Part shown: positions 1 through 64,000 of the stretch, one piece after another | How positions within the stretch are numbered: position 1 is the stretch's first letter | Layout: each line of letters starts with the position of its first letter | Origin: Rhodanobacter panaciterrae | GTDB taxonomy: Bacteria; Pseudomonadota; Gammaproteobacteria; Xanthomonadales; Rhodanobacteraceae | Direction of reading: 5' to 3' | Assembly: GCF_014651895.1 (NCBI RefSeq) | Contig: NZ_BMXT01000001.1 | Coordinates: 1,240,001-1,304,000, forward strand | DNA length: 64,000 nucleotides | Notes under the pieces: generated by a model | Seen by the model: the letters and a program-made list of their open reading frames with translations, nothing else | Databases searched by the model: none | Told to the model about the DNA's origin: nothing | Translations under genes and position numbers: made by a program

Positions 1-2463
1 TCGGTGAACCTGGATGCACGCCGCAACCCGATCACGGTCGATGCTCCGGCGTTGGTGAAGCCGGGAGAGACGGCGACGTTCAAGCTGCATTCGACCCAGC
101 CGACCCGGGCGGTGGTGTTCGCGGTGGACGAGGGCATCCTGCAGGTGGCGCGCTACAAGCTGGGCGATCCGCTGAAGTTCTTCTTCCGCAAGCGGATGCT
201 GGAAGTGGGCACCTCGCAGATTCTCGACCTGATCCTGCCGGACTTCGAGAAGCTGATGGCGATGGCTGCACCCGGCGGTGACGCCGATGGTGCGATCGGT
301 CGTCAGCTGAATCCGTTCAAGCGCAAGCGCGACAAGCCGGTGGTGTACTGGTCGGGCATCGTCGACGTCGATGGCGAGAAGGATTTCAGCTACGCGGTAC
401 CTGATTACTTCAACGGCAAGCTGCGCGTGATGGCGGTGTCCGTGTCGCCGGACCGCATCGGCACCTTCGAAAGTTCGACCACCGTGCGCGGCGACTTCGT
501 GCTGTCGCCAAACGTACCGACCACGCTGGCACCGGGCGACGAGGCCGAGGTCAGCACCGGCGTGGCAAACAACCTGACTGGCCTGAACGGCAAGCAGGTG
601 CCCGTGTCGGTCACGCTGAAAACCAGCCCGCAACTGCAGGTTGTCGGACCTGCCACGCAGAGTCTGTCACTGGGCGAGATGCGTGAAGGCGTGGCGGTGT
701 TCCACGTCAAGGCCACCGATGTACTCGGCTCCGGCCATCTGGCCTTCAGCGCGGGCTACGCCGGCAAGTCGGCGAATCAGGGTGTGGATGTTTCGGTGCG
801 GCCGGCATCAGCCTATCGCACGCAGGTGGACGTGGGCCGTATCGATCCTGGCAACAAGCTCGAGCTGAAGGATCTGCGCAAGATGTACGACGCCTACGTG
901 TCGCGCGATGCGGCAATTTCGACCTTGCCGGTGGTATTGGCACAGGGCCTCACCGCCTATCTGGTGAACTATCAGAACTACTGCAGCGAGCAACTGGTCA
1001 GCGCGGCGATGCCTCGGCTGGTGGTGGCGAAGTGGCCGGTGGTGCCGGTATTCGCACATGCACTGCAACCGGCCTTCAGCGAAAAGAAGATCAGCAACGA
1101 TGAAGCGCTGGCGAACTTCCTCGACGTGCTGCATTCGCGCCAGAACGGGCAGGGCGGTTTCGGTGTGTGGTCCGCGACACCCGATTCCGAACCGTTCGTG
1201 TCGGCGTACGCGATGCACTTTCTGCTGGAAGCGCGCGATCTCGGCGTCACCGTGCCGAAGGACATGCTCGATGCAGGCAACAAATACCTGCAACAGCTTG
1301 CTGCCGATGAGAGCCTGAATTCGCTCGACGAGCTGCGCCAGCGTGCTTATGCGGTTTACCTGCTGACGCGTCAGGGCAACGTCACCACCAACGATCTAGC
1401 GGCGGTACAGCGGCGGCTGCAGGATGCGTTCCCGAACGACTGGAAGAACGATCTCGCGGCTGCATGGCTGGCTGCGTCGTACGAGCTGCTGAAACAGGAC
1501 AAGGAGGCGAACCAGCTCATCGCGGGTCCGCAGAAGGCATTGGAGCGCAAGCTGTCCAAGGAGACGTACGTCTACAGCTACTACTACGATCCGCTGACCC
1601 GAGATGCCAGCGTGCTGTATCTGCTGTCGAAGTATTTTCCCGGGCGCGCCAAGGCGTTGTCACCGCGCGTGATGGAAAACATCACCTGGCCATTGGCGAA
1701 CAACCAGTTCAACACGCTGTCGTCGTCGATGACGGTGCTCGCGCTGGACGCGTATGCCGCACAAAGTGCGGGTGAACTGGACAAGCTGGGCATTGCCGAA
1801 TTGCATGCCGATGGCAGCGCCAAGTCGATTGCGGCGATCCAGGGCAACCTGGTGCAGGCCGGAACCTGGGGCAACACAGCGACCGGTCTGCGCTTCACCA
1901 ACGGCAGTTCGGTGACAACCTGGCATGTGGCAAGCCAGGGCGGTTATGACCGCGACGCGCCGACCAAGGCGATCAAGGACGGCATCGAGATCGTGCGCGA
2001 GTACACCGACAGCAAGGGCAAGCCGCTCGACAAGATCAATGTCGGCGAGGAGATCGATGTCCACGTGAAGATTCGCGCCACCGGTGATCAGGGTGTCGGC
2101 AATGTCGCCATCGTCGATCTGCTCCCTGGCGGGTTCGAACCGGTGATCGAGCCGCCAGCGCCGGTCACCGACCAGCCGCAAGCCGATGATGGTGGCGACA
2201 GCGAGGTGAAGCCGACTGCGTGGCGTTCGCCGATCGGTTTGTCGACATCGACCTGGCAGCCCGAATACGCCGATATCCGCGAGGATCGCGTGGTGATCTA
2301 CGGCACGGCGACGCCGGACGTGCGCGAGTTCGTCTATCGCATCAAGGCCAGCAATGCCGGCACGTTCATCGTGCCGCCGGCCTATGGCGAATCGATGTAC
2401 GACCGCAGTGTGCAGGCACGCTCACCGGGCAGCGGCACGTTGACCGTGGTGAGCAAGCCGTAA
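1..2463 (+). CDS. alpha-2-macroglobulin family protein, C-terminal part (5' end outside window)
   Basis: The frame is open from the first base and ends with TAA at 2461-2463, so only about the last 820 residues are present. Family members are roughly 1,600-1,900 residues. A Cys-Ser-Glu-Gln tetrapeptide at 982-993 matches the C-x-E-Q thioester motif of the thioester domain. The following several hundred residues look like the alpha/alpha-toroid and the receptor-binding-like C-terminus. Bacterial relatives (YfhM/ECAM type) are periplasmic, often lipid-anchored, protease traps that act with penicillin-binding protein 1C. The next gene is pbpC, which strongly supports the call. The signal peptide and bait region are upstream of the window. 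Confidence 0.9.
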   Translation, partial: SVNLDARRNPITVDAPALVKPGETATFKLHSTQPTRAVVFAVDEGILQVARYKLGDPLKFFFRKRMLEVGTSQILDLILPDFEKLMAMAAPGGDADGAIGRQLNPFKRKRDKPVVYWSGIVDVDGEKDFSYAVPDYFNGKLRVMAVSVSPDRIGTFESSTTVRGDFVLSPNVPTTLAPGDEAEVSTGVANNLTGLNGKQVPVSVTLKTSPQLQVVGPATQSLSLGEMREGVAVFHVKATDVLGSGHLAFSAGYAGKSANQGVDVSVRPASAYRTQVDVGRIDPGNKLELKDLRKMYDAYVSRDAAISTLPVVLAQGLTAYLVNYQNYCSEQLVSAAMPRLVVAKWPVVPVFAHALQPAFSEKKISNDEALANFLDVLHSRQNGQGGFGVWSATPDSEPFVSAYAMHFLLEARDLGVTVPKDMLDAGNKYLQQLAADESLNSLDELRQRAYAVYLLTRQGNVTTNDLAAVQRRLQDAFPNDWKNDLAAAWLAASYELLKQDKEANQLIAGPQKALERKLSKETYVYSYYYDPLTRDASVLYLLSKYFPGRAKALSPRVMENITWPLANNQFNTLSSSMTVLALDAYAAQSAGELDKLGIAELHADGSAKSIAAIQGNLVQAGTWGNTATGLRFTNGSSVTTWHVASQGGYDRDAPTKAIKDGIEIVREYTDSKGKPLDKINVGEEIDVHVKIRATGDQGVGNVAIVDLLPGGFEPVIEPPAPVTDQPQADDGGDSEVKPTAWRSPIGLSTSTWQPEYADIREDRVVIYGTATPDVREFVYRIKASNAGTFIVPPAYGESMYDRSVQARSPGSGTLTVVSKP

Positions 2464-2466
2464 CGC

Positions 2467-2501
2467 ACGCTGGCACGTTCCCACAGGGAGCGTGCCAGCG
2501 T
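2467..2501 (+). other. intra-operon hairpin between the macroglobulin gene and pbpC
   Basis: ACGCTGGCACG at 2467-2477 pairs perfectly with CGTGCCAGCGT at 2491-2501. Inside this, TCCC and GGGA extend the pairing. No T-tract follows, so this is not a standard terminator. It could attenuate or stabilise the transcript between the two genes. What is seen is the inverted repeat; the function is inferred. Confidence 0.45.
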
Positions 2502-2527
2502 CGGGCCGGTGCCTGCGCAGTCCAGCC

Positions 2528-4927
2528 ATGAATCATCATCACTTGCTCAACCGCCTGTCACGCCGCGTGCTTGCGTGGCTGCGCCGCTGGCAGAACTGGC
2601 TGGTCGGCGTGTTGCTGGTTGTCGCCATCCTGGCGGGTTGCCGACTGTGGCCGCATCCATCGCTGCGTGACTGGCAACCGTCATCCACCGCCGTCTATGA
2701 CGATCATGGTCGGCTGCTGCGGCTGACGCTGGCCAGCGACGATCGTTACCGGCTGTGGGTACCGTTGGCGGACATCTCGCCGCAACTGGTCGACGGCGTA
2801 CTGCTGCACGAGGATCGCTGGTACCGCTGGCATCCCGGCATCAATCCCTACGGACTGTTGCGCGGTGCATGGATCACCTATGTGCGCCACGGCAATCCGC
2901 AGGGTGGTTCGACCGTCACCATGCAGCTGGCGCGACTGCTGTGGAAGCTCAATACGCGCTCGCCGCAGGGCAAGTTGCGGCAGATTGCGCGGGCGTTGCA
3001 ACTGGAGCTGTTCTATTCGAAGCGGCAGATTCTCGAGGCCTATCTCAACGACGCGCCCTACGGCCGCAATGTCGAAGGCGTGGGCGCGGCCAGCCTGGCG
3101 TATTTCAACAAGCAGGCCAGCGCGCTGAGTCTGCCCGAGGCGTTGACCCTGGCCGTGCTTCCGCAGGACCCCACGCGGCGGCTCCAGCGTCCCGATGCCA
3201 CCGCCAGCAACCTGATCAATCCGCAACTGGCGACCTCGCGAAACCGGCTCTATGCGAGCTGGCTGCGCAGCCACCCGAACGATGTGGCGCTGAAGCCGCT
3301 GTTCGCACTGCCGCTGAATCTTCGTCCATTGTCGGCGTTGCCGTTCGAGGCACCGCACGCAGTCGAGCAGCTACTCGCGCAACGGCAAGTCGCCGGCGTG
3401 TCCGGCGAGCCGCGCCTGAACACCACGCTCGACCTGGGCCTGCAACACGCGCTGGAACGGCAGATCACCCAATATGTCGCCCGCAATGCATCGCGTGGCA
3501 TCCGCAACGCGGCAGCGATCCTGATCGATACGCGCGACATGGGCATCAAGGCGATGGTGGGTTCGGCGGATTATTTCGATCGCTCGATCCAGGGTCAGGT
3601 CAACGGCACGCTGGCCAAACGCTCGCCCGGTTCCACCCTGAAGCCTTTCATCTACGCGCTGGGTTTCGACCAAGGTGTGCTGCATCCGCAGACCGTGCTG
3701 CGCGATGTACCGACCTCGTTTGGTCCGTATACGCCGGAGAATTTCGACGGCCACTTCCTCGGCCCGATTACAGCCACCGATGCGTTGATCCGCAGCCGCA
3801 ATATTCCTGCCGTGTGGGTAGCCTCGCAGCTGAAGCAACCGAGTCTCTACCAGTTCCTGCGCGACGCCGGCATCAGCCGCATGGCCAGCGAGAAACACTA
3901 CGGCCTCGCCCTGGTACTCGGCGGTGGCGAGGTGAGCATGCAGGAACTGGGCGGGCTGTACGCCATGCTGGCCAATCGCGGTGAGCTGAGGCCGTTGCGC
4001 CTGCTCGCCGACGAGCCGCAGGTTGCCGGCACGCGGATGCTTAGCGACGAAGCCAGCTTCATGGTGATGGACATGCTGCGGCAGAATCCGCGCCCGGACG
4101 AAACCACCGGCGCGCAACCCGCGCGGCTGCCGGTGTACTGGAAGACCGGCACGTCATGGGCGTTTCGTGACGCATGGACCGCCGGTAGCTTCGGACCCTA
4201 CGTGCTGGTGGTTTGGGTGGGCAATTTCGACAGCACCGGCAATCCGGCCTTCGTGGGTGCGGACGCCGCTGCGCCGCTGTTCTTCCAGATCATCGACGCG
4301 CTGCGTGCCGAACACCGGCAACTGGCCGAGCCGATCCGGCATATGCCGGCCAACCTCAAGCGCGTGCAGATCTGCCTGGCCAGTGGCGACTTGCCGAACC
4401 AGTGGTGTCCTCAGAAAGGAATGACCTGGTTCATTCCCGGCAAGTCGCCGATCCGTGTCAGCAACGTGCACCGCCCGGTGGTGATCGATGATGCCAGCGG
4501 CCTTCCGGCATGCCCGCCCTATGCCGGCAAGCGCACGCATGTTGAGGTCTATGAGTTCTGGCCATCCGACCTGCAGCACGTATTTGCCCAGGCCGGCATT
4601 CCGCGGCGCAAGCCGCCGCAGAATCCGCAGTGCGGGAATGCCGGCACACCGAATGGCGATCCGCCGCAGATCACCTCGCCGCTGCGCGGCAGCACATACG
4701 CAATGCGACTGGCCCAGCTCGGGCAGGAGCGCATCGCGTTCGTCGCCACGACCGATGCCGACACGCACGCGCTGTACTGGTTCGTCAACGACGCCTATAT
4801 CGGCCGCAGTGCGCCGGGCGAGTCGCTGTTCTGGCAACCGCAGACGGCAGGCAGCTATAACGTGCACGTGGTCGACGATCATGGCCGCAGCGACCAGCGC
4901 CCGCTTGGAGTCAGTCTGGTCGAATAG
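2528..4927 (+). CDS. pbpC: penicillin-binding protein 1C (peptidoglycan glycosyltransferase/transpeptidase)
   Basis: A 799-residue bifunctional class A PBP, close to the usual length. A membrane anchor lies near residues 15-35. The GT51 glycosyltransferase domain carries the E-D-R motif near residue 95, followed by QGGSTVTMQLAR and a KRQILEAYLN helix. The transpeptidase domain has the catalytic STLK tetrad at 369-372, SRN in the middle, and KTGTS at about 539-543. The C-terminal 200 residues fit the BiPBP_C domain that defines PbpC. The ATG at 2528 gives a short basic N-terminus before the anchor. In-frame GTG codons upstream fall inside the hairpin and are less likely starts. The gene forms the widespread pair with the alpha-2-macroglobulin gene just upstream, coupling cell-wall repair with protease trapping. 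Confidence 0.93.
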   Translation: MNHHHLLNRLSRRVLAWLRRWQNWLVGVLLVVAILAGCRLWPHPSLRDWQPSSTAVYDDHGRLLRLTLASDDRYRLWVPLADISPQLVDGVLLHEDRWYRWHPGINPYGLLRGAWITYVRHGNPQGGSTVTMQLARLLWKLNTRSPQGKLRQIARALQLELFYSKRQILEAYLNDAPYGRNVEGVGAASLAYFNKQASALSLPEALTLAVLPQDPTRRLQRPDATASNLINPQLATSRNRLYASWLRSHPNDVALKPLFALPLNLRPLSALPFEAPHAVEQLLAQRQVAGVSGEPRLNTTLDLGLQHALERQITQYVARNASRGIRNAAAILIDTRDMGIKAMVGSADYFDRSIQGQVNGTLAKRSPGSTLKPFIYALGFDQGVLHPQTVLRDVPTSFGPYTPENFDGHFLGPITATDALIRSRNIPAVWVASQLKQPSLYQFLRDAGISRMASEKHYGLALVLGGGEVSMQELGGLYAMLANRGELRPLRLLADEPQVAGTRMLSDEASFMVMDMLRQNPRPDETTGAQPARLPVYWKTGTSWAFRDAWTAGSFGPYVLVVWVGNFDSTGNPAFVGADAAAPLFFQIIDALRAEHRQLAEPIRHMPANLKRVQICLASGDLPNQWCPQKGMTWFIPGKSPIRVSNVHRPVVIDDASGLPACPPYAGKRTHVEVYEFWPSDLQHVFAQAGIPRRKPPQNPQCGNAGTPNGDPPQITSPLRGSTYAMRLAQLGQERIAFVATTDADTHALYWFVNDAYIGRSAPGESLFWQPQTAGSYNVHVVDDHGRSDQRPLGVSLVE

Positions 4928-5000
4928 CCACACCGGTGGCATCCGGAACGCTGCGCTATGCTCGCTGTCCAAGCGCCACATTCAAGGTGTCCGTCGTCCC

Positions 5001-6293
5001 ATGTCAGTACCACCCCAGGCCACGTCCTACTACCGTGCCACGGCAACTCCGTACACAAGCTTTGCTCCACTGCAAGGCAGGCAGCATGCGCGGGTGGCCA
5101 TCATCGGCGGGGGCTTTGCGGGGCTGAACACGGCGCTGGGCCTGGCCGAACGTGGCGTGAGCGATGTGGTGTTGCTGGAGCGTGAGCAGATCGGCTTCGG
5201 TGCCTCCGGCCGCAACGGCGGATTCGTGTTTGCCGGCTATTCGCTGGGCGAGCAATCGCTGCTGGATCAGCTAGGCGAGGCGCGTGCGCAGGCCTTGTTC
5301 AAGCTCACCACCGAAGCGGTGCAGCGCATCCGCCAGCGCGTCGCCGATTACGCCATTCCCTGCGATGCCGTCGACCAGGGCGTGATCTGGGCCAACTGGT
5401 TTCGCGATCCGGGCGTGTTGCGCCGGCGCCAGCAACTGCTGGCTGAGCATTACGGTGTGCAGTGGCAATGGTTGCCCCAGACCGAACTGCGCGAGCGCGT
5501 CCGCAGCGAGCGCTACCACGATGGTCTGTATGAACGTGACGCCTTGCATCTGCATCCACTCAACTATGCGATCGGTCTCGCTGCGGCAGCCGCCGGGCAG
5601 GGCGTGCGCATCCATGAGAACAGTGGCGTCCGCAGCCTCACCCGCGAAGGCCTGCAGTGGCGTGTGCGCACCGCGCAGGGCGAACTGCTGGTCGATCAGG
5701 TAGTGCTGGCGTGCGGCGGTTATCTGGCCGGCCTGCAGAAGCCGATCGATCGGGCAATTCTGCCGATCGCCACCTACGTGATGGTGACCGAGCCGTTGGG
5801 TCACCGGCTGGACGATTGCCTGCATACCCGTGCTGCGATTTACGACAGCCGTTTCGCGTTCGATTACTACCGTGCGTTGCCGGATACGCGGCTGCTATGG
5901 GGCGGCCGTATCTCGGTCCGCAACCGTTCGCCGCAAGCGGTGCAGCGGCTGCTGACGAAAGATCTGCTGCGGGTATTTCCGCAATTGCACGGCGTCAAGA
6001 TCGATTACGCGTGGTCGGGCTTGATGAGTTACGCACGTCATCAGATGCCCCAGATCGGCGGCAGCGACAACGGACTCTGGTGGGCGCAGGCGTTCGGCGG
6101 TCACGGTCTGGCGCCGACCTGTGCCGCCGGCGAGCTGCTGGCCGCAGCGATTGCGGCTGGCGACGATCGTTGGAAACAGTTTGCCGACTACGGCCTGAGC
6201 AGCACGCACCGGCCGTTCGGTTATCTTGGCGCGCAGACGACCTACTGGTGGCAACAGGGTCGCGATTGGTTGAAGACGAGGCTGGAAGGATGA
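5001..6293 (+). CDS. FAD-dependent oxidoreductase, DAO / gamma-glutamylputrescine oxidase-like
   Basis: A 430-residue protein of the D-amino-acid-oxidase fold. The dinucleotide-binding motif GGGFAG starts near residue 36. It is followed by an acidic end of the second strand (LLERE) and the FGASGRNGGF motif typical of OrdL/PuuB-like oxidases. Members oxidise secondary amines or amino acids using FAD, often in polyamine or amino-acid catabolism; the substrate here cannot be read from sequence. The frame is open far upstream, but that part overlaps pbpC and has unnatural composition, so the ATG at 5001 is preferred. Its stop overlaps the csaA start in ATGA, which indicates translational coupling. 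Confidence 0.85.
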   Translation: MSVPPQATSYYRATATPYTSFAPLQGRQHARVAIIGGGFAGLNTALGLAERGVSDVVLLEREQIGFGASGRNGGFVFAGYSLGEQSLLDQLGEARAQALFKLTTEAVQRIRQRVADYAIPCDAVDQGVIWANWFRDPGVLRRRQQLLAEHYGVQWQWLPQTELRERVRSERYHDGLYERDALHLHPLNYAIGLAAAAAGQGVRIHENSGVRSLTREGLQWRVRTAQGELLVDQVVLACGGYLAGLQKPIDRAILPIATYVMVTEPLGHRLDDCLHTRAAIYDSRFAFDYYRALPDTRLLWGGRISVRNRSPQAVQRLLTKDLLRVFPQLHGVKIDYAWSGLMSYARHQMPQIGGSDNGLWWAQAFGGHGLAPTCAAGELLAAAIAAGDDRWKQFADYGLSSTHRPFGYLGAQTTYWWQQGRDWLKTRLEG

Positions 6294-6637
6294 GCGAAGC
6301 AGAGCAGGCTGAAATCAGTTGGGCCGATTTCGAGAAGGTGCAGATTGTTGCCGGGACGGTGATCCGTGTTGAACCGTTTCCCGAAGCACGCAAGCCGGCG
6401 TGGAAAGTGTGGGTGGATTTCGGCCCGTATGGCGAGAAGAAGACCAGTGCGCAGATCGCTGCGCTGTACAGCGCCGAGCAGTTGGTCGGTCGCCAGATCG
6501 TCGGCGTGATCAACTTCCCCGAGAAGCAGATCGGCCCGTTTCGTTCGCAGTTCCTGCTTACCGGGTTTCACACGGATGCGGGCGTGGTGATCACGGCGGT
6601 CGAGCGCCCGGTGCCGAACGGCACGCGGCTGGCCTGA
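6290..6637 (+). CDS. csaA: CsaA-type tRNA-binding domain protein
   Basis: A 115-residue single-domain protein of the EMAP/Trbp OB-fold. The family's FEKVQI-AGTVIRVE opening, FPEARKPAWK, the SAQI segment, VGRQIVGVINFP and the terminal PVPNG are all present and in order. CsaA is a small homodimer that binds tRNA and has been reported to have export-related chaperone activity. Its length matches the family (about 110). The ATG overlaps the stop of the FAD oxidoreductase by four bases, so the two are co-translated, although no functional link is obvious. Confidence 0.88.
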   Translation: MSEAEQAEISWADFEKVQIVAGTVIRVEPFPEARKPAWKVWVDFGPYGEKKTSAQIAALYSAEQLVGRQIVGVINFPEKQIGPFRSQFLLTGFHTDAGVVITAVERPVPNGTRLA

Positions 6638-6663
6638 TCAGATCGGATTGCGACCGCAGCGCG

Positions 6664-7584
6664 TCAGCGATCCAGCCACACCGCCAGCCCCTGCGCATTC
6701 AACTCGATATCCATATGCAGCAGCTGGACGAGCGCTTCGCGGCCCTGCGTCCAGCCATGGGCTTCGGCGCGACCTGCATACAGGTCGGTCAGCGCCTCGA
6801 CCAGGTTTGCATGACGATACTCGTGACCATCCGCCGCGCGGGCCAGCGCCACCATCGCGTCGATCTGCTGGTGCAGATCGGCAGCAAGTCGTTCCACATG
6901 CTCCACCCGGCCGTAGTGGGTGAGATACATCGCGGAGGGATGCAGCGCGAGCAATCGATCGATGGATGCATGCAGCGCATCCGGATCGAACTGTACCGGC
7001 GAGGTGGTGGGCAGGATGAACGGGCCGCTCGACGTATCGAATTCGCGATACGACAGACCGAACACGTCGCCGGTGAAGCAGGCATTCGCGCGGGCGTCGT
7101 AGACGGTCAGGTGATGTTTCGCATGTCCGGGGGTGTCGATGCACAGCAAGGGTCGACCGGCCAGATCCACCACATGCCTGTCCGGCGCTTCGATCACCCG
7201 CTCAGCAGGAATCGGTCGCAGCCGGCCATAGGTCTGCTCCATCACCGCCTCGCCATACACGGCGCTGGCACCGGCCCACAGTACCGACGGGTCGATCATG
7301 TGCCGGGCACCGCGCGGATGCACCACCAGCTTCGCGTTCGGCAGCTGCGCAATCAGCTCGCCGGCACCGCCGGCATGATCCAGATGGACATGGGTAAGGA
7401 TCAGCCAGTCCACCTCGGCGGCGGTGATTCCGGCCTCGTCGAGCGCGGCCAGCATGCGCGGCACCGAGAAGTTGGTACCGCAGTCGATGAAGGCGCCGCG
7501 TCCGTTCTCGACGATCAGATACGCCGCATCGAACTGCGGCCGCACGAAGCCGGTGTCGATGGTGTGGATGCCGTGGATGGTCAT
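6664..7584 (-). CDS. MBL-fold metallo-hydrolase
   Basis: A 306-residue metallo-beta-lactamase-fold protein with the zinc motif THVHLDH and later conserved His and Asp positions (DTPGHAKHH, FTGDVFG). The family includes glyoxalase II-like thioesterases, lactonases and oxidoreductase-coupled enzymes; the specific substrate is unknown. The start at 7584 (MTIHGIHTIDTGF) places the first beta-strand right after the initiator. A further 32 in-frame upstream codons are not typical of the family. It is transcribed convergently with csaA, 26 bases away, and no terminator is evident between them. Confidence 0.85.
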   Translation of the reverse strand: MTIHGIHTIDTGFVRPQFDAAYLIVENGRGAFIDCGTNFSVPRMLAALDEAGITAAEVDWLILTHVHLDHAGGAGELIAQLPNAKLVVHPRGARHMIDPSVLWAGASAVYGEAVMEQTYGRLRPIPAERVIEAPDRHVVDLAGRPLLCIDTPGHAKHHLTVYDARANACFTGDVFGLSYREFDTSSGPFILPTTSPVQFDPDALHASIDRLLALHPSAMYLTHYGRVEHVERLAADLHQQIDAMVALARAADGHEYRHANLVEALTDLYAGRAEAHGWTQGREALVQLLHMDIELNAQGLAVWLDR

Positions 7585-7803
7585 GCTTGCCTCGCGATCA
7601 GTCGATCCGGCGAGGGTAGCAAGCCGCTGCGGAATCGGCACTTGCACCTTGGTCGAGCCAGGGTCGCCTGAAAGGCGCATCCTGCAGGTGCTGCCACCAT
7701 GGCCCGGGAACCTTGGGCGAGCTGATGCATCCGATCAGTGGCAGTACGGCCAACGCATGGCGTTGGCTCTTCGTCTTTATGACGCAACCAGAGGGGAATT
7801 GAC

Positions 7804-8145
7804 ATGTTGCTCTATGCAGTTCTGATTTTTGCGATTGCCGCTGTCGGCGGGCTGGTGCTGGCTTCCAGCGTATTGCGCGGCAAGCTGGCGCCATGGGCGA
7901 TCTCGGTGTTGCATGCCGTGCTGGGTGCGAGCGGTCTGGTCTTGCTGATCCTTGAAGTGCTCAAGGGTGCAGCGCCTGCTCGTCTCACTGCGGCGCTGGG
8001 TCTGCTGGTGGTCGCGGCGCTGGGCGGCTTCTTTCTCGCCTCATTCCATCTGCGCAAGCAGATCGCACCGAAGGCCGTGGTGTTCGTGCACGCGGGTGTC
8101 GCGGTGGCCGGTTTCCTGACTTTGCTCAGCCTGCTGCTCGGCTGA
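7804..8145 (+). CDS. small integral membrane protein, unknown function
   Basis: 113 residues, almost entirely hydrophobic. Four predicted membrane segments lie at about 3-23, 32-52, 62-82 and 93-112, with short loops carrying Arg/Lys (LRGKLAP, LRKQIAP). The first and second halves look alike (each has an AxxxxGGxxLAS-x-LR pattern), suggesting an internal duplication of a two-helix unit. The AGGGGAATTGAC segment just before the ATG supplies a ribosome binding site. It lies 3 bp upstream of a DUF2231 gene and is probably co-transcribed with it. I do not recognise a named family. Confidence 0.7.
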   Translation: MLLYAVLIFAIAAVGGLVLASSVLRGKLAPWAISVLHAVLGASGLVLLILEVLKGAAPARLTAALGLLVVAALGGFFLASFHLRKQIAPKAVVFVHAGVAVAGFLTLLSLLLG

Positions 8146-8148
8146 ACC

Positions 8149-8568
8149 ATGCGCCATCCACTCCATCCGGCACTGGTCCATTTTCCGATCGCCTGCTGGT
8201 CGCTGGCGACGACTGCGGATCTTGCCAGTCTGGTCTGGGGTGAGCCGGCGTGGCACCTTGCCGGCGTGTTGCTGGTGGCAGGGATCGGTTTCTCGATCCC
8301 TGCCATGCTGGCCGGCTTTTTCGAACTGGCCAGGGTCGCCGAGGACAATCCGGCGATCAAGGACGCCAACCGGCACATGCTCATGGTGATGTGCGCGCTG
8401 GCCTTCTATACGGCCAGTCTGTTCCTGCGTCTGCAGGGCACGCATCTCGCCAAACCGGGTCTGCTCGCGATCGGCATGAGCGTGCTGGGCTTCCTGTTTC
8501 TGGCTGCTGCGGGCTGGCTCGGCGGCAAGCTGGTGTATGGGCATCGGCTCGGTGTCAGCCCGCCCTAG
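8149..8568 (+). CDS. DUF2231 domain membrane protein
   Basis: 139 residues opening with HPLHPALVHFPIA, the hallmark of DUF2231. Four transmembrane helices follow, with His residues positioned as possible heme or metal ligands. Members of this family are uncharacterised and sit in redox-related operons. It starts 3 bp after the preceding small membrane protein, so the pair probably forms one transcript and perhaps one complex. It ends 5 bp from the convergent DNA glycosylase gene. Confidence 0.8.
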   Translation: MRHPLHPALVHFPIACWSLATTADLASLVWGEPAWHLAGVLLVAGIGFSIPAMLAGFFELARVAEDNPAIKDANRHMLMVMCALAFYTASLFLRLQGTHLAKPGLLAIGMSVLGFLFLAAAGWLGGKLVYGHRLGVSPP

Positions 8569-8573
8569 CGGGT

Positions 8574-9221
8574 TCAGCCTTTGGTCTTGGCCTTCGTCGG
8601 CCGCGGCACCCGCCACAGATACCATGCGGCGGCAGTGCGGTGCGGGCTCCAAGTCTGGCCGATCAGCGCCATCGCCTTCGGCGTGGGTGCCACGTCGAGC
8701 GACTTCAGCAACCGATAGCCTTCGCGCACACCGAAATCGTCCACCGGCAGGATGTCGGGTCGGGCCAGGCTGTAGATCAGGAACATCTCCACCGTCCAGC
8801 TGCCGATGCCTTTCAGCGCGCTCAGTCGTGCGATCAGTTCGTCATCCGACAGCAGTTGGGCTGCGGCTAGATCCGGCACCACGTCACTCAGCGTGGCGGC
8901 GGCGATGCCGCGGATCGTCTCGATCTTGCGCGCCGAGAAGCCGCAGGCGCGCATCGCATCGAAACCGGTGTCAAGCAATTGCGCCGGCGACGGAAACGGT
9001 TGCTGCGGATGCAGGGCCAGCAAACGCGCGAGGATCGCGTCGCCCGCTTTGACGTGCAACTGCTGGTAGGCCACCGCACGCACCAGCGCCTCGAACGGTT
9101 CGCGTGCGGGTTTCGGCTCGTGTCCGCAGGGGCCGAGCTGCGCCACCAGGCGTGACCAGTCGGCGTCGATCGACGCCAGATAGTTCGATGCATCGACGGA
9201 TGCCGGTTTGCGGCTTTTCAT
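8574..9221 (-). CDS. DNA-3-methyladenine glycosylase II (AlkA-type, HhH-GPD)
   Basis: 215 residues, containing only the helix-hairpin-helix glycosylase domain and lacking the N-terminal lobe of E. coli AlkA. The hairpin LKGIGSWTVEM lies at about 136-146. The catalytic Asp is expected in LPVDDFGV at 161-162. The enzyme excises 3-methyladenine and related alkylated bases. It is the last gene of the ada operon, 19 bp after alkB, which fits the role. ATG 9221 is favoured; an alternative start at 9251 would overlap alkB. The compact AlkA form is common in Xanthomonadales. Confidence 0.88.
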   Translation of the reverse strand: MKSRKPASVDASNYLASIDADWSRLVAQLGPCGHEPKPAREPFEALVRAVAYQQLHVKAGDAILARLLALHPQQPFPSPAQLLDTGFDAMRACGFSARKIETIRGIAAATLSDVVPDLAAAQLLSDDELIARLSALKGIGSWTVEMFLIYSLARPDILPVDDFGVREGYRLLKSLDVAPTPKAMALIGQTWSPHRTAAAWYLWRVPRPTKAKTKG

Positions 9222-9240
9222 CGGAACGAGATTTCCCTTG

Positions 9241-9897
9241 TTAGCCGGCACGGCGAAACGTCAAGTTGATGCGACATTCGCCGAGCGCTGCATGATGGTT
9301 CGGCTTGAGCGGCAGCACGCCGTGATAGCGCAACCGCGCCGGGCCACCCCATACGACCACATCACCATGGGCCAGCGGCACGCGCAGCGCGCGGTCCGTG
9401 CGCTGCATGCCGCCGAACAGGAACACCGCCGGAATGCCCAGCGAGACGGAAACGATTGGCTGGCCGAAGTCGCGCTCGTTGCGATCCTGATGCAGGGTCA
9501 GCCGGGTGCCCGGTTCGTAGCGATTGATCAGGCAGGCATCCGGTACAAAACCGGGAAAACCGGCCCGCGTGGCGGCAGCTCCAGCCAGTTCCAGGAAGAC
9601 ATCCGGCATGGCCGGCCACGGTTTGCCACTGTCCGGATCGATTGGATCGTAACGATAGCCGCGCCGATCGCTGACCCAACCCAGCGGCCCGGCATTGGTC
9701 ATGCCCACTGACATGCGGAAGCCGCCCGGTGTGATCAGATGCCGGAACGGCGCCTGCGCCACGATGGTATCGATCGCCTGCAGCAGCGGCGGCTCATGTG
9801 CCAGCGAAAACCCGCGCAGCACCACGGCGCCTTCGCACAGCGTTTCGTCCCGGTGTTCAGGATGAGCCGCACTGCCGAACAGATCCGACGTAATCAT
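9241..9897 (-). CDS. alkB: alpha-ketoglutarate-dependent DNA/RNA demethylase AlkB
   Basis: 218 residues, matching E. coli AlkB (216). Iron ligands are visible as H136-x-D138 and His192 (RYHGVLPL). The 2-oxoglutarate-binding arginines fall in RINLTFR at 209-215, the family signature. The enzyme oxidatively removes 1-methyladenine and 3-methylcytosine from DNA and RNA. Its ATG overlaps the stop of the preceding oxygenase gene by four bases, so it should be induced together with Ada upon methylation damage. Confidence 0.95.
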   Translation of the reverse strand: MITSDLFGSAAHPEHRDETLCEGAVVLRGFSLAHEPPLLQAIDTIVAQAPFRHLITPGGFRMSVGMTNAGPLGWVSDRRGYRYDPIDPDSGKPWPAMPDVFLELAGAAATRAGFPGFVPDACLINRYEPGTRLTLHQDRNERDFGQPIVSVSLGIPAVFLFGGMQRTDRALRVPLAHGDVVVWGGPARLRYHGVLPLKPNHHAALGECRINLTFRRAG

Positions 9898-10636
9898 GTG
9901 GCGTCGTGAAAGATGATGCCCAGCGTATGGCGATGGCCGCTGCGCACCTGGCTCACGCCATGCCGCAGGTTCACCCGGTAGCTACCGCGCGCGCCTTGCA
10001 CCGGACGCTGATGCACCGCGAACACCACGGCGTCGCCCTGGCGCAGCGGCACCACCTGCGGACGCGACTGCATGCGCGGGCGCTGCTCGGTCAGCACGAA
10101 TTCGCCACCGCTGAAATCGCACTCGGGTTCGGACAGCAGGATCGCGATCTGCAGCGGGAACACATGCTCGCCATACAGATCCTGATGCAGGCAGTTGTAG
10201 TCACCCGCGCCGTACTGCAGCAGCAGTGGCGTGGGGCGTTGCTGGCCGGCGGTATGGCAACGGGCAAGAAAGGCGGCATGCGTATCGGGGTAGCGCACAT
10301 CTATCCCCATCGCCGCATTCCAGCGGTTCGCGATCGGCACCAGCCGCGGATAGATCGCGCTGCGTAGGCCGGCCACCGTGTCTGGCAACGGATAGGCGAA
10401 GTACTTGTACTCGCCGCGCCCGAAACCATGGCGACCCATCACGACACGACTGCGGAACAGTTCGTCATTTGCGTAGAGGCCTGCCAGTGCGCGGCATTCC
10501 TGCGGCGACAGTAGGGCATCGAGCATGGCGCAGCCCTGCGTGTCGAGTTCGCTGGCAACATCGGCCCAGTCAAACACCTGCAGCCGCGCACTGGCTTCAT
10601 CCGTCGTCGCGATGGGCAGCGCGCGCAGTTGTGCGC

Positions 10637-10640
<4 letters not shown>
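9894..10640 (-). CDS. 2OG-Fe(II) oxygenase of the ada operon (Oxygenase-NA / DUF2086-like)
   Basis: 248 residues. The double-stranded beta-helix ligand set is visible as H152-x-D154 (LHQDLYGEH) and His227 (RVNLRHGVS). The spacing is like prolyl-4-hydroxylase-type 2OG oxygenases and differs from AlkB. Proteins of this kind are repeatedly found next to ada and have been proposed to act oxidatively on damaged DNA; the actual substrate is not established. It overlaps ada (ATGA at 10637-10640) and alkB by four bases each, so the three are tightly coupled. ATG 10640 was chosen because the open frame continuing upstream is only the antisense-like extension inside ada. Confidence 0.8.
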
Positions 10641-11716
<1,076 letters not shown>

Positions 11717-11734
11717 GGGAGTTCTCTCCGATAG

Positions 11735-11801
11735 ATTATCGCGTGCTGCCCAATCTACGGATCGGTGGTGCCTGCGGCACTCCGGGTCTTGCGCTTGAAT
11801 T
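11735..11801 (-). promoter_or_regulatory. Ada box and ada operon promoter
   Basis: Read on the minus strand, 11801-11789 is AATTCAAGCGCAA, matching the E. coli Ada box AATTAAAGCGCAA at 12 of 13 positions. A GATAAT -10-like hexamer lies at 11740-11735, about 19 bp before the ada start. No good -35 is visible, as expected for an activator-dependent promoter. The box-to-start geometry resembles E. coli ada, with the box a little farther upstream. Confidence 0.75.
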
Positions 11802-11809
11802 CGTGTGAT

Positions 11810-12820
11810 TCACCATTGCAGCACAAGCTTGCCGATATGCGCGCTGCTTTCCATCAGCGCGTGGGCCTGGGCCGCTTCGGCAGCCGGGAACACCTGATGG
11901 ATCACCGGCCGCAGCTTGCCGGCCTCAAGCAACGGCCAGACCTTGTCGTGCAGCTGACGGGCCAGTGCGCCTTTGAACGCGACGGGGCGCGCACGCAAGG
12001 TGGAACCGGTGAGCGTGAGCCGGCGACGCATGATCGTTGCGGCGTCGATGTCGGCCTTGCTGCCGCCCAGCGTGGCGATGAAGACCAGCCGGCCGCCTTC
12101 GGCCAGTGCGTCGAGTTCACGCGGGATGTAGTCGCCAGCAACCATGTCGAGGATCACGTCCACGCCGCGACCGCCAGTGACCTGTTTCACGACCGCGACA
12201 AAATCCTCGTCGCGGTAGTTGATCGCGCGCTCTGCGCCGAGCCGCATGCACGCCGCGCACTTCTCCGCACTGCCGGCGGTGGCGAACACGCGATGACCGA
12301 ACGCACGCGCCAGCTGGATCGCGGTGACCCCGATGCCGCTGGAACCACCCTGCACCAGCAGGGTTTCGTGCGCACCGCCTTCGCCGCGACCGAGCTGGCC
12401 GCGATCGAATACGTTGCTCCACACGGTGAAGTAATTCTCCGGCAGCGCCGCGGCCTCGACCAGCGACAGTCCAGCCGGCACCGGCAGGCACTGCGCCAAC
12501 GGTGCCACCGCATATTCCGCATAGCCGCCGCCGGCGAGCAGGGCGCATACCGCGTCGCCACGCTTGAGACCGAACGGGTTGTCGCCGCCAAAGTCGCCAT
12601 CCACCAGCTCGCCGGCCACTTCCAGGCCGGGTAGGTCGGACGCGCCCAGCGGCGGCGCGTAATGACCCTGGCGCTGGAACACGTCAGGCCGGTTCACGCC
12701 GGATGCTGCCACCTTGATCAGCACCTCGCCCGGCCCGGGCTGCGGGATCGGACGCTGGGCCAGCTGCAGGACGTCCGGTGCGCCGAAGCGGGTGATCTCG
12801 ATGGCTTGCATGGTGGTCAT
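11810..12820 (-). CDS. NAD(P)H-quinone oxidoreductase, zinc-independent MDR family (PIG3-like)
   Basis: 336 residues of the medium-chain reductase superfamily. There is a GroES-like N-terminal half (VAASGVNRPDVFQRQGHY) and a Rossmann half with a dinucleotide-binding AXXGXXG-like segment (VQGGSSGIGVTAIQLA). The segment LPENYFTVWSNVFDRGQL is typical of the TP53I3/PIG3 quinone reductase group. Catalytic-zinc cysteines are absent. It reduces quinones with NADPH, probably for detoxification. It points toward ada, with 93 bp between that hold the Ada box, so ada has its own promoter. Translation may begin at 12820 or at the second Met (12811). Confidence 0.87.
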   Translation of the reverse strand: MTTMQAIEITRFGAPDVLQLAQRPIPQPGPGEVLIKVAASGVNRPDVFQRQGHYAPPLGASDLPGLEVAGELVDGDFGGDNPFGLKRGDAVCALLAGGGYAEYAVAPLAQCLPVPAGLSLVEAAALPENYFTVWSNVFDRGQLGRGEGGAHETLLVQGGSSGIGVTAIQLARAFGHRVFATAGSAEKCAACMRLGAERAINYRDEDFVAVVKQVTGGRGVDVILDMVAGDYIPRELDALAEGGRLVFIATLGGSKADIDAATIMRRRLTLTGSTLRARPVAFKGALARQLHDKVWPLLEAGKLRPVIHQVFPAAEAAQAHALMESSAHIGKLVLQW

Positions 12821-12999
12821 GGTGGCTTCGCTTGATGAATCAACAGGTAGACACTGGCGCCGGTGCGCGAGATATCAAGTGCCTGCATCGCATGGCACGG
12901 GGGCTCGACCCGTGCGGGAAGTCAGATTTACCACGTGCCTGATCGCGTATACCTTCACGGAGTCGCCGCCACGGTAATCGGCAACGGCACCACATCTTC
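12821..12999. promoter_or_regulatory. divergent intergenic region, quinone reductase / mannosidase operon
   Basis: 179 bp between divergent genes, so it must carry both promoters. GCACGGG at 12895-12901 pairs with CCCGTGC at 12909-12915 across a 7-base spacer, a candidate operator or hairpin. No convincing consensus promoter was recognised. Confidence 0.35.
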
Positions 13000-15729
13000 A
13001 TGGTCAAAGGCTCGCGCATGACGAAACATGGGATGCGACAGGGTAGGAATGTCTACTCCACCGCCGCGATTTTCCTGCGTGGGCGCATGGCGATCCTGGT
13101 GCTGTTCGCATGGGCATACGGCATCGGCACCGTCATGGCGGCCACGCAGACGCTCGCGACAGGTTGGCGTTTCCGCCTCGCGCCGGGCTCGGCCGCCGTG
13201 CAGACCCATCCGGAAGCGGCTGCATGGCGCACTGCCCACGTGCCGGGCAGCACGCAGACCGACCTGCTGACGGCGGGTGTGATCCGCGATCCGTTTGATC
13301 GCGACAACGAGGCCCAACTGCAATGGATCGGCCTGGCGGACTGGCAGTATCAGTTGCCGGTGACGGTCGATGCGGCGACGTTGCGGAATGAGCACGTCGA
13401 GCTGGTCTTCGACGGTCTGGACACATTTGCCGACGTCTCGCTCAACGATCACAAGCTGCTGTCCGCCGACAACATGTTCCGGCGCTGGCGGGTGTCGGTG
13501 AAGGATGTGCTGCATGTGGGCAGCAACACGCTGCTGGTCACGCTGCATTCGCCGATCACCCGGTTGCAGCCGTGGTTGCTGAAACAGCCGTATGCATTGC
13601 CAGGCGAATTCGATTCCGCGTTCGGCGACGAGCCGAAAGGCAAACAGACGTCCAACTACGTGCGCAAGGCGAATTACCAGTACGGCTGGGACTGGGGTCC
13701 GCGCTACGTCACCGAGGGCATCTGGCAGCCGGTACATCTGGAGAGCTGGAACGATCTGCGGCTGACGGATTTCCACATCGCCCAGCAGCACGTCGATGCG
13801 GACGCCGCGCAGTTGCTGGCGCAGTTCGACATTCGTGCCGACCATGCCGGCAAGGTCCAGCTGCAGCTGACGTGGAGCGCTCCGGACGGTAGCCGTCGCA
13901 GCACGATGCTGGAGAAGTTGCTGGAAGCAGGCGACAACCACCTCGATCTGCCCGTGCGTATCGAACACCCGCAACGTTGGTGGCCGGCCGGCTACGGCGC
14001 GCCGAACCTCTATCACTTCCACGCCGACGTCGTCGTTGCCGGCAAGGTGGTTGCCAGCAGCGAGCGCGACACCGGGCTGCGCAGTGTGGAGCTGCGGCGG
14101 CAGCATGATCGCTGGGGCCGCAGCTTCGCCTTCGTGATCAACGGCGTGCCGATCTTCGCCAAGGGCGCCAACCTGATTCCGTTCGACAGCTTTCCCGAGC
14201 GGGTCACCAATGCGCGCGTGCAGCAGATCCTGCAGTCTGCGCACGATGCCAACATGAACATGTTGCGTGTATGGGGCGGGGGTTACTACCAGAGCGATGC
14301 GTTCTACGCGATGGCTGACAAGATGGGCCTGATGATCTGGCAGGACTTCATGTTCGGCGGCGCGGTTCCGCCGTATGACGACGCGTTCCGCGAGAACACG
14401 CGGATCGAGGCGGCCGAACAGGTCATGCGACTGCGCGACCATCCCAGCATAGTGTTGTGGTGTGGCAACAACGAGGTGCAGACGGGTTGGGAGTCCTGGC
14501 CGGATCGGAAGCAGTTCGCCCAAGCGATCGGGCTGGCCGAACGCGCACGTGTCGAGCACGGCATGCGCACCCTGTTCGGTGAGACCCTGCGTGGCGTGGT
14601 GCAGCGTTACGCGCCGGACGTGCCGTACTGGGCCAGTTCGCCAAGCACGGATTTCGACGGACCAGCCAACGTGCCGAGTGACGGCGACATGCACGTATGG
14701 GATGTCTGGGCGGGCTCCGCGCCGATCGAGGATTATCTGAGGACCACGCCACGGTTCCAGTCCGAATACGGCCTGCAGTCGTTGCCAGCGCTGGCGACGA
14801 TCCAGACCTTCGCTACGCCAGCTGACCTGTCGCCGGATTCGCCGGTGCTGCGCGCGCACCAGAAGTTTGATAGCGGCAACGGCAATCAGCGCCTGCTGTT
14901 CTATATCCGCAAGTACTACGGTGAACCGAAGGATTTCGCCTCCTTCGTCTACCTCAGTCAGGTGATGCAGGCCGAGGGCATTGAGCTGGCTGCCGACCAT
15001 CTACGCAGCGCACGACCGCAAAGCATGGGCTCGCTGTACTGGCAGCTCAACGATGTATGGCCTGGAGCATCATGGTCCAGCATCGATTATTTCGGACGCT
15101 GGAAGGCGCTGCAGTTCCACGCACGCCGCTTCTATGCACCGCTGCGTGTGGCGCCGATCCGTCGCGACGGGCACACCGACGTGTTTCTGATTTCTGATCG
15201 GACCGCGCCACTGGATGCGCAGTTGCGCACGCGCGTGATGGACATGGATGGACGACTGCTGCATGAGCGGCTCGATAAGGTGCATATGCCCGCGCTGGCC
15301 AGCACCCGCGCCGCCGAGCTGGACGATGCGGCGTTGTTGCAGGGCGCCGATCCGCATCGCAGCTTCGCCGTATTCGAGCTGATCGAGCAGGGCAAGACGG
15401 TATCGCGTCAGCTGCTGTACTTCGAGCCAGCGCTCGCGCTGCAGCTACCCGAGCCGGACCTGAATGTTGAGCTCCACGACAGCGGCCAAGGCATCGTGCT
15501 GAGCGTGCGTGCGGAGCGTCTGGCGCGCGAGGTCTGGATCGACTTCGGTTCGCTCGACGCGCAGGTTTCCGACAACGCGTTCGATTTGCTGCCTGGCGAG
15601 CGTGTCGAGCTGCAGGTTACTGGCGCGGCCGACATCGTATCGTTGCGCGATGCACTACATGTACATTCGCTGTTCGATGCCACCATGCGCCAACACGCAC
15701 CAATCGTCCTGAAGGCTGCACAGCCATGA
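13000..15729 (+). CDS. exported beta-mannosidase, GH2
   Basis: 909 residues from the first Met. The domain order is GH2: sugar-binding domain, immunoglobulin-like domain, TIM barrel (about 330-640) and C-terminal sandwich. WGWDWGPRYVTEGIW and RVWGGGYYQSDAFY are typical of beta-mannosidases. The acid/base is Glu492 (GNNE) and the nucleophile Glu589 (FQSEYG). A hydrophobic stretch ending VMA-ATQ at about 30-48 is a signal peptide, so translation could begin as late as the ATG at 13087. It cleaves terminal beta-1,4-mannose, for example the core mannose of N-glycans. Its stop overlaps the GH125 start by four bases; the three mannosidases form one operon. Confidence 0.92.
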   Translation: MVKGSRMTKHGMRQGRNVYSTAAIFLRGRMAILVLFAWAYGIGTVMAATQTLATGWRFRLAPGSAAVQTHPEAAAWRTAHVPGSTQTDLLTAGVIRDPFDRDNEAQLQWIGLADWQYQLPVTVDAATLRNEHVELVFDGLDTFADVSLNDHKLLSADNMFRRWRVSVKDVLHVGSNTLLVTLHSPITRLQPWLLKQPYALPGEFDSAFGDEPKGKQTSNYVRKANYQYGWDWGPRYVTEGIWQPVHLESWNDLRLTDFHIAQQHVDADAAQLLAQFDIRADHAGKVQLQLTWSAPDGSRRSTMLEKLLEAGDNHLDLPVRIEHPQRWWPAGYGAPNLYHFHADVVVAGKVVASSERDTGLRSVELRRQHDRWGRSFAFVINGVPIFAKGANLIPFDSFPERVTNARVQQILQSAHDANMNMLRVWGGGYYQSDAFYAMADKMGLMIWQDFMFGGAVPPYDDAFRENTRIEAAEQVMRLRDHPSIVLWCGNNEVQTGWESWPDRKQFAQAIGLAERARVEHGMRTLFGETLRGVVQRYAPDVPYWASSPSTDFDGPANVPSDGDMHVWDVWAGSAPIEDYLRTTPRFQSEYGLQSLPALATIQTFATPADLSPDSPVLRAHQKFDSGNGNQRLLFYIRKYYGEPKDFASFVYLSQVMQAEGIELAADHLRSARPQSMGSLYWQLNDVWPGASWSSIDYFGRWKALQFHARRFYAPLRVAPIRRDGHTDVFLISDRTAPLDAQLRTRVMDMDGRLLHERLDKVHMPALASTRAAELDDAALLQGADPHRSFAVFELIEQGKTVSRQLLYFEPALALQLPEPDLNVELHDSGQGIVLSVRAERLAREVWIDFGSLDAQVSDNAFDLLPGERVELQVTGAADIVSLRDALHVHSLFDATMRQHAPIVLKAAQP

Positions 15730-17165
15730 TCACCTCGCGCCGCTCGCTGCTGAAGTTGATGGCTGGCGCCGTCGGCGGTCTGATGTTTGGCCGCGTGCCG
15801 ATGGCACGGGCTGCGCCGCGCTACATCAGTCATCGCACACCGATCGGCCAGCGCAAGTTCGTCAGTCCGGCGGTGGAAGCGCTGATCGCCCGCACCAAGG
15901 CGAAGATCGGCGATCCCGAACTGGCCTGGCTGTTCGAGAACTGCTACCCGAACACGCTGGACACCACGGTGCAGCTGGGCAGCCTGCACGGCAAGCCGGA
16001 TACCTTCATCGTCACCGGCGATATCGATGCGATGTGGCTGCGTGATTCGTCCGCGCAAGTGTGGCCGTACGTGCCACTGGCGGCGCACGACGAACCGCTG
16101 CGCCGGCTGTTCCGCGGCCTGATCCGGCGCCACGCGCTGTGCATCTCGATCGACCCGTACGCCAATGCGTTCCTGCCCGACCCGCAGGCGAAGACGCCGC
16201 TATCGTGGGCGCAGCAGGACCTCACCGACATCCATCCGGGTGTGGCTGAGCGCAAATGGGAGATCGATTCGCTGTGCTATCCGATCCGGCTGGCGCATGC
16301 CTACTGGCAGGCCACCGGCGATCGTGAGCCGTTCGACGACGACTGGCGCGCCGCGATGCACACCGTGCTGGCGACCTTCCGCGAACAGCAGCGCAAGCAC
16401 GGTCCTGGTCCGTATCACTTCCAGCGGCCTTCGGCGAACCCGACCGATACCCAGTTCCTCGACGGCTACGGCAATCCGACCCGCGCCGTCGGACTGATCC
16501 ACGCGATGTTCCGGCCTTCGGACGACGCCTGCATCTATCCGCTGTCGATCCCCGGCAACCTGTTTGCGGTGAGTTCGCTGCGCCAGCTGGCGCAACTGGC
16601 CATCGCGCTGCATGACGATCGCGCCTTTGCTGCCGAGTGCAATGCCCTGGCCGGTGAAGTCGAACGTGCGCTGCAGGAGTTCGGTGTGATGCACGACGAG
16701 CACGGCAACGAAATCTGGGCCTACGAAGTCGATGGCTACGGCAACCAGCTGTTCATGGACGACGCCAACGCGCCGGGATTGTCGAGCCTGGCCTACCTCG
16801 GCTGCTGCCGCAGCGACGACGCGCGCTACCGGCGCAGTCGCGAGCTGGCCTGGAGTCCGCGCAATCCGTATTTCTTCCGCGGCAGCGCAGCGCAGGGCAT
16901 CGGCGGTCCGCACGAGGGCTTGCGGATGATCTGGCCAATATCGATCATCATGCGTGGCTTGACCAGCGACGACAGCGGCGAGATCCGCCAATGCCTGCAC
17001 TGGCTGAAGACCACGCATGCCGGCACCGGCTTCATGCACGAAGCCTTCGATCAGGACGATCCGGCACATTTCACCCGCGCGTGGTTCGCCTGGGCCAATA
17101 CCCTGTTCGGCGAACTGATCGTGCAACTGGCGGCGCAGCGACCGGAATTGCTGCGGCGCGCATGA
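15726..17165 (+). CDS. exo-alpha-1,6-mannosidase, GH125 (Tat-exported)
   Basis: 479 residues with a twin-arginine signal (SRRSLLKLMAGAVGG) at the N-terminus. The mature part carries GH125 (formerly DUF1237) signatures such as TGDIDAMWLRDSSAQVWPY, WEIDSLCYPIRLAHAYW, YPLSIPGNLFAV and GFMHEAFDQDDP, and its length fits the family. The enzyme removes non-reducing alpha-1,6-linked mannose. It is translationally coupled to the beta-mannosidase and precedes a GH92 enzyme, so substrates are probably high-mannose N-glycans or yeast mannan in the periplasm. Confidence 0.93.
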   Translation: MITSRRSLLKLMAGAVGGLMFGRVPMARAAPRYISHRTPIGQRKFVSPAVEALIARTKAKIGDPELAWLFENCYPNTLDTTVQLGSLHGKPDTFIVTGDIDAMWLRDSSAQVWPYVPLAAHDEPLRRLFRGLIRRHALCISIDPYANAFLPDPQAKTPLSWAQQDLTDIHPGVAERKWEIDSLCYPIRLAHAYWQATGDREPFDDDWRAAMHTVLATFREQQRKHGPGPYHFQRPSANPTDTQFLDGYGNPTRAVGLIHAMFRPSDDACIYPLSIPGNLFAVSSLRQLAQLAIALHDDRAFAAECNALAGEVERALQEFGVMHDEHGNEIWAYEVDGYGNQLFMDDANAPGLSSLAYLGCCRSDDARYRRSRELAWSPRNPYFFRGSAAQGIGGPHEGLRMIWPISIIMRGLTSDDSGEIRQCLHWLKTTHAGTGFMHEAFDQDDPAHFTRAWFAWANTLFGELIVQLAAQRPELLRRA

Positions 17166-17199
17166 CGAGCCATCCGGTACACGCAACGGAGAACGCACC

Positions 17200-19623
17200 A
17201 TGGTGACACGCAGACGTTTCCTGCAGGGCGCAGCCGCATTGAGCCTGCTCGGCAGCCGGCTCGAACCGCTGGCGGCGTTCGCGACGCCTGGCAGCGATCA
17301 TGCGATGTCGCCGGTGCCGGAGCCCGATGGTTTCGCCCGGCATGTCGACGTCTTCATCGGCACCGGCGGTCATGGCCACGTCTATCCCGGCGCCACGCTG
17401 CCGTTCGGCATGGTGCAGCTGAGCCCCGACACCAACGACGCGGGCTGGGATGCCTGCTCGGGTTATCACCAGGGCGACGGCTCGATCATGGGTTTCTCGC
17501 ACACGCATCTGAGCGGCACCGGTGCCAGCGATATGCTCGATGTGTTGGTGATGCCGGCGCAGGGACCGGTGCTGCTGCAGCCCGGTGCTCGCGGTTTGCC
17601 GGAGCAGAATTACCGCTCGCATCACGACGGCGCCGCCAGCGGGGATCAGCTTTCGCCCGATGCGGTGGCACAGCCCGGCCCGGGCTACCGCTCGGGCTAC
17701 GACCAGGAGCAGGCGCGGCCGGGCTATTACCAGGTACACCTGAAGAACCACGACATCCTTGCCGAGCTGACCGCGACTCTGCGCACGGGACTGCATCGTT
17801 ATACGTTCCAGGGCGACGGCAGCGGCCACCTGCTGGTCGACCTTGCGCACGGTTACCACGACGATGCCGCGGTGCCGTGCAAGGTCAGCGATGCATCGCT
17901 GAAACTGGTCGGCAACAACACCCTGGTCGGCGAGCGCCGCGTGCATCAGTGGGCCGGCGGCCGGCACATTTATTTCGCGATGAAGCTGTCGCGTCCGATC
18001 ACGCAGGCCACGCTGTATACCGAAGATGCCGCGTTGCCTGCTGGTGCCGACGAAGCGCACGGCACGCATCTGAAAGCGGCGCTGCACTTCGACAACGTCG
18101 CCAGCGCACCGCTGCTGGTCAAGGTCGGCATCTCCGGTGTCGACGTGGCAGGCGCATTGCGCAACCTCGACACCGAAATGGCCGGCTGGGATTTCGAGCA
18201 GGTGCGCAAGGCCGCAGCCGCATCATGGGAACGCGAGTTGGGCCGCATCCGCATCGACACCGTGTCAGAGGATATGCGCACCACGTTCTACACCTCGCTC
18301 TACCACACCATGCTGGCGCCGACCCTGTTCAGTGACGTCGACGGTCGCTATCGCGGCATGGATCTGGCCGTGCACCAGCTGCCGCAAGGTGCGAACAACT
18401 ACAGCACCTACTCGCTGTGGGACACCTACCGGGCGCAGCATCCGTTGCTTACGCTGTACCAGCCCGATCGCGTGCCGGACCTGGTCAACGGGCTGGTGCG
18501 AATGGCCGGAGAGAGTCCCGACGGTCCGCCGGTATGGCCGCTGCAGGGCGTGGAAACCGGCTGCATGATCGGCTACCACTCCGCCGTGGTGGTGGCCGAG
18601 GCGCACGCGAAAGGCTTCACCGGCATCGACTACGCCAAGGCGTGGCCGCTGTTCCGCAAGCGCGCGATGGACGACGATTACCGCGGCCTGCCGTACTACC
18701 GCAAGCTCGGCTATATCCCCAGCGACAAGGAAGGCGAGGCGGTCAGCAAGACGCTCGAATATGCATATGACGACTGGGCCGTCGCGCACTTGGCCGATGC
18801 CGCCGGCGCGCATGCCGATGCCACCCGGCTGAAGCATCGCTCGCGCAACTACCAGCACGTGTTCGACCGCAAACTGGGTTTCGTGCGGCCGCGTGCGAAT
18901 GATGGCCACTGGCTGGAGCCCTTCGATCCGCGCGGCATGGGCCACGCCGCGAAATGGCGTGACTTCACCGAATCGAACGCGTGGCAGGCGAGCTTCCTCA
19001 ACCAGCACGACTTGTACGAATACATGAAATTGTTCGGCGGCGAGCGGGCGTTCGAGCGTAAGCTGGATGCGCTGTTCAGCACCAGCTCGGCGCTGCCGGT
19101 CGACGCGCCGCCGGATATCGCCGGCATGATCGGCCAGTACGCGCACGGCAACGAACCCAGCCATCATGTGGCCTACCTGTATGCGTACACCGGCGCGCAC
19201 CACAAGACGCAGGCGCGTGTGCGCATGCTGCTGGAAACCATGTACGAGGCGCAGCCGGACGGCCTCGCCGGCAACGAGGACTGCGGCCAGATCAGCGCCT
19301 GGTACGTGCTCAGTGCGCTCGGCCTTTACGCGGTCGATCCGGTCAGCGCGAATTACGTGTTCGGCAGCCCGCTGATCGATCGCGCGGAGATTGAACTCGC
19401 CGGCCGACGCAAGCTGATGGTGCTGGCGCCGGGCAACGGGCCGGACAGCCCGTACATCCAGTCGGTCAGCTGGAACGGCCAACCGTGGAGCCGCAGCTGG
19501 ATCAGCCATGCCGAACTGGCCGCCGGTGGCACCTTGGTGTTCCAGATGGGCAGCGCGCCGAATACCGAGTTCGGCGCGGCTCCGGCGAATCGGCCGCCGT
19601 CGTTCGGCAAGGCAGCTGTTTAG
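17200..19623 (+). CDS. alpha-mannosidase, GH92 (Tat-exported)
   Basis: 807 residues starting with a Tat signal (TRRRFLQGAAALSLLG). GH92 features are present: a VDVFIGTGGHGHVYPGATLPFGMVQLSPD opening split over residues 48-76, FSHTHLSGTGASD, the TYSLWDTYRAQHP segment and GNEDCGQISAWYVLSALG near the C-terminus. The family consists of calcium-dependent exo-alpha-mannosidases, mostly alpha-1,2. It lies 34 bp after the GH125 gene. Together with the GH125 and GH2 enzymes it covers alpha-1,2, alpha-1,6 and beta-1,4 mannose linkages. The stop at 19621-19623 overlaps the end of the convergent pirin frame. Confidence 0.93.
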   Translation: MVTRRRFLQGAAALSLLGSRLEPLAAFATPGSDHAMSPVPEPDGFARHVDVFIGTGGHGHVYPGATLPFGMVQLSPDTNDAGWDACSGYHQGDGSIMGFSHTHLSGTGASDMLDVLVMPAQGPVLLQPGARGLPEQNYRSHHDGAASGDQLSPDAVAQPGPGYRSGYDQEQARPGYYQVHLKNHDILAELTATLRTGLHRYTFQGDGSGHLLVDLAHGYHDDAAVPCKVSDASLKLVGNNTLVGERRVHQWAGGRHIYFAMKLSRPITQATLYTEDAALPAGADEAHGTHLKAALHFDNVASAPLLVKVGISGVDVAGALRNLDTEMAGWDFEQVRKAAAASWERELGRIRIDTVSEDMRTTFYTSLYHTMLAPTLFSDVDGRYRGMDLAVHQLPQGANNYSTYSLWDTYRAQHPLLTLYQPDRVPDLVNGLVRMAGESPDGPPVWPLQGVETGCMIGYHSAVVVAEAHAKGFTGIDYAKAWPLFRKRAMDDDYRGLPYYRKLGYIPSDKEGEAVSKTLEYAYDDWAVAHLADAAGAHADATRLKHRSRNYQHVFDRKLGFVRPRANDGHWLEPFDPRGMGHAAKWRDFTESNAWQASFLNQHDLYEYMKLFGGERAFERKLDALFSTSSALPVDAPPDIAGMIGQYAHGNEPSHHVAYLYAYTGAHHKTQARVRMLLETMYEAQPDGLAGNEDCGQISAWYVLSALGLYAVDPVSANYVFGSPLIDRAEIELAGRRKLMVLAPGNGPDSPYIQSVSWNGQPWSRSWISHAELAAGGTLVFQMGSAPNTEFGAAPANRPPSFGKAAV

Positions 19624-20321
19624 GGCGCGGTGTCGACCAGCACCAGCTCGGCATCCTCGATCGCGGTGATGCGCAACGCTTTCTCGTCGCGAATCGCCGC
19701 GCCATCACGGGTATCGAGCCGGATGCCGTTGATCTCCACCGACCCGGTGGATGGGACCAGGTACGCGTAGCGGCCGTCAGCCAACGCGTAGTCGACGGTG
19801 TCGCCGGCCTTCAGTGTGGCGCCGAGTACGCGCGCGTCGGTGCGCAACGGCAATGCCTCGGTGTCTTACTTGAAGCCGCTGGCCAGCGCCACGAACTTGC
19901 CCGAACGCTCGCCCTTCGGAAACGGCCGCGCGCCCCACGCTGGCGGCTGGCCGCTTTCGTCGGGAATGATCCAGATCTGGAAGATGCGCGTAGTGCCGGG
20001 TTCCACGTTGTACTCGGAGTGGGTAATGCCGCTGCCGGCACTCATCACCTGCACGTCGCCGGCTTCGGTACGGCCCTCGTTGCCGAGGCTGTCGCGATGG
20101 GTGATCGCGCCTTCGCGCACGTAGGTGATGATCTCCATGTTCGCGTGCGGATGCGGCGGAAAGCCACTCTGCGACGCGATGGTGTCGTCGTTCCACACGC
20201 GCAGCGCGCCCCAGCCCATGCGGCCGGCATCGTTGTAGCTGGCGAACGAGAAATGATGTTTCGCCTTGAGCCAGCCGTGGTCGGCTCCGCCCAGGCGGTC
20301 GAAGGGTCTGCGTTCAATCAT
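19620..20321 (-). pseudogene. pirin-family protein interrupted by an in-frame stop
   Basis: Read from ATG 20321, the frame gives 151 residues of a YhaK/quercetinase-type pirin. The metal-binding set sits in the first cupin (HPHANMEIITYV, GSGITHSEYN). A TAA at 19868-19866 follows ASGFK. The same frame continues without shift as DTEALPLRTDARVLGATLKAGD and on to the natural stop at 19620. The 233-codon total equals the length of intact YhaK-like pirins. A single substitution therefore truncates the protein and removes the second cupin. It may be a recent pseudogene, a sequencing error or, less likely, readthrough. Intact pirins are nuclear-type cupins with quercetinase or redox-linked roles. Confidence 0.85.
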
Positions 20322-20602
20322 GGCGGTGGCCTCCTAACGATGTGCCGGCATGGACAAGTACGCCAAGATAGATCGGATGCGTTGGCGAACACAGGCACAA
20401 CGTTTGAACGGACTGTTGCTGGATTGAGTCATCCGTGCCGGATGAGGCGAGACAAACCGCGTTGGAATGTTGGTTCGTAAGCGACGGAAATTGCGCAAGT
20501 TTTGACGCTTAATTCGCAAATTAAAACGATCTTATCGTGCCGGTTGCGCCCGCCATTGACACCTGCGTACATTCGCCGTTTATCACTCGGGGGAGTGTGC
20601 TT
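20322..20602. promoter_or_regulatory. divergent intergenic region, pirin / M28 peptidase
   Basis: 281 bp between divergent genes, with an AT-rich centre around 20490-20535. GGGGGAG at 20589-20595 serves the GTG start of the peptidase. A TTGACA at 20563-20568 lies too close to the start codon to be a clear -35. No confident promoter was identified. Confidence 0.35.
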
Positions 20603-22261
20603 GTGTATCGTTTGTTGCTGGTGGCCGTCATCAGTCTGTTTCTCTTTGCTTGCCATCATCATTCGGCCAGCAATCGGAACGGCGGCTACGGCAATGCGGT
20701 GTTTTCGCCCGGCATCATCGAAGCCGATGTGAGTCAGCACGTGAGGGTGCTGGCCTCCGATGCGTTCGAGGGCCGTGCACCAGGCAGCAAGGGTGAGCAG
20801 CGCACTACCGAGTATCTGATCCAGCAGTTTCAGCGCATCGGCCTGCAGCCAGGCAATCACGGCAGTTGGCTGCAGGCCGTGCCGTACGTGCAAGCCACGT
20901 TGCAGCATGCTGATCAATCGCAGCTTGCGATCGATGGCGGCAAGGGAAAGTCCGTATTGAGCTTCGGCAGCGACATGGTGGTCGGTTCGCCGGCGGACGA
21001 ACCGCATGTCGAAATCAAGGACTCGCCGATCGTCTTTGTCGGCTACGGCGTCGATGCCCCTGAGCAGCAATGGAACGATTATGCCGGCCTCGATTTCAAG
21101 GGCAAGACGGTGGTGATACTGGTCAACGATCCAGGCTGGGGGAGCCAGGATCCGATGCTGTTCAAGGGTCGAGAGCTTACCTGGTACGACCATTGGACCA
21201 GCAAGTTCGAGGCGGCCGTGCGCCACGGTGCCGCAGCGGCCTTCATCGTTCACGACACGGCGGCAGCGGGTTACCCGTGGAATGTGGTGCAAACCGGTTG
21301 GAGCAGCCCGCGCTTCAGTCTGCCGGCCAGCGAGGATGCAACGCCACGCCTGCCAATCGCTGGCTGGCTGACTACCGCGGCGGCGAGAAAGCTATTTTAC
21401 GATGCTGGTGCCGATTTCGATGCGCTGAAGAAAAATGCCGACGTGCGTGGCTTCAAGCCGGTCGAGCTGGACGCCAAGGCCAGCATCGCGATCGACAGCA
21501 CGATCGTCCGTGGCCAATCGCACAACGTGATCGGAGAACTGCCAGGCAGCTTGCGCCCGTACGAAGCGATCATCTATTCCGCGCACTGGGATCATCTCGG
21601 TCGGGATGACAAAAATATCTATCACGGTGCGGTGGATAACGCCTCGGGTGTGGCCGGCATGCTGGAGATCGCCGAGGCGTTCGCGCATCGACGGCCGAAA
21701 CCACAGCGCACGATCCTGTTCATGGCGCTGACGATGGAGGAATCAGGTCTGCTCGGCTCGCACTACTATGTCAACCATCCGGTGGTGCCGCTGGATCTGA
21801 CTCTGGCCGATCTCGACATGGACGCGTTGACGGTGATCGGCCCCAGCCGCGATATAGCGGTCATCGGTTATGGCCAGTCGCAGCTGGACGACTATCTCGC
21901 CGAAGGTGCACGGAAGCAGCGGCGGATCGTCGCGCCGGACGTAGTGCCGAAACCGGGTTTCTTCGCACGCTCCGGCCAGTTCAACTTCGCCAAGGCCGGT
22001 GTGCCGGTGCTGTATGCGCGTTCAGGCTTTGATCTGCTCGACGGCGGCGTAACCGCGGGTCGCAAGGCCTACGAGGACTACATCACGAATCGTTACCACC
22101 AGCCCGCCGATGCATTCGATCCGAACTGGGATCTGCGCGGCATGGTGCAGGACCTGCGGGTGCTCTACATGGTCGGCAGCAAACTCGCCAAGGGAAATGC
22201 TCCGTTCCCGCAATGGAAGCCGGGCAGCGATTTCAGACGCCCCGGTGCGGAAGCGAAGTGA
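20603..22261 (+). CDS. M28-family zinc aminopeptidase, lipoprotein
   Basis: 552 residues from GTG 20603, chosen because GGGGGAG lies 7 bp upstream and because it begins a compact lipoprotein signal (VYRLLLVAVISLFLFAC, lipobox LFAC). A PA-like insert separates the N-terminal part from the M28 catalytic core. The di-zinc ligands are visible in AHWDHLG, VDNASG, MEESGLLGS, DLDMDA and the final YHQPAD. Members cleave N-terminal residues from peptides in the periplasm or at the outer membrane. An upstream ATG at 20537 would place a hydrophilic extension before the signal and is unlikely. Confidence 0.88.
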   Translation: MYRLLLVAVISLFLFACHHHSASNRNGGYGNAVFSPGIIEADVSQHVRVLASDAFEGRAPGSKGEQRTTEYLIQQFQRIGLQPGNHGSWLQAVPYVQATLQHADQSQLAIDGGKGKSVLSFGSDMVVGSPADEPHVEIKDSPIVFVGYGVDAPEQQWNDYAGLDFKGKTVVILVNDPGWGSQDPMLFKGRELTWYDHWTSKFEAAVRHGAAAAFIVHDTAAAGYPWNVVQTGWSSPRFSLPASEDATPRLPIAGWLTTAAARKLFYDAGADFDALKKNADVRGFKPVELDAKASIAIDSTIVRGQSHNVIGELPGSLRPYEAIIYSAHWDHLGRDDKNIYHGAVDNASGVAGMLEIAEAFAHRRPKPQRTILFMALTMEESGLLGSHYYVNHPVVPLDLTLADLDMDALTVIGPSRDIAVIGYGQSQLDDYLAEGARKQRRIVAPDVVPKPGFFARSGQFNFAKAGVPVLYARSGFDLLDGGVTAGRKAYEDYITNRYHQPADAFDPNWDLRGMVQDLRVLYMVGSKLAKGNAPFPQWKPGSDFRRPGAEAK

Positions 22262-22675
22262 TTCCAACAGGGGTGCGGCGGCGGATGGCCGCGCTCCTCC
22301 AAGAGCTTCCAGACGACGAGTGTTGAAGCTGTCCATCGTCCTTTGACACATGACCTTTGGCCCTTCGACAGATAACCCGATGCACATAGGCTGTGGCAGC
22401 GAGCCGGTATGTGGCTTTTAGTAACTGCAGGGGGAGTGGCCGAGGGCGCAGAACAGAACGGTACAGAGTCCAACTGCTAGCCAGACGCATGTCGGGTAGA
22501 GAGCCTAACTACTTATGCCCATTTCGGAACGCCGCGGCTCTGCGCACGCGAGTACATGGGGACAAATAGCAAATACACGGTAGTAAACCGAAGCCGACTT
22601 GAAAATCACCTTGCGCACGAATCCGGTCGGCAGCTTCGATTCAACGGATAGCCACTTATGAAATCAGGGAGTTCC
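22262..22675. other. 414-bp intergenic region, no gene recognised
   Basis: Base composition is lower in GC than its neighbours, especially 22500-22650. No ORF with a convincing start, no tRNA and no repeat were recognised. It must contain the promoter of the small exported protein that follows; AGGGAG at 22666-22671 is that gene's ribosome binding site. Confidence 0.4.
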
Positions 22676-23071
22676 ATGAAAAGCAGCAGGCACCTCGAAA
22701 TCAACCATCCAAAACGCCGCGTGAGTTTCTCCGCGTGGGGTCTTGCCATCGCAATCGTTCTGGGCGTCTATGGCGCGGTGGGGTCCACCACTGTTCATGC
22801 GCAAGCTACCTCCGGCAAGATTTTTGGATGGGCGCCAGCAGGTGAAACCATCACAGCGCGCAGCACATCCGGTGTCAATCGTCACTCCAAGGTAAATGCT
22901 GCGGGCCGTTACACCATCGGGTCGCTGCCCATGGGCGTTTACACGGTAGCGCTGGAGAAGGATGGAAACGCCGTCGACACACGCTCGAAAATCAAGCTTG
23001 CCGCGGGCGGGGGGGCTGAGGTTGATTTTGCCTGTCCCCACGACCAATGCGCAGAGTCTGCAAACAACTAG
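22676..23071 (+). CDS. small exported protein with a carboxypeptidase-regulatory-like domain
   Basis: 131 residues from ATG 22676, which has AGGGAG 4 bp upstream. The ATG at 22658 is an alternative. A signal peptide (AWGLAIAIVLGVYGAV, cleavage near VHA-QA) is followed by one beta-sandwich-like domain (GETITARSTSGVNRHSKVNA, AAGRYTIGSLPMGVYTVALEKDG). This resembles the N-terminal domain of Oar-like TonB-dependent receptors. Here the domain stands alone with no plug or barrel, so it may be a remnant of such a receptor or a free-standing periplasmic adhesin-like protein. Moderate confidence in coding, low in function. Confidence 0.7.
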   Translation: MKSSRHLEINHPKRRVSFSAWGLAIAIVLGVYGAVGSTTVHAQATSGKIFGWAPAGETITARSTSGVNRHSKVNAAGRYTIGSLPMGVYTVALEKDGNAVDTRSKIKLAAGGGAEVDFACPHDQCAESANN

Positions 23072-23101
23072 CCCTGCAATAATACTTGCTTGTCACGCGA
23101 G

Positions 23102-23141
23102 CCATGACTATCCGGCGCTGAAAAGCGAGGGATAGTCATGG
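23102..23141. terminator. strong compound hairpin between convergent genes
   Basis: CCATGACTATCC (23102-23113) pairs perfectly with GGATAGTCATGG (23130-23141). Inside, CGCT and AGCG (23116-23127) form a second stem closed by a GAAA tetraloop, separated from the outer stem by a GG/AG internal loop. It lies between the convergent small exported protein and SDR genes. No clear U-tract follows on either side, so the terminator role is inferred from position and symmetry. Confidence 0.5.
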
Positions 23142-23175
23142 TCCGTTTTGAATTGCAAACAGACGTCAAACCATT

Positions 23176-24765
23176 TCACCAATCCGTCGGTCGATAGTCC
23201 TTCAGGAACTGTCCCCACACGTGCTCGCCGGTGTTGATGCCGCTGATGATCGGATCGACGATGCGCGCGGCGCCGTCGACGATGTCCAGCGGTGGATGGA
23301 AGCGTTCCTCGGCAACCTTGCGCGCGGCCAGTGCCGCCGGATCCTCGTCGGTCACCCAGCCGGTGTCGACGCTGTTCATGTGGATGCCGTCGTTGTGATA
23401 GTCGGTGGCCGAGGTGCGCGTCATCATGTTGAGCGCGGCCTTGGCCATGTTGGTGTGCGGATGCCGGGTGGTCTTGAAGTTGCGGTAAAACTGGCCTTCC
23501 ATCGCCGACACGTTGACGATGTGCTTGTCGCGTTCGGGGGTGCGCAGCATCAGCGGCTTCAGGCGCGCGTTGATGATGAAGGGTGCGATCGCATTGACCA
23601 GCTGCACCTCCAGCAATTCCACCGACGGCACTTCGGCCATCAGCAAGCGCCATGAGTTGCGCTCGCGCAGATCGACCTGCTGCAGATCCTGGTCGAGCCG
23701 GCCTTCGGGGAACAGGTGGCTCTGCGCCAGCAGCTCCTCCGGCAGCAACGGCACCTGCGACAGCTCCGCGGCGCGGGTCAGACCGGGGACGTGCGAGTCA
23801 CGCCCGGCGAGCGTGAGCGCCGGTGCTTCGGCTTCCGGCAGGATGTGCGAACTGCGCAAGCCCTCGTAGTGGCCGACCAGCGTGCGCACATGTTCCGGCA
23901 TGTCGTGCAGCGCGGCGGTCTCGCCTTCCATCATGTGCGCGTAGAAGTCCGGCGGACGGCGCACGGTCTGGCAGGCGTTGTTGATGATGAAGTCCAGTCG
24001 CGGCCGCGTGGCAACCAGTTCCTGGCAGAACGCTTCCACACTCGGCGTATGGCGCAGGTCGAGCCCGTACACCTGCAGGCGATGGCCCCATTCGGCGAAG
24101 TCCGGTTCCTCCGCGTAACGCGCGGCCGAGTCGCGCGGAAAGCGCGTGGTCACGATCAGTTCCGCACCGGCACGCAGCAATTTCAGGCCGGCCTGATAGC
24201 CGATCTTCACGCGACCGCCAGTCAGCAGTGCGACGCGTCCGCGCAGATCGACCAGTTCGGTGCGCTTTGCATAGTTGAACGCGGCGCAAGCGGGGCACAG
24301 CTGGTCGTAGAAAAAGTGAATCGTCGAGTACTTCTGCTTGCACACATAGCAGTGCTTCGGCTCGATCGACTCGCGCGGCTGCGCGGCGTCGGCTTCGGGC
24401 TTGATGTCATGCGGTTCAAATCCCAGCGGCGCATGCACATTCGGCGTGGTGAACACCGGCCGGCGGCGCAGCTCGCGGATGCCGGTCTGGTTGAGTACCG
24501 CGTCCTCGGCCTGGATCCTCGACGCATGCCGCGCCTTCTCGGCCGCTTTCAGCTTGATCCGGCGTGCGCCGGGATCGGGATGGTAGAGCTGCGCCACCGC
24601 CTGATGCAGCCGCTGGCGATCAGCCGCCGGCAACTGGTCCAGCAGTTGCCGATCGGCCGCAACCGATTCCAACAGCTCCGCTGCGGCGCGCAGGCGCTCA
24701 AGCAGTGCGGTATCTGCGTCGTCCGGCAGGGGCGGGGTGGCCGTCGTGATCGTCAAGAGTCTCAT
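23176..24765 (-). CDS. SDR-family oxidoreductase with N-terminal four-cysteine module
   Basis: 529 residues, twice the length of a classical SDR. The first ~150 residues are helical and contain CYVC and CPAC pairs about 20 residues apart (a zinc-ribbon-like site). The SDR domain follows: a variant nucleotide motif TGGRVKIG, an acceptable NNA motif (INNACQTV) and NVSAMEG at the catalytic Ser strand. At the YxxxK position the sequence is HTNMAKAALN, so Lys is present but the expected Tyr is Thr. The family occurs in bacteria and fungi and I know of no assigned reaction. It may be a non-classical or inactive SDR. Divergent from the hypothetical gene at 25 kb. Confidence 0.8.
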   Translation of the reverse strand: MRLLTITTATPPLPDDADTALLERLRAAAELLESVAADRQLLDQLPAADRQRLHQAVAQLYHPDPGARRIKLKAAEKARHASRIQAEDAVLNQTGIRELRRRPVFTTPNVHAPLGFEPHDIKPEADAAQPRESIEPKHCYVCKQKYSTIHFFYDQLCPACAAFNYAKRTELVDLRGRVALLTGGRVKIGYQAGLKLLRAGAELIVTTRFPRDSAARYAEEPDFAEWGHRLQVYGLDLRHTPSVEAFCQELVATRPRLDFIINNACQTVRRPPDFYAHMMEGETAALHDMPEHVRTLVGHYEGLRSSHILPEAEAPALTLAGRDSHVPGLTRAAELSQVPLLPEELLAQSHLFPEGRLDQDLQQVDLRERNSWRLLMAEVPSVELLEVQLVNAIAPFIINARLKPLMLRTPERDKHIVNVSAMEGQFYRNFKTTRHPHTNMAKAALNMMTRTSATDYHNDGIHMNSVDTGWVTDEDPAALAARKVAEERFHPPLDIVDGAARIVDPIISGINTGEHVWGQFLKDYRPTDW

Positions 24766-25052
24766 CCGTCGTGAGTGGGGCGGGGCGCAGGCGCGCCTCC
24801 GTTACAGGTGGCAGGCCAGCATCGCCGGTCGCCAACCGCGTATTTTGCCTGTTCCGGCCGGACTTCGGGGAAAACGGGTCACGCAGCGCGGGTGCAACGG
24901 CAGCCATAACGGCGCATTCGCCGCAACCACGAGGTGCAAATACTGCAGACCACCGCACATTACGATGGCATGACTCATGCAAAAGTGGCGTCGTGGCTAT
25001 CCAGGCGGGATGGCATGAATATCCGGGGTATGGCGTAGCGGAGTTTCGCGTC
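24766..25052. promoter_or_regulatory. divergent intergenic region, SDR / hypothetical
   Basis: 287 bp between divergent genes. An open frame runs through it in the frame of the downstream gene, but its composition and lack of a ribosome binding site argue that it is not translated. No operator or promoter was recognised with confidence. Confidence 0.3.
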
Positions 25053-26183
25053 ATGACTACCCATAGCGACGAAGGTTGTTTCGTGAGTTTGCAAGTAGCA
25101 GTTGCCAAGAATGTGCAGGTGGCCGTACCGGCCCCATCCGTCGTTATTTCAATCCCGGCTGTTGACCTCATGCTGGGGAATTTGCCCACCGCACATCGTG
25201 CTCTGCCGATCGGGCGCCGGATTGCCGGGCAGGGCTGTCATGGCGCGAAAAAGTTTGCCGGCATGCGTTGGGTCTCGCACGCGCCTCGTATCCGCTTTGT
25301 CTACTTCCCGATGGCCGACGGCGATGATCGCTGGACGACCTGTCATCAACATCTGGTCATTGCCGAAGTGCTGCTGGATCGTGTGCTGGCCGCCCATACG
25401 GCCGGGCTTCGTTCGATGGTCCCTGCGCTCGACCATGCCGCCGAGGCGCGTGCGCTGGTGCGACCGCCGCGCGGACTGTTCCATGCGGCCACGCTGGAGT
25501 ACCGCCGCTGGTATCACGCAGACGGCACGACGCGCGCGCAACCGCTGACCCAGGAAGCGCTCGCCATGCAGTTGGCGGTTGCCGATGGCCTGTCGATGGA
25601 AGAGGCACGGCATCGTGCCGCCCGTCGCTCGCATGCGCTACCCGCGGCAGATCAGGCGTGGCTGATCGATCGCCGCAACACCTCGCTGCAGCAGCGTCCG
25701 CTCAATCAGACGGAGTTCCATACCCTGGTCAACGCGATCGACGGCGTCTGGCAGAGTTGCGCTGGCACATCGCATGGTGAGCGCGCGAATCGCCAGATCG
25801 CGTTGCGCGTCGCGGCGATGCTGGGCAACCTGCTGGACGAATACGTAGCCTCGCCATTCAAGGTCGACGCCCTGGCGCAGGCCTTCACCGAACGTCATCT
25901 CGGTCACTTGCGCCAGACCATCGAGAATTCACGCCAGGCCGAGTCCACCTCGGGCGTCCTGCTGACTGGTCCCAAGGCATGGTTCGCCGCCAAGTCCGCA
26001 CGGATGCGTGCCGAACACCAGATCGGGCTGGCCATGTCGCCGACCGCATTCCCGGCACTGCAACTGACCGTGCGCCCCGTAATCGCCGTCGTAGGCGGTC
26101 GGCTGCGCACTTTCGTGCACGGCTGGCGTCGCGGCGACTCAAGCGTTACGCAGCTTGCCACGGACTTCTCCGCGTTCGGTTGA
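25053..26183 (+). CDS. hypothetical protein
   Basis: 376 residues from ATG 25053. A GTG at 25083 preceded by GAAGG is an equally good start (366 residues). No signal peptide, membrane segment or known motif was seen. The middle is rich in Arg, Ala, His and Trp and looks alpha-helical (ARALVRPPRGLFHAATLEYRRWYHADG). The C-terminus ends in TFVHGWRRGDSSVTQL. GC content and codon use are like the neighbours, so it appears native. It precedes the ECF sigma factor and kinase with 139 bp between. No function can be assigned. Confidence 0.6.
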   Translation: MTTHSDEGCFVSLQVAVAKNVQVAVPAPSVVISIPAVDLMLGNLPTAHRALPIGRRIAGQGCHGAKKFAGMRWVSHAPRIRFVYFPMADGDDRWTTCHQHLVIAEVLLDRVLAAHTAGLRSMVPALDHAAEARALVRPPRGLFHAATLEYRRWYHADGTTRAQPLTQEALAMQLAVADGLSMEEARHRAARRSHALPAADQAWLIDRRNTSLQQRPLNQTEFHTLVNAIDGVWQSCAGTSHGERANRQIALRVAAMLGNLLDEYVASPFKVDALAQAFTERHLGHLRQTIENSRQAESTSGVLLTGPKAWFAAKSARMRAEHQIGLAMSPTAFPALQLTVRPVIAVVGGRLRTFVHGWRRGDSSVTQLATDFSAFG

Positions 26184-26322
26184 ACGTCGGCCACGAGAAT
26201 CAGCCGGCGCTGCGATAGCCTCCACTGAGACTCACGCCAGAGCTATCGATAGCACTCCGACGCCCCGGCGGAGGCGTACCATGCGGCGGTGGAAGCCTGC
26301 ATCTGCATGGAGGTGTTCCGTT

Positions 26323-26853
26323 ATGCCCGATACCCGGCAGGTGCCCACCGTCCATTCGACGGATGTGCTGTTTATCACGGTCTACGCGCGCCTCAAGGCG
26401 ATGGCTGCGCGACAACTGGCCGGTCGTCGCAATGCCACCCTGGATACCACCGAGCTGGTGCACGAGCTGTATTTGCGCATGGGCCAGCGTCAGGCGTTGC
26501 AGTTCGAGCATCCGGCCCAGTTTTTCAGCTATGCCGCGCGCGCCATGCGCCACCTGCTGATCAATCGCGCACGCGACCGCCTGCGCCTTTGCGCCGGCGG
26601 CCAATGGATGCGGGTCACGCTCGACGATCACAATCTGAAACTGGCGCTCGACACTGCCGAGCAGGCACTGGCACTGGACGCCGCGCTGGACACGCTCGAG
26701 CAGACCGATGCGCGTGCGGCCCAGGTGGTGGAGCTGCGCTTCTTCGCCGGACTCAGCCTGGAGCAGGTCGGCGAAACCCTTGGGCTGGCTCGGCGCACCA
26801 TCGACCGCGACTGGCGCTTCGCCCGCGCGTTCATCAAGGCACGCATGGAATAA
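26323..26853 (+). CDS. ECF-type RNA polymerase sigma factor (TIGR02999-like)
   Basis: 176 residues. Sigma region 2 covers about 15-85 (LKAMAARQLAGRR, TTELVHELYLRMG, FFSYAARAMRHLLINRARDR). Region 4 has the helix-turn-helix VVELRFFAGLSLEQVGETLGLARRTIDRDWRFARAFI. This subgroup of ECF factors is regularly encoded beside a Ser/Thr kinase, as here: the kinase starts 39 bp downstream. In characterised relatives of Xanthomonas and Vibrio the kinase activates the sigma factor by phosphorylation. No anti-sigma factor gene is present, in keeping with that model. ATG 26323 fits the usual N-terminus; an open upstream extension is unlikely. Confidence 0.9.
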   Translation: MPDTRQVPTVHSTDVLFITVYARLKAMAARQLAGRRNATLDTTELVHELYLRMGQRQALQFEHPAQFFSYAARAMRHLLINRARDRLRLCAGGQWMRVTLDDHNLKLALDTAEQALALDAALDTLEQTDARAAQVVELRFFAGLSLEQVGETLGLARRTIDRDWRFARAFIKARME

Positions 26854-26892
26854 AAGGTCGCAATTGGCGCGCAGCTGGGGTTTATCGAAGGC

Positions 26893-29592
26893 ATGGCATC
26901 TCGGGGAGAGTCTGTCGTGGAGTCCACACCGTCACTGCGCGACCTGTTCGAAGAAGCACTCACGCTGCCCGCTGCGGCGCGCCGGCGCCTGCTGACCGAG
27001 CGCTGCCCCGATCCGTTGCGCCGCGCCGAAGTCGAACGCATGCTGGCCGCCGACGCCATCGACGGCGAGTTGTTGTCCACCGGTGATGCCGCCAGCGCCG
27101 CGCGGGTGATCGGCGATACCAGTGTCGTCGAAGCGATGCCGGCCGGCAGTCACATCGGCCCGTTCGAGCTTCTCGAGGTGCTCGGCGAGGGCGGCTCGTC
27201 CACCGTGTTCCGCGCCTTTCGCGATGCCGACGGCGTGCGCCAGGAGGTCGCCATCAAGCTGCTGGCGCGCGGCCTGTACACCGCCGATGCGCAACGCCAG
27301 TTTCGCCGCGAACGCGAGGCGCTGGCACGCCTGCGACATCCGGGCATCGCGCGCCTGATCGAAGGCGGCATCACCGACAACGGCCTGGCCTACATCGCGC
27401 TGGAGCTGGTCGATGGCCTGCCGATCACGCGCTATGCACGCGAACACAACCTGGATCTGCGCCAGCGGCTGGTGCTGTTCCTGATGGTCTGCCGCGCGGT
27501 CGAGACGGCACACCGTGCATTGATCGTGCATCGCGACCTGAAACCATCCAATGTGTTGGTCACCGCCGACGGTCACGTCAAGCTGCTCGATTTCGGCATC
27601 GCCAAACTGCTCGACGAAGATGTGACCGGTGCCATCCGCACCCAGCATCGCGCGCTTACCCCAGCCTATGCCGCGCCAGAGCAGTTTGCGCAGGAGCCGG
27701 TCACCACCGCCACCGATGTGTATGCGCTGGGCATCCTGCTCGACGAACTGATCACCGGGCGCCGGCGCGCCACCAGTGATAGCGGCACGCCATCGTCGCG
27801 CATCAATCAGCCTTCCATCGCCACCGCCTACGGTCCAGCCCAGGTGCCGGCATCGGTGGCATCGATTCGACACAAACTGCGCGGCGATCTCGACAACATC
27901 GTGCTGATGGCCACCACCACCGAACCGGAACACCGCTACGCGTCGGCCGGTGCGCTGGCAGAGGACATTGAGCGTCATCTGGACCGCCAGCCAGTGCTGG
28001 CTCATCCGCCTTCGCGCTGGTATCGCACCAGCAAATTCGTGGCCCGCCATCGCGGCGGTGTCGTCCTCACTGCGATGTTCATGGCGGCCATCCTTACCTC
28101 GCTGTCGATTGCCGTGTGGCAGGGCCAGGTAGCGCGTCACGAAGCGCAACGCGCCGATGCGATCCGCGATTTCGTGGTCGGCCTGCTGCGCAAGACCGCA
28201 CCCGACGTGCCCGCCAGCCAGCGTCCCGACGTGCCGACCCTGGTCTATACCGCCGCTGCGAGCCTGCCGCAGGAATTGCGCGACCAGCCGGAGTTGCACG
28301 CCGAGCTGCTGGTCACGCTCGGCAATGTGCTGCGCGACATGGGCGACACGGAACATTCCGAGATACTGCTGCGCGATGCGGAATCGAGCGAGGCAGCGCT
28401 GCCGGAGTATTCACCGGTGCGCATCGAGACCCAGATTGGCCTGACCCGAACCCTGATCCGTCGCGACAACTACACCGAGGCGGCGAAGCGCATCAACTTG
28501 CTGCTGGCCATCCCGGCCCGGCGGCTTCCGGCAGATACGACACGCGCCGAGTTGCTGAAGATCGCGATGGTCGTCGCCGACGGCCACGCCGACATGATTC
28601 CGGCCGTGGCGTTAGGACGCGAGATGCTCAAGGCGTACCGCGTCGACTGCGCGGCAGGCCTGCGTTGCCACGAGCTCAGCTCGGCCATCCACGATCTGGC
28701 CAGTGTGCTGCTCGACGCCGACCGTATCGCCGAGGCACGCGGGCTGGCTGACGAGGTGCTCGCGCTCAGGCTGCACGATGCAACGCCGATGAGCCTCGCC
28801 AATGCATACGAGTTGCAGTCGAAGATCGCACTCTACCGTGGCGACCTCGACGTCGCCGAAGCGGATGCGCTGAAAGCCGATGCCTTGCTCGATTCGCTGG
28901 GCAACAGCCTGCAGCGCAGGCCGCTGGAACCGAAGACCCAGCGCATCGACGTGCTGCTGGCCAGGGAAAACGCCAGCGACGCACTTGCGCTGGTGACCGC
29001 GCTCATCGCCGAACAGCACGCGCGCCATGCGTCGCGCTGCACCATCGCGTGGAGCGAAATGCAGCAGGCCCGCGCCGAACTGCTGCTGCAGCGCCCGCAG
29101 GATGCCAGCGCCAGTGCTGCGCACGCACTCGATGACGGTGCCGATTGCCACCGCGAGATCATTCGTGATGTCACCGTGGCACTGGCTCAACTTGTCCATG
29201 GCCGCGCGCTGGCCGCGACGGGCGACACGGCGGGCGCCGAAGCGGCCTATGCGAAGGCATTCGCGCAAAATGCGCACGTGCATGCCGACGATCCACTGTC
29301 GTGGCCGCTGTACCTGACCGAGTCGATGCGTCTGGCCAGCGCGCTCGGCCATACCGACGCCGCCGCGCGTGACGCGCATCTGCTGCTGGCCGCGCTTGAT
29401 CGTGCCGAGGCTCCGGTCACCCACCCCTGGCGCCTGGAAGCGCAGCTGTCGCTGGCCAGCCGGTCTTCCGGGAATGGCGATGTCGCCGCGATGGGCGGAC
29501 CTGTCTTCGACGCCGCCCTCGGCAGGATCCGCACGTGGCCCGTCGGTGCGCGGTTGGCGCAATGGCGCGCCAGCATGCACGGCCGCCCATAG
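26893..29592 (+). CDS. membrane Ser/Thr protein kinase with TPR-like sensor region
   Basis: 899 residues from ATG 26893. GTG 26917, preceded by GGGGAGAG, is a good alternative start. The cytoplasmic kinase has a Gly loop GEGGSSTVF (about 98), VAIK lysine, HRDLKPSN at 213, DFG at 233 and AAPEQ in the activation segment, so all catalytic residues are intact. One transmembrane helix lies near residues 388-410 (GGVVLTAMFMAAILTSLSIAV). The 480-residue C-terminal part is helical with TPR-like repeats and would be periplasmic. It is encoded right after an ECF sigma factor, its probable phosphorylation target, and is likely to sense an envelope signal. Confidence 0.9.
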   Translation: MASRGESVVESTPSLRDLFEEALTLPAAARRRLLTERCPDPLRRAEVERMLAADAIDGELLSTGDAASAARVIGDTSVVEAMPAGSHIGPFELLEVLGEGGSSTVFRAFRDADGVRQEVAIKLLARGLYTADAQRQFRREREALARLRHPGIARLIEGGITDNGLAYIALELVDGLPITRYAREHNLDLRQRLVLFLMVCRAVETAHRALIVHRDLKPSNVLVTADGHVKLLDFGIAKLLDEDVTGAIRTQHRALTPAYAAPEQFAQEPVTTATDVYALGILLDELITGRRRATSDSGTPSSRINQPSIATAYGPAQVPASVASIRHKLRGDLDNIVLMATTTEPEHRYASAGALAEDIERHLDRQPVLAHPPSRWYRTSKFVARHRGGVVLTAMFMAAILTSLSIAVWQGQVARHEAQRADAIRDFVVGLLRKTAPDVPASQRPDVPTLVYTAAASLPQELRDQPELHAELLVTLGNVLRDMGDTEHSEILLRDAESSEAALPEYSPVRIETQIGLTRTLIRRDNYTEAAKRINLLLAIPARRLPADTTRAELLKIAMVVADGHADMIPAVALGREMLKAYRVDCAAGLRCHELSSAIHDLASVLLDADRIAEARGLADEVLALRLHDATPMSLANAYELQSKIALYRGDLDVAEADALKADALLDSLGNSLQRRPLEPKTQRIDVLLARENASDALALVTALIAEQHARHASRCTIAWSEMQQARAELLLQRPQDASASAAHALDDGADCHREIIRDVTVALAQLVHGRALAATGDTAGAEAAYAKAFAQNAHVHADDPLSWPLYLTESMRLASALGHTDAAARDAHLLLAALDRAEAPVTHPWRLEAQLSLASRSSGNGDVAAMGGPVFDAALGRIRTWPVGARLAQWRASMHGRP

Positions 29593-29814
29593 CCCAACGG
29601 GGCAATTGCCGCCGATGCGTCGTCGATAACGACGCTCCACCAAGCATCAGCCGGCGTGGTGAGCCGGATATGTGTGCTCTCCAAGAAATTCGTCATGAGT
29701 CGCGGGTGCATGTCGCAATCTGCCGCCATGCGGTGTTTTGTGTAATGCCACGTCCGTGCAGACCGTGGCAGGGGCAGGGGAGTGCACACCGACAACTCTT
29801 GGGGGCATACCGTC

Positions 29815-31257
29815 ATGTTTCAGCACAGCACTATCCGATCTGCCGTCTGTCAGCGACTGACCGCCGCTGCGGTGGCCTTCCTGCTTGCGGGCGTCGGCAG
29901 TACGCACGCGCAACAGGCCAATCGCCAACCGGCGACTGCCAGCCCGCTGATCACCACCGATCCCTCGGGCCTGCTGCAGACCAACGCACCCGGTGGCAGC
30001 ATCGACAGCAGCAACCCGTTCTTCCAGAGCTTCGGCAGCAACGGACGCAGCTGCAACTCCTGCCATCGCCAGGCCCAGGGCTGGTCGATCACCCCGGATG
30101 AGTTGCGTCAGCGCTTCACCAAGACCAACGGTAACGATCCCATCTTCGCGCTGGTCGATGGCGCGGTCTCGCCGGTGGCGGATGTCTCCAGCGTCTACGC
30201 ACGGCGCATTGCCTATGCCATGCTGCTCAGCCGCGGCGTGGTACGCATCGGCATGCCGATTCCAGCGAATGCCGAATTCCGCCTGACCAAGGTCGACGAT
30301 CCTTACGGCTATGCCAGTGCGCGCGAGCTGTCGCTGTTCCGCCGCCCGCTGCCGTCCACCAACCTGATCTGGGATACCGCGGTGATGTGGGACGGTCGCG
30401 AAACCGCCGCACCGTTCAAACCGCCGATGGATGCCGGCATCGATCACGAAGACCTGCTCGAAAGCCTCGCCTCGCAGGCACGCGATGCGATCCTGGGCCA
30501 TGAGCAGGCCGGCGCCGCGCCCGGCGCCGCCATCATCGACCAGATTGTCGATTTCGAAACGCACCTGTTCACCGCACAGCTTTCCGACCAGGATGCCGGC
30601 CAGCTCAACCACAGCAATGGCATGGGTGGCGCCAACATCCTCGCCCAGCAACGTTTCTGGATCGGCATCAACGACGTCCTCGGCAACGATCCAACCGCCG
30701 AACCGTTCGATGAAAACGCCATGCGTCTGTTCGATGACTGGAACGATCCCAATGCGCAGTTCAATCACGACCCAGGCAGTCGCGCGCGCGCTGCCGTCGC
30801 CCGTGGCCAGCAGCTGTTCAATACCTTGCCGATCGCCATCACGGGCGTGGGCGGCCTCAACGATGCAACCGGTCAGGCGGTCATCCACGGCACCTGCAGC
30901 ACCTGCCATGACTCGCCCAATATCGGCAACCACTCGGTAGCGCTACCGATCAACATCGGCATCGCCGATGCCAGCCGGCGCACCCCGGACATGCCGCTAT
31001 ACACCCTGACCAACTACAGCACCGGCCAGACCGTGCAGACCACCGACCCGGGCCTGGCACTGCGGACCGGCAAGTGGGCTGACATCGGCAAGTTCAAGGG
31101 CCCGATCCTGCGCGGCGTGGCAGCACGTGCGCCGTACTTCCACAACGGCTCGGCGGCGGCGTTGGGCGATGTGGTCGACTTCTACAACACCCGCTTCAAC
31201 ATCAATATCACCGCGCAGCAGAAACACGATCTGGTGGCGTTTCTGTCGGCGTTGTGA
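29815..31257 (+). CDS. di-heme cytochrome c (cytochrome c peroxidase-like), exported
   Basis: 480 residues with a signal peptide (LTAAAVAFLLAGVGSTHAQQ) and two heme c sites: CNSCH at Cys80 and CSTCH at Cys361. TGKWADIGKFKGPILRGVAARAPYFHNGSAA near the C-terminus is typical of the MauG/di-heme peroxidase superfamily. The protein is longer than classical CcpA (about 330), with a middle insertion. The substrate is unknown: it may reduce peroxide or perform a MauG-like oxidation. ATG 29815 is preceded by GGGGGC. A hairpin TGCCACG/CGTGGCA (29746-29770) lies in the 222-bp leader. Confidence 0.85.
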   Translation: MFQHSTIRSAVCQRLTAAAVAFLLAGVGSTHAQQANRQPATASPLITTDPSGLLQTNAPGGSIDSSNPFFQSFGSNGRSCNSCHRQAQGWSITPDELRQRFTKTNGNDPIFALVDGAVSPVADVSSVYARRIAYAMLLSRGVVRIGMPIPANAEFRLTKVDDPYGYASARELSLFRRPLPSTNLIWDTAVMWDGRETAAPFKPPMDAGIDHEDLLESLASQARDAILGHEQAGAAPGAAIIDQIVDFETHLFTAQLSDQDAGQLNHSNGMGGANILAQQRFWIGINDVLGNDPTAEPFDENAMRLFDDWNDPNAQFNHDPGSRARAAVARGQQLFNTLPIAITGVGGLNDATGQAVIHGTCSTCHDSPNIGNHSVALPINIGIADASRRTPDMPLYTLTNYSTGQTVQTTDPGLALRTGKWADIGKFKGPILRGVAARAPYFHNGSAAALGDVVDFYNTRFNINITAQQKHDLVAFLSAL

Positions 31258-31325
31258 GGCGTGGTTGCTGACGAAAGTCTGGGTGCTGTAGCCCGACTCC
31301 CGGTTACGCGAATTCATGGCGAATA

Positions 31326-31354
31326 CCGCAGCTCTCGTTCACGACGAGCTGCGG
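31326..31354. terminator. hairpin between convergent cytochrome and autotransporter genes
   Basis: CCGCAGCTC (31326-31334) pairs perfectly with GAGCTGCGG (31346-31354), extended inside by TCG/CGA. It lies in the 150-bp gap between convergent genes and may end transcripts from both sides. There is no strong U-tract. Confidence 0.45.
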
Positions 31355-31407
31355 CATGCATGCCACTTCAATCCATCAGGTTGTGCCATCCGGAATGGAC
31401 GCTGTCC

Positions 31408-33531
31408 TCACAGCGCCAGCGCGAACTTGACCATGACCTGGCCCGACTTGTAGCTGTGGTTGAACTGGTAATCGTAAGCGCCTTCGACCGACCATCTCGT
31501 GCTGCTGGCGATCAGAAGTCCAGCGCCCAGATCCATCAGATCCCGTCCCGGCTTGACGCCCGTGGCGGTGAATGACGGGCCGCCGCTTTCGAAGGATGCC
31601 ATATTGGTCATGGCGTCGCCGTGGAACGAATGCAGCCAGTTGGCATGCACCTCCGGACGTACGGTCAGCGGACCGGCATCGGCGAGATCGCGGGCGAGTT
31701 TCACACCGAGGCCCGACTGCAGGAAGTCATCGCTCTGCGCATCGACCTTGAGATTGACGGCGTTGCCACCGACTTCGCTGTAGCCGGGAGTTTTCAGACG
31801 GGTGTACTGCAAGGTGGCGGTCGGCGTAATGACGGTGCGTCCGTCACCCAGGTAAAAGTGGTAGCCGGTCGCGCCGAACGCGGTGTACTGATGGCCGCTG
31901 TAGTCGGCTCTCGCCGTCTCGTTGACTCCCGGAAACACGACCTGGCGCGAACTCGAATAGTCATCCAGTCCATACACAAGCGCTGCATTGACGAACCACG
32001 GCCCCGGCGCATAACCAAGATAGGCGGTTGCCTGGTACGAACGGATGTTGCCCTGACTCTGTGCATCGAGCCCGTCGAGCGTGGAGCGGGCGTATCTGAC
32101 GCCGACACCGGCGGTGGTTGCCTGACTGAGCGGAATATCGAGGCCGACCATCGCGCCATAGCTGTTGTCGGTATAGCCCTCGTATCCGTTGTTGTCGCGC
32201 TGCGTACTGGCAAAGCCGTATGCGGCCGCCCACAGCTGCGGGTCCCGCTTGTCGGGTTGGCACGCTATCGCATCATCATCCTGGCGTTGCCTGTTCCGGT
32301 CATCCGGCTGGCCACTTTGCGCGCACGGCAGCTGGGTGCTTTCCATATGCGCGGCCCACAGTCCCTGCAATTGCTGGGTGGCGCGGTAACTGGCCTGCGG
32401 CGCGGCAAGGCTGGCCGCACCCGGCTGGAGTTGTGCCAATGCACCGGCGACGGCAGCAGCGTTCGGCAGCAGCGTGATCGCCGTCAGCAGCGGCGCGGTG
32501 CCCGGTGTCAACGGCAGTGCGTCGATGACCGGAGCGACGATCGGGGCGGTCGGATTGCCTACCGGGGCCACCACCGTCGCCAGCGGAATCTGGGTCGCGA
32601 TGATCTGCACCTGGCCGTTCGTGGTGGGTGCTGCCGAAAACAGATAACGCGTGGTGTTGCTGGTCGCCGTGACGGTGCTGCCGCTGGTGCCGCTGGTGGC
32701 ATCGACGATATTGAAAATGCTCCCCACCGGGATCGGCCCGGTGACCGTCACGTTGACCTGCAGTGCGTTGCCGATGGTGGCTGCGCCGACCGGCACGATC
32801 TTGCCGTAAAGCGATGGACTGAAGATCGTGGTGTTGATGATGCCGGCCACCGGAATCTTGAAGGCGCCCGCCACATTGAGCGTGTTGGTATCGAGCGTGT
32901 AGGCCGCGGCATTCGCTTGGCCGGTAATCAGTGCATTGCCACCGACCACATTGATCTGCCTGAGCCCGCTTGCAGCACCCACGGCGCCATCAAGAATGCT
33001 GTTGGCATGCAGGGTCAGCGTGCCGGTGCCAGCGCCCGCCGTATTGGTGATGGCGGCCTTGACGGTCTGGCCCGCGCCGACATTGATGAAGCCGTCACCG
33101 GCAAAATCCATCGTCGATCCGGTGTTGCTGGTAAAGCCGCCGTTGAAATTGACCGTGCCGGTGCCGGCCACCGAGAACGTCGTCGAATAGACCGGGCCGT
33201 TGAAGGTCACCGTGTTGGCGTTGCTGCCGGCGGAGATATTGAGGAAGGTGCTGCCGGTCGTACCGACGAATCCGGTCACCGTCGAGCTGTTGTTGAACAG
33301 GATGCTCGCCGTATTCGCGGCGTTCGTGGTGATCGCGCCACCGGGGTCATTGCCCGTATTGATGTCCTGGGCGCCCACGGTGAGCAGGCCGGGGCCTTGC
33401 GTATCGACGCCGCTGGCCACGCCAACCGGGTTGACCACACCGGGCAGCACGACGACTTCGCGCGCCACTGTCATGGGCAACCAAGCCACCATGGCCGAGC
33501 CGAGGAGGGGAAGGATGAGTGTTTTTTTCAT
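31408..33531 (-). CDS. autotransporter (type V secretion) with C-terminal beta-barrel
   Basis: 707 residues. A signal peptide (MKKTLILPLLGSAMVAWLPMTVA) precedes a passenger of about 350 residues rich in Gly, Thr, Asn and Val, with repeat-like strands expected to form a beta-helix. A Pro/Ala linker near 345-375 and a pair of cysteines follow. The last ~280 residues are a beta-barrel (alternating aromatic strands, LWAAAYGFAST, YSRSGHQYTAFG-like segments, terminal YKSGQVMVKFALAL). No protease or lipase triad is evident, so the passenger is probably an adhesin-type protein. The leader on the minus strand has AGGAC before the ATG. Confidence 0.88.
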   Translation of the reverse strand: MKKTLILPLLGSAMVAWLPMTVAREVVVLPGVVNPVGVASGVDTQGPGLLTVGAQDINTGNDPGGAITTNAANTASILFNNSSTVTGFVGTTGSTFLNISAGSNANTVTFNGPVYSTTFSVAGTGTVNFNGGFTSNTGSTMDFAGDGFINVGAGQTVKAAITNTAGAGTGTLTLHANSILDGAVGAASGLRQINVVGGNALITGQANAAAYTLDTNTLNVAGAFKIPVAGIINTTIFSPSLYGKIVPVGAATIGNALQVNVTVTGPIPVGSIFNIVDATSGTSGSTVTATSNTTRYLFSAAPTTNGQVQIIATQIPLATVVAPVGNPTAPIVAPVIDALPLTPGTAPLLTAITLLPNAAAVAGALAQLQPGAASLAAPQASYRATQQLQGLWAAHMESTQLPCAQSGQPDDRNRQRQDDDAIACQPDKRDPQLWAAAYGFASTQRDNNGYEGYTDNSYGAMVGLDIPLSQATTAGVGVRYARSTLDGLDAQSQGNIRSYQATAYLGYAPGPWFVNAALVYGLDDYSSSRQVVFPGVNETARADYSGHQYTAFGATGYHFYLGDGRTVITPTATLQYTRLKTPGYSEVGGNAVNLKVDAQSDDFLQSGLGVKLARDLADAGPLTVRPEVHANWLHSFHGDAMTNMASFESGGPSFTATGVKPGRDLMDLGAGLLIASSTRWSVEGAYDYQFNHSYKSGQVMVKFALAL

Positions 33532-33982
33532 GGGGATGTCCTGCAGGGTTTGCGAACGAAGCTCGCGGCTTTGCTTGGCCCACTGGGTCAGCAGGTGCGA
33601 AACGCTCGTCAGTCCCCGTTTGGCGTATCACCCCGGAGGTAAACGTGTGTGACCAGAAAACGGAAACAACTTTCCTCGCTGCGACGGACGTAATGCCCGC
33701 GCAGTCGATGCTGTGGCTCTGGATGACGACCGACGCCGGCGCACTGTGTGCGACCGCGAATGCTTGCGTCAGATGGAGGGTGCGAGAAACAGCGGACTCT
33801 GACCTGCTGCCATCGCCTCGGCATCTCGCGAGAAATGCTGAAGCGCTGGGTCGCATCAGGCACTGACCCGCGTGACGTGGGCGTGCAGGGCGCACTTGTC
33901 TGCATGCGCGGCTTCCCCACGTTCACTCGCAGGACATCTGCAACGACAGAGACTTCATGGTTTGAACCAGCGGAAACAGCTA
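33532..33982. promoter_or_regulatory. 451-bp divergent intergenic region
   Basis: It lies between the leftward autotransporter and the rightward ClpP-like gene and must hold both promoters. Reading frames cross it, but none has a plausible start and ribosome binding site. A GCAAAGCC motif on the minus strand recalls the c-di-GMP riboswitch core, but the remaining consensus is absent. No other structure was recognised. Confidence 0.4.
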
Positions 33983-35125
33983 GTGCATCACAGCCATGCG
34001 GTTGAACATTCCTCCGGTCGGCGCGGATCGCGCCGGTATCTGGTGCCATGCAGCCTGTGGCTGGCCGGCTGCCTTGTGGCGATGGGCGCCCACGCACACG
34101 GCAGCGGAGCGCCAGCGCCAGCACGCTCGCAAGCGCAGGCGCCCGAACGGCTGTCCATCCAGCTCAACAACGACCGCATGACCCTGGCGATCACCAAGGT
34201 GCCGCAGGTCTATCTGTATGGCGTCATCGACGCCGATGCGCCGCAACGCTTCGCCGCGATGGTGGCGGAAGGCAAGATCCCGACGGGCTCCGACATCTAC
34301 CTCAATGCCACCAGCGGCGACCTGCAGGCCGGCATGGCGTTGGGGCGGCTGTTCCGCAAGGACGCGATGGTCACCCACCTGGGCACGCCACGGCGCAGCC
34401 GGCTCGCAACGAAGGTCAACAAGACCGCCACCTGCGTCGGTGCATGCAGCTACGCCTACTTCGGCGGCCTCTACCGTTGGGTGCCCGCGGGCAGCGATCG
34501 TTTCGGTCTGCCTTCCTACGACGCGGTGGCCGCGCAGAAGTCGGAAGACGTCGCCGCGTATCTGAAGGAAATGGATATCGACCTCGGCCCGTTGACTGCC
34601 ACGCTGGCGACATCCCGCGATCCGGTAGTGTGGCTGACGACCGACCAGATGCTCTCGGCGGGGCTGGCCAACAACGCGCGGCTCCCGCTCACGGTGCAAT
34701 CGCTGCTGTCACCGCCAGCACCGTCGGTGACGCTCGACCAGGTGGATCGCAACGGCCGGCACCGGCTGGTCATCCAGTGCCGGCCGGGCCAGCTCACGAT
34801 CACCTCGTTCGATATGGTCGGTGTCGGCGCCGCGCGGGAGATCCTGCGGCGCGGCACACGCGCCTATATCGAAATCAACCGGCAGGAAACCCTGCTACAG
34901 CCGCCCGGCGGCGCCCGTGCCGTAGACGATGCGGTGACGATGATGCACGCCTATCCGCCCACCCAGATCGGTCACCTGCTGCTCGCACGCAATATTGGCG
35001 CCTGGGTCGACGGCAAGAACAAATCGTTCCGCAACGGTTTCGTCTTCGAACTCGACCCGGTCAGGGAAGACTTGAAGAAGTATTACAGCGCGTGCTGGAA
35101 AGCGGCGCCGTGGCCGACGGACTGA
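33983..35125 (+). CDS. periplasmic ClpP-like (COG3904-type) protein
   Basis: About 380 residues from GTG 33983, with GGAA 7 bp upstream; the start is uncertain. A twin-Arg-containing n-region and a hydrophobic core (LVPCSLWLAGCLVAMGAHA) form a signal peptide. The next ~150 residues follow the crotonase/ClpP-like pattern of COG3904 proteins: YLYGVIDADAPQRF, LNATSGDLQAGMALGRLFRK, TCVGACSYAYFGGLYR, PAGSDRFGLPSYD. The C-terminal ~150 residues are a separate domain without recognised motifs. At the usual nucleophile site the sequence reads C-V-G-A-C where C-x-S-A-C is expected, so protease activity is doubtful. It converges on the palindrome array. Confidence 0.7.
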   Translation: MHHSHAVEHSSGRRGSRRYLVPCSLWLAGCLVAMGAHAHGSGAPAPARSQAQAPERLSIQLNNDRMTLAITKVPQVYLYGVIDADAPQRFAAMVAEGKIPTGSDIYLNATSGDLQAGMALGRLFRKDAMVTHLGTPRRSRLATKVNKTATCVGACSYAYFGGLYRWVPAGSDRFGLPSYDAVAAQKSEDVAAYLKEMDIDLGPLTATLATSRDPVVWLTTDQMLSAGLANNARLPLTVQSLLSPPAPSVTLDQVDRNGRHRLVIQCRPGQLTITSFDMVGVGAAREILRRGTRAYIEINRQETLLQPPGGARAVDDAVTMMHAYPPTQIGHLLLARNIGAWVDGKNKSFRNGFVFELDPVREDLKKYYSACWKAAPWPTD

Positions 35126-35184
35126 GCGTGTGAGCATAGACACCGCAGTCATCCCCATAAAACGCGACGCCTAGTGGGCTGCAA

Positions 35185-35523
35185 CTCGGCAAGCCGGACA
35201 AGACGCTCGGCGTGCCGAGCAAATAACCCGGAGCGCCGAGAAAATAGCTCGAGGCATCGAGAAAAAAGCTCGGAAGGTCGAGCAAAAAAGCCCTGAGCAT
35301 CGAGCTGATGAGCTCGAGGCGTCGGGCAAATAACCTGGAACGCCGAGAAAATAACTTGAGGCGTCGAGTAAAAAGTTCGGGACGCCGAGTAAAAAGCTCG
35401 AAGCGCCGAGCCAGGAATTCGACACGTCGAGTGGATGTGCTCGGCGCGCCAGCCAAAAAGCTGCAAGCGTCGAGTACGAAGCTCGGTAAGCCTGGTAGAA
35501 AGCTCGGATGGCCGGACAGTACC
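35185..35523. repeat. array of 16 tandem ~21-bp imperfect palindromes
   Basis: Sixteen contiguous units of 20-22 bp were delimited by reading, starting at 35185, 35206, 35228, 35248, 35269, 35291, 35313, 35335, 35356, 35376, 35397, 35418, 35440, 35461, 35482 and 35503. The consensus is CTCGR-N4-YCGAG followed by an A-rich linker of about 7 bases. Each unit can fold as a 5-bp stem with a 4-base loop. The closing base pair covaries: G-C in eight units, A-T in five, G-T in two, mismatched in one. Units of 20 and 22 bp interrupt every frame, so it is not protein-coding. It fills the gap between convergent genes. There are no spacers, so it is not CRISPR. Confidence 0.9.
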
Positions 35524-35651
35524 CTCGTTTGACGGAGCCGAAGGTTAGACGGGGGCCGGGCGCAGCAGGGTGGGTGATAAGTGGCTCTGACTCGGATACT
35601 GCCTGAGCTATTGCCTGAGCTGCCGGTCATACTTTCTGTCGTTCGACATGG
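35524..35651. other. spacer between palindrome array and nuclease-like gene
   Basis: 128 bp with one further CTCG half-unit at 35524 and a 12-bp direct repeat (TGCCTGAGCTAT at 35600-35611, TGCCTGAGCTGC at 35612-35623). No ORF or terminator was recognised. Confidence 0.5.
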
Positions 35652-37028
35652 TTACGACGTTGGTCTGGACTTTAGTTCGTTCAACCTTTCCAAACCACGC
35701 ATACACAATTCGTCGGCGTCTACCGGGTCTTGGACTTTGACAACCTGGTTAACTAGGTTCTCTTGCGTTATCAGAAGCACGTCGTGACGAGCGATTTCCA
35801 CGTCCGACGCATGTATGTGCGGCCTGGGAGTCTGGCAGACGAGAACGGCCATTACCGTATTTGAGTGCTTGCCTCGCGTAAACGCGGCGCGCAGCGCCTC
35901 ACGGCGTAAGACCAGGTTGCCGATCTTGGCCATGGCATCAGGGGTCTTAATGGTGCATTCGACTAGTACCACTTGGCCGCCGGGAGTCACGCCAATGATA
36001 TCCGGACCTTCGTCCTCCAGCGGCAGTAACGGAGCAAAGCCGCTGAGGAACATCAGTGCTGCGACGGCCTTTTCGAAAACGCGGCTGTCCGTAGAATTCA
36101 GGCGCGCCTTTATTTTCGTCAGGTCATGATCGAATTCTTGTGTGGCCGCAAACCTGACGTTTTTCGACAGTGACGGGTCGCTGAACCACTGACGTTGCAC
36201 GTAAGTATTGCCAATGGATAGCGCTACGAGCGCCCTATAAGCGTTCGGCAACTCCACCGCACCAGTTCCGCGCACGCGCTTAGTATCAGGCTGAAGTGCC
36301 CATGTCAGGTGCTTGCGAAGCTGCTTTCTTAGGCTGATGCCTGTCGGAGGAGAACCCATCACCGCCACGCTGACGGTATTGATGTCAACGGATGGCATCA
36401 CATCTATGACCAGGTTGAGATTTTCGTCTGCAAGCTTGCCGTCCTGAACTGCAATCTGGGCAGGAGGATGAACGATGACTGCAATGGATGGCAGTCCTCC
36501 AGGGTGACTGAATTCGTTGAGCCCGAGCCACAACAGAACATCGGTATAACCGTCAAATGGCACTTCAGCGCGACGTAGATCGTCGTCTAGAGATTGGGGC
36601 AGAACGAACTGTTCGGCGCCCATCGCAGTAACGGTCATATGGATCATATTGATCCAAGGGTTTGGCGCAGATCCACGAAGGTAGTGATACATGCTCGTGC
36701 GCGACGAGAGAGCCATTTTCACACTAGGCAAGTTGATCTGACCATTCAAAGCGTCATCCAAAACTCTATGTGCTTCCACTAGTACTTGGGCTGGCAGAAC
36801 CATCTGACCGATTTCGAAATTACCCGCCTTGATGTGGAAGTTGAATTGCTTCGAGTCTTGGTTGCTATTCATCCATGGGTAAAACAGCACCATGGCGTGA
36901 ATGACCTCTAGGCTACTGCCGATGTCTCTCGCAACATAGCGATACTCAACGTGATACGACTCGCACAACCATTCTCTTGCAGCTTTTGAAAAGTTGTCTC
37001 GGAAACTGTTGACCGAAAGATCATTCAT
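35652..37028 (-). CDS. hypothetical protein with C-terminal PD-(D/E)xK-like domain, probably acquired
   Basis: 458 residues. The last ~150 residues look like a restriction-endonuclease fold: an FEKAVAALMFLSGF helix, then GPDIIGVTPGGQVVLVECTIKT, which places Asp and Glu as in Mrr-type D-(12-14)-E-x-K sites, then a helical LRREALRAAF. The strict lysine of E-x-K is replaced by Thr in ECT, with a Lys two residues later. The N-terminal 300 residues match nothing I recognise. Sampled lines have 43-60% GC against about 65% in the flanks, suggesting horizontal transfer. A defence or repair role is possible but unproven. It is isolated, between the palindrome array and the thiolase gene. Confidence 0.65.
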   Translation of the reverse strand: MNDLSVNSFRDNFSKAAREWLCESYHVEYRYVARDIGSSLEVIHAMVLFYPWMNSNQDSKQFNFHIKAGNFEIGQMVLPAQVLVEAHRVLDDALNGQINLPSVKMALSSRTSMYHYLRGSAPNPWINMIHMTVTAMGAEQFVLPQSLDDDLRRAEVPFDGYTDVLLWLGLNEFSHPGGLPSIAVIVHPPAQIAVQDGKLADENLNLVIDVMPSVDINTVSVAVMGSPPTGISLRKQLRKHLTWALQPDTKRVRGTGAVELPNAYRALVALSIGNTYVQRQWFSDPSLSKNVRFAATQEFDHDLTKIKARLNSTDSRVFEKAVAALMFLSGFAPLLPLEDEGPDIIGVTPGGQVVLVECTIKTPDAMAKIGNLVLRREALRAAFTRGKHSNTVMAVLVCQTPRPHIHASDVEIARHDVLLITQENLVNQVVKVQDPVDADELCMRGLERLNELKSRPTS

Positions 37029-37129
37029 GCGGTGCGCTCCAACGTTACAGCGTTTCTTCGGCCATGATCTTCGACGTTGTCGTTAAAAGACAATCCGCGT
37101 GGTCGTATCTGGGTCAGAACCACTTGTGC

Positions 37130-37159
37130 GAACGGCGCAGTATCACTACGGCGCCGTTC
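37130..37159. terminator. 9-bp-stem hairpin downstream of the thiolase gene
   Basis: GAACGGCGC (37130-37138) pairs with GCGCCGTTC (37151-37159) across a 12-base loop. It lies between the thiolase stop (37183) and the start of the nuclease-like gene (37028), so it may end the beta-oxidation transcript. No U-tract follows in the leftward direction. Confidence 0.4.
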
Positions 37160-37182
37160 TTGAGTGCAGCTTAGCTTAGAAG

Positions 37183-38388
37183 TTACAACGCCTCGAAAAT
37201 CCCCGCCGCACCCATACCCGTACCGATGCACATCGTCACCATGCCGTACTTCTGTTTGCGACGGCGCATGCCATGCACGAGCGTGGCGATGCGCACCGCA
37301 CCAGTCGCGCCGAGCGGGTGGCCCAGCGCGATGGCTCCGCCGAGCGGGTTGACCTTGCTCGGGTCGAGCTTGAGGTCGCCCATCACGGCGAGGGCCTGGG
37401 CGGCGAAGGCTTCGTTGAGTTCGATCCAGTCCAGCTGATCCTGGGTGATGCCGGTCTGCTTGAGCGCCTTGGGGATCGCTTCCTTCGGGCCGATACCCAT
37501 GATCTCCGGGCGCACGCCGGCGACGGAGAAGCCGACGAAGCGGGCCAGCGGCTGCAGGTTGTATTCCTTGATCGCCTTTTCGCTGGCGAGCAGCACGGCG
37601 CCGGCGCCGTCGGACATCTGCGAGGAGTTGCCGGCGGTGACGCTGCCGCCGAACTGGCCGTTGCGGAACACGGTCTTGAGCTTGCTCAACACTTCCAGCG
37701 TGGTGCCGGCGCGCGGACCTTCGTCGGTGCCGATGCTGCGGCTGTCGGTGATGATGCCGCGGGTGGCGAGGTTCGGGTAATGGTCATCCAGCGCGAACGG
37801 GCTGATCTCGTCGTTGAACTCGCCGGCGGCCTGGGCGGCCAGCGCGCGGCGATGGCTTTCCACCGCGAACGCGTCCTGCTGCTCGCGGCTGACCTTCCAC
37901 TGCTTGGCCACGTTCTCGGCGGTGATGCCCATGCCGTAGGCGATGCCGATATGTTCGTTGGTGAAGATCGCGGGGTTCATGGCGATCTTGTGGCCCATCA
38001 TCGGCACCATGCTCATGCTCTCGGTGCCGCCGGCGAGCATCAGGTCGTCCTCGCCGAGGCGGATGCGGTCGGCGGCCATCGCGACGGCCTGCAGGCCGGA
38101 CGAGCAGAAGCGGTTGATGGTGACGCCGGGCACGGTGTCGGGCAGGCCGGCCAGCAGCACGCCGATGCGTGCCACGTTCATGCCTTGCTCGGCCTCGGGC
38201 ATGGCGCAGCCGATGATGGCGTCGCCGATGCGGTGCGGGTCGATGCCCGGGTATTGCGCCATCACGCTGCGGATCACGTGGGCGAGCATGTCGTCCGGAC
38301 GGGTGTTGCGGAATACGCCGCGCGGTGCCTTGCCGACCGGGGTGCGGGTGGCGGCGACGATGTAGGCGTCTTGCACTTGCTTGGTCAT
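37183..38388 (-). CDS. acetyl-CoA C-acyltransferase (thiolase)
   Basis: 401 residues with all thiolase signatures: nucleophile Cys95 in NRFCSSGLQA, NEAFAAQALAV, catalytic His357 in ALGHPLGATGA and Cys387 in CIGTGMGAAG. It cleaves 3-ketoacyl-CoA in the last beta-oxidation step. It is third of three leftward genes (TetR regulator, multifunctional FadB/FadN-like enzyme, thiolase), 118 bp after the second gene. That gap contains a palindromic repeat. Confidence 0.93.
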   Translation of the reverse strand: MTKQVQDAYIVAATRTPVGKAPRGVFRNTRPDDMLAHVIRSVMAQYPGIDPHRIGDAIIGCAMPEAEQGMNVARIGVLLAGLPDTVPGVTINRFCSSGLQAVAMAADRIRLGEDDLMLAGGTESMSMVPMMGHKIAMNPAIFTNEHIGIAYGMGITAENVAKQWKVSREQQDAFAVESHRRALAAQAAGEFNDEISPFALDDHYPNLATRGIITDSRSIGTDEGPRAGTTLEVLSKLKTVFRNGQFGGSVTAGNSSQMSDGAGAVLLASEKAIKEYNLQPLARFVGFSVAGVRPEIMGIGPKEAIPKALKQTGITQDQLDWIELNEAFAAQALAVMGDLKLDPSKVNPLGGAIALGHPLGATGAVRIATLVHGMRRRKQKYGMVTMCIGTGMGAAGIFEAL

Positions 38389-38473
38389 TTTGTTCTCCGT
38401 TGCCCTCGCGCTATGCGCGGAAGCGGGCGTGTGATTTGGTCGCGGCGGTGGGGGACAACCATCCCCACCCCAG

Positions 38474-38494
38474 CCCTCCCCTTGAAGGGGAGGG
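38474..38494. repeat. intergenic palindrome (REP-like)
   Basis: CCCTCCCCTT and AAGGGGAGGG form a 10-bp perfect inverted repeat around a single G at 38484. It lies between the thiolase and FadB-like genes and is embedded in a C/G-rich stretch resembling the short palindromic repeats scattered in Xanthomonadaceae genomes. It could partly terminate or stabilise the operon transcript. Confidence 0.6.
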
Positions 38495-38506
38495 AGTAGG
38501 TCGCGG

Positions 38507-40894
38507 TCAGTTCCTGAGCGGTTTGCCGGTGGTCATGGTGTGGGCGATGCGGGCCTGGGTTTTTTCGGTCTGCGCCAGTTCCACGAAATGCTTGCGCTCC
38601 AGCGCCAGCAGCCATTCCTCGTCGACCGTCGAGCCACGCTCGATCACGCCGCCACACAAGGTGTCGGCGATGCGCGTGGCGATATCGACATCGTGCTCGG
38701 AGGCGAAGTAGCCCGCCTGCAGGTTCGCCAGCGAGGCCTTGAACGTGGCGGTGCCAACATCACCGGCGACCGGGATCGCGCGGGCCGGCAGCGGCGGACG
38801 GTAGCCGCTTTCCGCCAGCGCATTTGCCACCTGCTTGGCCACGTAGAGCAGCTCGTAGGCGTTGAACACCACCACGTCGCTGTCACGCAGCAGACCAAGC
38901 TGCTTCGCTTCGAACGCACTGGCGGAAACCTTGGCCATCGCCACGGTCTCGAACACCTTCTTCAGTTCCTCGAACGGGTCGCCCGGGTTCGCCTTGGCGG
39001 CGCGCACGGCCAGTTCATGCAGACCACCACCGGCCGGCAGCAGGCCGACGCCAGCCTCGACCAGGCCGATATAGCTTTCCAGTGCCGCCACGGTGCGTGC
39101 CGAATGCATCTGGAACTCGCAGCCGCCGCCGAACGCCATGCCGCGCACGGCGGACACCACTGGCACCAGCGAGTACTTGATCACCATGCTGGTGCGCTGG
39201 AAGTTCTCCACCATCTTCTCGAAGTCGGCGATCTTGCCTTCCTTGAGCAGGCCCAGCGCGCCCTTGAGATCGGCACCGGCGGAGAACGGCTCGCCGGTCT
39301 GCCAGATCACCACGGCCTTGAACTTCTCTTCGGCCAGCTTGATCGCGTGCTGCACGCCGTCGAGCACGAAATCGTTGACCGTGTTCATCTTGGTCTTGAA
39401 CGAGAGGATGCCGACGCCGTCGTCGCCCAGCGTCCACAGGCGCACGCCCTCGTTCTCCCATACCGTGGTGCCCTGGTCGAACTTCTCGCCGAGCAGCGGA
39501 TCGGGGAACAGCTGGCGCTTGTACACGGGATGCTGCGAACGCGGCTTGTCGGCGTTGGCGCTGGCCGAGTACGAGCCATCCTTGCCGTGGACGCCTTTAC
39601 GGCCATCGGTAACCCACGCCGGCAGCGGCGCCTTGCTCATCGCCTTGCCGGCGGCGATGTCTTCGTTGATCCAGCCGGCGATCTGCTGCCAACCGGCAGC
39701 CTGCCAAGTCTCGAACGGACCAAGTTTCCAGCCGTAGCCCCAGCGGATCGCGAAATCCACGTCGCGCGCGGTGTCGGCGATATCGGCCAGGTGATAGGCG
39801 GTGTAGTGGAACAGGTCGCGGAAGCTGGCCCACAGGAACTGCGCCTGCGGGTCGCTCGACGCGCGCAGCTTGCCGAACTTCTCGGCCGGGTCCTTGATCG
39901 CCAGGATCGCGGCGACCTCGTCGGACGGCTTCTGCTCGGAGACGCGATAGTCCTTTGCCGCCGGATCAAGCACCACGATGTCCTTGCCAGCCTTCTTGTA
40001 GAAGCCGGCACCGGTCTTTTGACCCAATGCGCCCTGGTCGATCAACCCCTGCAGCCACACCGGCGCCTTGAAGTACTGGTGCCACGGATCGTCCGGCAGC
40101 GTGTCGGCCATGGTCTTGATCACATGCGCCATGGTGTCCAGACCGACCACGTCGGCGGTGCGGTAGGTTGCACTCTTCGGACGGCCCAGCGCCGGACCGG
40201 TCAGCGCATCGACGGTGTCGAAGCCGAGCTTGTACTGGTCGGTGTGGTACATCGCTGCCAGCATCGAGAACACGCCGATGCGGTTGCCGATGAAGTTCGG
40301 GGTGTCCTTGGCGATCACCACGCCCTTGCCGACGGTGGTGACCAGGAAGGCTTCGAGGCCTTCGATCACGGCCGGGTCGGTGAGCTTGGTCGGGATCAGC
40401 TCGACCAGGTGCATGTAGCGCGGCGGGTTGAAGAAGTGCACGCCGGTGAAACGGTGGCGCATTTCTTCCGGCAGCGCCTCGGCCAGGCCGTTGATCGACA
40501 GGCCCGAGGTGTTGGAGGCAAGGATCGCGGTTTTCGACAGATGCGGCGCGATCTTCTTGTACAAGTCCAGCTTCCAGTCCATCCGCTCGGCGATCGCCTC
40601 GATCACCAGGTCGACATCCTTCAGATGGCCCATGTCCTCGTCGTAGTTGGCCGGGATGATCGCGGCGGCGAGGTTCTTGTCGGCCAGCGGGGCAGGCGAC
40701 AGTTTGGCCAGATTGGCGATGGCCTTCAGCGCGATGCCGCTCTTTGGGCCTTCCTTCGCAGGCAGGTCGAACAGCACGGTCTCGACGCCGGCGTTGGTCA
40801 GGTGCGCGGCGATCTGCGCGCCCATGACGCCAGCGCCCAGCACGGCAGCCTTGCGGATGCGTAGTGCCGATGTAGGTGAGGATGCAGCGGTCAT
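38507..40894 (-). CDS. 3-hydroxyacyl-CoA dehydrogenase / enoyl-CoA hydratase fusion (FadN/FadB-like)
   Basis: 795 residues. The dehydrogenase comes first (AAVLGAGVMGAQIAAH at about 15-30, then SNTSGLSINGLAEALP and HFFNPPRYMHLVELIPT). The enoyl-CoA hydratase domain is C-terminal (AGADLKGALGLL, GGGCEFQMHSART, ESYIGLVEAGVGLLPAGG). This order is that of FadN of Bacillus and its proteobacterial homologues, the reverse of E. coli FadB. It performs the two middle beta-oxidation steps. It is 47 bp after the TetR gene and upstream of the thiolase, and is probably co-transcribed with both. Confidence 0.93.
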   Translation of the reverse strand: MTAASSPTSALRIRKAAVLGAGVMGAQIAAHLTNAGVETVLFDLPAKEGPKSGIALKAIANLAKLSPAPLADKNLAAAIIPANYDEDMGHLKDVDLVIEAIAERMDWKLDLYKKIAPHLSKTAILASNTSGLSINGLAEALPEEMRHRFTGVHFFNPPRYMHLVELIPTKLTDPAVIEGLEAFLVTTVGKGVVIAKDTPNFIGNRIGVFSMLAAMYHTDQYKLGFDTVDALTGPALGRPKSATYRTADVVGLDTMAHVIKTMADTLPDDPWHQYFKAPVWLQGLIDQGALGQKTGAGFYKKAGKDIVVLDPAAKDYRVSEQKPSDEVAAILAIKDPAEKFGKLRASSDPQAQFLWASFRDLFHYTAYHLADIADTARDVDFAIRWGYGWKLGPFETWQAAGWQQIAGWINEDIAAGKAMSKAPLPAWVTDGRKGVHGKDGSYSASANADKPRSQHPVYKRQLFPDPLLGEKFDQGTTVWENEGVRLWTLGDDGVGILSFKTKMNTVNDFVLDGVQHAIKLAEEKFKAVVIWQTGEPFSAGADLKGALGLLKEGKIADFEKMVENFQRTSMVIKYSLVPVVSAVRGMAFGGGCEFQMHSARTVAALESYIGLVEAGVGLLPAGGGLHELAVRAAKANPGDPFEELKKVFETVAMAKVSASAFEAKQLGLLRDSDVVVFNAYELLYVAKQVANALAESGYRPPLPARAIPVAGDVGTATFKASLANLQAGYFASEHDVDIATRIADTLCGGVIERGSTVDEEWLLALERKHFVELAQTEKTQARIAHTMTTGKPLRN

Positions 40895-40941
40895 TGGCTT
40901 CTCCGATGGTGCAAACGAGAGTGAAACGGGGGACTTAAAGA

Positions 40942-41568
40942 TCAGGGATGGCTGAGCCCGGCGACGGCGAAGCGGATCAGGTGCTGCGCGGTCTGTTCGC
41001 GGTGCACCTGCTCGCTGACGTCGTGTTTGCGCTGGATCATGCCGAAGCCGGACATCGCGTGGGTCAGCGCGCCGGTGACCAGATCGATGCGCCAGTACAG
41101 CTCCGGCTTGCTCAGTTGCGGCAGCTGACGGGCGAATTCGGCGGTGAACTGGCGCATCACATGGCCGTAGTTGGCGGACAGAAACTGGCGCAGGGTGTCG
41201 TCGTGTTCGGCGAATGCACGCGCCAGCACGCGCATGAACAGGGAGCCGCTGCCGTCGTGCGACAGGTCCAGCGCCGGGCGGATATAGGCCGCCAACACGT
41301 CTTCGAGGGTGGTGTCAGCCTGGCCGGCGACCTTGGCCAGGGCGGCCAGTCGGCTGGCGTTCAGCGCATCGAGCCGGCGCCGGAACACTTCTTCGACCAG
41401 TTTGTCCTTGGATCCGAAGTGGTAATTGACCGCTGCCAGGTTGACCCCGGCGGCGGTCGTCAGCTGGCGCAACGAGGCGCCATCGAAGCCACGCTGGGCG
41501 AACAGGACTTCGGCGGCGCCGAGTATCCGTTCCTTGGTTGAGCCGGAGCTGTTCACAGACGGAACCAT
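40942..41568 (-). CDS. TetR-family regulator of fatty-acid degradation (PsrA-like)
   Basis: 208 residues from ATG 41568. The N-terminal helix-turn-helix (KERILGAAEVLFAQRGFDGASLRQLTTAAGVNLAAVNYHFGSKDKL, residues ~10-56) is very close to PsrA of pseudomonads. The C-terminal ligand domain is of the PsrA type. PsrA-like repressors release DNA on binding long-chain acyl-CoA. An upstream ATG at 41607 is possible but would place the perfect palindrome at 41588-41603 inside the coding region, so 41568 is preferred. It is first in an operon with the two beta-oxidation genes, so autoregulation and feedback control are likely. Confidence 0.88.
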   Translation of the reverse strand: MVPSVNSSGSTKERILGAAEVLFAQRGFDGASLRQLTTAAGVNLAAVNYHFGSKDKLVEEVFRRRLDALNASRLAALAKVAGQADTTLEDVLAAYIRPALDLSHDGSGSLFMRVLARAFAEHDDTLRQFLSANYGHVMRQFTAEFARQLPQLSKPELYWRIDLVTGALTHAMSGFGMIQRKHDVSEQVHREQTAQHLIRFAVAGLSHP

Positions 41569-41587
41569 CCATCGGCCAGAGGCCAGT

Positions 41588-41603
41588 TCAAACGATCGTT
41601 TGA
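41588..41603. promoter_or_regulatory. PsrA-type operator palindrome
   Basis: TCAAACGATCGTTTGA is a perfect 16-bp palindrome located 20 bp before the TetR start codon. It fits the published PsrA consensus C/G-AAAC-N(2-4)-GTTTG/C with N4. It probably controls the regulator and the following beta-oxidation genes. Confidence 0.75.
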
Positions 41604-41692
41604 GCATACGCGGACAGCTTGGCGGCCGTCAAACCAAGCCGGTTGCAAACAACGAGTTACTTGCGTATGAGTTAGAATCTGTCAAACTTTCG

Positions 41693-41748
41693 TGAGCTAA
41701 ATCCGCAATCCCTGTCAGATTTAGCTCATCGTCGGCTTGGGAGCCGAC
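41693..41748 (+). promoter_or_regulatory. ndk leader with two consecutive hairpins
   Basis: TGAGCTAAATC (41693-41703) pairs perfectly with GATTTAGCTCA (41718-41728). Three bases later GTCGGCT (41731-41737) pairs with AGCCGAC (41742-41748). A TAGAAT -10-like hexamer lies just upstream at 41673-41678, so the hairpins would be in the 5' untranslated region of ndk, 43 bp before its ATG. The structures are seen; the regulatory role is inferred. Confidence 0.5.
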
Positions 41749-41791
41749 ACGCCCCCTTTCCCTAAATCCGTTTTTTCCGGAGCACACCCGT

Positions 41792-42217
41792 ATGGCGCTG
41801 GAGCGCACCCTTTCCATTATCAAGCCCGACGCCGTTGCCAAGAACGTCATCGGTGAAATCTACGCGCGCTTCGAAAAGGCCGGCCTCAAGGTCGTGGCAG
41901 CGAAGATGAAGCAGTTGTCGCGTCAGGAAGCCGAAGGCTTCTACGCGGTGCACAGCGCGCGTCCGTTCTTCAAGGCACTGGTCGACTTCATGATCTCCGG
42001 TCCGGTGATGATCACTGCGCTCGAAGGCGAGAACGCCGTGCTGGCTCATCGCGACCTGATGGGCGCCACCAATCCGAAGGAAGCCGCGCCGGGCACGATC
42101 CGCGCCGACTTCGCCGATTCCATCGACGCCAATGCCGTGCATGGTTCCGATGCGGTCGATACCGCCAAGGTGGAGATTGCGTATTTCTTCGCTGCGACGG
42201 ACGTGCTGTCGCGCTGA
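41792..42217 (+). CDS. ndk: nucleoside diphosphate kinase
   Basis: 141 residues, the canonical length. [12 protein letters not shown] opens the protein and the phosphorylated His117 sits in NAVHGSDA. It transfers phosphate from ATP to other nucleoside diphosphates. It heads the conserved series ndk, rlmN, pilW, rodZ, yfgM, bamB, der. An upstream leader with two hairpins is annotated separately. Confidence 0.97.
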
Positions 42218-42245
42218 GCGATTCAATTGTTGTGAGGCATAAGTT

Positions 42246-43379
42246 GTGAACCAGGTTGTTGTGAATCCGCCCGCCAAAGTCAACCTGCTCGACTTCGATC
42301 GCCAGGGTCTGCGTGATTTCTTCACGCAGATCGGCGAGAAGCCGTATCGCGCCGAGCAGGTGATGAAGTGGATCTACCACGATCTGGAAGACAACTTCGA
42401 AAACATGACCGACGTGGGCAAGGCGCTGCGCGCCAAGCTCACCGAGGTCTGCTACATCGGCGCGCCGAAGACGCTGCTGGACAAGGCCGCCACTGACGGT
42501 ACCCACAAGTGGCTGCTGGGCATGGACAGCGGCAACGCGATCGAGACGGTGTACATCCCCGAGCCGACCCGCGGCACCTTGTGCGTGTCCTCGCAGATCG
42601 GTTGCGCGCTGAACTGCAGCTTCTGTTCGACCGGCGCGCAGGGTTTCAACCGCAATCTGTCCACTGCCGAGATCATCGGTCAGGTATGGGTGGCGGCGAA
42701 GTACCTGGGCAACATCACCCATCAGAACCGTCGCATCACCAACGTGGTGATGATGGGCATGGGCGAGCCGTTGGCCAATTTCGAGAATGTGGTGCGGGCG
42801 ATGCGCCTGATGCGCGACGACCTCGGCTTCGGCCTGGCCGCCAAGCGCGTCACGCTGTCGACCGCCGGCATGGTGCCGCTGATCGACCAGCTGTCGGACG
42901 CGATCGATGTCTCGCTGGCGGTCTCGCTGCATGCGGCCAACGACGAGCTGCGCACCGAGCTGGTGCCGATCAACAAGCGTTATCCGATTGTGGAACTGGT
43001 GGCTGCCTGCCAGCGCTGGGTCGCGCGCAAGCCGCGCACCTCGATCACCTTCGAATACACCTTGATGAAAGGTGTCAACGACCAGCCCGAGCATGCGCGC
43101 CAGCTGATCAAGCTGATGCGCAAGCTGCCGACCTGCAAGGTCAACCTGATTCCGTTCAATCCATTTCCCGGCACGCGCTACGAGCGCTCGGACGCGAATG
43201 ACATTCGCGACTTCCAGACGCAGCTGCTGAATGCTGGTGTGCTGACCATGTTGCGGCGTACCCGTGGTGACGACATCGATGCTGCCTGCGGCCAGCTGGC
43301 CGGGCAGGTGACCGATCGTACCCGGCGTAGCGCCGATCTTCGCAAGCGGCAGGACGAGGGGGCATTGCATGCGATTTGA
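42246..43379 (+). CDS. rlmN: dual-specificity 23S rRNA A2503 / tRNA A37 C2-methyltransferase
   Basis: 377 residues. The radical-SAM cluster cysteines are C120, C124 and C127. The methyl-carrying and resolving cysteines are C348 and C113, with spacing equivalent to C355 and C118 of E. coli RlmN. The start is a GTG at 42246. It lies 28 bp after ndk and overlaps pilW by 11 bp. Confidence 0.96.
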
Positions 43380-44157
43380 CCGGGTACTGATCTTCAGTCT
43401 GCTGTTGCCGCTGGCCGGATGCATCACCACACGTACCGACAGCAACTCGCTCGGCAAGAACCTGCCGCAGTCCAGCAAGGCTGATCAGGCCCAGGATGCT
43501 GCGCGCATCCATACGGAACTGGCCCAGCGCTACATGGAGTCTGGCGATTTGCAGACGGCGCTGGAGAAAGTGACCAAGGCGCTGCAGTTCAATCCCAACT
43601 ACGCGCCGGCGCATACCGTGATCGCGGTGATCTACGAGCGCATCAACAAACTGCCCGAGGCCGAGGAGCATTACCGCAAGGCGGTGGCGCTGGAGCCGAC
43701 CAAGGGCGCGCCGAACAACAATCTCGGCGTATTCCTGTGCCATACCGGAAAAGTCACGGAAGCGAACGGCTATTTCCAGAAAGCGGTCGCCGACCCGTTC
43801 TACTCGACACCCGATGTGGCGTTGACGAATGAAGGCGTCTGCCAGCTGCGTGCCAATGACGTCAGCGGGGCCGAAGCGAGTTTTCGTGACGCCATCGCGC
43901 GAAATTCGAACAATGGAGAGGCACTCTTCCAGCTTGCGAATGTGCTTTATCTGAATAAGGATGCGTTTCGCGCCAGGGCTTTCATCCAGCGATTCGATGC
44001 GCTGGGCCAACCGACTGCCGCGTCACTCAAGCTTGGTCACGACATTGAATCCCGTCTGGGCAACTCGGAAGCTGCCCTCACTTACAGCAAGCGGTTGCTT
44101 GGCCAGTTCCCGGACTCGGAGCAGGCGCACGCTCTCGACACTACTGCCAGCCCATGA
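43369..44157 (+). CDS. pilW: type IV pilus biogenesis/stability lipoprotein PilW (PilF)
   Basis: 262 residues. A lipoprotein signal ends in LAGC with Cys18, followed by about six TPR motifs (residues 40-250; [30 protein letters not shown] is one). PilW/PilF is the outer-membrane pilotin needed to assemble the PilQ secretin. It overlaps rlmN by 11 bp and rodZ by 4 bp, the standard order in gammaproteobacteria. Confidence 0.92.
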
Positions 44158-45155
44158 CCTCCATGCAGCCTCCATCGACCAAGCCCGGTACGAACGAAGC
44201 GGATCTGTTCGGCATTAATTTGCTCAATATGGATGTGCCGTTGACGCAGTCCGCCACGGTCAGTTTCGGCAGTCGCCTGCATGCAGCGCGTGAAGCGCGC
44301 GGGCTGGAACTGGAGGCCTGTGCACATACGCTGAAATTGCCTGCACGCGTGTTGCGCCAGCTTGAGCGCGACCAGTACGACGGCATCGATTCGAAGGTTT
44401 ATCTGGCCAGCTACATCGGCAAGTACGCTCGCCATCTTGGCGTCAACCAGGCATCGATTGATGTCGAGCTTGACCGCATCAAGCAGGTCGAGCCAACGCT
44501 GGTGGCCACAGGCGGTATTTCGCATTCGCGTTTCCTGCTGGATCGCTACGCGACCGCCGCTACTTATGTCGTGCTGACGGCAGTGATCGTGGTGCCGATG
44601 ATCTGGTTGGGCGTGCGCGGCACGCTTGATCGTGACCTCAGCCATCTGGCCCCGCTGGATGCTGCGCCGGTGGCGCAGCAGGATGCACCGGCGACAACAT
44701 CAAGTGCGGCTGCCAGCAGCCTGGCCAGCCGTGTGGTTCCGTCGTCGCCGTCGCCAGTCGCGCAGGCGCCAGCGCAAGGACAAGAACCCTTGATGGCCTC
44801 GATGGCGCCGTTTCCAAGTCTGGACAACAGCAGCGTGTCGCCGGCCAAACCCACGGTGCCAGCGTCGGTTGACGCCGGTACTGGCAGCCATAGTCTGGGC
44901 TTGAACCTGAGCGCCGCCAGCTGGGTCGAGGTTGTTGACAGCAACGGCACACGACTGGAGTACGGTCTGCTGCCTGCCGGCAGCAACAAGACCTACCACA
45001 GCGATCAGCCGCTGGATGTGCGCATTGGCAATGCCAGTGCGGCGCAGATCAGCATCGATGGCCAGTCGGTGGGACTGGATGATTACCGGCGTGCCAATGT
45101 GGCGCGTTTCCGCGTGCAGGTGCAGGACGGCAAGGCCTCCGCAACCAGCCTCTGA
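44154..45155 (+). CDS. rodZ: cell-shape protein RodZ (Xre-type HTH plus DUF4115)
   Basis: 333 residues. A cytoplasmic Xre-like helix-turn-helix lies at about 38-100 (FGSRLHAAREARGLELEACA). One transmembrane helix is at about 130-150, followed by a long Ala/Pro/Ser linker. The C-terminal DUF4115 beta-domain is at about 245-330 (SAASWVEVVDSNGTRLEYGLLPAG). RodZ links MreB to the membrane. Gene context (pilW before, bamB/der after) agrees. Confidence 0.9.
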   Translation: MTSMQPPSTKPGTNEADLFGINLLNMDVPLTQSATVSFGSRLHAAREARGLELEACAHTLKLPARVLRQLERDQYDGIDSKVYLASYIGKYARHLGVNQASIDVELDRIKQVEPTLVATGGISHSRFLLDRYATAATYVVLTAVIVVPMIWLGVRGTLDRDLSHLAPLDAAPVAQQDAPATTSSAAASSLASRVVPSSPSPVAQAPAQGQEPLMASMAPFPSLDNSSVSPAKPTVPASVDAGTGSHSLGLNLSAASWVEVVDSNGTRLEYGLLPAGSNKTYHSDQPLDVRIGNASAAQISIDGQSVGLDDYRRANVARFRVQVQDGKASATSL

Positions 45156-45160
45156 TCACG

Positions 45161-45223
45161 GCCCGGACCGCTCCGGGCAACCCATTTCGGTTATGCTTGC
45201 CCATTGTTCGCTCGGCAACGAGC
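45161..45223 (+). other. hairpins between rodZ and yfgM
   Basis: GCCCGGA (45161-45167) pairs with TCCGGGC (45172-45178). Further on CGCTC and GAGCG (around 45208-45223) can pair. The whole gap is 164 bp and occupies the place where many gammaproteobacteria carry ispG and hisS. The hairpins may be a terminator for the upstream genes, but no U-tract is evident. Confidence 0.4.
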
Positions 45224-45319
45224 GGACGTGATCGGCCGGACGTAATCGGCGCCTCCTCTTATTTACCGCGCAGGCCTGTGCAACGCCTGCGGGTGCGCAG
45301 CCTTTTGAATGGTGATTGC

Positions 45320-45970
45320 ATGGCATTTGAAGAATACGACAAGTACGAACAAAGCGAATTGGTTCAGAAATGGCTGCGCGAGAATGGTGTGTCGATCATC
45401 GTCGGTATCGCGATCGGCCTGGTCGGTATTTTCGGTTGGCAGCAATGGCGCAACCATCAGGCCCGCAATGAGGGCATGGCGTCGCAGCTCTATCAGCAGG
45501 TGCAGATTGCCCAGGCATCTGGCAAGCCGGATACCGCCACGCAGCTGACCGATCAGCTAATGAAGGATTACACCAAGTCGCCGTACGCCGTATTCGCCGT
45601 CAGCGATCGCGCCAAACAGCAGGTGGAAGCCAAGCAGCTGGACAAGGCTGAGGCGTCGCTGGAGTGGGCCGAAAGCCACGCCCCCGATCCGGCCTTGAAA
45701 TCGTTGACCCTGTTGCGCATCGCGCAGGTGGAGCTGGCGCGGGACAATGGCAACGCCGCACTGGCCACGCTCGATCGCATGCCGGCCGACAGCTACAAGG
45801 GGCTGGCTCAGGAACTCCGCGGGGATGTGCTGGTCAAGCTTGGACGTTCCGACGATGCGCGCAAGGCTTATCAGACAGCCTTGTCGACGTTGAGCGAGGA
45901 AGCGCCGCAACGCGGCGCCTTGCAGATGAAACTCGATGATTTGGCCGTGGCCGGGAAGCAGGGTGCATGA
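45320..45970 (+). CDS. yfgM: YfgM family SecYEG-associated TPR protein
   Basis: 216 residues. A short cytoplasmic segment is followed by one membrane helix at about 23-42 (VSIIVGIAIGLVGIFGW) and a periplasmic TPR-like domain (TPR_21). YfgM works with PpiD at the Sec translocon in periplasmic protein folding. ATG 45320 follows a GAATGGTGATT leader. The stop overlaps bamB by four bases, as in many relatives. Confidence 0.9.
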   Translation: MAFEEYDKYEQSELVQKWLRENGVSIIVGIAIGLVGIFGWQQWRNHQARNEGMASQLYQQVQIAQASGKPDTATQLTDQLMKDYTKSPYAVFAVSDRAKQQVEAKQLDKAEASLEWAESHAPDPALKSLTLLRIAQVELARDNGNAALATLDRMPADSYKGLAQELRGDVLVKLGRSDDARKAYQTALSTLSEEAPQRGALQMKLDDLAVAGKQGA

Positions 45971-47163
45971 AAAGATTTTTACTGATCACACTGGCTTCAT
46001 TGGTGACCCTTGCCGGTTGCCATTCGCTCAAGAAGGAAAATATCCAGCCGCCGACTCCGTTGGCCAAGGACTTCAAGCCTACCGTTCAAGTCACCCGTTT
46101 GTGGAGCACCAGTGTCGGCGGCGGTGCCGGTGACAGTGGCGCCCGCCTGCGTCCGACCGTGGTGGATGGCGTGCTCTATGCCGACAGCACAGACGGCAAA
46201 CTGGTCGCGATGGATGCCGCCAGCGGCAAGACCCTGTGGTCGAAAAGCTCGAGCACTCATGGCTGGTTCGGCTGGGGCGACAAAAAGCGCAAAGATGCCT
46301 TCTATGCCGGTGGTCCGGCAGTCACTGGCGATCTGCTCGCCGTTGGTACGCTGGACGGTCACGTTTATGGCGTGAATGCTAAAGATGGCAGTCCCCGCTG
46401 GGAAGCCGAGTTGAAGTCCGAGGTATTGACGTCGCCGGTGATCGTCGGTGATCTGGCGGTGGTGCGGACCAGCGATGGCCGCATCTACGCACTGGACGGC
46501 AAGACCGGTGAGCGTCGCTGGGTCTATGACCAGGGCACTGTGCCGCTGTTGAGCCTGCGCGGCAATGGCCGGCTGCTGGTAGCCAATGGCGTGGTCTTTT
46601 TCGGCAGCGACGACGGCAAGCTGGTCGCGCTGCGCCTGGACAATGGCTCGAAGCTGTGGGAACAGAAACTCGCCAGCGGCGAAGGCCGTACCGAGATCGA
46701 TCGACTGAATGACGTCGATGGCGCGATCGTGCTCGATGGCAGCACGCTCTATGGTGCCGCCTATCACGGCAATCTGGTGGCCGTGGACGGCCCCAGCGGT
46801 CGTCCACTGTGGTCGCGTCCGTTTTCCAGCTTCGGCTCACTGGCAGTCACCGGCAATGCGATTGTCGGCGCCAATGACGACTCGCAGGTTTGGGCATTCG
46901 ACAAGGCCGGCGGCGCCGACATGTGGAAGAACGACGCACTGAAATACCGCTGGGTCACCAGCCCAGCCGTGCAGGGCGATTACGTCGTGGTCGGCGACAT
47001 GGAAGGCTATGTGCATTGGCTGCAGGTCGGTGACGGTGCGCTGGCTGGTCGTCAGCGGCTGTCCAAGAAGGCGATCCGTGCCCAACCACTGGTGGTGGGT
47101 GACACCGTCTACGTCGAGGACGTGAAGGGCCGTATCGGCGCCTATCGTCTGTCCGCGCACTGA
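45967..47163 (+). CDS. bamB: outer-membrane assembly lipoprotein BamB
   Basis: 398 residues. The lipoprotein signal ends in LAGC with Cys18. Eight PQQ-like beta-propeller blades follow (recurrent A-x-D-x-x-[ST]G-x-x-x-W motifs such as MDAASGKTLWSK and LDNGSKLWEQ). BamB is a scaffold of the BAM beta-barrel assembly complex. It lies between yfgM and der, as is typical. Confidence 0.95.
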   Translation: MKRFLLITLASLVTLAGCHSLKKENIQPPTPLAKDFKPTVQVTRLWSTSVGGGAGDSGARLRPTVVDGVLYADSTDGKLVAMDAASGKTLWSKSSSTHGWFGWGDKKRKDAFYAGGPAVTGDLLAVGTLDGHVYGVNAKDGSPRWEAELKSEVLTSPVIVGDLAVVRTSDGRIYALDGKTGERRWVYDQGTVPLLSLRGNGRLLVANGVVFFGSDDGKLVALRLDNGSKLWEQKLASGEGRTEIDRLNDVDGAIVLDGSTLYGAAYHGNLVAVDGPSGRPLWSRPFSSFGSLAVTGNAIVGANDDSQVWAFDKAGGADMWKNDALKYRWVTSPAVQGDYVVVGDMEGYVHWLQVGDGALAGRQRLSKKAIRAQPLVVGDTVYVEDVKGRIGAYRLSAH

Positions 47164-47185
47164 TTGCTGAAACGAAGTCCTCACT

Positions 47186-48589
47186 ATGCTGCCCGTCGTC
47201 GCGCTGGTTGGTCGTCCGAATGTCGGTAAATCGACCCTTTTCAATGTACTGACGCGCAGCCGTGACGCCTTGGTGGCCGATATGCCGGGTGTCACGCGTG
47301 ATCGTCACTACGGCGTCTGCCGCAGTGGCGCGCGGCCCTTCGTGGTGGTCGATACCGGCGGTCTGTCCGGCGTCGAGGAGGCGATGGATGTCCTGACCGC
47401 GAAGCAGGTGCGCCTGGCGATCGAAGAGGCAAACGTGCTGGTGTTCGTGGTCGATGCCCGCGAAGGCCTGCTGCCGCAGGACTACGTCATCCTCAACGAG
47501 CTGCGCCGCAGCGGCAAGACGATCATCGCGGCGGTCAACAAGACCGACGGGTTGGAAGAGGAAGCCGTGCTGGCGGAGTTCTCCGCCTTCGGCGTCGGCA
47601 AGATCCTGCCGTTGTCCGCCGCGCATAATCGCGGCACAGGCGACCTGATTGAACTGATCCTGCCCTTGCTGCCTGCCGATGAGGAGAGCACGGTCGAGGA
47701 GGAAGGCGAGGGTGGCAGCATCCGTGTCGCCATCGTCGGACGTCCGAATGCCGGCAAATCGACGCTGATCAATCGCCTGCTCGGCGAGGACCGGCTGATC
47801 GTTTCCGACGTCGCCGGTACCACCCGCGATCCGATCCGCGTTCCGCTGGAACGCGACGGCAAGCGCTACACGCTGATCGACACCGCAGGCATCCGGCGCA
47901 AGGCACGCGTCGAGGAAGCCGTCGAGAAATTCAGTGTCATCAAGACGCTGCAGTCGATCGCCGCCGCCCAGGTCGTGGTGGTGATGATCGATGCCCGCGA
48001 AAACCTGGCCGACCAGGACCTCACCCTGATCGGTTACGCGATGGACGAGGGCAGGGCGCTGGTGATCGCCATCAACAAGTGGGATGGGCTGGATCAATAT
48101 CAGCGCGACGAATGCATGCGTGCGCTGGACCGTCGACTGGTATTCGTCGACTGGGCCAAACAGGTGCATATCTCGGCGTTGCACGGTTCGGGCTTGCGCG
48201 AGTTGATGCGTGCGGTCGTGCGTGCGCATGCGTCGGCAACCAAGGTGTTGGTGTCTTCCGATCTGACCAAGACGCTGGAGAAAGCCTACGAAGGCTACCA
48301 GCCGCCGCTGGTGCATGGTCACTCGCCGAAGCTGCGTTTTGCGCATCCGGGTGGCAACAATCCGCCGACCATCGTCATCCACGGCACCCGCACCAAACAC
48401 ATTGCGCCGGCCTATCAGCGCTATCTGGAAAACTTCTTCCGCAAGCGCTACAAGCTCGAAGGCACGCCGATCCGGATTGCCTTCCGCGAAGGCGAAAACC
48501 CGTATGCGGGACGCAAGAAGGTGTTGACCAAGGAGCAGGAGCAGAAGGCTCGGCGTCGGGTCAGCGATCTGATCAAGCGCACGCGCTGA
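47186..48589 (+). CDS. der: ribosome-associated GTPase Der (EngA)
   Basis: 467 residues with two tandem G domains. The P-loops are GRPNVGKST near residue 9 and GRPNAGKST near residue 186, each with DTGG/DTAG and NKxD motifs (NKTD, NKWD). A C-terminal KH-like domain follows (about 370-455). Der acts in 50S subunit assembly and is essential. It is 22 bp after bamB and ends 22 bp before the convergent acetyltransferase gene. Confidence 0.97.
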   Translation: MLPVVALVGRPNVGKSTLFNVLTRSRDALVADMPGVTRDRHYGVCRSGARPFVVVDTGGLSGVEEAMDVLTAKQVRLAIEEANVLVFVVDAREGLLPQDYVILNELRRSGKTIIAAVNKTDGLEEEAVLAEFSAFGVGKILPLSAAHNRGTGDLIELILPLLPADEESTVEEEGEGGSIRVAIVGRPNAGKSTLINRLLGEDRLIVSDVAGTTRDPIRVPLERDGKRYTLIDTAGIRRKARVEEAVEKFSVIKTLQSIAAAQVVVVMIDARENLADQDLTLIGYAMDEGRALVIAINKWDGLDQYQRDECMRALDRRLVFVDWAKQVHISALHGSGLRELMRAVVRAHASATKVLVSSDLTKTLEKAYEGYQPPLVHGHSPKLRFAHPGGNNPPTIVIHGTRTKHIAPAYQRYLENFFRKRYKLEGTPIRIAFREGENPYAGRKKVLTKEQEQKARRRVSDLIKRTR

Positions 48590-48611
48590 TTCTTCGACAC
48601 GCTCGCCCCGA

Positions 48612-49190
48612 CTAACGCGCAGACGGCAACAGATCCGCCTGAGTCAAACCGTACACCGCCGCGTCATGGGCCAGTCCATTCGCCCACAGGCGCTGCCGCG
48701 CGATCGCTTCGAAGCGTGCACCGGTTTTTTCGGCGGTGCGCCGGCTTGCATGATTGTCGGGCATGACAACGATCTCGATGCGGATCAATCCCAGTTGTTC
48801 AAAGCCGAAACGCGCGACCAGCGCGGCGGCGTGTGCGGCAATGCCTTCGCCATGACGCGACTGCCGCACCCAATAACCGAGATTGGCGCTGCGATGCTGG
48901 CGGTTACGCTGGTTGAGTCCGGCACCGCCGAGCAGCTCGCCGGTATGCAGGTCGAAGATCGGGAACGCGAAGTGCTCGCCGCGTGACCAGCCATCCTGAC
49001 AGTGGCTTATCCATGCGTGCGCATCAGCCCGCTCGTAACCCGCATGACACCAGGGTAGCCAGCGGCCCACGCTGGCTACGGACGAACGTGCCGCATCGAA
49101 CAAGTCTTCGGCATCCTGCGCTTGCCATGGGCGCAGCCGCAGAGGTTCTTCGACAAGCTCCCATGTGGGCAAAACCGGTTCGATCGGCAT
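48612..49190 (-). CDS. GNAT-family N-acetyltransferase (RimJ/RimL-like)
   Basis: 192 residues of the GNAT fold. The acetyl-CoA-binding loop is R-x-x-x-G-x-G/A ([14 protein letters not shown], about 107-120). The C-terminal [18 protein letters not shown] segment is typical of RimJ/RimL/ribosomal-protein acetyltransferases. The target is unknown. It is convergent with der, and divergent from folD with 75 bp between. Confidence 0.85.
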
Positions 49191-49265
49191 CAGGCACCCT
49201 TTCGCTTTTGTTTGTGTGCATGCAGGCCAGTCGCGATAATGGGCAACTTCCAGTCAGGCATCAAC

Positions 49266-50135
49266 ATGAGCGCACGCATTCTCGACGGCAAACGCATCGC
49301 CCAGGAATTGCTGGAACGCCTGCGTCTGCGCGTCACCGAACGGGTAGCGCATGGACTGGCGGCGCCGGGACTGGCCGTGGTGCTGGTGGGCGACGATGCC
49401 GCGTCATCGGTCTACGTGCGCAACAAGCGCAAAGCCTGCCATCAAGTAGGTTTTCGCTCGTTCGATTACGACCTGCCATCGAACACCAGCCAGGAAGAAC
49501 TGTTCGCCCTGATCGACCGCCTGAATGCCGATCCGGACGTGCACGGCATCCTGGTGCAGTCGCCGCTGCCGGAACATATCGACGAGGACGCGCTGGTCGA
49601 CCGCATCGATCCGGACAAGGATGTGGATGGTTTCCAGGCGGTGAACGTGGGGCGCCTCGCGCTGCGCCGCTTCGGTCTGCGCCCGTGCACGCCGAGAGGT
49701 GTGATGACCTTGCTGGGCCATACCGATCGTCCCGTGCGCGGTCAGCACGCGGTGGTGGTCGGCGTGTCCAACCATGTCGGTCGCCCACTGGTGCTGGAAC
49801 TGATGATCGCCGGCTGCACCACCACCAGCTGCCATCGTTTCACCCGTGATCTGGAAAGCTTCGTGCGCCAGGCCGATATCCTGGTCGTGGCGGTCGGAAA
49901 ACCGGGGCTGGTCAAGGGCGAATGGATCAAGCCGGGTGCGGTGGTGATCGACGTGGGGATCAACCGCCTCGACGATGGTCGTCTGGTCGGCGACGTGGAT
50001 TTCGATGCAGCGGCAGCGCATGCCAGCTGGATCACGCCGGTACCCGGCGGCGTCGGCCCGATGACCGTGGCCACGCTGATGGAAAACACGCTGGAAGCTG
50101 CGGACGCCCGCGCCATGACGCACAAGCTCGCCTGA
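49266..50135 (+). CDS. folD: methylenetetrahydrofolate dehydrogenase / cyclohydrolase FolD
   Basis: 289 residues. [13 protein letters not shown] carries the catalytic Lys region. The signature [24 protein letters not shown] and the Rossmann segment [18 protein letters not shown] are both present, as is [18 protein letters not shown] at the C-terminus. The usual GRS motif before the Rossmann helix reads GVSNHVG, a common variant. It interconverts one-carbon folates for purine and formyl-Met synthesis. It precedes guaB and guaA, all in nucleotide metabolism. Confidence 0.95.
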
Positions 50136-50186
50136 TCCGCGGGCTGCATTCAGCTGCGCATCTGGCGAGCCTCACGGCAGGGCGCG

Positions 50187-51676
<1,490 letters not shown>

Positions 51677-51810
51677 TTGAAGCAGGGAACGGGAAACAGG
51701 GGACGGGGATGTAAGCGAACCCGTTTCCTGTGGCTTACCGCTTGGTGGCAGTCGCTTGAACTCGAGCGACTGTAGCGTTTCCTGTTCCCCGTTCCCCGTT
51801 GCCGCTTCAA
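51677..51810 (+). repeat. structured element with terminal inverted repeats in the guaB-guaA gap
   Basis: It starts at the base after the guaB stop with TTGAAGC (51677-51683) and ends with GCTTCAA (51804-51810), 11 bp before the guaA ATG. The arms continue as related G-rich and C-rich strings (GGAACGGGAAACAGG against CCTGTTCCCCGTTCCCCGTT). Two internal hairpins are GTAAGC/GCTTAC (51711-51738) and CAGTCGCT/AGCGACTG (51749-51772). As RNA it would be a three-way junction. It may be a miniature mobile repeat or a structured leader of guaA; GTTCCCC is also tandemly repeated in the right arm. Confidence 0.65.
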
Positions 51811-51821
51811 ACCTGGCCGCC

Positions 51822-53966
<2,145 letters not shown>

Positions 53967-53975
53967 GTCACGCCA

Positions 53976-54806
53976 TTACAGAAAGGCCAGTGCCAGCGCG
54001 CGGGATTGCTCGATCTTGATGCTCAGCAGCGGATCGGCGCGGGTATGGCCGATGTTCACCGCGGCGATCGGCTTGCCGGTACGAGCTGCGGCATTCGCAA
54101 AGCGATAGCCCGAATACACCATCAGCGACGAACCGATCACCAGCATCGCATCGGCATCATGCAAGGCCTGCATGCCGGCATCCACCCTTTCGCGTGGCAC
54201 GTTCTCACCAAAGAACACCACGTCCGGCTTCAGCAGGCCGGCGCAATGCGGGCAGGGCGGTACCTGGAAGTGCGAGAAATCCTGCCCGTCCAGATCCGCA
54301 TCGCCGTCCGGTGCATCCGCGGCATCAAGATCCGCCCAAGCCGGATTCAGCCGCAACAACGCGGCTTGGAAATCCGTGCGCAACATGCGCTGTTCGCAAG
54401 TCAGACAGCGCACCCGATCCAGTCGTCCGTGCAGGTCGACCACGTTTTCGCTGCCGGCGGCCTGATGCAGCCGATCGACGTTCTGGGTCAATAACAAGGT
54501 CAGCTTGCCTTGCTGCTCCAGTCGAACGAGGGCGTGATGGGTTGCATTCGGCTGCGCGCGCCCGAAACGTCGCCAGCCAATCAGGCTGCGTGCCCAATAG
54601 CGCTGGCGTGTTGTCAGTTCACCCACGAAGGCCTGATAGGTCACCGGCTGCGGGCGCTTCCAGCCGCCGTTGATGTCGCGGTAATCGGGAATGCCTGAAT
54701 CGGTGCTGCAACCGGCCCCGGTCAGCACGAACAGGCGCCGATGCATCGCCACAAATTCGGGCAACGTCGCCGCGCTTGTGGGTACCTCGATCGGTTGAGA
54801 TGACAT
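53976..54806 (-). CDS. Sir2-family NAD-dependent protein deacylase
   Basis: 276 residues from ATG 54806. NAD-binding GAGCSTDSGIPDYR is at 30-43, TQNVDRLH and the catalytic His in DLHGRLD follow, and the zinc cysteines are RCLTC and CPHC. VVFFGENVP and GSSLMVYSG complete the family signature. The class resembles mitochondrial SIRT4-like (class II) sirtuins because of IPDYR without the Tyr/Arg of desuccinylases. An insertion rich in Asp (DLDAADAPDGDADLDG) between the zinc pairs is notable. It probably removes acyl groups from metabolic enzymes. Confidence 0.9.
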   Translation of the reverse strand: MSSQPIEVPTSAATLPEFVAMHRRLFVLTGAGCSTDSGIPDYRDINGGWKRPQPVTYQAFVGELTTRQRYWARSLIGWRRFGRAQPNATHHALVRLEQQGKLTLLLTQNVDRLHQAAGSENVVDLHGRLDRVRCLTCEQRMLRTDFQAALLRLNPAWADLDAADAPDGDADLDGQDFSHFQVPPCPHCAGLLKPDVVFFGENVPRERVDAGMQALHDADAMLVIGSSLMVYSGYRFANAAARTGKPIAAVNIGHTRADPLLSIKIEQSRALALAFL

Positions 54807-54849
54807 GCCGTCTCTTATGGCATTCCGTTGCACTGATTGCCAGCGACGA

Positions 54850-55398
54850 TCACGGCGCCGTGGCGATCTGACTTGGGGTTCTGCCGACCAGTTGCAGCCG
54901 TAGACCCCATGGCGCCACGAAGTTCACGACCGTCCGACCGGCATGCGGGCCGCTCGTCATCGTGACCGGAGCCCCGATCACCTGGATACCTTCGTGTCGC
55001 AGCCAGCGGTCGGCATGCGCCACATTGTCGGCAGCGAACGTTATCGGTTCACTGCCGTGATCGGTTGCATGGCGTGCCGGGGTGGGGAAATGCATCCCGT
55101 GGGCATCGAACAATTCGACGACCGTTCCCGAATCGCAGAGCAACAATCGGGATGGGGGCAAGGCGTCGCGTGTGGCATGACCGGCACGTGTGCTTTCAGG
55201 CGATTCGCTGCCAGCGACTGGATTGACCGGCTCGCAGTCCAGGATGTTGCGGAAGAATGCCGTGGCCTGCGGCAGGTCAGGGACGCCGATACTCACGTAG
55301 TCGTTGTCGTGAACGTTCGCGGCATAACTGCTGAAAGACATGCTGGCCAAGGCGAGCAGCAGCCCGCCAGCCAGTATGGAAAGAATGGATTTGCGCAT
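54850..55398 (-). CDS. periplasmic VOC-family (glyoxalase-fold) protein
   Basis: 182 residues. A signal peptide (SILSILAGGLLLALASMSFSSYA) is followed by a single vicinal-oxygen-chelate domain (YVSIGVPDLPQATAFFRNIL; HEGIQVIGAPVTM; NFVAPWGLRLQLV). Export is unusual for this mostly cytoplasmic fold. Its metal ligands and reaction cannot be assigned; two of the typical His/Glu positions are not obvious. A perfect 10-bp inverted repeat directly precedes the start codon (annotated separately). Confidence 0.8.
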   Translation of the reverse strand: MRKSILSILAGGLLLALASMSFSSYAANVHDNDYVSIGVPDLPQATAFFRNILDCEPVNPVAGSESPESTRAGHATRDALPPSRLLLCDSGTVVELFDAHGMHFPTPARHATDHGSEPITFAADNVAHADRWLRHEGIQVIGAPVTMTSGPHAGRTVVNFVAPWGLRLQLVGRTPSQIATAP

Positions 55399-55403
55399 GA
55401 CCC

Positions 55404-55427
55404 GACACCAGTAGCCGTACTGGTGTC
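55404..55427. promoter_or_regulatory. 10-bp perfect inverted repeat before the VOC gene
   Basis: GACACCAGTA (55404-55413) and TACTGGTGTC (55418-55427) are exact inverse repeats with a 4-base centre, ending 5 bp before the VOC start codon on the minus strand. It could be an operator for a dimeric regulator, or an mRNA hairpin that hides the ribosome binding site. Confidence 0.5.
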
Positions 55428-55688
55428 CTATATGGACATGATGGGCTCGCTCTGAAGTGCCGCCAGGCGACCACCGTGTTTCCCTGCGTGAACAGTCTTC
55501 GTGGCGTCAGCCCGAGAGGCTGTTGCCCCGTTGGTCGTTCATCAGCGGAAACAGAACGGTCGTGTGAAGGCGCTTTATCCGCGTCATCGCCATCCCCATA
55601 CTTTCCGCCACGCAAGCAGACCGGCGAGCGTGGCCTGACCCAGGCGGTTGATCCGGTCACTCCATATCACCGTCATAGGACTGCCAGG

Positions 55689-55868
55689 ATGAAGCGTCAT
55701 CTCAACTCACTGCTGCAACGCAAACGCACCGAATTCGAAGGTGCCAGAGACACACGTCGTTCGCCGCAATTCAATGTCATCGACGAGGCAGTCACCGTTG
55801 AATTGAAGGATGGTTACGACTGGCTGGCCATGATCAAGGGTGCACGGGCGTCAGTTCGAGCGCACTGA
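55689..55868 (+). CDS. small hypothetical protein
   Basis: 59 residues beginning MKRHLNSLLQRKRTEFEGARD, with AGGA about 10 bp upstream. It is basic at the N-terminus, with no hydrophobic segment and no known motif. The same frame is open upstream to 55476 without a good start. It stands alone in a 611-bp gap between the VOC gene and the dehydrogenase operon. Coding is plausible but not proven; it could also be a remnant. Confidence 0.35.
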   Translation: MKRHLNSLLQRKRTEFEGARDTRRSPQFNVIDEAVTVELKDGYDWLAMIKGARASVRAH

Positions 55869-56009
55869 AACTGCCGAAACAGGGGACCACGTGGTGGCGT
55901 CACTCGTCGACGTGTTTCCGCAGCAACTTACGCCATGAACGGAGTAGCGTTGCGCCGGCCGGTTAGAACTTCAGTCGCAGGTTTCGTTGCAACTCCTTGG
56001 GGGTAAGCA

Positions 56010-56537
56010 GTGGCGATGAACGAACTCGAAGACATGGTGCCAAGTCACGACGCTCCTGTTGACCCCTCGCGTCGCCGCCTGCTGGCAGGCCTGCTGACCG
56101 CATACACCGCTTCCCTGATTCCCTGGGCGCTGGCGCAACCGGCACCGCATGCTGACCGCGGCGCGTTTACGGCGCTCTCCGCGATCCTCGTCGGCCGACA
56201 GGTGCTGGATGCCACGCAGACGTCACGTCTTTATGACGCCCTCGTCGCCGACGATGCCCACTTTCCCGCCGATGCGCAGGCCTTGCTGACGCTGATCAAC
56301 CAGCGCCAGATCGCCCCGCAGCAATTGCAGAACGTGCTGGACACCGAACATTCGCCGCTGGCACCGCTGCCGCGAAAAATCGTCGGCGCCTGGTACCTGG
56401 GTGTGGTCGGCAGTGATGAAGCAGCACGATGCATCGACTACGAAACCGCGCTCAACGCTGTAGTCGTCGCCGATGTGCTGAAGCCACCGACCTATGCCTA
56501 TGGCACGTACGGAAGCTGGACCAACAAACCCATCTGA
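56010..56537 (+). CDS. FAD-dependent sugar/alcohol dehydrogenase small subunit (FAD-SLDH / gluconate dehydrogenase subunit 3 type)
   Basis: 175 residues from GTG 56010, with GGGGG upstream; ATG 56016 is the alternative. A Tat signal (SRRRLLAGLLTAYTASLIPWALA) precedes a helical domain with the typical C-terminal QVLDATQTSRLY, SGxx-like GAWYLGVVG and TYAYGTYGSWTNKP. Such small subunits are exported with the FAD subunit and are needed for its maturation. It is followed after 12 bp by the GMC subunit and then a tri-heme cytochrome: a complete periplasmic three-subunit dehydrogenase. Confidence 0.88.
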   Translation: MAMNELEDMVPSHDAPVDPSRRRLLAGLLTAYTASLIPWALAQPAPHADRGAFTALSAILVGRQVLDATQTSRLYDALVADDAHFPADAQALLTLINQRQIAPQQLQNVLDTEHSPLAPLPRKIVGAWYLGVVGSDEAARCIDYETALNAVVVADVLKPPTYAYGTYGSWTNKPI

Positions 56538-56549
56538 GGAGTGGGGCAG

Positions 56550-58196
56550 ATGTCCGAACAACTATCGGCCGACATTGTCGTCATCGGCTCGGGAATCGTC
56601 GGCTCGCTGGCGGCACGTCGACTCGCGCTGCAAGGTGCTTCCGTACTGATACTCGAAGCCGGGCCGCGGCTGGATCGGGACCGGGTCGTCGCTGCGTTCC
56701 GGAATTCGCCGATCAAGGGCAACTGGATGGCGCCGTATCCGCCATCGCCATGGGCGCCGCATCCGATCTATGTGCCCAAGGACAATGGCTATCTGAAGCA
56801 GGCCGGACCGTATCCGTATCCGGCCGAATACATCCGCGCCGTCGGCGGCACCACCTGGCATTGGGCGGCGCAGGCATGGCGGCTGGTGCCGAATGATGTG
56901 CGCATCAAGAGCCTGTATGGCGTGGGTGTCGATTGGCCGCTCACTTATGAGGAACTCGATCCCTGGTATCAGGAGGCTGAGGAACTCATCGGCGTCGCCG
57001 GCGCGCCGGACACCGGCTCACCGCGCACCCAGCCGTTCCCGATGGAGCCGGTGGCCGAGCCTTGGTCGATGCGCCGTTTTCGCGAGCGGCTTGCGCCCAC
57101 CTATGCCGTCGTCGCTAATACTGTGGCGCGCAACAGCCGCAGTTACGGCGGCCGTCCGGCCTGCGTCGGCAACAACAGCTGCCAGCCGATCTGCCCGGTC
57201 AACGCGCAATACACCGGAGAAACCGCCATAGCCGCGGCCGAAGCCGCCGGCGCGCGGCTGATCGCGAACGCCGTGGTGTATCGGATCGAGCACGACGCCA
57301 AGGGCCGCATCGCCGCGGTGCATTACTTCGATCCCGACAAGGGCACGCATCGTGTCACCGGCAAGACCTTCATCCTGGCCGCGAACGGCATCGAGAGCCC
57401 GAAGCTGTTGCTGCTGTCGGCCAGCGACAAATACCCGAACGGCCTGGCCAATAGCTCCGATATGGTCGGCCGTCATCTGATGGACCATCCCAGCACCTCG
57501 CTCACGTTCTACGCCGACGAGGAGCTGTGGCTTGGTCGTGGTCCGCAGAGCCCGAGTTCCATCAATACGCTGCGCGACGGCGCCTTCCGCTCCCAGCATG
57601 CACCGTACCGGCTGGATTTCACCAATATCTCGCAGGTGCTCAGCGTCACCCAGGACCTGATCAAGGAAGGCGTGTACGGCGCCGAGTTCGACAAGCAGTT
57701 GCGCTGGCGCGCGGCGCGCCAGGTCAACGTCAAGAACGTGCTGGAGGTGCTGCCCGATCCCGACAATCGCATCACGCTCAGTTCGGAAAAGGATGCCATG
57801 GGCATCCCGAAACCCGAGGCGCATTACTCGATCGGCGACTACACACGCCGTGCTGCGGATGTATCCAAAGCCGATTTCGCGCGCATCGCCGAACTGATGG
57901 GCGGCACCGGCCTGCGTTACAGCGCGGACGGCAACTTCGCCAACAACCAACACATCACCGGCACCATGAGCATGGGCAACGATCCGAAGAGTTCGGTCGT
58001 CGATGGTTTCGGCCGCACGCATGATCACGAGAATCTGTTTATCTGCAGCACCGGCGTCATGCCCACGGCGGCGACGATGAACTCCACGCTCACTGGTATC
58101 GCGCTGGCGCTGCGCACTGCCGAGCACATCCTGCCGAAACCAGCGGGCGTGCATGCGGCGATATCGAACGCCGAGCGCGAAGCGAGCCTGTCATGA
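56550..58196 (+). CDS. GMC oxidoreductase, FAD-binding large subunit of the dehydrogenase complex
   Basis: 548 residues. The FAD-binding motif VIGSGIVGSLAARRL is near residue 12. VGGTTWHWAAQAWR and CQPICPVNAQY match the gluconate/sorbitol dehydrogenase large subunits. The catalytic His is in NNQHITGTMSMG and an Asn in TAATMNSTLTG. There is no signal of its own, so it is probably carried through Tat by the small subunit. Substrate specificity (gluconate, sorbitol, glucose or 2-ketogluconate) cannot be read. A strong ribosome binding site, GAGGAGTGGGG, precedes ATG 56550. It overlaps the cytochrome gene by four bases. Confidence 0.92.
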   Translation: MSEQLSADIVVIGSGIVGSLAARRLALQGASVLILEAGPRLDRDRVVAAFRNSPIKGNWMAPYPPSPWAPHPIYVPKDNGYLKQAGPYPYPAEYIRAVGGTTWHWAAQAWRLVPNDVRIKSLYGVGVDWPLTYEELDPWYQEAEELIGVAGAPDTGSPRTQPFPMEPVAEPWSMRRFRERLAPTYAVVANTVARNSRSYGGRPACVGNNSCQPICPVNAQYTGETAIAAAEAAGARLIANAVVYRIEHDAKGRIAAVHYFDPDKGTHRVTGKTFILAANGIESPKLLLLSASDKYPNGLANSSDMVGRHLMDHPSTSLTFYADEELWLGRGPQSPSSINTLRDGAFRSQHAPYRLDFTNISQVLSVTQDLIKEGVYGAEFDKQLRWRAARQVNVKNVLEVLPDPDNRITLSSEKDAMGIPKPEAHYSIGDYTRRAADVSKADFARIAELMGGTGLRYSADGNFANNQHITGTMSMGNDPKSSVVDGFGRTHDHENLFICSTGVMPTAATMNSTLTGIALALRTAEHILPKPAGVHAAISNAEREASLS

Positions 58197-59581
58197 AAGG
58201 GATGACTCCACTCCTCGCGTTGATCTGCGTGCTTGCGGGCCTTTACGCGGGCGTCGCCACGGCGGCCGACAGTGCGAGTACCGGCCAGTATCTGGCGATC
58301 GCCGGTGATTGCGTGGCCTGCCACACCGCACCTGGCGGCAAGCCTTTCGCCGGCGGCTTGCCAGTACCGACACCGATCGGCACCATCATCGCTACCAACA
58401 TCACACCATCGAAAACGGCCGGCATCGGCAACTACACCGAGCAGCAATTCAGTGATGCGCTTCGCCGCGGTATCCGTGCGGATGGCGCGCGGTTGTATCC
58501 GGCGATGCCGTACACCGCGTATGCGCGGCTCAGCGACGACGACGTGCACGCGCTGTATGCCTGGTTCATGCACGACGTGAGCCCCGTCGACACCGCACCG
58601 ACGCCGACCCGGCTGCCGTTTCCCTTCAACATCCGGTTGTCGATGGCGGCGTGGAATCTACTATTCCTCGACAGCAAACCGTTCACGCCCGATCCGGGCA
58701 AGAGCGCCGACTGGAACCGTGGCGCCTATCTGGTGCGCGGGCTGGCGCATTGCAGCACCTGCCATACGCCGCGCAATTTGTTGATGGCCGAACAGTCGTC
58801 ACGCGAACTGGCTGGCGGCGATGTTGGCACCTGGCATGCGCCCAACATCACCTCGGATGCGAACAGCGGCATCGGTGGTTGGAGTGAATCGGATCTGGTC
58901 GCTTACATGAAACTCGGGCACGCCACCGGCAGGGCACAGGCTGCCGGCCCGATGGCCGAAGCCGTCGACAACAGCTTGCAACATCTCACCGCCGCGGACC
59001 TGCAGGCGATCGCCACGTACCTGAAAACCGTACCCGCGCAACATGATCCGGTCGACACCCGCGCTGTCGATAGCTGGGGCGCTGCATCCGATGAACTCGA
59101 CAGCTTGCGTGGTGTGGCGTTGCCCAGCGATCCGAACAAGATGACCGGTGCGCAGCTCTACGACGGTTACTGCGCAAGCTGTCACCAAGCCCAAGGGCAG
59201 GGCAGCTTCGATGGGGGTTTGCCGTCGCTGTTCCACAACACGGCGACTGGCCGAACTCACACCAACAATCTGGTGATGGTGATACTCGACGGCATCCGCT
59301 GGCCGGCGGATGGCTCGGATGTGCACATGCCTGGCTTTGCGCAAACATTGACCGATCAACAAGTCGCCACGCTGGGTTCGTATCTGATCAAGCACTACGG
59401 AAACCCCGCCGCCGCGATCAGTGTCGATCAGGTGAAAACCCTGCGCGCCGGTGGCGCGCCGTCGCATCTGGTGCTGCTCGCACGACTGGCGCTGGTCGTC
59501 GTTGTGCTGCTGCTTGTCGCGATCATCGCCATGCTCATGCGACGCAAGCGACAAAAGGCGCGTCGGGCAGGGCACGACTAG
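58193..59581 (+). CDS. tri-heme cytochrome c subunit of the dehydrogenase complex
   Basis: 462 residues with signal peptide LLALICVLAGLYAGVATA. Three heme c motifs are CVACH (Cys40), CSTCH (Cys187) and CASCH (Cys327). A C-terminal membrane helix (LVLLARLALVVVVLLLVAIIAML) anchors it, followed by a basic tail. It passes electrons from the FAD subunit to ubiquinone, as in acetic-acid-bacterium and Pseudomonas dehydrogenases. Confidence 0.92.
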   Translation: MKGMTPLLALICVLAGLYAGVATAADSASTGQYLAIAGDCVACHTAPGGKPFAGGLPVPTPIGTIIATNITPSKTAGIGNYTEQQFSDALRRGIRADGARLYPAMPYTAYARLSDDDVHALYAWFMHDVSPVDTAPTPTRLPFPFNIRLSMAAWNLLFLDSKPFTPDPGKSADWNRGAYLVRGLAHCSTCHTPRNLLMAEQSSRELAGGDVGTWHAPNITSDANSGIGGWSESDLVAYMKLGHATGRAQAAGPMAEAVDNSLQHLTAADLQAIATYLKTVPAQHDPVDTRAVDSWGAASDELDSLRGVALPSDPNKMTGAQLYDGYCASCHQAQGQGSFDGGLPSLFHNTATGRTHTNNLVMVILDGIRWPADGSDVHMPGFAQTLTDQQVATLGSYLIKHYGNPAAAISVDQVKTLRAGGAPSHLVLLARLALVVVVLLLVAIIAMLMRRKRQKARRAGHD

Positions 59582-59654
59582 CTCGATCACCCTGACGGTA
59601 TTGCAAGGCTCAACCAGATCTGAAGCAGCAAGACCCTCCCGAGGTGATCATCCG

Positions 59655-60986
59655 ATGCGCAGTCACTCGATTCCGCAGTTGCATCAGACTACCCGGTGCC
59701 TGCTGTTCGGCACGGCTCTGCTAAGTGTTTGTCCGGCCATGGCGCAGCAGGCAACGACGGACGGCTGGCTGGGTCAACCCACGATGACCGGCGACTGGGG
59801 CGGTTTGCGCACCGAGCTGCAGAATGATGGCATCACCCTGCGTGCGCACTGGACGACCGAAAGTGCCGGCAATCCCTCCGGTGGCAAGTATCAAACCGCG
59901 CGCTATACGCAGCAGTTCGACCTCGGCGCCGATTTCGATCTCGACCGATTGTGGGGCGTTCCCGATGCGAAGATTCAGTTCACCCTGACCGATCGCAGCG
60001 GACGCAGCCTGTCGGCCGATGCAATCGGAAACCAGTTCGCGGTGCAGGAGCTTTATGGTGCCGGCCAGAACTTCCGCCTGGCCGAACTGAACTATCAGCA
60101 GGATCTGCTCGATCACAAGGTCATCATCGAGCTCGGCTGGTCACCGCTCGGCGATCACTTTGCGAATCTGCCGGCATTCTGCGATTTCCAGAACGGCGTG
60201 ATCTGCGGCCACGCCAATGCCATGACGGTCAACAGCGGTGCGCACAATTTTCCCACGGCAGAGTGGGGTGCTCGCATCGAAGTACGTCCCACGCCGGGCT
60301 TCTACGTGGCAACCGGCATCTATCAGGTGAATCCCAACGAAGGCAATGCGGATGAGGGATTCAATCTGAGCTTCAAGAGCACCGGTGCTTTCATACCAGT
60401 CGAACTCGGCTGGATGACTGGCAGCGGCAGTGGCGAACTGCCCGGTAACATCAAGGTCGGCGGCTACTACAACACCTCCAAAGCGCCTGACGTGCTCACG
60501 GATGTCAACGGACTTTCCGCCGGACTGACCGATGGCTCCTTCGAACAGCACAACGGACGCTCGGGCGGCTACGTCGTCGCGAACCACATGGTCTATCGCG
60601 AAGGGCCAGACTCCGCATGTGGGCTCTATTTTGGGGCCATGGCCGGCGTGGGCGATGCGGCGACCGCCAAGTTCCGCTACTTCTGGATGGCCGGCGGCCA
60701 CTTCCAGGGCACCTTTCCCGGCCGCGATGACGACGTGGTCGCTTTCATGGTTGCCTATGCGCGCACCAATTCCCGACTGACCCGTTATCAGGAAGACCGC
60801 GACAGCGTGACGCCTGGTGCCGTAGGCATCCAGACTTACGAAAGCGTCGCCGAAATCGACTATGGCGCGCGGCTAACGCCATGGCTCGTATTACGTCCCA
60901 ATCTGCAATACGTGATTCATCCCGGCGGAACAGGGAAGATTCCTGACGCCTTCGTCATCGGGCTATATACCCAGGTGACGTTCTGA
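59655..60986 (+). CDS. OprB-family carbohydrate-selective porin
   Basis: 443 residues from ATG 59655, with GAGGTGAT upstream. A signal peptide (LLFGTALLSVCPAMAQQ) is followed by a 16-strand-type porin with TMTGDWGGLRTELQNDGITL and GELNYQ-like signatures of OprB. The C-terminus ends in TQVTF with the terminal Phe of outer-membrane porins. It lies 73 bp after the dehydrogenase cytochrome gene, so it likely admits the sugar oxidised by the complex. Its stop codon is 1 bp before the prophage attachment site. Confidence 0.9.
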   Translation: MRSHSIPQLHQTTRCLLFGTALLSVCPAMAQQATTDGWLGQPTMTGDWGGLRTELQNDGITLRAHWTTESAGNPSGGKYQTARYTQQFDLGADFDLDRLWGVPDAKIQFTLTDRSGRSLSADAIGNQFAVQELYGAGQNFRLAELNYQQDLLDHKVIIELGWSPLGDHFANLPAFCDFQNGVICGHANAMTVNSGAHNFPTAEWGARIEVRPTPGFYVATGIYQVNPNEGNADEGFNLSFKSTGAFIPVELGWMTGSGSGELPGNIKVGGYYNTSKAPDVLTDVNGLSAGLTDGSFEQHNGRSGGYVVANHMVYREGPDSACGLYFGAMAGVGDAATAKFRYFWMAGGHFQGTFPGRDDDVVAFMVAYARTNSRLTRYQEDRDSVTPGAVGIQTYESVAEIDYGARLTPWLVLRPNLQYVIHPGGTGKIPDAFVIGLYTQVTF

Positions 60987-60987
60987 A

Positions 60988-61015
60988 ATTTTACATAATA
61001 TACAGTGTGCCCGGA
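60988..61015. other. dif-like attachment site (attL)
   Basis: 60988-60998 ATTTTACATAA matches the XerD arm of E. coli dif (ATTTAACATAA) at 10 of 11, and 60999-61004 TATACA matches the central region exactly. The other arm, GTGTGCCCGGA, matches the XerC arm (TTATGCGCACC) at only 5 of 11. A degenerate XerC arm is a known feature of Xer-integrated phages. It lies immediately after the OprB stop and inside the end of the repressor gene. Confidence 0.8.
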
Positions 61016-61362
61016 TTACGCGAAGCCAAAACCAGCGCCGAAACGATCCCTTCATGGACGTTTAGACGGCTAAACGCGTAGATCATTGCGAACGACGCAG
61101 CAGCCTGAGCCAGTCGAAGCCACACCTTGCGATCGCCCGGTGTTCGGGCACGTTCTGCCTCGATCAGCGGCAACCATGCGCGAAGCGGTTCGTTGATCGC
61201 GCTGCACATTCTCTCGACCGCTTCGGCATTCGGCTGGGCGCGTCCATGTCGCCAATTGCTCACAGCGCCTTTCGACACGCGAAGCTTTATCGCGAGTTCC
61301 TTGTCCTGACTGGTCCCGCACACTGCGGCATATTTGTCAAGCAATTTATTCGCTGTGCTCAT
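60991..61362 (-). CDS. phage repressor, Xre-family helix-turn-helix
   Basis: 123 residues. The helix-turn-helix is DKELAIKLRVSKGAVSNWRHG at about 20-40, of the type found in repressors of Xanthomonas filamentous phages. The C-terminal part has a hydrophobic segment (AAASFAMIYAFSRLNV) and may mediate oligomerisation. It is divergent from the early phage genes, with three GGTTCAAG half-sites in between. The last codons (Leu-Tyr-Ile-Met-stop) are encoded by the attachment site, so integration could alter its end. Confidence 0.85.
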   Translation of the reverse strand: MSTANKLLDKYAAVCGTSQDKELAIKLRVSKGAVSNWRHGRAQPNAEAVERMCSAINEPLRAWLPLIEAERARTPGDRKVWLRLAQAAASFAMIYAFSRLNVHEGIVSALVLASRNPGTLYIM

Positions 61363-61446
61363 GGTTCAAGACCCTTGACTTGGGAGGTTCAAGGGTAGTG
61401 TACTTCGCTCCGAGTTCAACAACCTTGAACCGTAACAGGGGCCGCA
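61363..61446. promoter_or_regulatory. phage operator/promoter region
   Basis: The 84-bp gap between the divergent repressor and early genes carries GGTTCAAG at 61363-61370, GGTTCAAGG at 61386-61394 and its exact inverse CCTTGAACC at 61423-61431, plus GTTCAA at 61414-61419. Near-inverse CCTTGAC at 61373-61379 pairs with the first half-site. AGGGG at 61437-61441 is the ribosome binding site of the next gene. These are probably repressor operators. Confidence 0.7.
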
Positions 61447-61896
61447 ATGTACCTTCTCGCCGCAATACCGTTCTCCCTCGCGCTGTTCTGGCTCGTAGTC
61501 GTGGTCCGCCGACTCGCCAACCTCAACGCTCGCCTACGGGCCAATTTGGCCGGTTGTGCCGGGTACCCGATTTCACCTAGTTTCCGCCGCCCTGCGAATC
61601 TGCCACCGCCACCCCTGTCGGTGGTTGAGTACAGGGCGGCGGGGCGTTCTGCCCGTGTCCTCGCACAAGTCGGGCGCGTACACGCTGCACGTGTTTTCCG
61701 GTTCGCCGGTATGAGGCACACCCAGCCCATGACCGCTGAGGAACAGCGGATAGACCAGGCCATGCGTAAGGAGCATCGCTCGCACGCGCAACAGGACGCG
61801 GCGCTCTCTGCCTTCCGGCTGGCGCACCTTCGCTCCGACAAGCGCGAGTCGATGCTGGAACGCACTGCGGATTTGATGCTCGGGGTGCAGTCGTGA
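61447..61896 (+). CDS. phage protein with N-terminal membrane anchor, unknown
   Basis: 149 residues. A hydrophobic stretch (LLAAIPFSLALFWLVVVV) is followed by an Arg/Ala-rich soluble part with a helical C-terminus (EEQRIDQAMRKEHRSHAQQDAA). First in a translationally coupled series. The function is not recognised. Confidence 0.65.
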   Translation: MYLLAAIPFSLALFWLVVVVRRLANLNARLRANLAGCAGYPISPSFRRPANLPPPPLSVVEYRAAGRSARVLAQVGRVHAARVFRFAGMRHTQPMTAEEQRIDQAMRKEHRSHAQQDAALSAFRLAHLRSDKRESMLERTADLMLGVQS

Positions 61897-61985
61897 GCCG
61901 CCGCTGGTCGTACTACGTGACGCGCATCGCCTGCGGCGTAGCTATCGCGTTGATCCTGTCCGCGATCCGGCATGCGCTCCGATGA
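61893..61985 (+). CDS. phage mini-protein, 30 residues, single membrane helix
   Basis: The GTG start overlaps the previous stop (GTGA) and its TGA overlaps the next ATG (ATGA). The peptide has a basic N-terminus, SRRWSYY, and a hydrophobic CGVAIALILSAI core. Its precise fit in the overlap chain supports coding. The size and shape recall minor coat proteins of filamentous phages, but its position among early genes makes that uncertain. Confidence 0.55.
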   Translation: MSRRWSYYVTRIACGVAIALILSAIRHALR

Positions 61986-62185
61986 ATACCGTCACGGTCG
62001 ATCAATTCGCGCAGGCGCTCGCCATGTTGTTCAAGGCCGGGTTTGTGGGTTCCTTCGCCGCGTGCTGGGCTGGTGCTTTGTTCGGCCGGTTGAGCGGACG
62101 TGGTGTCCTTCTCTTCCTTCGCCGCCGCTGCCGCACATGGCGGCGTTTCTCGCGTGCGTATGACCGCACGGTTTGGGGGCAGTGA
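61982..62185 (+). CDS. phage small membrane protein
   Basis: 67 residues. A hydrophobic segment (MLFKAGFVGSFAACWAGALFG) is followed by a very basic tail (RRRCRTWRRF). It overlaps the neighbouring ORFs by 4 bp and 1 bp. The function is unknown; the charge pattern suggests an inner-membrane protein with a cytoplasmic tail. Confidence 0.6.
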   Translation: MNTVTVDQFAQALAMLFKAGFVGSFAACWAGALFGRLSGRGVLLFLRRRCRTWRRFSRAYDRTVWGQ

Positions 62186-62298
62186 TGCAAATCGCACTTT
62201 CACTTCTGGCCGTCTATGTGTTCTTCCTCGGCCTTCGCGAGTTCGGTCGGCAGGTGACACGCGTGGTCCTATGGATTGCGCACCGGGGCGAGCAATGA
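62185..62298 (+). CDS. phage mini-protein, 37 residues, membrane helix
   Basis: MQIALSLLAVYVFFLGLREFG opens the peptide as a membrane segment, and the rest is amphipathic. TGATG links it to the preceding stop and ATGA to the next ORF. Another very short coupled membrane protein in the early region. Confidence 0.55.
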   Translation: MQIALSLLAVYVFFLGLREFGRQVTRVVLWIAHRGEQ

Positions 62299-62582
62299 CT
62301 GCACGCCATTCCACTACCGTCGAAGCCGATGCCGGAATGGTCTACGCCGAAGGCATGCGCAATGGCATTCGGACGGCTATCTCGATGATTGCCAAAGCGG
62401 GCGGCGACGTTCCGCTTTCGCTGCGTCGTGAGCTCGTCAAATGGGACGCGCACTCGATCCATCGTGAGTGGCTGGTTAGCCAGGGCAGGCCGGTGCCGTT
62501 CGCGCAATCCGAACAATCCTATTCCTTCATTCATCTGGCGCTGCAACGCGTCGGGTTGGAGTGTCCTCATGTCGATGGATGA
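62295..62582 (+). CDS. phage hypothetical protein
   Basis: 95 residues, soluble, mixed alpha/beta (MVYAEGMRNGIRTAISMIAKAGGDVPLSLRREL then WLVSQGRPVPFAQSEQ). Coupled by ATGA to the previous mini-protein; overlaps the next ORF by 14 bp. No motif was recognised. Confidence 0.6.
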   Translation: MTARHSTTVEADAGMVYAEGMRNGIRTAISMIAKAGGDVPLSLRRELVKWDAHSIHREWLVSQGRPVPFAQSEQSYSFIHLALQRVGLECPHVDG

Positions 62583-62757
62583 AACCTGCCCTGTGCAGAT
62601 GGCCGAGACTAGCCAACTGCTCTCGCGCCTTCGTGCGCTCAGTGATCGCGCTGCTTTGAACGGTCAGCAAACGCTGCATTTCGTGTTGTCGATCACGGCG
62701 GATTCGCTTGCCGACAACCTTGAAACAGCGTCCGATATGGCCGACTGCGATGGATAG
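62569..62757 (+). CDS. phage hypothetical protein
   Basis: 62 residues, acidic and helical (VQMAETSQLLSRLRALSDRAALNG). Frame overlaps on both sides (14 and 8 bp) fit the chain. No known motif. Confidence 0.55.
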   Translation: MSMDETCPVQMAETSQLLSRLRALSDRAALNGQQTLHFVLSITADSLADNLETASDMADCDG

Positions 62758-63019
62758 GCTCTACCTCGGCAAGTACCCGCCGCCTGACTATCCGTGTCCC
62801 GCCGCTGGGCCTGCCGGCATGGGCGTCGAACCGTTCGACCTGTACCCGTCCGGCCTCGCTGCGGCGGCGCAGTGCAACGACGAAGTTTTCTCACTGCTCG
62901 ACGCTGCCGATACGCTGGCCGTGCGTCATACCCGGCTGTACTGGGCGATACGGAACCAGCAAGACGCCGCGATCAATGCACCTTTTGTCGATATCGCTCG
63001 GAGCAAATGGCATGGGTGA
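62750..63019 (+). CDS. phage hypothetical protein
   Basis: 89 residues. The N-terminal half is rich in Pro, Gly and Tyr (YLGKYPPPDYPCPAAGPAG), the rest helical (DEVFSLLDAADTLAVRHTRLYWAIRNQQ). It overlaps the replication gene by 8 bp. Function unknown. Confidence 0.6.
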   Translation: MDRLYLGKYPPPDYPCPAAGPAGMGVEPFDLYPSGLAAAAQCNDEVFSLLDAADTLAVRHTRLYWAIRNQQDAAINAPFVDIARSKWHG

Positions 63020-63839
63020 AATTTGCCAGTTCAACAGGGCAAACGCCTCCGCGGAGCGAAGCGACGCGGAGCCGTTTGCCCTGGGGTTTATCACTAATGC
63101 AACAAAGGATCGGGTAGATACTTTGCAGGCAGAAAAGCGGCCGCTTCGCGAGCGGTTGAAGATCAACCGGGAAGCCTCGCGCATCAAGCGGATGAAAACG
63201 TCAGTCGGCCATGCGGCACGGCTGTTGCATTTCGACGCGCACACTGAACGCAACGCGCAGCTGTGGAATAAGAAGTTCATCACCCTGACCTATGCGGACG
63301 TTGACGGTTGGCAAGCGGGCCACTTCGGCGCGTTTCGCAAGGCGATGAACCACTGGTGTCGCGAGCGTGGAATTCGGTTGCGCTATGTCTGGGTGGCTGA
63401 GCTACAGAAGCGCGGTGCACTTCATTACCACGTCGTGGTCTGGCTCCCGAAGGGTAAATACCTGCCGCACGCCGATGCGCAAGGCTGGTGGCCACATGGC
63501 ATGACGAACATCGTTACGGCGCAATCGCCAATCGGCTACATCACGAAGTACGCCAGCAAGACGACGGTAGAGCAGGCGATGGGCTACCCGCGCGGCGCGC
63601 GCATGTGCGGTCATGGTGGCTTGCAGCCCGAAGGTCGGCGGCACGTCCGCTACTGGCAAGCCCCGATGTGGGTTCGCGATGCGCTGACCGGCAAAGCGGA
63701 CATCCGCAAGGTTTCGGGCGGTTACATGGACAAATTCACGGGGGAGTTCCTGCCGTCTCCGTGGCGCGTGGTGGTAGGCGCTGGCGGGCAGGTTTGGGCA
63801 TATCGCATCGACGATCAACTACAGGAGCAAGCAGCATGA
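63012..63839 (+). CDS. rolling-circle replication initiator (HUH endonuclease, filamentous phage)
   Basis: 275 residues. Motif I is FITLTY at about 89-94. The metal-binding HUH is His138-Tyr-His140 (GALHYHVVVWLP). The catalytic tyrosine region is GYITKYASK with Tyr176 and Tyr180. This is the G2P/Cf1c-type replication initiator: it nicks the double-stranded phage form and starts strand displacement. ATG 63012 is favoured; an ATG at 62976 would overlap much more with the preceding ORF. Overlaps the next gene by four bases. Confidence 0.88.
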   Translation: MGEICQFNRANASAERSDAEPFALGFITNATKDRVDTLQAEKRPLRERLKINREASRIKRMKTSVGHAARLLHFDAHTERNAQLWNKKFITLTYADVDGWQAGHFGAFRKAMNHWCRERGIRLRYVWVAELQKRGALHYHVVVWLPKGKYLPHADAQGWWPHGMTNIVTAQSPIGYITKYASKTTVEQAMGYPRGARMCGHGGLQPEGRRHVRYWQAPMWVRDALTGKADIRKVSGGYMDKFTGEFLPSPWRVVVGAGGQVWAYRIDDQLQEQAA

Positions 63840-64000
63840 AAATTAATGTTCTCAACAAGGCCGTGGAGCCGTTCGAATCCACATGGGAAGGCGTTACTCG
63901 CCAGCGTATCAAGCAGTGGGCGGTGCTTGAAATCGACGGCCTGCCGACCGCCTTCCAGCTGACGCTCGATCCGGGCAAGCAGCTGTCTCCGGGCGAGTAC
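63836..64000 (+). CDS. probable phage ssDNA-binding protein (G5P-like), 3' end outside window
   Basis: 55 codons are visible, starting MKINVLNKAVEPFESTWEG, with ATGA coupling to the replication gene. Position and size pattern match the ssDNA-binding protein that follows the initiator in filamentous phages. The C-terminus is missing, so the call rests mainly on context. Confidence 0.55.
   Translation, partial: MKINVLNKAVEPFESTWEGVTRQRIKQWAVLEIDGLPTAFQLTLDPGKQLSPGEY

Follow-up and report, generated by a model that had tools for sequence, protein, structure and literature searches.

Plasmid iterons are direct repeats, few in copy and each about two helix turns long, that lie beside the gene of a winged-helix Rep protein and are plasmid-specific in sequence, and on the F plasmid sopC adjoins sopB. 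Small dispersed repeats (21-27 nt) are found in Nostoc. F parS/sopC comprises twelve 43-bp repeats holding ten 16-bp inverted repeats (PMC6238139). In parS of pSM19035, short sites follow one another directly and in mixed orientation, and full activity requires a run of four or more (PMC9499535). PARCEL elements are described as tandem palindromic repeats across distant microbes, with 75-nt coding units inside ORFs (PMC2996958), and REPs as usually exceeding 100 copies per genome (PMC2817692).

The stretch of Rhodanobacter panaciterrae DNA analysed here (64,000 nt, the window) had been proposed in a first-pass annotation to contain a sixteen-unit array of ~21-bp palindromes at 35185-35523. The array is present there, and sixteen units were counted. 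The features of the region are as follows.

35185..35523, no strand: tandem array of 16 dyad-symmetric units, read directly from the sequence
35524..35544, no strand: degenerate 17th unit, with 8 of 10 motif letters matching
33872..35125, plus strand: upstream gene, its 3' end 59 bp before the array (context, outside the element)
35652..37028, minus strand: downstream convergent ORF of 458 aa (context only)

Each unit has the form CTCGR-N4-YCGAG followed by a 7-8 bp linker that is mostly A-rich. The array measures 339 bp, with thirteen units of 21 bp and three of 22 bp; the 22-bp units noted earlier were thus borne out, while the 20-bp units were not, as direct reading gave no 20-bp spacing between unit starts. 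Sixteen sites with at least 8 of 10 motif letters fall in these 339 bp, compared with a mean of 1.77 and a maximum of 8 in 2000 mononucleotide shuffles and with 1.84 sites per equal length elsewhere in the window. TRF reported period 21 over 35214-35410, and Rfam gave no match at gathering score within the window. The gene at 33872-35125 has orthologues in much of the genus Rhodanobacter and no Pfam or NCBIfam match. The 458-aa ORF also had no match in these two databases and was passed over by a codon-usage model; it may have been acquired recently at this site beside the array.

The array class proved a member of no family tested, and the literature searched, which left most subscription journals outside, yielded no description of such arrays. 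The comparison includes arrays of the same pitch and other cores that lie beside genes of two protein families, denoted B and F5. As in F parS/sopC, tandem repeats carry inverted-repeat sites, and the 43-bp F repeat is close to a 42-bp superunit seen here; however, the arrays here are chromosomal as far as seen, have many cores and show no plasmid or viral match in the searches made. A plasmid or phage origin of the arrays was accordingly rejected within the searches made. The B- and F5-linked arrays, though not the window array, resemble centromere arrays in having phased symmetric sites beside a small gene. Unlike centromere arrays, they show no conserved partner gene beside B, as no second family occurred within 1.5 kb in more than three of 60 B loci, and hence there is no sign of a ParA, ParM or TubZ motor. 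Iterons share the roughly two helix turns per repeat and the small gene alongside, but the units here are dyad-symmetric and more numerous, no Rep was found, and the B members tested had no match in Pfam, NCBIfam or PHROGs. Contiguous short sites in mixed orientation are common to pSM19035 parS and the arrays here, whereas the plasmid sites are 7 bp long, without spacers and accompanied by ParA and ParB. PARCEL elements are likewise tandem, palindromic and widespread, but the pitch here is 21 bp and four of 45 arrays are closed in all six frames. REP/BIME elements are also intergenic palindromes, but here there are few long arrays of 21-bp pitch, with 22 unit matches in the own genome against more than 100 dispersed copies. 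Unlike CRISPR spacers, the linkers here are 7-8 bp long and repeated in kind rather than unique.

A consensus search of relatives had been suggested as a check on the array, and it does recur: as an orthologue in R. glycinis, in two further arrays of the own genome and in many other genomes. The two own-genome arrays have the CTCGR core and lie on the same contig (C1) as the window array.

C1, from 640111: second own-genome array, pattern match to 640272 and traced to about 640363
C1, 958737-958771: short own-genome array, pattern match

The 22 unit matches in the own genome were obtained at up to one mismatch (14 + 8), and 13 of them fall in two arrays; a reversed-pattern control gave 5 + 6 at the same tolerance. 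A two-unit pattern with up to two mismatches was matched in 10 of 233 genomes of the family. In R. glycinis (G020) the orthologous array lies behind the same upstream gene, whereas in G034 and G216 no array was detected within 700 bp behind the orthologue of that gene, despite the orthologue being equally close (87-88%).

Scanning named genomes for the CTCGR core gave 87 stretches, 54 of which carry 56 arrays of at least six units, although a few of these, L145, L079 and L147 among them, may be unrelated repeats. The hosts include Rhodanobacter, Lysobacter, Stenotrophomonas, Pseudoxanthomonas, Ralstonia and Methylomonas among others, as well as many cyanobacteria, Hymenobacter and termite-gut Bacteroidales. 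A gene of family B, F5 or a third family, A, was present in the flanking DNA examined at 19 of the 54 loci, and none at the other 35. The window array has neither a B nor an F5 gene alongside, and its upstream gene belongs to none of the three families. No transposase was found among the 25 families listed out of 146 (79 flanking proteins). Family A consists of 120-aa proteins, 74-90% identical to the first member. In Rhodanobacter sp. DHG33 its gene stands 31-38 bp upstream of a CTCGR array at four loci; at two loci the distance is greater.

L194, 4306-4668: family A member
L195, 3315-3665: family A member
L196, 3711-4073: family A member
L197, 3598-3960: family A member
L193, 5519-5881: family A member
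L189, 1534-1896: family A member

The first-pass annotation had read positions 5 and 10 of the units as a covarying stem pair. Its counts for the 16 units were exact (G-C 8, A-T 5, G-T 2 and one mismatch, which is A-C), and these units taken by themselves show a weak association (two-sided Fisher test, p = 0.035). Across 57 arrays with 649 units the combinations were GC 253, GT 158, AC 133, AT 90 and other 15, against an independence expectation of about GC 250, GT 161, AC 136 and AT 87. An array-stratified test of 64 arrays (734 units, 717 with R and Y) gave 290 G-C observed and 287.8 expected (z 0.51), and positions 2-13 (z 1.02) and linker ends 15-21 (z 1.73) were tested on the same arrays. 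Homologous units, compared over 10 pairs of arrays and 105 aligned units (the pairs are not all independent), showed nine double changes at positions 5 and 10, compared with about 6.7 under independence. Covariation of positions 5 and 10 was found in none of these three larger sets. The window's own count is most simply put down to chance or to common ancestry of the units; the case illustrates that a single array may give an impressive covariation count even though no fold is conserved.

In the same homologous units, single changes over the five stem pairs comprised 53 from paired to unpaired, 47 from unpaired to paired and seven between unpaired states, and of the double changes eight keep pairing and six do not. 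The half-sites are thus held without compensation, and the idea that the stem is kept while its sequence changes gives way to a pattern in which mostly one side changes at a time. Divergence was 27% and 24% at positions 5 and 10 and 26-29% in the loop, compared with 5-11% at C1, C3, G4 and C11-G14 and 18% at position 2; linker positions 16-17 were likewise conserved (6-11% differ). For the CTCGR core, selection for a fold, which the first-pass annotation had itself staked on covariation in relatives' arrays, does not hold up, as the paired positions there do not covary; the best fit is its other suggestion, a symmetric protein site. Over the 64 arrays, every second unit is more similar than a shuffled order would give and adjacent units are less similar, which amounts to the 42-bp superunit. 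Loop complementarity between neighbouring units, suggested by the arrays of Rhodanobacter sp. DHG33, was considered separately and rejected (lag-1 z -1.6 over 64 arrays).

Family B was found by clustering ORFs near arrays, and lies near arrays in 11 loci, ten of them within 206 bp and one at 1.9 kb. Its members have ~155-164 aa where the starts are clear and are slightly acidic (median pI 5.6, range 4.7-9.8). The AlphaFold model is all-helical with one long helix (pLDDT 84.7); fold searches found nothing at E ≤ 0.001, the best VIA Z being 4.8, and the B profile gave nothing below E 0.3 against PDB sequences. No plasmid match was obtained with one query, nor could a relative on viral contigs be confirmed. 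The family is present in 21 of the 25 array-bearing genomes searched, which were picked via the CTCGR core and so are not a random sample (the genome of L138 is not among them). It is also present in 16 of the 147 own-family genomes and, within the family of G262, in 39 of 99. Two of 398 Pseudomonadota carry it, one being the own genome, in a search that scored only nine candidates per genome for most genomes. The own genome has a single B gene, ~68 kb outside the window; the array next to it has a different core and a detector score of 7.7, under the threshold of 9.

That detector knows only period 21 and palindromy (thresholds 9, the lower, and 12). Of 60 B loci, a set that includes B fragments, 32 had an array less than 600 bp from the gene (28 on the 3' side) and three had one farther out; nine of the 32 (L203, L204, L206, L228, L234, L235, L236, L243 and L262) were already known from CTCGR searches. 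The cores differ between the B-linked arrays, while pitch and symmetry persist, and one B clade has its array on the 5' side though the cores differ. In a Nostocales B set, arrays were detected near 27 of 27 genes (26 without L322, a heptamer-repeat locus) and in one of 27 far flanks. The detector's null came from the GC-rich window, and the far flanks and a lag-only test, in which period 21 is the sole criterion and each locus's other lags serve as the null, are fairer controls.

By the lag-only test, three B sets had arrays near 15 of 30, 15 of 30 and 22 of 27 loci, the last of which may count L322, compared with 0, 2 and 3 far ones. Combined, 52 of 87 B loci have arrays; those of the own family and of the family of G262 are best matches only. 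The earlier B and Nostocales arrays were chosen partly by palindromy. The lag-only arrays were chosen without it, and their palindromy over four sets was strong (Fisher 1.6e-16, 5.6e-16, 9.2e-17 and 2.9e-21), with p ≤ 0.05 for 14 of 15, 15 of 15 and 14 of 22 individual arrays in the three B sets. Because the earlier loci were best-scoring copies, 40 further Nostocales B copies were tested, 20 at 174-193 bits (of 21 additional copies in that range, the one omitted lay at the edge of a contig) and 20 at 141-156 bits. The lag-only test was positive near 39 of these copies, in each case 3' of the gene, and in four of 40 far flanks; the support gained concerns the link with B alone. In the own-family and array-bearing-genome sets, neither test found an array at about half of the B copies; array-less B genes include L245, L246, L248-L250, L252 and others.

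Family F5 occurs in termite-gut Bacteroidales; of nine genomes searched, six gave five to nine matches each, a count that includes fragments. Its proteins have ~220 aa, with a helical part and a C-terminal part that resembles FN3 domains in a fold search, a likeness that says nothing about function. An array lies directly 5' of the F5 gene in 28 of the 30 loci returned, and the lag-only test was positive at 29 of 30 near and three far. Of these 29 arrays, 21 are palindromic at p ≤ 0.05, and 21 end 35-96 bp before the start of the F5 protein match. None of 52 within-genome pairs of F5 arrays exceeded a core similarity of 0.6, and ten pairs whose proteins are 79-88% identical had core similarities of 0.39-0.60 against a background of 0.35. 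In L268 and L272 of one genome, where the proteins are 88% identical, arms are common to both arrays. Since cores mostly differ beside near-identical F5 proteins, a role of the neighbouring F5 as the sequence-specific binder is disfavoured.

The controls for the lag-only test were empty: none of 25 loci of the window array's upstream gene, taken from genomes without that array, and none of 20 loci (L296-L315) of DUF6261, another multicopy family of the same Bacteroidota. Six genomes of termite-gut Bacteroidales gave 3-12 DUF6261 matches each; by the detector three of the 20 loci reach threshold 9 and none reaches 12, and the family was dropped as a further array carrier. On the cyanobacterial side of the control comparison, the background is the family of G262 only.

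Pitch is held across these sets although the cores differ. Spacings were exactly 21 bp in 393 of 428 cases for B-linked arrays, 286 of 294 for Nostocales B and 267 of 272 for F5, by a segmentation that penalised departures from 21. A plain lag comparison of 32 B arrays gave matches of 0.55-0.62 at 21, 42 and 63 only, among the lags listed, while lags 14 and 28 gave 0.33-0.34 and the rest 0.23-0.28. Symmetry persists between arrays of different core, and mismatches are roughly strand-symmetric, with G-U 124 vs A-C 98 in B-linked arrays and 73 vs 88 in F5 arrays. The class is apparently wide and undescribed, spanning Pseudomonadota, Cyanobacteria and Bacteroidota.

Our best guess, by analogy with centromeres or iterons, is that the array may serve as a double-stranded DNA platform for a cooperative dyad-symmetric protein that would mark or regulate the neighbouring locus, a reading to which we give somewhat less than an even chance. 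A symmetric protein reading double-stranded DNA rather than a fold is suggested by the way half-sites and 21-bp pitch are held. The half-sites, here RCTCGR and YCGAGY, point in opposite directions by turns, with their centres 10 and 11 bp apart, which puts all of them on roughly one face of the helix and gives a dyad axis about every 10.5 bp. A dyad-symmetric oligomer would then be predicted to assemble cooperatively on the array and mark or regulate the adjoining locus, as on plasmid iterons or centromere arrays, and arrays of different core might act as private addresses. We infer that a protein binds, that phasing is the selected property and that the neighbouring gene may be affected. B, mostly acidic and helical, and F5, with helices and an FN3-like domain, are candidate binders, and they do not look like known DNA-binding proteins. 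More tentatively still, we propose a widespread chromosomal system of B or F5 genes with dyad arrays, in which cores differ between copies and are quickly replaced while pitch and symmetry stay, so that a cell with several copies may hold several distinct DNA addresses. It would do on the chromosomes of three or more phyla what iterons and centromeres do for plasmids, and the window array would count as an orphan with the CTCGR core. If this is true, several phyla carry helically phased self-symmetric arrays linked to protein families whose tested members are unannotated. A gene and array with differing cores would be a handle for finding the binding protein and its function, and the array class offers a clear test between a DNA platform, an RNA structure and a satellite.

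A neutral or selfish satellite, in which slippage makes the 21-bp units, quasi-palindrome correction symmetrises them and genes merely mark sites of persistence, is a serious rival, if an unlikely one. Fast turnover of cores together with high unit identity in many F5 arrays speaks for it, as do the many arrays without a B or F5 gene alongside and the patchy presence of the window array, which occurs in G000 and G020 and is undetected behind the same gene in G034 and G216. However, the arrays keep the same pitch in three phyla, their half-sites are conserved more than their loops, and the array frequencies at F5 loci (29/30), B loci (52/87) and further Nostocales B loci (39/40) stand against 0/20 in the control multicopy family.

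That the arrays work as hairpins of RNA or single-stranded DNA, with 10-20 of them in a transcript that is structured, processed or bound and with a core free to change if pairing is kept, seems to us doubtful. Palindromy is indeed kept while cores change, and the window array as RNA folds better than shuffles on both strands (z -8.0 and -5.5), which should be expected of any palindrome array. Compensatory changes are not in excess in homologous units or over the 64 CTCGR arrays. The roughly equal G-U and A-C mismatches disfavour RNA pairing, because pairing of one-strand RNA would favour G-U. Single-stranded linkers need no exact 21-nt pitch, and B-DNA phasing fits better than RNA because length is held while sequence turns over. 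Furthermore, arrays often lie on the 5' side of the gene or beyond its terminator-like site: such a site occurs within 120 nt after the B stop in 28 of 59 loci, compared with 93 of 971 random stretches, and where both site and array are present the best array window starts beyond the site in 11 of 13. Held pitch, half-unit dyads, uncompensated half-sites and strand symmetry are together better explained by a phased platform of double-stranded DNA than by folded RNA.

It is improbable that the arrays are stacks of bidirectional intrinsic terminators or REP/BIME-like elements between convergent genes. The window array does sit between convergent ORFs and has five terminator-like sites on its minus strand compared with 1.1 in shuffles, but the orientation of genes around 57 arrays, by rough gene calls, is mixed (co-oriented 26, divergent 9, convergent 9, undetermined 13), F5 arrays are upstream of their genes, and linkers may be A-rich or T-rich on either strand. 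A protein of heptapeptide repeats (21 bp being seven codons), to which most units as multiples of three, a 189-aa minus-strand ORF spanning the window array and at least one stop-free frame in 41 of 45 arrays might point, is very improbable given the frame shifts made by 22-bp units (three in the window), the stops in all six frames of L104, L113, L133 and L149 and variable positions (2, 5, 10 and 13) that are symmetric rather than third-codon, and the window array is very probably non-coding.

Two further observations concern the cyanobacterial loci. A conserved 93-aa protein with no family match is encoded ~0.6-0.8 kb from arrays in several Leptolyngbya-like cyanobacteria, and this protein with its nearby arrays probably represents one orthologous locus.

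L072, 4903-5184, minus strand: example of the 93-aa protein

At L322, a heptanucleotide repeat (CTCAGCA-type) lies 5' of B, where other Nostocales B genes have a nearby 21-bp array, and the relation 21 = 3 x 7 may link the two kinds of repeat.
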